Shown here piece after piece: positions 1 through 32,487 of a stretch of DNA of 32,487 bases. Each line of letters opens with the position of its first letter. The stretch's first letter is position 1. Source of the DNA: Candidatus Nitrosocosmicus sp. (lineage in GTDB: Archaea; Thermoproteota; Nitrososphaeria; Nitrososphaerales; Nitrososphaeraceae); the NCBI GenBank assembly GCA_029194465.1, contig JARFXS010000031.1, positions 1 to 32,487 of the forward strand. The letters run 5' to 3'. The notes below the pieces were generated by a model, which searched no databases, was not told where the DNA came from, and worked only from the letters and a program-made list of their open reading frames with translations. The position numbers were made by a program, and so were the translations under genes.

Positions 1-1
1 A

Positions 2-97
2 CCTGAAACTCCTGATACCCCACCTGAAACTCCTGATACCCCACCTGAAACTCCTGATACCCCACCTGAAACTCCTGATACCCCACCTGAAACTCCT
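2..97 (+). repeat. 21-nt tandem repeat coding PETPDTP, at least 4.5 copies
   Basis: Four complete 21-nt units and a 12-nt partial unit run from base 2 to 97 and continue off the left edge. The units are identical at nucleotide level, including third codon positions, and are in frame with the subtilase. They code for a Pro/Glu/Thr/Asp linker. Perfect identity points to recent expansion or homogenisation by slippage, so copy number is likely variable between strains. Confidence 0.95.
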
Positions 98-1648
98 ATT
101 CGACAAGAGTTTCAAACAACAGTGAAGGATTGCGGACCTAATCCAACAGATATTTTTGCAGGAGGATCATTAACAATTATTACCGATGAAGATTTTTCGC
201 AAGTATATAAGATATCTCCTAATCCATATACAACTGAAGATTCGCTATATTTTGTGAATAATGATTTTTTTGATTGTGATTCTGATAACTCGGTGATAAC
301 CTTAAATGGACTAGATTATGCTTGGTATACCGTAGAAATCCTAGATCAGTACAATGTTAACAATACCAAGACATTTGATATTTCCTTAAATGAAAACTTT
401 TCCTTCCCTACGATATACGTATTTGACAGAACATTCGTTCCAAATCTGATGTATGAACCTATACCTTCACAGTTTATTGTATGGTTGAATGAAAGTGTTA
501 CCACAAATGCGGGACTAGTGTCGCTAGATTATATCCAAAATGGTGAAATAAAATTTGTTTTTGAGAATCCCCCTGGTTTTGTTATTGATATGAATAATAG
601 TGGACAACTTAATGAGAGGGATTTTATGAACAAACTTAGTAACGATCCAAGGATTTTTGCAATTAATCAGGATTTAAACGGAAAGATCACTTCAGTTAGA
701 TACCATAATCAAACCATACCCGATAGCCTTGAAAGGATCAATGCAAATGTGCTCAATATCACAAGGGAAAAATTGGACAATGCTTTTTCCAAGCAATCCG
801 GAGAACTGGATTTTTCTAATGTTGATATCGCAATCTTGGATACAGGAATAAGTCTTGACCATCCCGATCTGAATGTCTACAGGAATGTATCTTTCGTAGA
901 AGGCGCACTAACAGGGGATGATGACTTGGGTCATGGATCTCATATTGCTGGAATAGCTGCTGCAAAAGATAATTCCATAGGTATTCTAGGGGTCGCACCC
1001 GGAGCAAAGCTCTGGGCAATAAAGGTATGTGATGTTAATGGCAACTGTCCTCTATCGTCTCAAATAAAGGGTATACAGTACGTTAATGATCATGCTGACG
1101 AAATAGACATAGTAAATCTAAGCATTGAGAATCCGCCATCAAACAAATTGGATAAGGCTATTAATGAATCTCTCGCAAAGGGATTGATATATGTAGTAGC
1201 CGCTGGAAACAGTAATATTAACACGTCATTGACTTCTCCAGCAAGAATCCCTGGAGTAATAGCAGTTTCTGCGATATCTGATAGTGACGGAGAATGTGGA
1301 GGTAGGGGTAATAGTACTATAGGAGGTCCTGACGATTATGCTGCTAGTTTCAGTAATTATGGAAATAGTATTGATCTTGCAGCACCGGGTGTGAATATAT
1401 TCTCGACCTACAAGGAACAAGGATATGCATTTGACAGTGGTACAAGTATGGCAGCCCCTGTTGTTGCAGGACAAGCCGCTTTGTATAAAAGTATTAAACC
1501 TAATGCCACTTCTGATGAAGTAGTTTCTGCCTTACTTAATTCTAGTGTACCATACACAACGCCTTGTGCAGGGGTCAACTATGGTCATTTCCAAGATGTT
1601 CAAAACCACCATAAAGAACCATTGATTTATACCTTAAGAATTCCCTAA
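2..1648 (+). CDS. Secreted subtilisin-like serine protease (S8), 5' end outside window
   Basis: The frame is open from base 2, so the gene starts upstream of the window; the GTG at 122 is only an internal codon. Order: a Pro-rich linker of tandem PETPDTP units (bases 2-97), a region of about 110 residues I do not recognise, a probable I9-like propeptide, then the catalytic domain starting near QTIPDSLERINAN. Counting from the GTG at 122, the triad is Asp240 (ILDTG), His271 (GHGSHIAG) and Ser442 (GTSMAAP), with oxyanion Asn363 (AAGNSN), so it looks active. The protein ends about 65 residues after the Ser, with no PPC or anchor domain. Secretion is inferred from the family and the linker; the signal peptide would be upstream. 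Cys residues around the catalytic domain (VCDVNGNC, ECGG, PCAG) may form disulfides. Confidence 0.93.
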   Translation, partial: PETPDTPPETPDTPPETPDTPPETPDTPPETPIRQEFQTTVKDCGPNPTDIFAGGSLTIITDEDFSQVYKISPNPYTTEDSLYFVNNDFFDCDSDNSVITLNGLDYAWYTVEILDQYNVNNTKTFDISLNENFSFPTIYVFDRTFVPNLMYEPIPSQFIVWLNESVTTNAGLVSLDYIQNGEIKFVFENPPGFVIDMNNSGQLNERDFMNKLSNDPRIFAINQDLNGKITSVRYHNQTIPDSLERINANVLNITREKLDNAFSKQSGELDFSNVDIAILDTGISLDHPDLNVYRNVSFVEGALTGDDDLGHGSHIAGIAAAKDNSIGILGVAPGAKLWAIKVCDVNGNCPLSSQIKGIQYVNDHADEIDIVNLSIENPPSNKLDKAINESLAKGLIYVVAAGNSNINTSLTSPARIPGVIAVSAISDSDGECGGRGNSTIGGPDDYAASFSNYGNSIDLAAPGVNIFSTYKEQGYAFDSGTSMAAPVVAGQAALYKSIKPNATSDEVVSALLNSSVPYTTPCAGVNYGHFQDVQNHHKEPLIYTLRIP

Positions 1649-1776
1649 GTAGGTGCCACTATTACTCCATGCGCGTAATCAAACGATTTTCTGTATACAT
1701 TTTCATTTGCCTTCTGATGGTGGTTGGTTCTACGTAGTTGATATGTAAAGCCAGTTATCCAGTTTTCGTGTATCAT
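1645..1776 (-). CDS. Possible 43-aa small protein, convergent with the subtilase
   Basis: An ATG-started minus-strand frame of 43 codons, too short for usual cut-offs, fills most of the gap between the subtilase and the DUF2024 gene. Its stop overlaps the last 4 bases of the subtilase gene. The product begins MIHENWITGFTYQL and ends DYAHGVIVAPT, with a mixed, protein-like composition. I do not recognise it and see no clear promoter. It may be a chance open frame. Confidence 0.25.
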   Translation of the reverse strand: MIHENWITGFTYQLRRTNHHQKANENVYRKSFDYAHGVIVAPT

Positions 1777-1838
1777 ATCAAATTTTGAACCTATACAGTA
1801 CCAAAATCTTAATTTCGTATTAGATAACGATGTAATAA

Positions 1839-1847
1839 ATTAAATAT
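1839..1847 (+). promoter_or_regulatory. TATA box for the DUF2024 gene
   Basis: An AATTAAATA-type box is centred about 27 nt before the ATG at 1871. This is the archaeal spacing between TATA box and transcription start, so the mRNA is predicted to be leaderless. Confidence 0.5.
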
Positions 1848-1870
1848 GATGTCTGTCCAAAAAAAGGTAT

Positions 1871-2131
1871 ATGGAATGTGCAGTATATGATACATATGTT
1901 ACAAAAAAAGATGGAAGAATAATGCATTTTGATGTAATTGTAGAAGCAAATACTCCCCACGAAAAAGCAATCGAATACGGAAAGGAGTATCTTAGTAGTG
2001 TTGATCAAGGAGGGCAGAAAATGACACAAGAGGAGTGTCAATTCTGTCATATTCAAGCGGCTCCACCAGTTGTAGCAAAAGACATCAAAGAATCTGGTTA
2101 CTACATTCAAAAAATGGAAGGTTGTCCTTAG
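1871..2131 (+). CDS. DUF2024 family protein
   Basis: An 86-aa protein of the DUF2024 family (function unknown). The family signatures are visible: an N-terminal DTYVTKKDGRIMHFDVIV strand pair, the EYGKEYL helix, the ECQFCHIQ motif and the C-terminal SGYYIQKMEGC. Length matches the family. Two Cys and a His in CQFCH (residues 57-61) could bind metal, which is inference only. A TATA box fits a leaderless ATG start. The gene stands alone; the next gene starts 244 nt downstream. Confidence 0.85.
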   Translation: MECAVYDTYVTKKDGRIMHFDVIVEANTPHEKAIEYGKEYLSSVDQGGQKMTQEECQFCHIQAAPPVVAKDIKESGYYIQKMEGCP

Positions 2132-2375
2132 AATCGCGGAATCTACTATTTGGATCTTCTTCAAAACACTCATTTATGAAATTTATATCAAACAGTGAAT
2201 TTTACAAAATATATCAATTGCTTGACAAAAAATTACCCATAATTCCTTTGCCTAGATCTACAAATGATTGTTTAACATAAACTCTTAAGAAACTTATGTT
2301 TGTAAAATAGCTTTAAATTGAAACTATTCAGATTGATTTCATTGTTTCTACATTAATAATACTGGATTAATTTAC

Positions 2376-3464
2376 GTGACATTATTTTTTTCAAGCCCTA
2401 TTGGTCTTGGACATATAACACGTGATATTGCCATTGTAAAGGAAATTGCCAAGTCATTTAATTATCATGATTTCAGCTTTATTACTGGTTCAAAAGCTTT
2501 TGATTTCATATGCAATGAGAATGATTCTTCTGAAGAATCAAAGGTCAACGCCCATAATCTTTACTTTCCACCAGAATTTTCAATAGATGAGGGGAGGTTA
2601 AACAACAGTTTTTTATGGTTGCTAAAATATGTGTCATATTTCAGAAAATCCAAAAGAAAAGCGAAGAAATGGATATCCACCAGTGGCATTAAACGGGATA
2701 CCTATCCTTTAATCATTACTGATGAGGATTTTGCTTCGCTGTCTGTCGGAAAGGATCTCAATATTCCAAGAATCCTCATTACAGATATACTTAGGACTCA
2801 TTTTACAAGAAATGGGATATTATCTGGTATCGAAAAATATCTCAACAATTCTATGTGCAATTTGATAAAGTCTAGTGATTGTGTTATCATTCCTGAATGT
2901 GGGGATAATCGCGATAATCTATTTTATGTGGGTCCAATAGTTAGAGAGATAAAAGCGAGCCGAGATGAGTTGCGAAAAAGGCTCTCGTTTAATAAATTTA
3001 CAATCTTGGTAACTACCGGGGGCACGTCAGCTGGTGATTATTTAACAAAAAAGACGCTAGAATCTTTTACTAGAATACGTAAACGACATGATTGTGATTT
3101 GGTAGTATCTTTTACATCTAATATTTCACTTAATGATAAGAGGGATAAATCCTATAGAAATATAGGTTTTGTAAACAATATCCATGAATATGTGTACGCA
3201 GCAGACTTGGTTATATCATTAGCAGGAAAATCTACAATTGATGAGAGCTTAGTATACGGCACCCCTGGCATTTTTATTCCAATTAAGAATCATTTTGAAC
3301 AAGAGGATAGGGCCAGAGAATTGGGGTTTTCATATGAAGACATTAATAAGCTAGATACAATTATGGAAGGAAAGCTTTCAGGCTTTCGTTTAGAAAATGA
3401 AAAAAGGATGCCAAATGGAGTTGCCGAGGCTGCCAAGCTTATTGCCGGATATCTGAATAAATAA
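2376..3464 (+). CDS. MurG/GT28-like glycosyltransferase
   Basis: A 362-aa soluble GT-B-fold glycosyltransferase, GTG start. The N-terminal half opens with the Gly-rich acceptor-side loop SSPIGLGHITRD (residues 6-17). The C-terminal half has the nucleotide-sugar domain: TTGGTSAGDY, then GFVNNIHEYVYAADLVIS and the GKSTIDESLVYGTPGIFIP motif typical of GT28 donor binding. In archaea, relatives transfer sugars to lipid or protein acceptors; donor and acceptor cannot be read here. Aspartokinase starts 27 nt downstream on the same strand, so co-transcription is likely. A UDP-GlcNAc C2-epimerase-like fold is a less likely alternative. Confidence 0.8.
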   Translation: MTLFFSSPIGLGHITRDIAIVKEIAKSFNYHDFSFITGSKAFDFICNENDSSEESKVNAHNLYFPPEFSIDEGRLNNSFLWLLKYVSYFRKSKRKAKKWISTSGIKRDTYPLIITDEDFASLSVGKDLNIPRILITDILRTHFTRNGILSGIEKYLNNSMCNLIKSSDCVIIPECGDNRDNLFYVGPIVREIKASRDELRKRLSFNKFTILVTTGGTSAGDYLTKKTLESFTRIRKRHDCDLVVSFTSNISLNDKRDKSYRNIGFVNNIHEYVYAADLVISLAGKSTIDESLVYGTPGIFIPIKNHFEQEDRARELGFSYEDINKLDTIMEGKLSGFRLENEKRMPNGVAEAAKLIAGYLNK

Positions 3465-3491
3465 TAACAGGATATTGTATTAATTTTTGTA

Positions 3492-4907
3492 TTGGAGCCA
3501 TTAGTAATTGCAAAATTCGGCGGATCAGCGTTAGGAGTAAATGGCGTAAAGATCCCAATCATAATTGACAGAATAAGAGAATTAAGGAAAAAATCAAAGA
3601 TCATTTGCGTGTTTTCTGCTCCTCTTACGAATTATGAAGGGAAGAATATGTCTATGACCGATGTTGCCATCCGGATTTCAAAAAATTATGCTTCATCAAA
3701 TCCGGTAGACATCGATGTCCTAAAAACCGTCTATTTGGAGATTTCAAATAAATACTTATCAAAGGCAGACAGACTAAGTTTTGAATCCGAGTTAGAGAAA
3801 TTTAACAAGACTGTTTTGATATCGCTCAAGCAAGTGGCAGAAAATCGTCGATTTGTTGACGTTAGTCGCTCGCGAATCCTTGCATATAGTGGAGAAATAG
3901 TGATTTCTGTTTTAATGGATTATATCTTAAAAAGTAACGGTATTAAATCCTCTAGTGTGCACGTGAATGAATGGCCAATAGTTACTGATGATAATTTCGA
4001 AGCAGCTAGTTTCTTGTTAGACGAATCTAAAAATCAGATAGATTCACTAATTAGGTTAGTTAAAGAGAATGAAGTTTTGTGCATAGGTGGTTTTATCGGA
4101 AAAACAGTAGATGGCCTGGAAACTACTTATGAAAGGGGGGGATCAGATAGATCTGCTGCGGATTTAGGGATCTTATTATCATCACAGTTTAACGTCATTC
4201 TTGATTTTGAAAAAGACAATTCCGTATTAAGTGCTGACCCTAAAATCGTTTCTAATAATCTTCACAACGTGAAGACTCTTTCTTATAACGAAGCTAAACT
4301 TGCGGGCATGTTTGGCATGAAAATTTTGGATCCAATCGCTATTAAAGATATAGACGATCATGACCTAAATTTGATCATCTTAGTTACTAATATTTCAAAT
4401 CCTTCAAATTATACACAAATATTAAAACGGTTGTCAGACGATGAACTCGAAACGGAAGCCAAGATCAAGATTGTTACTGGTAAAAAAAACTGTGCTATCG
4501 TTAGAATGGAATCCATAGCAGCATCTCACATTGCCGCACTATTTGAGAAGCAAAGACAATATCATGATTTTATTAAATTATCTCCATATAAAAAGGACAA
4601 TTTGGAAATGACAAGGTTCCTATTTTTGGATGGGGACTATGTAAAAAGACATGAAAAAATATTTCGTTCGTTCTACCCGAAGGCTGAAATGGTATATGGT
4701 AGAGGAGTAGTTACTCTTATTGGAGATTCCATGTGGAAAATTCCTAAAATCGTTTCTGATACCAGTAGTATTGTTAGTCAGCAAGACATTAACATACTAG
4801 TTATAGATGCACAGGAAGAGACATCAAGAATTCTCATTTTAGTAGAAGATCGAAATGTTGAAGAAGTTATTAGATCAATACACTCAAAAGGCTCGATAAT
4901 AAATTAG
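3492..4907 (+). CDS. lysC: Aspartate kinase
   Basis: Phosphorylates L-aspartate to 4-phospho-L-aspartate, the entry step to lysine, threonine and methionine. The 471-aa protein starts at TTG, placing the family N-terminus VIAKFGGSALG at residues 5-15. Kinase motifs include the YERGGSDRSAADLG substrate/nucleotide loop and SADPKIV followed by LSYNEAKLAGMFGMKIL. The C-terminal about 150 residues (starting near KIKIVTGKKNCAIVRM) look like two ACT regulatory domains, consistent with feedback control by an end-product amino acid; which one cannot be read. Downstream, 24 nt away, is a branched-chain aminotransferase. The gene symbol is by family; thrA/ask-type names would serve equally. Confidence 0.92.
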   Translation: MEPLVIAKFGGSALGVNGVKIPIIIDRIRELRKKSKIICVFSAPLTNYEGKNMSMTDVAIRISKNYASSNPVDIDVLKTVYLEISNKYLSKADRLSFESELEKFNKTVLISLKQVAENRRFVDVSRSRILAYSGEIVISVLMDYILKSNGIKSSSVHVNEWPIVTDDNFEAASFLLDESKNQIDSLIRLVKENEVLCIGGFIGKTVDGLETTYERGGSDRSAADLGILLSSQFNVILDFEKDNSVLSADPKIVSNNLHNVKTLSYNEAKLAGMFGMKILDPIAIKDIDDHDLNLIILVTNISNPSNYTQILKRLSDDELETEAKIKIVTGKKNCAIVRMESIAASHIAALFEKQRQYHDFIKLSPYKKDNLEMTRFLFLDGDYVKRHEKIFRSFYPKAEMVYGRGVVTLIGDSMWKIPKIVSDTSSIVSQQDINILVIDAQEETSRILILVEDRNVEEVIRSIHSKGSIIN

Positions 4908-4931
4908 TTACACTATTCTGGTGTACTGTTT

Positions 4932-5849
4932 ATGATAGAAAGTGATAAAATTTGGATTGATGGAAATTTAATTGATTATGCTGAAGCTAAGGTGCATGTA
5001 TTAACTCATGGATTACACTATGGAACCGGTGTATTTGAGGGAATTCGTTCATATAAAACCGCTGAAGGAATTACCATATTTCGACTAGACGATCATATAA
5101 GAAGATTGTTTAATAGCGGAAAAGCCTACTTTATGAAGTTTGAATATTCATTCGATGAACTCAAAAAAGCTACAGTAAAGGTAGTTAGGGCTAATAGATT
5201 GGACGAATGTTATATCAGGATAATTGCGTTTTATGGCTATGGGAAATTGGGCGTCAACCCTTTACCCAACAAGGTATCTATAGCAATATCTGCATGGAAA
5301 TGGACTGAACATATTAAAAAAGAAGATATGGAGCAAGGTATTCACATCATGGTATCTTCTTGGGAGAAGGTAGGAATAAGATCAATGCCCACTCATGCAA
5401 AAGGAGTGGCAAATTATGCTAATTCTGCATTGGCAAGAATGGAAGCTTTGAAATCTGGATTCGATGAAGCGATAATGCTAAATTCTAATGGTTTTGTCGT
5501 AGAAGCAAGTGCGGAAAATATCTTCTTTGTAAAAGGGGGGATATTGTACACCCCACCAATTTCAACAGGAGCCCTTGAAGGAATAACCAGAGATACAGTT
5601 ATTGAAATTGCCAAACAGCATGGTATCAACATTTGTTATGATAACATTTCTAGGGACGAACTTTATTACTTTGATGAAATATTTTTGACTGGAACTGCAT
5701 CAGAAATTGTTCCGGTTGGATTCATTGATCACAGGGTTATAGGCGATGGGGGTATTGGACCAATTACAAGAGAAATTCAGCAGCATTTTGAAAATATAGT
5801 GAGAGGTAAGAACCATGAAAAGCGTAATTGGCTTACAATTATACAATAA
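4932..5849 (+). CDS. ilvE: Branched-chain amino acid aminotransferase (PLP fold type IV)
   Basis: Transfers the amino group between glutamate and the 2-oxo acids of valine, leucine and isoleucine. The 305-aa protein (ATG start) has IWIDGNLIDYAEAKVHVLTHGLHYG at the N-terminus in the family arrangement, the PLP lysine Lys157 in MPTHAKGVANYANS, the EASAENIFF segment, and the phosphate-binding LEGITRDT and TGTASEIVPV loops. Length equals the IlvE family. It follows aspartokinase by 24 nt, so both probably belong to one amino-acid biosynthesis transcript. D-amino-acid transaminases and aminodeoxychorismate lyases share the fold but usually differ in length and in the HGLHYGTGVFEGIR region. Confidence 0.93.
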   Translation: MIESDKIWIDGNLIDYAEAKVHVLTHGLHYGTGVFEGIRSYKTAEGITIFRLDDHIRRLFNSGKAYFMKFEYSFDELKKATVKVVRANRLDECYIRIIAFYGYGKLGVNPLPNKVSIAISAWKWTEHIKKEDMEQGIHIMVSSWEKVGIRSMPTHAKGVANYANSALARMEALKSGFDEAIMLNSNGFVVEASAENIFFVKGGILYTPPISTGALEGITRDTVIEIAKQHGINICYDNISRDELYYFDEIFLTGTASEIVPVGFIDHRVIGDGGIGPITREIQQHFENIVRGKNHEKRNWLTIIQ

Positions 5850-5912
5850 TCTTGAAAATCCTTATCAAAGCCTCGCATGTTCATTCACCAGGAACAAGAT
5901 GTTTTATTAATT

Positions 5913-5929
5913 GTCAGTTGCCCTGACAT
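5913..5929 (+). terminator. Small hairpin after ilvE
   Basis: TGTCAG (5913-5918) and CTGACA (5924-5929) form a 6-bp stem with a 5-nt loop, 64 nt after the ilvE stop and followed by TTTT and an A-run. It could end the lysC-ilvE transcript or be a 3' processing site. Archaeal termination usually needs only a T-run, so the role is uncertain. Confidence 0.3.
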
Positions 5930-6126
5930 TTTAAAAAAATAATTTCTATCCTTATCTTTATAATTAGACTGAGAGATTGATATTTTGCACTTTCATCCTA
6001 TGAACGGATCTATAAGTTGATTGTATAAAGTGTTACTACTTTTAGTATGCTTATCAACAAACCTCATGTCAAATTTAACTAACCAGGATAGAGCATGTTC
6101 CTTTCTGATCATATCGATCCCAATAT

Positions 6127-7116
6127 TCATCCAATAGCATTCCATATTCTTTGTAAAGACGTATCATACCTATAGCCTGTATTAAAACTGCCCCCTTCAA
6201 ATTCCTCATATTCGTGATTAATACCTCGACCTCTGCATCTTTTACTGAATATTCTTGATCCTATGGTTAGATTAAATTCATCTTTAGTTCCACAATCAAA
6301 ATACAAAAGTTTCATTTTTTTTAGATTCTCTGAAAATTCATTTACCTTATTGATTGGGTCGAAATCTTTCCATAATTTCCATACAGTCTCTTTGAATTCT
6401 CCTGATTCAATATCAAATGGTAAATCTGTGTTTAGTTCTGGACTATTTAAGTTTGGTGAATAATGTGCGGCCATTGACATAATACTTAATGTCGTAAAAT
6501 CTTTCTTATCATGTTTACTCGCCCTTTTCCAAAAGTCAACAAGCCATCTTTTAGGACTCTTGTACTTTCTTAACATATCGATTGCGATCGGAAAATCTGG
6601 TAGGTAACAGTATTCAAACGCTGAATCAAATGAATGTGCTGCTATGGCACTAAAGATTTTTGGATTTCGCATGCCTAAAGAAAGAGCTCCATACCCGCCC
6701 GATGATTTCCCAAGAACAGCTCTTTTTGAAACGTTATATTTTAAGTCTATTAAAGGGATAATTTCTTCTATAATGTAATCTTCATACCTGCCCACAGCCA
6801 CCGAGTTAATATATTGACTTCCTCCTAATCTGTTAAAGCAATTTACAATTACAATGATCATTTCACCACATTTTTGATCCAGGTTCAATTTTTCCAATCT
6901 CTCGTTAATAGGCATAGAAAAAGGATTCCAGTTAATTGTGGAATAATTATCATTTCCAAAAGAGGGTAATAAAATAATAGTTGGATACCCTGAAGATATA
7001 CTTGCAGAATAATTTTTCGGAGTATAAACTAGTATGTCTCTTTCATAAGGATCCTTTAAAGGATTATTCTTTAATACGTTGCTTTCAAGTTTTAAGATAT
7101 CTATCTTCCCGTTCAA
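6127..7116 (-). CDS. Esterase-D-like alpha/beta hydrolase, catalytic His apparently replaced
   Basis: A 329-aa protein of the esterase D / mycolyltransferase-like alpha/beta hydrolase group, TTG start 6 nt after the stop of the preceding gene. The nucleophile elbow is GKSSGGYGA with Ser138; the oxyanion side is YPTIILLPSFGN; a likely acid residue is Asp279 in FDCGTKDEFNL. Relatives known to me have a Gly-Gly-His in the C-terminal segment ahead of an aromatic-Arg-Tyr/Phe-Asp motif. Here the segment reads FEGGSFNTGYRYD, with Ser310 (codon AGT) where His is expected. There is no signal peptide, so it is probably cytoplasmic. It may be inactive, altered in chemistry, or use another His. It is the last gene of a four-gene minus-strand cluster. 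Confidence 0.8.
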   Translation of the reverse strand: MNGKIDILKLESNVLKNNPLKDPYERDILVYTPKNYSASISSGYPTIILLPSFGNDNYSTINWNPFSMPINERLEKLNLDQKCGEMIIVIVNCFNRLGGSQYINSVAVGRYEDYIIEEIIPLIDLKYNVSKRAVLGKSSGGYGALSLGMRNPKIFSAIAAHSFDSAFEYCYLPDFPIAIDMLRKYKSPKRWLVDFWKRASKHDKKDFTTLSIMSMAAHYSPNLNSPELNTDLPFDIESGEFKETVWKLWKDFDPINKVNEFSENLKKMKLLYFDCGTKDEFNLTIGSRIFSKRCRGRGINHEYEEFEGGSFNTGYRYDTSLQRIWNAIG

Positions 7117-7122
7117 TTCATT

Positions 7123-7671
7123 TTATCCATATCCTGGATATCTCTCTTTTATTTTCTTTTTTATATTTGAAGTCAATTTGTCTGATACGATATCGTGATA
7201 CTTGCTCTTTCCAATAAGGTTTTTACTAGTATATAGGAAAGGTCCATAAAGATAATCCGTACCCTTAGTTGGCACAGTTGGTTCCATGGAATTCAACATA
7301 AAATTCAATTCTTTATTAATATAATCTGTATTTTTTTTGGACAACACATCATGTTCTTCCGAAATTTTCCTAAACATGTTCATAAAGACTGGTGGATCTA
7401 TTTTTCTATATCCAAATGGTATAATATCTTCATCAAATGTTTTCTTCATCTTGATAGGATCAATATCCAATCTTGTACCCGTTATGATCGGGGAGGGTTT
7501 ATAGATGGAATCAATTTTTAACTGCCAAGATTCATCAGAGTTTGTCACTGTTGCATCAAAAAATCCATCGCGGATCGAATTCGTGGATATAATGAAATTC
7601 CAATTTCTAGGGTTTAGTGAATATTTTTTGAATATCTGTTTGGCAAGTATCTTCTCCTCCAGAATTTCCAT
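7123..7671 (-). CDS. Uncharacterised protein, 182 aa
   Basis: I do not recognise this protein. It has no membrane segment or signal peptide and is rich in Lys, Ile and Asp. The N-terminal third (KQIFKKYSLNPRNWNFIIS) looks like an alpha/beta domain, and the C-terminus is strongly basic (NIKKKIKERYPGYG). The ATG start has a TATA-like TTTAAAAG about 40 nt upstream (7709-7716 on the other strand), compatible with a short leader. It ends 6 nt before the esterase start, so the two are probably one transcript and may share a substrate or pathway. Confidence 0.75.
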   Translation of the reverse strand: MEILEEKILAKQIFKKYSLNPRNWNFIISTNSIRDGFFDATVTNSDESWQLKIDSIYKPSPIITGTRLDIDPIKMKKTFDEDIIPFGYRKIDPPVFMNMFRKISEEHDVLSKKNTDYINKELNFMLNSMEPTVPTKGTDYLYGPFLYTSKNLIGKSKYHDIVSDKLTSNIKKKIKERYPGYG

Positions 7672-7754
7672 ATATAAAAATAGTTTGGTATTTAATAATA
7701 GGCTTACGCTTTTAAATCAACAAGTCTTTGAGACTTTTTGAAGTATTAGGTATC

Positions 7755-8312
7755 TCAAGCTGAAATGATATCGTCCAATGTGGAAAAAGGAGGATGTCTC
7801 CCTGTGATTCTAAATATTATCGAATTACCCTTCTTACCATGCTCTTCTACATATTCTAATTTTCTAAATATTACTAGGGCTATTTTCCCACGCTGTCTAT
7901 TATTGCCGCAAGCTTTTCTTTCTTTATCTTGTAAATCCTGCAAAATAAACCCACCATCGCTTCTTATCTTTTCATCTGATAAATCAAGACAAGCCTTCCA
8001 AAGTCTTGAAATGATAGATCGATTTTGTCGAAGGGATCCCAAATATAGTATTTTGGAGTTTTTTTGCGTTATTATTTGAGCTGCAAATTCAAGATCATCC
8101 GTTTTTCGATGATAAATATTATATATACTCCGTTTTTTCCGAGGACTTTCTTCTAGATTGAACCAAAAACTATATCCTTCTGGCTCTGCATAAAATTGAT
8201 TTATATTATTTGAAACATATTTCCCTTCCTCGGCTTCAATTCCAGAAATTTTGTTTAATCTCCAATTTCGATTATCGTTTAAAATCTTTTTGTGCATCAA
8301 ACAGTTTTTCAT
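7755..8312 (-). CDS. Uncharacterised protein, 185 aa
   Basis: I do not recognise this protein. The frame can be opened at a TTG at 8321, but the ATG at 8312 is preferred because it lies 2 nt after the stop of the upstream 66-aa gene (TAACTATG), the pattern of translational coupling. The product is soluble and basic, with a central segment DLEFAAQIITQKNSKILYLG and a Lys/Arg-rich stretch DLQDKERKACGNNRQRGKI. The strand-rich C-terminus GNSIIFRITGRHPPFSTLDD closes the chain. With its partner it could be a two-piece DNA- or RNA-binding unit, which is inference from charge and the helical partner only. Confidence 0.7.
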   Translation of the reverse strand: MKNCLMHKKILNDNRNWRLNKISGIEAEEGKYVSNNINQFYAEPEGYSFWFNLEESPRKKRSIYNIYHRKTDDLEFAAQIITQKNSKILYLGSLRQNRSIISRLWKACLDLSDEKIRSDGGFILQDLQDKERKACGNNRQRGKIALVIFRKLEYVEEHGKKGNSIIFRITGRHPPFSTLDDIISA

Positions 8313-8314
8313 AG

Positions 8315-8515
8315 TTAACAATAAATTTTCTTTCTATTTGTTTCCAATTTAAGAAGCAAGCCACTATCCACAAGACTATTTAATGCAAAAATCAAATTCT
8401 CATCAAAGTGTCTACCAGAAAGTTTTCTAATCTGATCTTCAAATAGAACGTTGTGACCTCCTTCTCCAATTAAATTATATATGATCCATTTTTTCCAATC
8501 TGAGATAGAGACCAC
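8315..8515 (-). CDS. Small helical (winged-helix-like) protein, 66 aa
   Basis: A 66-aa protein with GTG start, supported by an AAGGAG ribosome-binding motif (8522-8527 on the other strand) 6 nt upstream, rare in this mostly leaderless genome. The helical pattern SDWKKWIIYNLIGEGG, then EDQIRKLSGRHFDENLIFALNSLVDSGLLLKLE, resembles a winged helix: two helices, a recognition helix, then a short beta wing ending in RKKIYC. There is no known name. It is the first gene of the minus-strand cluster and is directly followed by the 185-aa gene. A DNA-binding or protein-protein role is inferred from fold pattern only. Confidence 0.65.
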   Translation of the reverse strand: MVSISDWKKWIIYNLIGEGGHNVLFEDQIRKLSGRHFDENLIFALNSLVDSGLLLKLETNRKKIYC

Positions 8516-9146
8516 TCTGTACTCCTTATCCTAATCCATACTATTGTTTCGTTACAAACATTTAATCTTTCCTAATTATAGTAATATTGATGTTGATTTA
8601 TCGACCTGATTGCCGGTAGTTCCAGTTTTAAAATATTTTTTAAATACTTAGATGTGGTTATTATTCTTATCAGATTTCTTTGTTGGTTGGTTTTTTAATC
8701 TATTTTGAATTTATTACTTGGATTTTATGTTAGGTTGCAATGAATACAAACAAAAGCAGTTAAGAATTTTTAGTTCGAATTGAACGCTAGATAATACTAT
8801 TGATAAAGAGTTTGCCAAAAGCAACTCCTAGAGAGTTCAATGATTATGGATACTGGGAATTAGATTGATAATAGTAGTGAATCCCAAAAAAATGATTTGT
8901 CTGGGGCTGAGAAATAGATAATAACGTCCTTGATAAATACTGTACACCTAACTCTGGTCTGTTTAGATTCATATCGATTCAATTCTTAGAATTCATGATA
9001 TACTAATCGAATTAACTACTAGTAAATGAAATCAGGTTCTTTTTTCGGGATAGATATATTCTGATAATAGTTTAATTCATACTACCTTGTTAATTCGCAT
9101 ATCATTTTTTCTAGTATATCCATTAGAATTAAAATAACTACACTAT
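8516..9146. other. Gene-poor intergenic stretch
   Basis: About 630 nt without a supported gene, between the divergent minus-strand cluster and the secreted small protein. It is very AT-rich. The only protein-like trace is around 8795-8925 on the + strand, where a short frame (LPKATPREFNDYGYWELD) ends and a neighbouring frame continues (IDNSSESQKNDLSGAEK), as if a small gene had been frameshifted. I cannot name it and may be over-reading chance sequence. Confidence 0.4.
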
Positions 9147-9485
9147 ATGAAGAAATGCAATTATAATTTATTTAGAAATAAATTACGAGTTAAGATGATC
9201 TTATTTAGGAAAGTTACACTTTTAGTCATAAGTATATCGTCCTTACTCTTAATCTTGACCTTAAATGGCTCATTCTTGAACTTCACATACTCCGAATCTC
9301 CAGTGGCATCGGATTATTACATTAATAAGTATGACATTAATCAAACTTTTCATAATAACTGCGATTTCTTAAACCTGTGTAATGGTGATGGTGTCAAAAA
9401 GTCGAGTGAAATTTCGCCTTCCGTTAATAAAGGAATTGTAGATATTTCATACTTAAAAATAGATATAGACCTTCCATTCCCATAG
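9147..9485 (+). CDS. Putative secreted or membrane-anchored small protein
   Basis: A 112-aa protein with a basic N-terminus and one hydrophobic segment (residues about 22-46, VTLLVISISSLLLILTLNG) followed by an Asn/Ser-rich outer part holding two Cys (NNCDFLNLCNGDG). ATG at 9195 (residue 17) is an alternative start giving a more typical signal peptide; both remain possible. The outer region has no recognised domain. Thaumarchaeal genomes hold many such short lineage-specific exported proteins. It lies alone in a gene-poor region, so expression is unproven. Confidence 0.55.
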   Translation: MKKCNYNLFRNKLRVKMILFRKVTLLVISISSLLLILTLNGSFLNFTYSESPVASDYYINKYDINQTFHNNCDFLNLCNGDGVKKSSEISPSVNKGIVDISYLKIDIDLPFP

Positions 9486-9540
9486 CAAATCGCAGCACCA
9501 ATTTGTCTATAAATACACAATACCCGAATTCATTGATGAT

Positions 9541-9912
9541 GATAGGTTTAATTTTTTTTAGAACTGGTATTAGCTTCTCCAAACTATTTGTCATTTGTGG
9601 ATATAAGTGATGTTCTATCCCTTCCGCATCCAGATGAGCAACATCCTATTCTACTCCTATCATCCTTAAACATTCAACAAATAAAATGTGTTTTTCTCGT
9701 ATACTTTGTGCTATGTTGATTCCTATCCCGGTAGGGTTCAGGCCTCTGTATTTTTCGTAAATAAGATGTGATTTCCATCCAATCTCTTAATCAGGTTGGC
9801 GACCTTACATTTAGATGATTTGAAATATCTGCTGTAGTTGTATATCCTTTCTACTGGATTAATTCATGAATCACTTCCAAGTAATCTTCCCTTCTGTTCG
9901 TTCGTATTTCAT
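9541..9912 (-). pseudogene. Decayed DtxR/MntR-family metal-dependent repressor
   Basis: Joining frames on the minus strand recovers a DtxR/MntR repressor. The N-terminal helix reads RREDYLEVIHELIQ (from about 9895), then a stop TAG (9851-9853), then KGYTTTADISNHLNVRSPT, the helix-turn-helix region. A frameshift follows. From 9759 another frame reads YEKYRGLNPTGIGINIAQS (the wing and linker), then REKHILFVECLRMIGVE, a second stop TAG (9646-9648), and DVAHLDAEGIEHHLYPQM, the metal-binding dimerisation segment. The likely start ATG at 9912 is out of frame with the rest. At least two stops and at least one frameshift make it non-functional. Nitrososphaeria carry many paralogues of this family, so loss of one copy is plausible. 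Confidence 0.88.
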
Positions 9913-10205
9913 CCTCCTTCTTCTTATTATGGGCTTTCCGAATAAGGTTGGGTCTATTCTCTCTATTTTCATTTTCCTTTTTGCTAGTGCAATCTCCGAC
10001 AGACAGTGTCTTGGGTTGATATGCGTATTAAGTAATTCTTTCATAAATTCTTGAATTCAAATTGTTTGTCAATAAACTAAATTATTATGTATGTTTTATC
10101 CATATTCCTTACGCTAAATTTCTATTAGATATCAACAAAAAATTTTTATGAATCTGGATCTAAAATTCAAATATTAAGAAAAAAAAAGTCAACAAGAAAA
10201 GAAGA

Positions 10206-10496
10206 TTGGATGCCCTAAATGTGTATACTGATGCTGAAGTAGATTATTTTATCGATACTATAAAGAATGTAAAGCCTTTTCCCAAGCTTAGAGATTTGAG
10301 GAAGCTGCTGTCCCCTACTCTATCATTGGACAAAATTAATGCCATTTTAAGATATCTCGAACGATCTAAGCAGATCTTAGTAGATTTGGATGGAAATATA
10401 GTTTGGATAAAAAATGCTAATATGAAAGAAGATTCAAATTTGTCAGAGACTGCTAACTTTTCCAAAGAATTCCTCGAACACTTTGGTAAACTATAG
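10206..10496 (+). CDS. Small helical protein, winged-helix-like, 96 aa
   Basis: A 96-aa soluble protein starting at TTG. The middle (LRKLLSPTLSLDKINAILRY, then LERSKQILVDLDGNIVWI) has the shape of a winged helix: helix, Pro turn, recognition helix and a two-strand wing. The acidic tail (ETANFSKEFLEHFGKL) may form another helix. It has no named family I can recall with certainty. It ends 59 nt before the SPFH gene, which has its own TATA box, so the two are probably separate transcripts. A transcription-factor-like role is inference. Confidence 0.7.
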   Translation: MDALNVYTDAEVDYFIDTIKNVKPFPKLRDLRKLLSPTLSLDKINAILRYLERSKQILVDLDGNIVWIKNANMKEDSNLSETANFSKEFLEHFGKL

Positions 10497-10511
10497 TTAG
10501 TAGAATTAATA

Positions 10512-10519
10512 TTTATAAA
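10512..10519 (+). promoter_or_regulatory. TATA box for the SPFH gene
   Basis: TTTATAAA is centred about 40 nt before the ATG at 10556, predicting a transcription start near 10542 and a leader of about 14 nt. It lies after the stop of the upstream small gene. Confidence 0.55.
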
Positions 10520-10555
10520 TATTTAAATCACGTATATTCGTAAATTAATACAAAC

Positions 10556-11587
10556 ATGGTAGATTTTTTTAAATCTAAGCGAAATAGGCGAATTACACCA
10601 GATGGGGAACCACTGGAAGATGTTGGCGGTGGAGGTGGATTTGGTTTTTCTAGTCCATTAAAAATAGCTATACCTGCAATAATTGCTATTATTATTATTT
10701 TTGTTGTACTGACCTCTAGTTTGAAGATTGTTGAGGCTGGTAACCGTGGTGTATTACTAAAATTTGGTGCAGTTGATACCTCGGTATCTTTGAGCGAAGG
10801 ATTGCATTTTGTATTACCGTTCAGGGATTCAATAGTGCCAATGGAAGTTCGAACCCAAAAAATTGTTGAGAGTACCACATCAGCTTCAAAAGACCTTCAA
10901 AATGTGGCGACAGAAGTCGCGTTGAACTATCGAATCAACCCAGACACTGTTCCAATTTTGTATAAGGAGATAGGTCTTGATTATTCTAACAGGGTTATAG
11001 TTCCAACAATTCAGGAGTCTGTTAAGCAAGTAACTGCTAGATATAATGCAGAAGAATTGATTACTAAAAGAGATCAAGTTAAATCTGAAATAGAGGAACA
11101 AATAGAGGCTAGGTTAACTCCTTACAATATCATTATGGACACGATATCTATCACTGACTTCCAATTTTCAGATCAATTCGTTCAAGCAGTGGAAGCTAAG
11201 GTCCAGGCCGAACAGCGTGCGCTCCAAGCTCAAAATGAACTTCGAAGAATACAAATCGAAGCCCAACAAACAGAAGCTAGGGCATTAGGTGAACAGAAGG
11301 CAAATATAGCGAATGCAGAAGGTCTCCGACAAGCAAATATATTAAAAGCACAAGGTGAATCCGAAGCCATAAAGATTATTGATGTTCAGCTTCAAAATAG
11401 CAGTACATACTTAGATTGGTTAAAGACTCAAAGATGGGATGGAAAACTGCCATTGGTAACTGGAAGTAGCGGCGGTGCAGGTGGCGGGAGTGACGTTGGC
11501 GCTATTCCGTTCATAGAAATCCCGTTGGGTTCAACAGCTGAATCAGCGCAATTAACACATAACTCTACTTTGAATTCGACACAATAA
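10556..11587 (+). CDS. SPFH/band 7 (prohibitin-like) membrane protein
   Basis: A 343-aa membrane scaffold of the SPFH/prohibitin family. Order: a basic and Gly-rich cytoplasmic start, one membrane helix (residues about 38-58, IAIPAIIAIIIIFVVLTSSL), the band 7 domain from EAGNRGVLLKFGAVD through EGLHFVLPFRDSIV and QNVATEVALNYRIN to ITDFQFSDQFVQAVEAK, a long Ala/Glu/Gln-rich coiled coil (about 220-285), then the prohibitin-type ending TQRWDGKLPLVTG and a Gly/Ser-rich tail. The family forms ring-shaped membrane assemblies that modulate proteases or organise membrane domains. Neither an NfeD partner nor a protease gene lies next to it here. The Asn/Thr/Ser tail is unusual but without known meaning. 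Confidence 0.93.
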   Translation: MVDFFKSKRNRRITPDGEPLEDVGGGGGFGFSSPLKIAIPAIIAIIIIFVVLTSSLKIVEAGNRGVLLKFGAVDTSVSLSEGLHFVLPFRDSIVPMEVRTQKIVESTTSASKDLQNVATEVALNYRINPDTVPILYKEIGLDYSNRVIVPTIQESVKQVTARYNAEELITKRDQVKSEIEEQIEARLTPYNIIMDTISITDFQFSDQFVQAVEAKVQAEQRALQAQNELRRIQIEAQQTEARALGEQKANIANAEGLRQANILKAQGESEAIKIIDVQLQNSSTYLDWLKTQRWDGKLPLVTGSSGGAGGGSDVGAIPFIEIPLGSTAESAQLTHNSTLNSTQ

Positions 11588-11724
11588 TTTTTACATTATA
11601 GGTACCTTAGTACCTACTTACAGTTTTATGTTCTATCTAAAATAAAAACAAAGTTACATACTTCATAGACACAATTTATTCAAATAAGCTATCACTTTAC
11701 CCATTTCAAACAAAAAAGAAAACG

Positions 11725-11732
11725 CTTATAAT
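11725..11732 (+). promoter_or_regulatory. BRE/TATA promoter of guaB
   Basis: A purine-rich run (AAAAAAGAAAA) followed by CTTATAAT forms a good archaeal BRE/TATA element. The predicted transcription start, about 26 nt downstream near 11754-11758, lies after the upstream ATG at 11741 and just before the TTG at 11762. This favours the TTG as the real guaB start. Confidence 0.55.
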
Positions 11733-11761
11733 CCTAGGACATGATATGGATTAAGGTAATA

Positions 11762-13198
11762 TTGTACTTCAAAGAAGGCCTCACCTTTGATGACGTTCTC
11801 TTGGTGCCTAAGAAATCACCTATCGTGTCTCGATCACAAACCAGTCTAAAAACAAGACTTTCTTCAAATGTTAGTCTTAATGTCCCGATTATAAGTGCCA
11901 ACATGGATTCGGTGACCGAATCAAGAATGGCAATTGCATTAGCAAGAGAAGGGGGAATTGGAATAATACATAGATTCATGACTATCCAAGATCAAGTCGA
12001 ACAAGTTTTAAAGGTAAAGCGGAGCGAATCTGTTGTCATTGAGCAACCTTATACTATTGATCCTAGTAGTACTATAAAGGAAGCTAACTCTTTAATGTCA
12101 GAAAATGGGATTTCCGGATTGTTAGTAAAAGATTCCAATAATAAACTCTGTGGAATACTGACACGCAGAGATACTGTTTTTGAAAGAAACTTAAATGTAC
12201 TTGTCTCCGATCTGATGACTAAAGATGTAGTTTCTGCTAAAGTTGGTACTACTATAGATCAAGCAAAAGAAATTCTTCATAGGAATAAAATTGAGAAATT
12301 GCCCGTTATTAATGAAAACGGCGAGATTAGCGGACTAATTACTGGTAAAGATATATTGAAAATGGAAGAATATCCAAATGCTTCGAAAGATAAGAAAGGA
12401 AGGCTGCTTGTTGGCGCCGCGGTAGGAGTAAAGGGTGATTACCTCGAAAGAGCTGAATCGTTATTAAACAATGGAGCAGACGTAATTGTTGTAGATATAG
12501 CACATGGGCACAGTGACAACGCTATAAATACTGTAAAAATGATCAAGAAAGCGTTTCCTTCTTGTGAGCTTATAGCTGGAAATATTGCAACTGGAAGGGG
12601 AACCGAAGATCTAATAAAAGCAGGAGTTGATGCAGTTAAGGTAGGTGTTGGGTCAGGTTCAATTTGTATCACCAGGATTGTTACTGGTTCCGGGGTTCCC
12701 CAATTAACAGCCATTATTGATAGTGTTAAGATGGGAAAGAAATATGATATCCCAATTATTTCGGATGGTGGAACTAGAACTTCAGGCGATATGACCAAGG
12801 CCTTAGCTGCTGGTTCGTCATCAGTCATGATAGGTAGTATGTTTGGAGGAACTGATGAAAGCCCTGGCAAGACCTTAGTGAAAAATGGTAAAAAATATAA
12901 AATGTATCGCGGCATGGCATCTTTTTATGCTGCTTTGGGTCGAAGATATAGGGAAAACCCTGACTCCAGTTCTGATAATGAGGATTTAAACGACTATGTC
13001 CCAGAAGGAGTAGAAGCTATGGTGCCGTATAAAGGCAGCGTAATTGAAATTATAAGACAACTTGTGGGTGGGGTTAGATCCGGGCTAAGTTATTGTGGTG
13101 CCAATACAATCGGCGAAATGCAGGAAAACGCAGAATTCATAAAGATTACTCTAGCAGGTTATAAAGAGAGCCATCCACACGATGTAGACGTAATTTAA
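11762..13198 (+). CDS. guaB: IMP dehydrogenase
   Basis: Oxidises IMP to XMP with NAD+, the committed step to GMP. Length is about 478 aa from the TTG at 11762, which gives the usual family N-terminus (YFKEGLTFDDVLLVPKKS); an ATG at 11741 would add 7 residues but lies upstream of the predicted transcription start. The TIM barrel is interrupted by two CBS domains (about residues 88-200). The catalytic Cys is in GSGSICITR, with VDIAHGHS and ISDGGTRTSGD shaping the IMP site. The flap and active-site end carry RRYRENPDSS and PEGVEAMVPYKG. GuaA, which uses XMP, lies at 23333-24868, but not in the same transcript. Confidence 0.96.
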   Translation: MYFKEGLTFDDVLLVPKKSPIVSRSQTSLKTRLSSNVSLNVPIISANMDSVTESRMAIALAREGGIGIIHRFMTIQDQVEQVLKVKRSESVVIEQPYTIDPSSTIKEANSLMSENGISGLLVKDSNNKLCGILTRRDTVFERNLNVLVSDLMTKDVVSAKVGTTIDQAKEILHRNKIEKLPVINENGEISGLITGKDILKMEEYPNASKDKKGRLLVGAAVGVKGDYLERAESLLNNGADVIVVDIAHGHSDNAINTVKMIKKAFPSCELIAGNIATGRGTEDLIKAGVDAVKVGVGSGSICITRIVTGSGVPQLTAIIDSVKMGKKYDIPIISDGGTRTSGDMTKALAAGSSSVMIGSMFGGTDESPGKTLVKNGKKYKMYRGMASFYAALGRRYRENPDSSSDNEDLNDYVPEGVEAMVPYKGSVIEIIRQLVGGVRSGLSYCGANTIGEMQENAEFIKITLAGYKESHPHDVDVI

Positions 13199-13789
13199 GA
13201 TTTTTCAAACTCTTTTTATTTATGATTCTTCTGATAAGCGTATTTCATATTTTGCATAAACTAGTGCTAAATTGATTAGTGATCAAGAGTCTTCAGTGCA
13301 TCTCTTTTGTTACGTAGAATCTTAATATATTTACCACTAATCTTTTAGGTATTTGCCCGATTTCACGGTTAGAGCAACACCGGGGCATTTGTAAACTATA
13401 GTACGTTCCGCGGAGTTTCTATACTGAAAGCAATAAAGAACTGGTTTAGATATTTGCACTGACCGTGGTGCAGCCATGTGCATTACTGGTCTATTATTTA
13501 ACTAAAAGCTAACCATCCAAAAGGGGTTTTAACGTATTTAAACCTAAACCCGACCTCTTAATTTTTACTATAGAATTTCACTCGTATTCGTATAATCAAA
13601 GTCGTCTCTATCAAAAGGATGGTTCTTAAAACGGGATCTTTTTAACAAGACTACATAATATGGTTTCTTTCCATATCTACTTGAGTATGAGCTTCACAAA
13701 ACTGTGGATGGGCCAAAACTAAGAGTGTTTTATTTTTCTTGCCATCTGAAGATTATGACAACAAAATTGATAGCTTGGGTCCTAGAGGA
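13199..13789. other. Intergenic region between convergent guaB and purA, with hairpins
   Basis: About 590 nt with no supported protein gene. T-runs at 13199-13222 probably end guaB. The segment 13350-13500 is less AT-rich than its surroundings and holds a TGCCC...GGGCA inverted pair (around 13355-13388) and a TGCAC/GTGCA stem with an 8-nt loop (13455-13472). A further near-palindrome, GGTTTTAA/TTTAAACC, lies at 13525-13544. A small non-coding RNA is possible but I see no match to a known RNA family. The frame read across the end at 13704 is antisense to purA. Confidence 0.35.
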
Positions 13790-14800
13790 TTATTTGTTAT
13801 TTCTTCTATCTATTGTATCCGTTATCTCTGCTCCCGTCCCAATAATGGTTACTGGTAATCCTGTCTCTGATTCAATATTACTCACAAATTCTTTTGCTTT
13901 GGAAGATAATTTAGAAAAATCTGTAATACCTTTAGATTCTGGGAAAACAATGTCTAATTTTGTCAATGCCACTTGTGTTGCACTATTAATTCGAATTGCT
14001 TTTTTTGCTAGGTCGAAATCAAATGGAGCGGACCTTCTTTGTCTTCCAGTTACGCTTCCGAATTCTAACCAATTTCTCTCCTTTGCTTGCTCACTACTTA
14101 TTTCTGATTCTAATGGTCCTTCTCCAACTCTGGTAACATATGACTTAAAAACAATTAAAACTTCATCTATTTTTTTTGGGCCCACACCTACATCAGAGCA
14201 AATGGCCGAAGCTGAAACATCTTTTGACGTTACAAAAGGGTACGTCCCATGAAATAGTGACAAAAAAGTACCCTGAGTCCCCTCAATTAACACCTTTTCC
14301 TTGTTGTCTATTGAATGGTTAATGGAATTACTAACATCTTCCAAAAATAAGGCAATTTCTGGAAAATCCTTTGCAAGTTTTAGACTTCTCAATGCCCGGT
14401 CTGCATTCGCGGGGCCAGTCCCAGTCCCAGTAGTACCGATCAATTTCTTAAGATGATCACTATTTTTATCCTTATCCTGATGAATTTTTTCTATAATACC
14501 ACATTGAAAATCCACAAAAGTCCTATCGGTAGTCCCGAATGTCTCTATTTCTTTCAATAATATGTTTGGTTCTATGAGGACACCTGCACCAATTAATAAC
14601 CTGGTATCCTTGTTTAATACCGCACTAGGTAACATTCTAACTTTGAACTCTTTATTGTTTTGAACAAAAGTATGACCTGCATTAGGGCCCGCACCCCCTC
14701 TGGCTGCTATGTCAAAATTATCCTTAATAGAAAGATATGCAACAATCTTCCCCTTCCCTTCATCTCCATAAAATCCACCTACAGTGACAATACAAGGCAT
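13790..14800 (-). CDS. purA: Adenylosuccinate synthetase
   Basis: Joins IMP and aspartate with GTP to give adenylosuccinate, the first step from IMP to AMP. The 336-aa length is the short archaeal form (bacterial enzymes are about 430). Motifs: GGFYGDEGKGK with catalytic Asp13, the NAGHT motif with His43, GTTGTGTGPANADR in the IMP loop, IEGTQGTFLSLFHGTYPFVTSKD, the aspartate-loop region GPLESE, and the guanine-binding LTKLDI near the C-terminus. ATG start with a TATA box 26 nt upstream. It is transcribed towards guaB, so the two IMP-consuming branches are convergent neighbours. Confidence 0.96.
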   Translation of the reverse strand: MPCIVTVGGFYGDEGKGKIVAYLSIKDNFDIAARGGAGPNAGHTFVQNNKEFKVRMLPSAVLNKDTRLLIGAGVLIEPNILLKEIETFGTTDRTFVDFQCGIIEKIHQDKDKNSDHLKKLIGTTGTGTGPANADRALRSLKLAKDFPEIALFLEDVSNSINHSIDNKEKVLIEGTQGTFLSLFHGTYPFVTSKDVSASAICSDVGVGPKKIDEVLIVFKSYVTRVGEGPLESEISSEQAKERNWLEFGSVTGRQRRSAPFDFDLAKKAIRINSATQVALTKLDIVFPESKGITDFSKLSSKAKEFVSNIESETGLPVTIIGTGAEITDTIDRRNNK

Positions 14801-14824
14801 ACGGTATATTATTAAAAAACATAG

Positions 14825-14834
14825 AATATTTAAT
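14825..14834 (-). promoter_or_regulatory. TATA box for purA
   Basis: On the minus strand ATTAAATATT is centred about 30 nt before the purA ATG (14800), predicting a leader of only a few nucleotides. Confidence 0.5.
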
Positions 14835-15003
14835 CCTAGTAGTTCTAGTGTTCACTCTAAGTGTGATGGATTACAAAGATCTACCTAAATGTGAGCGAAA
14901 ATTGCTGATCCACAATGCTTGTTAATGTGATTTTTTTTGTACTGTTGAACTCAAGGTATGCGAATTGGAAAGAAAAAAATATTGTTGATTTTTTCAGACT
15001 CAT

Positions 15004-15481
15004 GTGGACAATGAGAATCCTGCATCATCATTTGTAGAAAACATTCTAATAATTTTGTCAAATTTGCCTACTGGTCTAAGATCTCCTATAATTAAAAAGT
15101 CGACTGAACGAATTCTTATCTTTCGATAAAGCAGAAAAAAGAGAAATTATTCAAAATGTTTTTGCTAATTATGGGAAAATTGAAAACCAGGCTTTATTGA
15201 ATATATTCGATTCTTGGTTGAATTCTTTGACAGAAATGAAAAGTGATGAAATTAGTGCCATATTCTATTCTTACTTGATTGAAATTTCTTTAAATCCATC
15301 TCTAATCAAAACTTTTAGCCACGATCTTGTGATATCTATGACAGATAGATTGACTAGTTTTCCAACCTACAAGAAAACAAAACTACTTGACTGTTTTTTT
15401 GAATCGATCATTAATACCCCCAATCCTAAATTGATTCTAAATGTAATCCCACATACACTGCTGGAGACGATGTATGAATAA
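15004..15481 (+). pseudogene. Frameshifted uncharacterised helical protein
   Basis: A GTG at 15004 opens a frame (VDNENPASSFVENILIILSN, then LPTGLRSPIIKKSTERIL). Near 15111-15121 one extra base is needed to continue in the next frame (SFDKAEKREIIQNVFANYGK and onward), which is open to 15481 and ends PHTLLETMYE. Total length is 159 codons plus one base. The downstream frame has no ATG/GTG/TTG start before 15197, and both halves look like one all-helical protein, so I read it as a single gene with a 1-nt indel. This may be a true mutation or a sequence error. The product is soluble and unrecognised. Confidence 0.55.
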
Positions 15482-15498
15482 TTACGCCTTTGGTATGA

Positions 15499-15744
15499 TT
15501 ATTTATTCTCCGGTTTTTTTTCTATTTCCCCTATTGTTTTATCAAAAAATCCTTTCTCATATTTTCTTAAGGCTTTTCTATGTTCGGGCAAGGACATATC
15601 TAATCTCATCTCATTCATGACCATGACTGCATAAGTTGTCCATTCTTTCCAACATTCAGGACAAGATGGGTATTTCTGTGAAATTTCATCTTCAACATCA
15701 CTTTCATTAAATGATTTATTACATCTTAGACATGTTTTTGACAT
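15499..15744 (-). CDS. YggX-like Fe(2+)-trafficking protein with two CxxC motifs
   Basis: An 81-aa protein. The N-terminal part has CLRC (Cys5, Cys8) and CPEC (Cys28, Cys31), a likely zinc-ribbon or other metal site. The C-terminal part (CWKEWTTYAVMVMNEMRLDM, then SLPEHRKALRKYEKGFF) matches the YggX/Fe(2+)-trafficking pattern, in which a Trp-x-x-Trp helix leads to I/M-N-E-x-x-L and a C-terminal helix with an Arg and a Phe-Phe. Bacterial YggX has a single N-terminal Cys and supports Fe-S cluster repair under oxidative stress; CxxC-bearing versions occur in other lineages. Its role here as an iron or Fe-S protection factor is inferred. It stands alone on the minus strand. Confidence 0.7.
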   Translation of the reverse strand: MSKTCLRCNKSFNESDVEDEISQKYPSCPECWKEWTTYAVMVMNEMRLDMSLPEHRKALRKYEKGFFDKTIGEIEKKPENK

Positions 15745-15866
15745 TACGATAGTAAATTGACGTATAGGATACTTATTATTTTTTGTTTTTGAAATTACAT
15801 CCTCATTGCATGATTTTTAATCCTTCTCGTGGATGTAATGCATAGAATAAATAAAAAATATTACTC

Positions 15867-16673
15867 TTACCTGTGTTTATTATCTTTACGCGAGAAACCA
15901 ATTATATCATCATAACCAGAAGTGAATTCGTTCGAGACGGCTGACAATAAAATTAGAAATTTTGAATCCTTGGATAAATTCTTTTTCATAAGGGTTTCTA
16001 CCTCGTGAATGGCAAAAATTACCTTATCACTATTTGTTTCAAGATTTGATGATATGATATTATTTTCATTAAATAGAATAATTATCTTAAAGCCTAAAAT
16101 CAAAGAAAAGATCTTTATTTTGTGCTCAATTTCGTTTTTTGTTTCTTCACTCAAGGGTTTGTCAATCTCGAGTGACAAGTTTATTAAATAGTTAGATGTT
16201 GTTGTCAAATAATCTGTAATTATGTTAAAAAATTTGGCTGTAGCAGCCTTAATTGTACTACTGTGAAAGAGGTTGAATAATACTTCTTGCAAAAAAATGT
16301 CATTGTGATATTTGAGTAGAAAGTCAGGCGAATAAGTATATCTATCGTTAAAGATGTGAATGAGGCCAATACTGGTTAATCTGTATTCCTCATTAGTCTG
16401 CTTTTGGCTAATGTTAACCACCGGGTTCGAATTTATGGTCTTATTAATAGAATGGATTATGCCTTTTTCAAGCAAACTGTTTGTTTCGATAGACACTGTT
16501 GAAAAATTATCATCCTTTCTTTTACTGATAAAACCCATCAATTTTTTTAACATCTTTATTTTATTTCTCGAATCCCTTTGTGTATTGTTAATTATATTAT
16601 ATAAGACTCTTTTTTCGGACTCTGAAATTGGAAAACGTTTAACACTCTGCAATATGGCTATGAATTCATTCAC
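15867..16673 (-). CDS. Uncharacterised protein, possible winged-helix N-terminus
   Basis: A 268-aa protein, ATG start. Residues about 1-110 run as helices and end in EEYRLTSIGLIHIFND, the shape of a winged-helix wing as seen in archaeal transcription regulators. The rest is helical, Ile/Lys/Asn-rich, without membrane segments despite a hydrophobic stretch (KIFSLILGFKIIILFNE, about residues 187-203). I do not recognise a family. It is divergent from the copper-protein gene, with about 120 nt between starts, so a regulatory link to that gene is conceivable but not shown. Confidence 0.7.
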   Translation of the reverse strand: MNEFIAILQSVKRFPISESEKRVLYNIINNTQRDSRNKIKMLKKLMGFISKRKDDNFSTVSIETNSLLEKGIIHSINKTINSNPVVNISQKQTNEEYRLTSIGLIHIFNDRYTYSPDFLLKYHNDIFLQEVLFNLFHSSTIKAATAKFFNIITDYLTTTSNYLINLSLEIDKPLSEETKNEIEHKIKIFSLILGFKIIILFNENNIISSNLETNSDKVIFAIHEVETLMKKNLSKDSKFLILLSAVSNEFTSGYDDIIGFSRKDNKHR

Positions 16674-16752
16674 TTTGCATCTTTAGATTTATTATGTCCG
16701 TTTTGTATAAAATATTTATCGACTATTTTATGCTTATTTTGATAATCTTTAC

Positions 16753-16760
16753 CTTATAAT
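16753..16760 (+). promoter_or_regulatory. TATA box for the copper protein
   Basis: CTTATAAT lies about 41 nt before the ATG at 16798, predicting a start near 16783 and a leader of about 15 nt. The position excludes little but fits the ATG better than the TTG at 16789. Confidence 0.55.
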
Positions 16761-16797
16761 ATTTATTACCGTAAATTTTACTTTAAGATTGATAAAA

Positions 16798-17205
16798 ATG
16801 GTAAATAAACCAATTTATCTTGCAGCAAGTTTACTTGCAATCCTTAGCGTAATCGTTATTGGAGCAAGCGCAAACAACAATGTTTTTGCTCAATCAGATA
16901 AAGTGCAGGCAACAATTGTACCAGGTGCATCTACTTTGACCGATACAGCATACAGTCCAAATCCAATTCAAGCCAAAGTTGGTCAAACAGTAGTGTGGAC
17001 AAACGATGATTCCGCATTTCATACCGTAACATCTGGAACCGCCGGTGGAGCAGATGTAGGGAAGGCATTTGATTCAGGTTTACAAGGTCCATCAGCCCTG
17101 ACAGCCAAAGGAAAAACTTTTGAGCATAAATTTGATGCAGCAGGAGAATTTCCATACCATTGTACCTTACACCCAGCAATGGTCGGTACGGTAACAGTGA
17201 GCTAA
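16798..17205 (+). CDS. Exported plastocyanin-like blue copper protein
   Basis: A 135-aa cupredoxin. The ATG at 16798 is preferred to a TTG 9 nt upstream. A signal peptide (VNKPIYLAASLLAILSVIVI to about ANNNVFAQ) directs export; the mature domain begins near SDKVQATIVPGAS. Type 1 copper ligands are visible: His75 in SAFHTVTSG, Cys122, His125 and Met128 in YHCTLHPAMVG. The family carries electrons outside the cytoplasmic membrane; Nitrososphaeria use many such proteins instead of cytochromes c in ammonia oxidation and respiration, so that role is inferred. A T-run follows directly and probably ends the transcript. Confidence 0.94.
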   Translation: MVNKPIYLAASLLAILSVIVIGASANNNVFAQSDKVQATIVPGASTLTDTAYSPNPIQAKVGQTVVWTNDDSAFHTVTSGTAGGADVGKAFDSGLQGPSALTAKGKTFEHKFDAAGEFPYHCTLHPAMVGTVTVS

Positions 17206-17213
17206 AACTCAAT

Positions 17214-17224
17214 CTCTTTTTTTT
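17214..17224 (+). terminator. T-run terminator after the copper protein
   Basis: A pyrimidine-rich run ending in eight consecutive T residues begins about 9 nt after the copper-protein stop. Archaeal RNA polymerase stops at such T-runs without a hairpin. It lies just before the TTG of the next gene, so that gene may be read through or weakly expressed. Confidence 0.55.
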
Positions 17225-17232
17225 AATCATTT

Positions 17233-17787
17233 TTGAAAATTAATCCTAATTCGCTCCTTAGTCTTCTAAAAGAATTTAATTCAAACATAAACAAAATTAA
17301 AATTAAAAATAATGTCTTAACTATAGGTTTTTTAGATTTTCTGTCTATTAAGGGGGTCTTAATTAGAGACAAGCAAATAGATGCCTCATCCTATAATAAG
17401 ATCATAATTGCATTAGCTGCAGTCGAACATGGAGTAGATATCTTAACTGTCTGTAAGCTAATTGACTGGAAGGATTTCGAATTATTTGCTTCTGAAGTAA
17501 TGAAATTTCATAACTATGCGGTGTACAAAAACTATCGTATCAAGAATCCCACTCGACAAATTGATGTAATAGGTGTTAGCTTGCAAAATGCTTTGGTTAT
17601 AGACTGTAAACACTGGAGAAGAAACTCTTACTCTGAAATGGTAGCTGTAGTAGATAAACAGAAAGAACGATGTACCCTCTTTGTGAAAAAGAATAAATCG
17701 TTTGAAATTGAAAATGCATATCCTATAATTATTACTTTTTACCCTTATGAATTTCAATGCGTAAATCAAGTGCCTATAGTTCAATAA
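17233..17787 (+). CDS. PD-(D/E)XK nuclease-fold protein
   Basis: A 184-aa protein, TTG start. The second half has the restriction-endonuclease-like core: DWKDFELFASEVMKFHNY (Glu83 is a candidate first acidic residue), then NPTRQIDVIGV with Asp111 and ALVIDCKHWRRNS with Asp124 and Lys126, the D-x-K signature. The order Glu...Asp...D-C-K matches Mrr-like and archaeal conserved nuclease families. The first 80 residues are helical and unrecognised. No methyltransferase lies nearby, so a classic restriction system is unlikely; DNA repair or processing is more likely, but this is inference. Confidence 0.75.
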   Translation: MKINPNSLLSLLKEFNSNINKIKIKNNVLTIGFLDFLSIKGVLIRDKQIDASSYNKIIIALAAVEHGVDILTVCKLIDWKDFELFASEVMKFHNYAVYKNYRIKNPTRQIDVIGVSLQNALVIDCKHWRRNSYSEMVAVVDKQKERCTLFVKKNKSFEIENAYPIIITFYPYEFQCVNQVPIVQ

Positions 17788-17900
17788 GCTCTTTTAATTC
17801 ATTCTTAATTGATTTTGATAACTATAAGCAAAACTTTTTTAGGATTTAACCGAACTTCTTTTCATACTTTCTGGTGTTAACAGAAATTCATTTGCCAATC

Positions 17901-18287
17901 TTAATACTCTTTTGCTGTTCTCGAAAGAGCTTTTTGTAGTGCCTTCTCAAAAGTTTGCCATTCAAAATTTATATGCTCAAATGATAGGACAACTTTCTTT
18001 GATTTAGTTTCCGCCAAATAGTATAGTACGGCTTTATTTATTAATTTTGATTTTTTCCTATATTTATATGAAATTTGTTGTCTGAACCCGTTGATTATTT
18101 GGAGGTCTATTATTCCAGTTTCTTCTGACACTTCTCTAAAAACTGTATCTAGCTCTGTTTCCCCTAATTCCATATTACCTTTGGGAAAATCCCAATGTCC
18201 ATAATTATAATTGAGGATCAAATACATTATTTCGGAATTTTCGTCAATCAAATATAATACAGCCCCGGCCGAAATTTCATCATACAT
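17901..18287 (-). CDS. Nudix hydrolase, diadenosine-tetraphosphatase type
   Basis: A 128-aa Nudix hydrolase. The full Nudix box is present: G-x5-E-x7-R-E-V-x-E-E-x-G-I, running from GNMELGE through REVSEETGI. The preceding YGHWDFPKGN is the pattern of Ap4A hydrolases, so cleavage of dinucleoside polyphosphates (or a related nucleoside diphosphate-X substrate) is likely. The ATG at 18287 is preferred over a TTG at 18308 because a TATA box (18307-18317 on the other strand) predicts transcription starting at about 18286, a leaderless start. It is not operonic. Confidence 0.88.
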   Translation of the reverse strand: MYDEISAGAVLYLIDENSEIMYLILNYNYGHWDFPKGNMELGETELDTVFREVSEETGIIDLQIINGFRQQISYKYRKKSKLINKAVLYYLAETKSKKVVLSFEHINFEWQTFEKALQKALSRTAKEY

Positions 18288-18306
18288 TGCCTTGAATAAA
18301 TTTAAC

Positions 18307-18317
18307 AATTATAAAAG
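18307..18317 (-). promoter_or_regulatory. TATA box for the Nudix gene
   Basis: On the minus strand CTTTTATAATT is centred about 25 nt before the ATG at 18287. It overlaps the possible upstream TTG start and so argues against it. Confidence 0.6.
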
Positions 18318-19302
18318 CGTGTTCATGTTGAATTGGACTGTAAAGTTCACGTAGAAGCTTAACCTAGTCCTCGCTTATATGAGACATGATTTCTATTTGA
18401 GAATACCTACTATGGTATCTTTCAGAATTATCAAGATAAGCAATACTTTAATGATTTACCGGATACAAAGTATCAATTTCATAAAAAATCCTCGAGAAGG
18501 AAATAATGCCATCTGGGCATGGTAATGATGAGACATAAATCAAGGGTAGATTTGGTTATATCTGACCGTGAATTGCAATGGACCATAAGAAACAAGTTAT
18601 TTTCATAAAATCACGTCCAATATGGTCAAATAAAGTTAAACTGGAATCAAGTCATATTAATTCCACTGAAAAACCTATTATTTACAACAGACAAAATATT
18701 AGATAGATGCAGACAGTTCATTCTTATTTAGAAATAACATTAAGATAATCAAACAACATCAGTTAGTAAATTATTAAGGATCTTATACATCTGTTAGGTC
18801 ACAGTTTAAATTTCTAAAAATCTAACTTTGATCGGATTCAATTATTTGTATTTAGTGGTAGATTTCATCCACAGTAAATTTGAACCAAATTCGAGTTTCA
18901 AATAAAGCCGATAGTGAGCCGCCTCCTTACTTGAGTTTGTATGTTAACACCTTACCGCGCTCGACAAAGCCACGAATGGAGAAATACTCTTTTTTCAGAA
19001 TTATTATGCCTTTTCATAACATTTTTTATATATAATACTTTGTAATAGTTTTCACACTTTTTCATAAAATACTATATTTTGTTCAAATTATACCTTTGAG
19101 GAATCTCAAACTAATAATGGTACTTTTCAGAACAGGATTTTGGTTGGTAAGGTAAGAAGTCGCGACCATTTGAAGATTGAAAAGCTTTTGCAGATCGAGG
19201 TATCTGAAATCTTTCCTTCCACAAGTTTTAATATATTTTTCAGGAAGGTTGAGAATTTACATATCTTTTATTCGCTTCCAATGTCTTAAATAGAAAAGTC
19301 AA
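18318..19302. other. Long intergenic region with a GC-richer island
   Basis: About 980 nt without a supported protein gene. Features seen: an ATACC/GGTAT small stem near 18403-18418; a segment at about 18905-18975 clearly less AT-rich than its flanks; a very A/T-rich stretch at 19020-19080; and CCTTCC/GGAAGG inverted repeats at 19215-19220 and 19243-19248 with a 22-nt loop. The GC-richer segment resembles no tRNA I could fold on either strand. An unannotated non-coding RNA or a decayed gene are both possible. Confidence 0.35.
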
Positions 19303-19455
19303 TTACACAATTTCTTTAACTGTCTCTTTTATATCATCTTCTGACTCATCTACATTGGGGCTGTATTTATGAATGTCTTCCCAATCTTCAAACGTCATCC
19401 AATATCCACAATAGACTAATTTTTTCTCATTGTCAATTTCTCCGTGCTGAGGCAT
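19303..19455 (-). CDS. Small conserved-looking acidic protein, 50 aa
   Basis: An ATG-started frame of 50 codons, below usual cut-offs, 40 nt downstream of the prenyltransferase on the same strand. The product starts MPQHGEIDNEKKLVYCGYWM and continues TFEDWEDIHKYSPNVDESED, then an acidic helix ending TVKEIV. Aromatic residues and a single Cys (YCGYWMTFEDWEDIH) suggest a compact folded core, unlike a chance frame in AT-rich DNA. I do not recognise the family. Position suggests it is the last gene of the DUF373-prenyltransferase unit. Confidence 0.6.
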   Translation of the reverse strand: MPQHGEIDNEKKLVYCGYWMTFEDWEDIHKYSPNVDESEDDIKETVKEIV

Positions 19456-19495
19456 TGATTTTGTAAAGGGTAATGGTTTAATTTAAATCCTGAAA

Positions 19496-20305
19496 TTATT
19501 TACCATATCTTCGAGCTCTCTTTTGAAAAGTTCGAATTGCTCTCATCAAATCAATTTTTCTGAATTCTGGCCAAAAAATATCTACAAATATGAGTTCACT
19601 ATATGCGCTCTGCCACAGCAAAAAACCACTCAACCGCTTTTCCCCTGATGTTCTTAAAATCAAGTCTGGTTCAGCTTGGGGGAGGTGGGCAGTATATAGA
19701 TTGGCTTCGATCACCTTTTCATCAATATCATCTATTCCAATTTTGTTTTCTTTTGCCAGCATTGCTATTTTTCTAATTGCGTCGATTAGTTCCTTCTGTC
19801 CACCATATGCAATGGCTATGTTTAAATACATATTTTCATATTTTTCCGTTCTCGTTTCCAACTTTCTCAATATATCTTGCAATCTCTTTGGAAGTATGTT
19901 GAATTCTCCAATCGATTTTACTCGGATCTGCTTTTCATGTATCCTCTTATCATTATACAAACCAATTAATTTATCCTCAAGCAAGGAGTAAATATTTTCG
20001 AGTTCGTCCGTCTCCCTACTAAGATTTTCATTGGATAATACATATACTGTGGTTATTCTTATCCCTAGGTCGTAAATCCAGTTCAATAAATCTTCTGCAA
20101 TGTCTGCGCCCATTTGATGACCTTTTGCTTTATCGATATCCATTATTTTTGACCATCTTCTATTACCATCCAGAATAATTCCGATGTGTTGAGGGAAAGG
20201 AAATTGATTTATTTGGCTTGTCAGGTGTTTTTCATATATTTTATAAATTAGATTTTGTCTAGATGTTAAATACAGTAGTTTTAAAATCTTGTCTATTATA
20301 GACAT
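19496..20305 (-). CDS. uppS: Cis-prenyltransferase (polyprenyl diphosphate synthase)
   Basis: Adds isoprenyl units in cis to an allylic diphosphate, making the long polyprenyl carrier used for N-glycosylation and envelope sugars. The 269-aa protein has the family motifs: HIGIILDGNRRWSK with catalytic Asp46, GHQMGADIAEDLLNW, the VYVLSNENLSR region, IAYGGQKELIDA, and the C-terminal DLILRTSGEKRLSGFLLWQS, then SELIFVDIFWPEF. Archaeal members prefer geranylgeranyl diphosphate as primer, which I assume here. The start ATG lies 42 nt after the DUF373 stop, so both are probably one transcript. Confidence 0.95.
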   Translation of the reverse strand: MSIIDKILKLLYLTSRQNLIYKIYEKHLTSQINQFPFPQHIGIILDGNRRWSKIMDIDKAKGHQMGADIAEDLLNWIYDLGIRITTVYVLSNENLSRETDELENIYSLLEDKLIGLYNDKRIHEKQIRVKSIGEFNILPKRLQDILRKLETRTEKYENMYLNIAIAYGGQKELIDAIRKIAMLAKENKIGIDDIDEKVIEANLYTAHLPQAEPDLILRTSGEKRLSGFLLWQSAYSELIFVDIFWPEFRKIDLMRAIRTFQKRARRYGK

Positions 20306-20347
20306 TAGGAGAGATGCTTTATACGTTCATCCATGCTCTAATATATC

Positions 20348-21535
20348 TTACTGGTCGTCATGTTTTAGAGCTTCACCACCCTTTCGGTTTCTAAAGTATT
20401 GAAATAGGAAAGTTGCCACTATCAGGGTAACCGCTAAACCGATTAACAATGAAGAAATCAGATTGAATGGATTTCCACGCTCTGTGATTAAGGAAGTTAA
20501 TTGCAACATGGGGATGTATAATAATGCCAAAACGACCAATCGCAGAATATCATATATTATATTGATACTACCTTTGAACCAATTACTCAACAGTATCCCA
20601 GCAAATATTGTTGCAATTCCTATCCACAGCAAGGTTATTGTTCCAGTTGCAAAAGTACTCAGCACAACCTTGTCAGTTAAGATCGATGTTATTCCTTGAT
20701 CCGAATCCAATAATTCCTGAGGAATGTGAGATATTCCGCTTAAAATTGACGCTAAAATTATCATTGTGCCGGCAAAATAAGAAAATAATCTGATAAATCC
20801 AGAAGGAGTAGGCTTTGAAAAACTAGCTATCGATTTATCTATATCAAAGGCCCTTAGAATAAAAGCCGCACCCAGGATACTAATTCCTAATGCAAATGCC
20901 TCTCGAGAGAATCCAAAAATTATTGACAGGCCGCTGATAACTAAAAGTGCACCAGGAAGTCCCAAGAAAAATTTTGAATATCTAGGATCGTAAAACAGGA
21001 TTTTTATATAACGAGCTAAGATGGCATAGGAATATTCAACACTTCTACTTTGTCTCACTATGATTCTTTGGATAGATATAATTGGAATCCGACCCTGAAT
21101 CAAAGGTATCGCGGTTTCATCGTCTTCCCCATCTGATATTACTACCGCCCCATCTGCTCCGTACACACTTAGAACTCTGTCGATCTCCTGAGTTATTTTT
21201 AGATCTCCCTCAATCCCTCTATTATATTTGCCTGCAACCAAGGCTATCTCAACATCATATCCCTTCATTTTGAATTCTTCATAGGATTTTACGGCTCCAA
21301 AAATTGCATTACAATCTGAATCTTCCGGATCTTCTATCGCTAGTCTTGTTCCTGCATTAATACATAATTCTTTTCCGATAATTGGAGTTTCAAGTCCTCC
21401 TTTAATACCAATATCATCATCTCTGTCGATACAAAAGACAATAACCTTAGTAAAATTTTGTAAGGAACCTATTTTGTCATAATTCTCATTTTTTTTTAAA
21501 TCTACTTTATTGTCAAGTTGGCCCCATTTAGGCAT
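20348..21535 (-). CDS. DUF373 family membrane protein
   Basis: A 395-aa archaeal DUF373 protein. The soluble N-terminal part (residues about 30-190) has a nucleotide-binding-like look: KVIVFCIDRDDDIGIKGG, an acidic motif, then IEDPEDSDCNAIFGAVKSY, and GADGAVVISDGEDDETAIP. It is followed by multiple membrane helices (about seven, from FFLGLPGALLVISGLSIIFG to the C-terminus). The family is restricted to archaea and has no established function. It is the first gene of the unit with the cis-prenyltransferase; a link to lipid or polyprenol metabolism is inference. A TATA box at 21564-21573 predicts a short leader. Confidence 0.9.
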   Translation of the reverse strand: MPKWGQLDNKVDLKKNENYDKIGSLQNFTKVIVFCIDRDDDIGIKGGLETPIIGKELCINAGTRLAIEDPEDSDCNAIFGAVKSYEEFKMKGYDVEIALVAGKYNRGIEGDLKITQEIDRVLSVYGADGAVVISDGEDDETAIPLIQGRIPIISIQRIIVRQSRSVEYSYAILARYIKILFYDPRYSKFFLGLPGALLVISGLSIIFGFSREAFALGISILGAAFILRAFDIDKSIASFSKPTPSGFIRLFSYFAGTMIILASILSGISHIPQELLDSDQGITSILTDKVVLSTFATGTITLLWIGIATIFAGILLSNWFKGSINIIYDILRLVVLALLYIPMLQLTSLITERGNPFNLISSLLIGLAVTLIVATFLFQYFRNRKGGEALKHDDQ

Positions 21536-21629
21536 TAATGATACAATAAATATGATGATCTACTATTTAATTAAGTTACTCGGTGTTTTCAAAACTTTAC
21601 TGATTAATATTCATATTAGATCTATGTGG

Positions 21630-22067
21630 CTAAAACAATCGTTGATGTTCTTTTAGGATACACCTGTTATAAATAACGCTCATATCTTTCTCTTCTGCAA
21701 TTTCTTTTGCTTCCATATTGTAAATTCCCAATTGCATCCATATGACTTTGATTCCATTCTTGAGAATTGCATCTTGAACTACTGGTAATACATCTTCAGA
21801 TTTTCGAAAAATATCTACTATGTCAACTTGGTGCGGGATGTCCGATACTTTTGGATATGACTTTTTCCCTAGGATCTCCCCATAAATAGGATTTACAGGA
21901 AGGACATTGTACCCTTTTTCGATCAAGTATTTTGGTACATAGTTAGACGGTTTTCCTTCATTTGGGGACATTCCAACTACTGCAATATTCTTAAAACCAT
22001 ATATCCTTTTTATGACATCATCCGAATTTTTGTCTATATCATTAGTATTCATACCATGTTTTGACAT
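21630..22067 (-). CDS. CoA-binding (Rossmann) domain protein
   Basis: A 145-aa single-domain CoA-binding protein of the YccU type. The Rossmann motif is NIAVVGMSPNEGKPSNYVPK, with VLPVNPIYGEILGKKSYPKV and VDIVDIFRKSEDVLPVVQDA following in the usual order. The end has WMQLGIYNMEA and YNRCILKEH. It could bind CoA or a related nucleotide; the enzymatic role of the stand-alone family is not known. A TATA-like TTAAATAA (22074-22081 on the other strand) is only about 10 nt from the ATG at 22067 but 26 nt from the internal ATG at 22052, so translation may begin there. Confidence 0.88.
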   Translation of the reverse strand: MSKHGMNTNDIDKNSDDVIKRIYGFKNIAVVGMSPNEGKPSNYVPKYLIEKGYNVLPVNPIYGEILGKKSYPKVSDIPHQVDIVDIFRKSEDVLPVVQDAILKNGIKVIWMQLGIYNMEAKEIAEEKDMSVIYNRCILKEHQRLF

Positions 22068-22188
22068 ATCTTATTATTTAACAGTTGAAAGGCGTATACA
22101 CTTTGAAAATCGAATAGGCTTGAAACCATTTTCCCAATAATACTTAATGAAATCAAGATATACTACTCAATGGTTAATGAATAATTGA

Positions 22189-22968
22189 TTGTATTTCAAT
22201 AACTGGTATCCTTATTACCTGATAATTGCTAGATTATTGAATATTCACATTCAAAGGGATTTTCTAAATTCGCTGAACTTGTCGGGCCTGAAACAAAATG
22301 GATTCTTGGATCCAAAATGTTTCAAGAAAATACAAAACAGCAAAGCATTAGTCATAGGAGCAGGACCGAGCATTGAAGAAAGCACAGTACAAAATTACAT
22401 AGTTGAAATCTGCAAATGCGGCAAAGACAAAATTAGTACTGCCCTGTCAGCAAATCCGGTTGTAATAGCCGCCGACGGGGCTACTGAAATGTGTCTAGAT
22501 TTAGGAATAATTCCAGATTTTGTTGTAACGGATCTCGATGGAGATTATGAATCACTACTCAGGGCTGATTCTGGTGGCTCAATTATGGTAGTCCATGCTC
22601 ATGGTGATAACTTTGATAAGATCACTACTCAGGTTCCATCCATTAGTAATGTTATAGGAACAACTCAAAATTTTCCATTGAGGAATGTCTACAATTTCGG
22701 AGGGTTTACTGATGGTGATAGAAGTGTATCCCTTGCCATTGAGTTTTTAGCTAAGGAGATCTTGTTAATAGGTATGGATTTTGACTCTAAGATAGGTTTT
22801 TTTTCAAAAAGAAAGGTGGAAAATCTTAAATTTAAAAAACAAAAATTGCAAATTGGCAAGTATTTGACTGGGATGCTACTAGAAAATTCTAGCGCCTTAG
22901 TAACCCATATTACGACTTCTAATCACGATTCATCTTTTTATGGGGTGAATAATTATAAGATAATATGA
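22189..22968 (+). CDS. mptE: 6-hydroxymethyl-7,8-dihydropterin diphosphokinase, MptE type (DUF115)
   Basis: Predicted to transfer diphosphate from ATP to 6-hydroxymethyl-7,8-dihydropterin, on the way to tetrahydrofolate- or tetrahydromethanopterin-type C1 carriers. The 259-aa protein, TTG start, has the DUF115 motifs: KALVIGAGPSIEES, VVIAADGATEMCLDLGIIPD, FVVTDLDGD, MVVHAHGDN and VYNFGGFTDGDRSVSLAIEF, followed by EILLIGMDF. The asparagine/aspartate-rich loops match the archaeal MptE family, not bacterial FolK. It overlaps the next gene by 4 nt (ATGA), so the two are translationally coupled. Confidence 0.87.
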   Translation: MYFNNWYPYYLIIARLLNIHIQRDFLNSLNLSGLKQNGFLDPKCFKKIQNSKALVIGAGPSIEESTVQNYIVEICKCGKDKISTALSANPVVIAADGATEMCLDLGIIPDFVVTDLDGDYESLLRADSGGSIMVVHAHGDNFDKITTQVPSISNVIGTTQNFPLRNVYNFGGFTDGDRSVSLAIEFLAKEILLIGMDFDSKIGFFSKRKVENLKFKKQKLQIGKYLTGMLLENSSALVTHITTSNHDSSFYGVNNYKII

Positions 22969-23183
22969 ATACTAGAACTATTCTAACTTTTGCAGGTTTT
23001 GGACTGGCATTGCTTGGGGGTTATCTGTGGATGATAGGACAGATTACTTTTGGCATGATCCTCTGGGGTTTGACTTTTTTGATCATATTTCGAATTAATC
23101 GGATGAACAAAAATAGATTAAAAAACAGGTACAAATCTAGTAACAAGCATAAACAGATTAACTCTAAAGATGATGATGTCTGA
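22965..23183 (+). CDS. Small two-helix membrane protein, 72 aa
   Basis: A 72-aa protein starting in the ATGA overlap with mptE. Two hydrophobic helices (about residues 5-22 and 26-43, ILTFAGFGLALLGGYLWMIG and TFGMILWGLTFLIIF) form a hairpin in the membrane, and the rest is a basic cytoplasmic tail (NRMNKNRLKNRYKSSNKHKQ) ending in Asp residues. The family is not recognised. Translational coupling to mptE suggests matched expression but not necessarily a functional link. Confidence 0.8.
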   Translation: MNTRTILTFAGFGLALLGGYLWMIGQITFGMILWGLTFLIIFRINRMNKNRLKNRYKSSNKHKQINSKDDDV

Positions 23184-23332
23184 GCTCTAGGATTATCTCG
23201 TTGAGAATAGATCACGACCTTACTACTAACTTATTTAAAACTGTCTATTTCTTTATTACCTTTGGTATACTTGGTCCATAGTATCCTTCTATTCCCATAC
23301 TCGTTTTGGCAAATTTCTCGTAACCAGTCTAT

Positions 23333-24868
23333 CTATTGCGGTTCAATTGTGGAAGGTGGCTTGCTTGATATAGCATATGTTACCCAAGTCACATTTTCGA
23401 TTTCATTGGTTATCTTGGAACTAATCTTTTCTAAAGTGGAGTATGGCAATCTTGACCAATCGGCTGTCATCGCATCAATTGATTCAACAACTCTTATTGA
23501 GACAATATGTCCAAAAATCCTTTCATCCCCTAAAATTCCAACTGCCTTATCATCTCCCACTATAGCGAATGCTTGCCATACTTTGTCGTACAAGTTGTCT
23601 TCAACGAGTACTTCTTCTACTATGTGGCTTGCCTTCCTAACCACATTTATCTTCTCCTGACTAGTTTCACCGACAATTCGCACCGCTAAACCTGGTCCCG
23701 GAAAGGGGTGTCTTTTAAGCAAGTCCGGGGGTACACCCATTATTTTTGCCACATTTCGCACCTCGTCCTTATACAAATATCTCAATGGTTCTAAAATTTT
23801 CAAATGGAGCCATTCGGGAAGTCCACCTACGTTATGATGAGTTTTTATTACTGTAGCAGGACCGCCCGAGACTCCGCTCTCTATTACATCCGGGTACAAA
23901 GTTCCTTGGGCTAACCACTGAAATGGTCCTTCATTTTCGGCGAATTCTGTAAATACTCTTGCAAATTCCTCTCCTACTTTTTTTCTTTTTTGTTCCGGAT
24001 CTTTTAATCCTTCAAGACCTTTCAAGAATCTCTTCCTTGCATCTACGATTCTGAGAGGTATCCTTAATTTTTCTTTGAATATCTCTTCTACTTTTTCCCT
24101 TTCATTCTCTCTCAATAATCCATTATCTACAAAAACGCAAGTCAAATTATCCTTGATGGCCCTATGTATGAGAATGGCACAAGTGGTAGAATCGATACCT
24201 CCACTCACGGCGCACAGAACCTTTTCATTTTTAACCTTCATTTGTATATCGTTAATGCTTGTTTCAATAAAGTTTGACATAACCCATTCAGGATTTGCCT
24301 TGCTAATCTCATTAGCGAAATTGAATAATACTTTATCTCCCTTTTCAGTATGAGCTACTTCTGGATGAAACTGTAATCCAAAAATCTTTTTGTCATTGTT
24401 ACCTATTGCTGCTGAAAATGAATTACCTGTTTTACCCAACACTTCAAATCCTTTAGGGAGTACTTCTGCGGCATCACTATGACTCATCCAACATTTCAGA
24501 CCATCTGAACCTATGTCTTTAAATAAATTGGTCTTGTCCATTATTGTTAGCAATGCATTTCCATATTCTCTGTTCAAAACTCTCTTTATCTTGCCCTCAA
24601 AGTGATCAACAATGATCTGATGTCCATAACAAATGCCCAAAATAGGAACACCTAATTCAAATACTTCATAGTCTGGTTTAGGGGAATTTTTGCTGTATAC
24701 ACTGGCAGGCCCACCTGAAAAAATTATTCCCTTTGGTTCTAGATCTTTTATTTTTTCGGCCGAAGTATTGTAAGGAACTAGTTCGCAGTAGATATTTAAT
24801 TCCCGTATCCTCCTACATATTAAATGGCTGTACTGAGATCCAAAATCCAATACTACTATTTTGTCCAT
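23333..24868 (-). CDS. guaA: GMP synthase (glutamine-hydrolysing), single chain
   Basis: Converts XMP to GMP with ATP and glutamine. The 511-aa protein fuses both domains. Residues 1-190 are the class I glutamine amidotransferase with Cys80 (GICYGHQ), His168 and Glu170 (QFHPEV). The ATP-pyrophosphatase P-loop is SGGIDS at 222-227. The C-terminal dimerisation domain has RHPFPGPGLAVRIVGE and a Pro-rich end. Many archaea split the two domains into separate genes; this one does not. The ATG overlaps the stop of the broken upstream gene (TAATG), so guaA is in that gene's transcript. Confidence 0.97.
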   Translation of the reverse strand: MDKIVVLDFGSQYSHLICRRIRELNIYCELVPYNTSAEKIKDLEPKGIIFSGGPASVYSKNSPKPDYEVFELGVPILGICYGHQIIVDHFEGKIKRVLNREYGNALLTIMDKTNLFKDIGSDGLKCWMSHSDAAEVLPKGFEVLGKTGNSFSAAIGNNDKKIFGLQFHPEVAHTEKGDKVLFNFANEISKANPEWVMSNFIETSINDIQMKVKNEKVLCAVSGGIDSTTCAILIHRAIKDNLTCVFVDNGLLRENEREKVEEIFKEKLRIPLRIVDARKRFLKGLEGLKDPEQKRKKVGEEFARVFTEFAENEGPFQWLAQGTLYPDVIESGVSGGPATVIKTHHNVGGLPEWLHLKILEPLRYLYKDEVRNVAKIMGVPPDLLKRHPFPGPGLAVRIVGETSQEKINVVRKASHIVEEVLVEDNLYDKVWQAFAIVGDDKAVGILGDERIFGHIVSIRVVESIDAMTADWSRLPYSTLEKISSKITNEIENVTWVTYAISSKPPSTIEPQ

Positions 24869-25530
24869 TATTTGTCCACTTTATCTAACATTCTTGTCAA
24901 TACCCATGCAGCAGTATTGAAAATTTCATTGACCCTTTCCTTATCTCTATAATTTCTAATCTGAATTTTCTTAAGGATATCCTTATTTTCATTTTCGGGA
25001 TGATATCATAGCTGATTATTTCAGCTTCGGACAATTGTCCTTGATTAATCTTATCAAAAGGTCCTTGTTTATCATACCTTGTAATATCCTATTTATAAAA
25101 AATGACTTAAAGGGTGGAGTTTCTACGCTAAGTCTAATTGGATCTTCGAGAAGAATTAATACTTCTTCCGGTGTTACATGAAATCGGGCAACGGGTGTAT
25201 TGTCTTTTAATCTTTTTATTATCCTTGTTTCCCTCAGCGACTTGTTTTCTTGGCTCAGTTCGTTCCTCATCACTACTACGTTTTTCTTGAAATTTGATTA
25301 GGGATTTTCTTCAACGAATTCATCTCACTGTTTTGTTCATTGAGTGAGATTTTTTTTGAGAAATTAATATTGGCTGCAGTCTTGAAACTTCCTTGTTTTA
25401 ATACAGAATCAATTAATGAGAGAGTTATCTTTATTTTTTCTATTTCATCCTGTTTTTCCAGTATTTGTTTAGTTAACCATTCCCTTATCTCTGCTGCATT
25501 TTTTATATCGTCATCAGAGTAACCTAGCAT
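24868..25530 (-). pseudogene. Frameshifted thaumarchaeal conserved protein ahead of guaA
   Basis: Four pieces in different frames reconstruct one protein of roughly 210 aa. Piece 1 (25530-25276) begins MLGYSDDDIKNAAEIREWLT and has a coiled-coil helix. Piece 2 (from 25273) has IKRLKDNTPVARFHVTPEEV, then LSVETPPFKSFFINRILQGM. Piece 3, after an indel in an A/T-run at 25056-25059, reads DKINQGQLSEAEIISYDII. Piece 4, after an indel at the G-run 24997-24999, reads KKIQIRNYRDKERVNEIFNT and ends RMLDKVDK. As I recall, thaumarchaeal homologues are a single chain in this order; this should be checked by search. A stop ends piece 1. The TAA overlaps the guaA ATG. Confidence 0.78.
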
Positions 25531-25550
25531 AATCTGATTTGATTTTTTTC

Positions 25551-25560
25551 GATATTAAAT
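25551..25560 (-). promoter_or_regulatory. TATA box for the broken gene/guaA transcript
   Basis: On the minus strand ATTTAATATC is centred about 26 nt before the ATG at 25530, fitting a leaderless start. The promoter is intact although the gene behind it is broken, consistent with its need for guaA expression. Confidence 0.5.
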
Positions 25561-25808
25561 GTTATTTATTGTCATTTCTTTCTGTCTGAAATTTTCGCTT
25601 ACCACTTAACTTATCTATTTTTATGAATCAAGCAAATACAGGTTCTAAGAATTAAGTCACATTCATTAATTCAAAATAAACACTCATTCTAGATATTCGG
25701 AAATTTCTCACTAGCATGATTTCCAAATTTCAAAAGAATATTTACTGCGATCATGTTATTGAGAGATGTGCGTTGCATTTCTATCTAATATACTTTATTG
25801 TATTAAAA

Positions 25809-25816
25809 TTATATAT
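25809..25816 (+). promoter_or_regulatory. TATA box for the unknown-pyrF unit
   Basis: TTATATAT lies about 41 nt before the TTG at 25853, predicting transcription from about 25838 and a leader of about 15 nt. Confidence 0.5.
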
Positions 25817-25852
25817 GGATAATTTTTACCTTGTTGTTAAGTTCGTTTCAAA

Positions 25853-26563
25853 TTGCTAAAATCACCAATTTATATAAAATTAAGATCCATCAATGATTTT
25901 GCTAGGTTAGTTTGCTCTTTGGAGAGAATTCCAATCCCTATTTATGAATATAATTATCAAAATACAGATATCTTCGCTGCCCAGCTAGATACACTCAATG
26001 GACACTCAATTACCTATTACGTCGATAACATAAAGTCAGGGGAAAATCAGTATCTTTCATACAAGATCAACAATAATAGTGAGGAAGCTGCGATGGTTAA
26101 TTCTATAAAGGATACTTCAGCGCTGTACTCGCCTATCATTAAGTTATCAGTTCCACCGCAGTCATTCCTCAAACCCGCAAAAATAAGCACAACAACCAAA
26201 TACACTGGTATAGGTTTACGAGATCTATTTAGTTTGTCGAAATTAGTTGCGTTTCATACTATTTATGAGGAATCAACATTGCCATTGTTCCTTTTCCCAA
26301 AAACAGGATCAAATGATTTGGACATTCCAGACAAGGTAATTAATATGGAATACGTTTTGGGAGCTCACTTAAGCTTAACTGACTCTTCAGATACGAGTTA
26401 TTTTTATTATGTTTTATTAGAACAAGAAATCGAAAAGTATTTCATGAAATTTAGCCTGCAAAAATCAGATGCTCCTACTTTTTCAAATCACATCGATGAA
26501 CACGGTTATATTTATTTAAAGATCATAAAATTGCATGATATGCACCCTCTAATTAAGTTTTGA
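25853..26563 (+). CDS. Uncharacterised protein coupled to pyrF, 236 aa
   Basis: A 236-aa soluble protein, TTG start. I do not recognise a named family. It is strand-rich and shows no membrane segment; landmarks are NDFARLVCSLERIPIPIYEY near the N-terminus, KLSVPPQSFLKPAKISTTTK in the middle and HIDEHGYIYLKIIKLHDMHP near the end. Its stop is 1 nt before the pyrF ATG, so the two are translationally coupled; a role near pyrimidine metabolism or simple co-expression are both possible. Confidence 0.75.
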   Translation: MLKSPIYIKLRSINDFARLVCSLERIPIPIYEYNYQNTDIFAAQLDTLNGHSITYYVDNIKSGENQYLSYKINNNSEEAAMVNSIKDTSALYSPIIKLSVPPQSFLKPAKISTTTKYTGIGLRDLFSLSKLVAFHTIYEESTLPLFLFPKTGSNDLDIPDKVINMEYVLGAHLSLTDSSDTSYFYYVLLEQEIEKYFMKFSLQKSDAPTFSNHIDEHGYIYLKIIKLHDMHPLIKF

Positions 26564-26564
26564 T

Positions 26565-27344
26565 ATGGATAAATACCACTCTTTCGCTAACCGAATTAGC
26601 AAAATTAGAAGAAAGAAAAGCAGCAATATTGTTTTGGCGATAGACCCAACATGCAATGTAGAAAACTTATTTGACTACGTATGCCATGTTATTGATCAAC
26701 TACATGATTATGTTTGTGCTATTAAGCTAAATTTCCATGTAATATTGCCCTTGTCTAAAACTGAACTAAAGAAAATTACACAAATTGCTCATGAAGGCAA
26801 TCTCCAGGTTATAGCAGATATTAAATTAAATGATATTTTTGATACTAATAAGGTTACCATAAAATATCTTTCGTCCCTAGGATTCGATTCTGTTATTGTA
26901 AATCCTTTTATAGGTAAAACAAGTCTTAAATCAACAGTTGATTACGCTCATTCATTGGATTTTGGAGTAATATCTCTTGTATACATGAGTCATGCTGATG
27001 CAGTAGAAGGGTACGGAGCCTCGTTAGCAACTCCAACCGGTATTGACAAATCGGAAAATTTAAAGCCTGTCTATCGCATATTTTATGAAAATTCCCAGTC
27101 GGCAGGTGTAGATGGTGTAGTAGTTGGAGGAAATAGATTAGATATTTTAAAGGAATTGCGAGATAAAGGAGATGAATGCCTTCCTATTTACTCCCCGGGT
27201 ATTATTACACAGGGAGGAGATATCAAAATGGCACTTGAATCTGGTTCTACCTATTTAATTATAGGCAGAGCGATAATTAATTCCGATTCACCATTAAACA
27301 CGGTAAAGGACATTTATGATTTAGTAAAAGTCCTTGAGTATTAG
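26565..27344 (+). CDS. pyrF: Orotidine 5'-phosphate decarboxylase
   Basis: Decarboxylates OMP to UMP, the last step of de novo UMP synthesis. The 259-aa TIM-barrel protein has VLAIDPT with Asp27, CAIKLNFHVI with Lys54, the catalytic DIKLND array (Asp85, Lys87, Asp90), SPGIITQGGD and LIIGRAI at the phosphate site. The DxKxxD motif and length about 260 fit the longer archaeal/bacterial type. The ATG sits 1 nt after the stop of the upstream unknown gene. No other pyr genes are in the window. Confidence 0.93.
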   Translation: MDKYHSFANRISKIRRKKSSNIVLAIDPTCNVENLFDYVCHVIDQLHDYVCAIKLNFHVILPLSKTELKKITQIAHEGNLQVIADIKLNDIFDTNKVTIKYLSSLGFDSVIVNPFIGKTSLKSTVDYAHSLDFGVISLVYMSHADAVEGYGASLATPTGIDKSENLKPVYRIFYENSQSAGVDGVVVGGNRLDILKELRDKGDECLPIYSPGIITQGGDIKMALESGSTYLIIGRAIINSDSPLNTVKDIYDLVKVLEY

Positions 27345-27372
27345 GACCAGTGATAAACAATTGCTTCGTAAC

Positions 27373-27729
27373 TTAATAATTACCTAAAAAACTAAACACC
27401 ATCAAGAAGGGAACATCTTCAATCACCTTCACACTATTCTCTTTTGCGAGCTTTAGCCTTAGGGCCAGGGCAACAACATTCTTTCCAACCAAATTTAACA
27501 TTGACGATGATTTTAGTAAACTAGCAGCTTCCTCTTCATCAATTTCTTCATCATGAAAATATTCTTTTGATATATTTATCTCAAAGTCGCCCTTGTTAAT
27601 GACTTTATCCACCAAATTGAGATCACAAATATTGATCATATACGTTCCTTGATACTTTATCCTTCTTAGCGCGTATTTGTTTTCTTGATTCATGACAAAT
27701 TTATCTCTTTTATTGAGATAGTATGTCAT
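27373..27729 (-). CDS. DUF424 family protein
   Basis: A 118-aa archaeal DUF424 protein. The family core is visible: MINICDLNLVDKVINKGDFE, an acidic hinge EEIDEEEAASLLKSS, LNLVGKNVVALALRLKLAKE and a C-terminal VPFLMVF strand. Function is unknown. The start ATG at 27729 makes an N-terminal extension (YYLNKRDKFVMNQENK); an internal ATG at 27693 would give a length nearer the family norm. It is divergent from the next gene, with 70 nt between starts. Confidence 0.82.
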   Translation of the reverse strand: MTYYLNKRDKFVMNQENKYALRRIKYQGTYMINICDLNLVDKVINKGDFEINISKEYFHDEEIDEEEAASLLKSSSMLNLVGKNVVALALRLKLAKENSVKVIEDVPFLMVFSFLGNY

Positions 27730-27772
27730 TTATTATATTTCTACCCAAAAAATCTAACCAAACATAAAGTAA

Positions 27773-27780
27773 TAATTATA
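27773..27780 (+). promoter_or_regulatory. TATA box for the membrane-anchored protein
   Basis: TAATTATA lies about 24 nt before the ATG at 27800, fitting a leaderless start. Confidence 0.4.
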
Positions 27781-27799
27781 GTATAATCAAAAAAAATCA

Positions 27800-28318
27800 A
27801 TGACTACTGACAAGAAGGAAAATAATAATACTCATAATAGTAAGAAAATTAATAAAAAAGGAATTATCTTAACCAGTATTCTAGTAATCGGTATTATAGG
27901 CGCTAGCTTTATTGTATGGTTTCTGCCATCGGAAAATGTACAAAATAATGGAATGAGTAACATGACCATTTCATTCTTGGATCCAAATGATACATTAACT
28001 TCAGTCAATAGTCAATTTTCACTATTACAAAACGAGGTTCAAGATCAGATTAATGATGCTAAATCAAATACTGTCAATAAGTCGTACATTAATGACGTTA
28101 TTAGTGTCTCGATCAATCAAAATAATGAATTAATGCAGACCTTGTTAAATGGACAACCAAATCAAACTTTAATGCCAAGCTACGTTGAATTAATGAATAA
28201 TCTGAAAGATTACTCTGTGTATTTGTTAAACGTTAAGAATATTACATCAAACTCACTCAATATGAGCGAGGACTTGAAGAATTTAGGGAATATTTCAGCA
28301 AGCCTTAAACAAATGTAA
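27800..28318 (+). CDS. Membrane-anchored extracellular protein, 172 aa
   Basis: A 172-aa protein with a short basic cytoplasmic start (KKENNNTHNSKKINKKG), one membrane helix (residues about 21-42, IILTSILVIGIIGASFIVWF) and an Asn/Ser/Gln-rich extracellular helical part. Several N-x-S/T sites (NMT, NDT, NKS, NQT, NIT, NMS, NIS) would allow N-glycosylation. No domain is recognised. It ends 42 nt before sucC, which has its own TATA box, so co-transcription is optional. Confidence 0.75.
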   Translation: MTTDKKENNNTHNSKKINKKGIILTSILVIGIIGASFIVWFLPSENVQNNGMSNMTISFLDPNDTLTSVNSQFSLLQNEVQDQINDAKSNTVNKSYINDVISVSINQNNELMQTLLNGQPNQTLMPSYVELMNNLKDYSVYLLNVKNITSNSLNMSEDLKNLGNISASLKQM

Positions 28319-28328
28319 AAAAGGATTG

Positions 28329-28336
28329 TTTATAAA
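28329..28336 (+). promoter_or_regulatory. TATA box for sucCD
   Basis: TTTATAAA centred about 28 nt before the sucC ATG (28361) gives a predicted transcription start at or just before the ATG, that is, a leaderless sucC mRNA. Confidence 0.65.
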
Positions 28337-28360
28337 GAGTATTTTCAAACCTTTACAAAG

Positions 28361-29470
28361 ATGCGACTTCTCGAATATCAAGGAAAAGAGCTATTTAATC
28401 AATTTGGTATCAAAACACCAGAATCTATTCTGGCTGAAAATGTGGAAGATGCTCGAATTGGAGCTCAGAAACTAGGTTTTCCGTTTGTCTTGAAATCTCA
28501 ACTAACAGTTGGGGGTCGAGGCAAAGCAGGAGCGATTCAAAAATGCAAAGATTCTTCTGAATTAGAAACTAAGTTTGGTGAATTATTAGTGAAAGAAGTA
28601 AAAGGCGAATTGCCAAGGGGTATCCTCTTAGAGAAAATGGTTGACATTGTGAAAGAAATCTATTTGTCCATCTTTCTAAATCGGAGCAAACGTTGTTTCT
28701 CGATAATTGCTTCATCAGAAGGGGGGATTGATATTGAACAAACTGACAACAAAATAATTCAAGATATCTCTATTGAAGGCGTTTCAAGTGAGCTAGCGAA
28801 TACTATCGCATCTGATTTGAATATCCCAGATAGATCCAAAGAAAGTTTTGTCAATTTGTTACTAAATCTCTTTAGAGTAGTTGTAGAGAAGGAGGCCGAA
28901 CTAGCCGAGATAAATCCTCTGGCCATCATTTCTGATGACTCCTTGCTTGCCCTGGACGCTAAAGTGATCCTAGATGATAACTCTCTTTTTAGACACGAAG
29001 ATTTGAAAAAGTATTTGTATCTTAGCGATTTGGAAAAGCAAGCCGCTGAAAATGGATTTTCTTTTGTTGAATTGGAAGGAGACATTGCAATCATAGGCAA
29101 TGGCGCAGGTTTAGTCATGTCAACTCTAGATATGGTTACGGATGCAAATGGAAAAGCTGGAGCATTCCTTGATTTTGGGGGAAGAGCTACGAGCGAAACC
29201 ATTTACGAAGCTCTTAAAGTCATAAGTAGACTTCCGAAAGTAAAAGCAATCCTTGTGAATCTATATGGAGGAATTGTGAGAACAGATCTTGTGGCACAGG
29301 GTATTCTGGAGGCATATAAGAACAATATATTGACAGTACCGGTTTACGCTAGAATCTCTGGAGCTCAATCCGAAAAGGCAAGGGAATTGCTCAACGGAAG
29401 CAAAGCCCGCTTATTTGACACCGTAGAGGAAGCAATAAATGCTGTTGTCCTAAAGATAAATAACAACTAG
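28361..29470 (+). CDS. sucC: Succinyl-CoA synthetase, beta subunit
   Basis: Beta subunit of the enzyme that joins succinate and CoA with NTP (or runs in reverse). The 369-aa chain has an ATP-grasp domain (about residues 1-235), with LKSQLTVGGRGKAGAI binding nucleotide (residues 44-58) and ELAEINPLAI before it closes, then the CoA-ligase flavodoxin-like domain with FLDFGGRATSETIYEALKVI and NLYGGIVRTD. Length is a little short of the about 390 of bacterial SucC but normal for archaea. sucD follows 13 nt downstream. In this group the enzyme would act in the oxidative TCA segment and feed succinyl-CoA exchange with the 3-hydroxypropionate/4-hydroxybutyrate cycle; that is inferred from lineage. 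Confidence 0.94.
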   Translation: MRLLEYQGKELFNQFGIKTPESILAENVEDARIGAQKLGFPFVLKSQLTVGGRGKAGAIQKCKDSSELETKFGELLVKEVKGELPRGILLEKMVDIVKEIYLSIFLNRSKRCFSIIASSEGGIDIEQTDNKIIQDISIEGVSSELANTIASDLNIPDRSKESFVNLLLNLFRVVVEKEAELAEINPLAIISDDSLLALDAKVILDDNSLFRHEDLKKYLYLSDLEKQAAENGFSFVELEGDIAIIGNGAGLVMSTLDMVTDANGKAGAFLDFGGRATSETIYEALKVISRLPKVKAILVNLYGGIVRTDLVAQGILEAYKNNILTVPVYARISGAQSEKARELLNGSKARLFDTVEEAINAVVLKINNN

Positions 29471-29483
29471 ACAGTGAGACAAT

Positions 29484-30401
29484 TTGAGCACACAATTTGA
29501 CATCTTTAAAATTTTATCCGGGAATGAATCTGATGCTGATTATGAAAAGAAACCTGTAATCATTCAAGGGATTACAGGCAGCTTTGGATCAACACACGCA
29601 AGGTTAATGCGATCTTATGGAACAAATATAGCCGCAGGTGTCACACCTGGCAAAGGAGGTTCCAAATTTGAGGATGTTCCTGTTTTCAATACAGTGGAGG
29701 AAGCAGTAAAAGCATCAGGATCAGTCATATCTGGGATATTCGTACCCGCTCCTTTCTTTTATAAGGCAGCTAAAGAAGCTCTTGATAATGGGATTAAAAT
29801 AATTGTAGCAATACCAGAACATGTGCCAATTATTGATTCAATAAAAGTCTTCGAATATGCTCAGAAAAAAGGAGCCAGAATGATTGGGCCAAATACTCCG
29901 GGAGTGATTATTCCAGAAATAATGAAAGTTGGAATCATGCCCGCTCAACCTTTTACTAAGGGGAACACAGTTGTATTTTCAAGAAGCGGGACCTTAATGT
30001 ATGAAGTTTCATTCCATCTATCCAACTCTGGTTTTGGACAACGTTTAGGATTGGGAATAGGAGGCGATCCGATCAATGGAACTAATCTCATTGATTCTTT
30101 CGGGTTAATTAGAAACAGAGAAGATGTTGATTCTGTGGTTGTGGTTGGTGAAATAGGTGGTGATGCAGAAGAACAACTCGCCGACTATATCATTAAGACT
30201 GATTTCTCAAAACCAGTTGTTGCGTACATAGCAGGAAGATCTGCCCCCAAAGAAAAACGAATGGGTCATGCTGGAGCTATAGTTTACGGAAACTACGGAT
30301 CTGCCGAATCAAAAATAAGTAACTATGATAAGGCAAACGTTCCAGTTGCAAAAAGTCCAAGGGAAGTTCCGTTGTTGTTAAGGACAAAATTAAGAAAGTA
30401 A
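29484..30401 (+). CDS. sucD: Succinyl-CoA synthetase, alpha subunit
   Basis: Alpha subunit carrying the phosphohistidine. The 305-aa chain starts at TTG. CoA-binding region: VIIQGITGSFGSTHARLM (residues 25-42), with GGSKFEDVPVFN following; the active His262 is in MGHAGAIVYGN. GPNTPGVI and FSRSGTLMYE are the family motifs. Spacing of 13 nt and shared direction make sucC-sucD an operon. The N-terminal extension before residue 25 (STQFDIFKILSGNESDADYE) is longer than in Escherichia coli SucD and seems lineage-specific. Confidence 0.95.
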   Translation: MSTQFDIFKILSGNESDADYEKKPVIIQGITGSFGSTHARLMRSYGTNIAAGVTPGKGGSKFEDVPVFNTVEEAVKASGSVISGIFVPAPFFYKAAKEALDNGIKIIVAIPEHVPIIDSIKVFEYAQKKGARMIGPNTPGVIIPEIMKVGIMPAQPFTKGNTVVFSRSGTLMYEVSFHLSNSGFGQRLGLGIGGDPINGTNLIDSFGLIRNREDVDSVVVVGEIGGDAEEQLADYIIKTDFSKPVVAYIAGRSAPKEKRMGHAGAIVYGNYGSAESKISNYDKANVPVAKSPREVPLLLRTKLRK

Positions 30402-30713
30402 TAAAATAGTCGACTAAATCTATTTTTATTTGTTCAACGCCTTACGTACTTGTAAATCCATTTGGAAAAAAGATTTTGCACAAACTGTATGTTAAAAACT
30501 GTACATGATTAGATAGAAGAAATAGATGTTATTTACACCTATAAAAGGAAAAGAGTTTATAAATGTGGAAATTGTGGTTTCATGTCAAAGAAGAGAGGAT
30601 TAAGACCTTCGTCTGAATCGGTTTATTAATAACAGACTATCCTGCTCTAACGACTTCTGCCACCGAAATCAGAAGGCTCATTTACCATAATTGATTAATA
30701 ACGAACTAGTTAC
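30402..30713. other. Intergenic region with a zinc-knuckle-like fragment and a strong TATA motif
   Basis: About 310 nt. A BRE/TATA-like GAAAAGAGTTTATAAATG lies at 30548-30565. A frame without a usual start codon codes YKRKRVYKCGNCGFMSKKRG and stops at 30627-30629, like part of a zinc ribbon. A CTTCTG/CAGAAG stem with a 10-nt loop lies at 30654-30675. This may be a small RNA gene, a gene remnant or a tiny protein; none is proven. Confidence 0.3.
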
Positions 30714-31313
30714 ATGAATAAAAGATATCTTGTTTATCTAGGTAACAAAAATAATTATTTGCCTGCCAATTCAAAAGCTGTTTTGCATTCACTGCGGATG
30801 CTGTTACAAAATTATGGCAATGCAGTGGTCAGGGATATCCGGATTTCAAGTTATTTTATTGAGATAGACGTTAGTACACATGACGATAACTCATTAAGCC
30901 CCAATGATCTTGAATTTTTTGGACCCATTGATGTGTTAGGATCCTTGATCCGACTGGAAGAATTGAATGAAGTAAACGATTTTATATCCAGAGAGGACGC
31001 AGTGATGTCATCAATATTCTTATTTAACATGGAAAGATATTGGAAGTCTCATGAAGTTTTAGAGGGTATTTGGAAAGATTCAAAGGGACAAACAAAAAGT
31101 CTCTTAAATGGATTAATTTTAGTGAATGCGGCATATGTGCACTTCCAAAAAGGGGAAAATGCCATTTATTTCTCCATCCTTAATCGCTCTTTTGAAAAAT
31201 TCAAAGACTATCCAAAATATTTTTATGATATAGATCTGGAATTTTTGCTTAATGATGTCAACAAAATAATACATACTAAAGATCCATCAATTATCAAAAT
31301 GAGCCTGAAATAG
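30714..31313 (+). CDS. DUF309 family protein
   Basis: A 199-aa protein. The second half is the DUF309 helical domain: FLFNMERYWKSHEVLEGIWK (residues 103-122, with the family's Tyr-Trp-x-x-His-Glu-x-x-Glu), then LLNGLILVNAAYVHFQKGE and a final helical stretch. The first 90 residues are an alpha/beta segment (KRYLVYLGNKNNYLPANSK and onward) not part of the domain. The His-Glu pairs suggest metal or substrate binding, but function is unknown. It ends 10 nt from the tRNA-Cys gene on the opposite strand. Confidence 0.87.
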   Translation: MNKRYLVYLGNKNNYLPANSKAVLHSLRMLLQNYGNAVVRDIRISSYFIEIDVSTHDDNSLSPNDLEFFGPIDVLGSLIRLEELNEVNDFISREDAVMSSIFLFNMERYWKSHEVLEGIWKDSKGQTKSLLNGLILVNAAYVHFQKGENAIYFSILNRSFEKFKDYPKYFYDIDLEFLLNDVNKIIHTKDPSIIKMSLK

Positions 31314-31323
31314 TATTCTTAAG

Positions 31324-31411
31324 AGGTGGGGAAGGGATTCGAACCCTTATATATTCGCTATCTGTTTCTGTGAGTCTGCAGGCGAACGCATGGCCGCTCT
31401 GCCACCCCACC
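31324..31411 (-). tRNA. tRNA-Cys (GCA) with a 16-nt intron
   Basis: The mature 72-nt tRNA folds fully: acceptor GGTGGGG/CCCCACC, D-arm GCA..TGC, anticodon stem TTCGC/GCGAA with loop CTGCAGA giving anticodon GCA, variable loop TATAT, T-arm AAGGG/CCCTT with TTCGAAT, and T73, the discriminator typical of tRNA-Cys. No 3' CCA is encoded. A 16-nt insert sits at 31360-31375, between positions 37 and 38, the canonical intron place. A TATA box at 31441-31448 lies about 33 nt upstream. Confidence 0.95.
31360..31375 (-). other. tRNA-Cys intron (position 37/38)
   Basis: The 16 nt ACTCACAGAAACAGAT break the anticodon loop after G37; removing them restores a 5-bp anticodon stem and 7-nt loop. The splice junctions would be cut by the archaeal tRNA-splicing endonuclease. 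Exact ends may slip by a nucleotide. Confidence 0.85.
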
Positions 31412-31440
31412 AGCTGTTTGTTTTATCATTAATTGAAAAC

Positions 31441-31448
31441 TTATATTT
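31441..31448 (-). promoter_or_regulatory. TATA box for tRNA-Cys
   Basis: On the minus strand AAATATAA lies about 33 nt before the mature 5' end, predicting a 5' leader of about 6 nt removed by RNase P. Confidence 0.5.
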
Positions 31449-31535
31449 CTTTGGTAATGGCTTCCTATCATCGTAAGATCATAGTTATGGTAATATTACA
31501 ACATCAAAAATTAATCCTTTCTGGGCATTATATAA

Positions 31536-31763
31536 TTATGTGATAAAATTTTTTGATGCAAGGGTTATATCCTCAGATTTGATGGTTTTCCGGTGAGCAT
31601 GACTGGCCAACTGCACGGCCTGTTTAGCAATATTTTCGCCTAAAGCTTCTAATATTCTTCTCAATTCATCTGCTGCATTGTCACTTACCCTTTCGGCACC
31701 GTATTTTTTTATGATTCTGTGAGCAGATGCAAGGGCTATTTCGGATTCTGAATTTATTGCCAT
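31536..31763 (-). CDS. Archaeal histone
   Basis: A 75-aa histone-fold protein that wraps DNA into archaeal nucleosome-like arrays. The helix 1-loop segment ASAHRIIKKYGAERVSDNAA, the long central helix (DELRRILEALGENIAKQAVQ) and the typical end HRKTIKSEDITLASKNF are all present, with no tails. Length is slightly over the 66-70 of HMf-like histones because of the N-terminus MAINSESEI. A TATA box fits a leaderless ATG. Whether other histone genes exist in the genome cannot be seen. Confidence 0.95.
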   Translation of the reverse strand: MAINSESEIALASAHRIIKKYGAERVSDNAADELRRILEALGENIAKQAVQLASHAHRKTIKSEDITLASKNFIT

Positions 31764-31789
31764 TTATTCTATAAAGGTTGTTACCTCGT

Positions 31790-31799
31790 TTATTAAACT
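31790..31799 (-). promoter_or_regulatory. TATA box for the histone gene
   Basis: On the minus strand AGTTTAATAA is centred about 30 nt before the ATG at 31763, predicting a leader of only a few nucleotides. Confidence 0.5.
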
Positions 31800-32034
31800 C
31801 CTATGTAAAATTGATTCAATTAATGAGTTCATTCTTACTACTAAATTTGTGTCCTTTAATACCAGGTCATACTATTATTTCCGGACTTAACTCAGAATGC
31901 AATTATCTTGATCGAGATCCTTAGGTAATACACTGTTGATGTTGTGATAACTAGTAGATTTATTGATTGCTAGTTGATTATGTTGCAAGCTAATACTAAT
32001 AAATAATTAGTTGAATCTAAAGATTAACAAGTAA

Positions 32035-32487
32035 TTGTATTACGTTGATTCGCACATTCATTTAGCAGATAAGAATTATAACAAATACCATAAGATAATA
32101 TTCGATTATATGCGTCATGCTAATGTTCAATCAATTTGCATGTCAGAAGATTTCAATTCCTCTGTAGAGGCGTTATCATTAAAGGAAAGTTTTTTTAAGA
32201 ATTCTGATCTGTTTAGAGTTTTTGTGGGTATACACCCGCAGTTTGCAGCGGTTTCTGCTAACCTGCAATTGTTTGAGGGTCTTGTACAATCTAAACTTGA
32301 TTTTATTGCTGGAATAGGTGAAATTGGAATTGATCCAACATATACGAATTTGGATCCAAACAATACACCCGAAAGACAAAAAATTGTTTTCGAAGAAATG
32401 TTATATATGGCAGAAAAGAATGACAAGCCGGTGTCTCTTCATTCTCGAAAATCTGTAAATGAAATTCTGGAGATATTGCCTTCATAT
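32035..32487 (+). CDS. TatD-family metal-dependent hydrolase/nuclease, 3' end outside window
   Basis: The frame opens right after a TAA with TTG at 32035 and stays open to the window end (151 codons seen of about 250-260 expected). The N-terminus YYVDSHIHLAD has the metal-binding H-x-H. Further motifs are FVGIHPQFAA, the GEIGIDPTY acidic motif, TPERQKIVFEEMLYMAEKN and the VSLHSRKS His. TatD enzymes act as 3'-5' DNA/RNA exonucleases or amidohydrolases. It starts after a divergent 270-nt region from the histone gene. The C-terminal catalytic Asp region lies outside the window. Confidence 0.9.
   Translation, partial: MYYVDSHIHLADKNYNKYHKIIFDYMRHANVQSICMSEDFNSSVEALSLKESFFKNSDLFRVFVGIHPQFAAVSANLQLFEGLVQSKLDFIAGIGEIGIDPTYTNLDPNNTPERQKIVFEEMLYMAEKNDKPVSLHSRKSVNEILEILPSY

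What the first reader, a model, noticed from the sequence alone, without database searches (positions are those of the whole stretch)
15499..15744. YggX-like iron-trafficking protein with two CxxC pairs in an archaeon
The C-terminal half follows the YggX pattern (Trp-x-x-Trp...Asn-Glu-x-x-Leu...Arg...Phe-Phe), whereas bacterial YggX has one Cys. Four Cys in CxxC pairs could make a zinc ribbon or an iron site. YggX-type proteins are mostly known from bacteria, so an archaeal form linked to a metal ribbon is worth attention.
Basis: partly seen in the sequence, partly recalled or inferred. Interest (0 to 1): 0.5.

Follow-up and report, generated by a model that had tools for sequence, protein, structure and literature searches.

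The report
Zinc-finger version of YggX in archaea
A small protein found in nearly all ammonia-oxidising archaea examined is a real relative of the bacterial iron and oxidative-stress protein YggX, but it keeps a four-cysteine metal site of which the bacterial form retains only one cysteine.

Summary
Window 15499-15744 (minus strand) encodes an 81-residue protein with C5xxC8 and C28xxC31. It passes the Pfam Iron_traffic (YggX) cut-off (30.3 bits against 27). The match does not depend on the cysteines. The AlphaFold model's best PDB matches are solved YggX structures, aligned over model residues 1-73. It is not isolated: 187 of 250 genomes of the class have it, including 172 of the 175 with archaeal amoA. 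All four cysteines are invariant in 39 of 39 aligned members. A related family without detected amoA (f7) carries four-cysteine proteins that match YggX almost end to end, bridging the two groups. The metal site is most likely a treble clef rather than a ribbon. A 2016 paper already classed bacterial YggX as a treble clef whose solved members lack zinc. My reading is an intact, probably zinc-binding treble-clef YggX, in which the cysteine reported critical in bacterial YggX is one of four ligands. Function (iron handling or Fe-S protection) is inferred from YggX and untested. New variant of a known kind; moderate interest.

The parts
15499..15744 (-). YggX-like protein, 81 aa, four-cysteine form
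   Evidence: ORF; Pfam Iron_traffic 30.3 bits, cut-off 27; fold
15721..15732 (-). First CxxC pair, C5 and C8 (hairpin knuckle); C5 aligns with C7 of E. coli YggX
   Evidence: Both invariant in 39 of 39; alignment with E. coli
15652..15663 (-). Second CxxC pair, C28 and C31, at the start of the first helix; bacterial YggX has Ser35 and mostly Ala38 here
   Evidence: Both invariant in 39 of 39
15610..15651 (-). Helix segment W32-x2-W35 ... N44-E45, shared with bacterial YggX
15576..15582 (-). H55-R56 at the start of the second helix (helix 53-67 of the model)
   Evidence: Invariant in 39 of 39; helix 53-67

Best explanation
This is the archaeal, metal-binding form of YggX. Shown by computation: the ORF is coding, it is homologous to YggX, it is predicted to share the fold end to end, and four cysteines are invariant across ammonia-oxidising archaea. 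Inferred: the four thiolates (C5 and C8 on the hairpin knuckle; C28 and C31 at the helix start) bind one metal ion, most likely a structural Zn2+, forming a treble clef that pins the N-terminal hairpin onto the helix. The helix face with W32, W35, N44 and E45, which bacteria and archaea share, is then the working surface, probably binding an iron-sulphur protein or another client and limiting damage by reactive oxygen or nitrogen species in aerobic ammonia oxidisers. Bacterial YggX would be the same scaffold with one cysteine of the metal site left. Confidence: about 0.95 for YggX homology, about 0.75 for a treble clef that binds zinc, about 0.4 for a YggX-like protective or iron-handling role.
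For: Family match over the Pfam cut-off that does not depend on Cys. Four-Cys f7 proteins match YggX over nearly their full length (59.8 and 50.4 bits; tblastn 2e-6; profile E 1.3e-14) and match the archaeal set (8.7e-15). The three best Foldseek hits are YggX, and all four chains with Z of 2 or more in the VIA second look are YggX, Z 6.6-8.8, aligned over model residues 1-73. Four Cys invariant in 39 of 39. Near-universal with amoA, 172 of 175. YggX classed as a treble clef in print (PMC4999995, abstract and passages). A critical N-terminal Cys in YggX is reported (PMC11078426, passages).
Against: No metal was seen: AlphaFold models no ions, and I could not measure Cys geometry. Model confidence is moderate (pLDDT 77.4, pTM 0.62). 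Below the NCBIfam equivalog cut-off (34.5 of 74). In the phylum search 48 of the 73 matching genomes reach the Pfam cut-off. The neighbouring genes give no sign of iron or Fe-S metabolism. The Cys reported critical in bacterial YggX would here be tied up as a ligand, so the bacterial mechanism may not carry over.
Confidence: 0.7

Rival explanations
1. The four cysteines bind iron rather than zinc (a rubredoxin-like Fe(Cys)4 or a labile Fe2+ site), so the protein is itself an iron carrier or redox sensor.
For: The family is named for Fe(II) trafficking; two CxxC pairs can bind either metal. Ten of 121 pooled distinct sequences have a C-terminal tail with three or more His, as metal-handling proteins may have.
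Against: The treble clef fold mostly holds structural zinc (PMC4999995, abstract). The His tails are confined to some members and absent in the window.
Confidence: 0.17
2. The protein shares the YggX scaffold but does another job, such as binding nucleic acid or serving as a structural adaptor; the iron label does not carry over.
For: The gene keeps company with purA and other nucleotide-metabolism genes rather than iron genes. Treble clefs serve many functions (PMC4999995, abstract). Score below the YggX equivalog.
Against: The helix residues shared with YggX are the most conserved part, which suggests a shared surface. Gene order alone says little about function.
Confidence: 0.3
3. The resemblance to YggX is chance or comes from the zinc-finger cysteines.
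For: The Pfam score is only just over the cut-off (30.3 against 27).
Against: Masking every Cys leaves the match intact against 1000 shuffles; the f7 bridge; fold matches.
Confidence: 0.02

Closest known systems
YggX / Iron_traffic (PF04362; NCBIfam PRK05408 'oxidative damage protection protein')
   Same: Predicted fold over residues 1-73, the W-x2-W ... N-E-x2-L helix, the first Cys (C5 on C7), small single-domain size
   Different: Four Cys in place of one; a shorter linker between the two CxxC pairs, without the PGELG segment of bacterial YggX; below the NCBIfam equivalog cut-off
   Same: Two CxxC pairs and the same helix
   Different: Keep the longer linker with a G-x2-G segment as in bacterial YggX and match Iron_traffic over nearly full length; no AmoA detected in those genomes
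Treble clef zinc fingers as a fold group (PMC4999995, abstract and passages)
   Same: Cys knuckle at the hairpin and a second CxxC at the helix start, as in my model
   Different: Metal not shown; the paper places YggX itself there as a member whose solved structures lack zinc
HVO_0758 zinc finger family (PF23137, NF041912)
   Same: Weak similarity over residues 4-36, the CxxC region
   Different: 16.8 of 27 and 16.5 of 70 bits, below both cut-offs; does not cover the YggX helix

Membership tests
YggX / Iron_traffic (PF04362) | Score over the Pfam gathering cut-off | tested here: met
   30.3 against 27 bits, residues 30-70; in the phylum 48 of 73 matching genomes exceed it
YggX / Iron_traffic (PF04362) | YggX fold | tested here: met
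   Predicted model only: YggX structures are the three best Foldseek hits and the only four VIA rows
YggX / Iron_traffic (PF04362) | N-terminal Cys (C7) reported as critical | tested here: met
   C5 aligns with C7; the critical role comes from PMC11078426 passages
YggX / Iron_traffic (PF04362) | Fe(II) handling or protection from oxidative damage | not testable with these tools
   Needs biochemistry or complementation
NCBIfam YggX equivalog (NF003817, PRK05408) | Score over the curated cut-off of 74 bits | tested here: not met
   34.5 bits; the f7 protein reaches 65.7. So it is filed as a divergent member of the Pfam family, not as an equivalog
Treble clef zinc finger | Four metal ligands, knuckle plus helix start | tested here: met
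   C5, C8, C28, C31 invariant in 39 of 39; second pair at the start of helix 29-46; judged from secondary structure, coordinates not available
Treble clef zinc finger | Bound zinc | not testable with these tools
   Needs metal analysis
HVO_0758 zinc finger | Score over the curated cut-off | tested here: not met
   16.8 against 27 bits; 16.5 against 70

The most novel reading that the evidence does not exclude
The four-cysteine form is the ancestral YggX. Its tetrathiolate site is where the family binds metal in the cell, possibly Fe(II), and proteobacterial YggX is a metal-less derivative in which one former ligand (C7) became a reactive thiol. Comparing the two would then explain what YggX does with iron, and would identify a core stress protein of ammonia-oxidising archaea.
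Probability: 0.12. Interest if true: 0.65.

Novelty: new variant of a known kind. Interest (0 to 1): 0.42.

Why it matters
It is a near-universal gene of ammonia-oxidising archaea (172 of 175 amoA-positive genomes) with a testable tie to iron and oxidative stress. It also shows the YggX scaffold with its presumed metal site intact, which gives a concrete experiment on how YggX relates to iron. If the site is only structural zinc, the result is a tidy evolutionary footnote to the published treble-clef assignment.

Tried and rejected
Rejected: a zinc ribbon added to YggX (the Cys are in the YggX fold itself); a chance match; an operon with purA (a convergent gene lies between).

Led nowhere: bacterial four-Cys relatives could not be reached. 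tblastn of the f7 protein in plasmids returned YggX-type hits plus weak unrelated ones. Three scans of viral contigs for a family member found none. A looser DNA pattern gave 76 contigs, with no four-Cys YggX among the ORFs under 250 aa that I screened. Phage searches gave only weak, unconfirmed hits for the window protein (E 1 or above) and none for the second f7 protein. So whether the four-Cys form is common in bacteria, and which state is ancestral, is open; no tree was built, because 80 residues and this sampling would not settle it. Papers: searches pairing yggx with archaea, ammonia-oxidizing or Thaumarchaeota, 'iron trafficking protein' with Nitrososphaera, 'iron traffic' with Thaumarchaeota, 'oxidative damage protection protein' with archaea, and COG2924 gave listings in which I saw no paper that describes the archaeal protein. 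Only open-licence PMC text is searched, and supplements could not be read. Promoter and terminator scan: nothing (it covers bacterial promoters only). PHROGs: weak hits only.

Limits of counts: of the 63 genomes without a YggX hit, 43 were not listed by name. 121 distinct sequences were pooled: 119 fit C2-C2, and the two that do not are E. coli YggX and a fragment that my script cut (L149). The pool includes E. coli and at least one weak, possibly unrelated hit (L155). Alignment A1 used 39 rows: the window and 38 of the 41 picked from L031-L110, leaving out the identical L031 and two rows with doubtful starts (L049, L078). The handle lists were typed. Names such as purA, guaA, guaB and pyrF are my reading of the sequences, not a family search.

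Full report
What is there. The ORF at 15499-15744, minus strand, starts with ATG and gives 81 residues with C5xxC8 and C28xxC31. The genome's closest named relatives are Candidatus Nitrosocosmicus, soil ammonia-oxidising archaea, and it carries one copy. Codon-position differences against five relatives show a coding gene under purifying selection.

Is it YggX? Pfam Iron_traffic scores 30.3 bits (cut-off 27) over residues 30-70, and NCBIfam's YggX equivalog 34.5 bits against 74. By sequence the four best PDB matches are YggX structures, E 5.6e-4 to 4.9e-3. An HMM of 39 archaeal members finds 9 of 9 bacterial YggX (14.5-32.1 bits; best of 1000 shuffles 8.9), and does so equally with all Cys masked (14.3-33.3; best shuffle 8.5). 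The reverse search finds 39 of 39 archaeal members (24.3 bits or more; best shuffle 7.8). So the match does not come from the cysteines.

The bridge. A family of the same order in which no amoA was detected (f7; 4 genomes) has proteins with CxxC ... CxxC (read in full in L148, L150 and L151). They match Iron_traffic over nearly their whole length, at 59.8 and 50.4 bits. By tblastn one matches E. coli YggX at 2e-6 over residues 5-72. Profile comparison gives f7 to YggX E 1.3e-14 over 71 columns, archaeal set to f7 8.7e-15 over 71 columns, and archaeal set to YggX 5.9e-9 over 41 columns. In the alignment C5 falls on C7 of E. coli YggX; the other three Cys positions hold other residues in bacteria, the third being an invariant Ser35 in 9 of 9.

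Fold. AlphaFold from 39 aligned sequences gives pLDDT 77.4 and pTM 0.62: strands 2-4 and 11-13 around the first CxxC, helix 29-46 starting at the second, helix 53-67; residues 72-81 have low confidence. Foldseek's three best PDB hits are YggX from Pseudomonas, Burkholderia and E. coli (E 9.4e-3 to 3.1e-2). In the VIA second look 29 chains were aligned, and the only four with Z of 2 or more are YggX (Z 6.6-8.8). Foldseek had no hit at E 0.001 or better, so the fold match alone would be suggestive; it counts because it agrees with the sequence match. The arrangement is that of a treble clef. Kaur and Subramanian 2016 (PMC4999995; abstract and passages seen) list YggX among newly recognised treble clefs whose structurally characterised homologues lack zinc. 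Their supplementary description of YggX was not readable here, so they may already mention Cys-bearing relatives.

Distribution. 187 of 250 genomes of the class have the protein, and 172 of 175 genomes with archaeal AmoA do. Of the 15 with the protein but no AmoA hit, 4 are f7 and the other 11 belong to families in which AmoA is otherwise found; 60 of 250 have neither. In the phylum 73 of 398 match PF04362, all within the window's order. The four Cys are invariant in 39 of 39 aligned members. This fits a core gene of ammonia-oxidising archaea, but any gene fixed in that clade would show the same pattern, so the link to ammonia oxidation is correlation only.

Neighbourhood. A purA-like gene lies downstream on the same strand in 74 of 81 loci, usually about 500 bases away; of the seven without it, five hold under 800 bases downstream and two hold about 1,700. 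In between lies a convergent gene of about 160 residues without a significant Pfam match, so gene order is conserved without an operon. Nothing near points to iron.

Mechanism. Shown by computation: homology, predicted fold, conservation. Inferred: a single metal ion, most likely zinc, on the four thiolates; a working surface on the WxxW-NE helix; a role in protecting Fe-S proteins or handling iron, by analogy with YggX, for which a critical N-terminal Cys is reported (PMC11078426, passages seen, citing Gralnick and Downs 2003, which I did not see). A puzzle follows: the Cys critical in bacterial YggX would here be a metal ligand. Either the shared function lies on the helix and not in a free thiol, or the metal site itself is the ancestral working part.

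Verdict. A real, well-conserved four-cysteine variant of a known family. Interest 0.42.

Noticed in passing
window about 14995-15481, + strand: The gene between the yggX-like gene and purA, intact at about 160 residues in near relatives (L031), is split between two frames in the window by an apparent frameshift near 15090-15110: a real mutation or an assembly error.
   Followed up: partly
L016, L018, L020, L041-L046, L048, end of the yggX-like gene: Ten distinct members, nine of them in loci titled or grouped with Nitrososphaera-type archaea, end in tails with three or more His in the last 14 residues, absent in the window; possibly a second metal-binding element.
   Followed up: partly
L157:1498-1872 and L158:1498-1872: Vibrio vulnificus and V. 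parahaemolyticus second replicons carry a longer, diverged YggX-like protein with a C-terminal extension (L157: 124 aa), next to a DUF1064 gene.
   Followed up: no
L074:4717-4945, - strand: In Nitrosopumilaceae-type loci a small protein with two CxxC pairs is divergent from the yggX-like gene (its cluster spans 41 loci); no Pfam match over the cut-off.
   Followed up: partly
window 31323-31411, - strand: A tRNA gene (Rfam 50.1 bits) for which ARAGORN gives no clear isotype and a four-base anticodon; perhaps an intron or long variable arm.
   Followed up: no
window 11741-13198, 13790-14800, 23333-24868, 26565-27344: By my reading of the sequences the window holds IMP dehydrogenase, adenylosuccinate synthetase, GMP synthetase and OMP decarboxylase genes: a nucleotide-synthesis neighbourhood (names not tested by a family search).
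   Followed up: no
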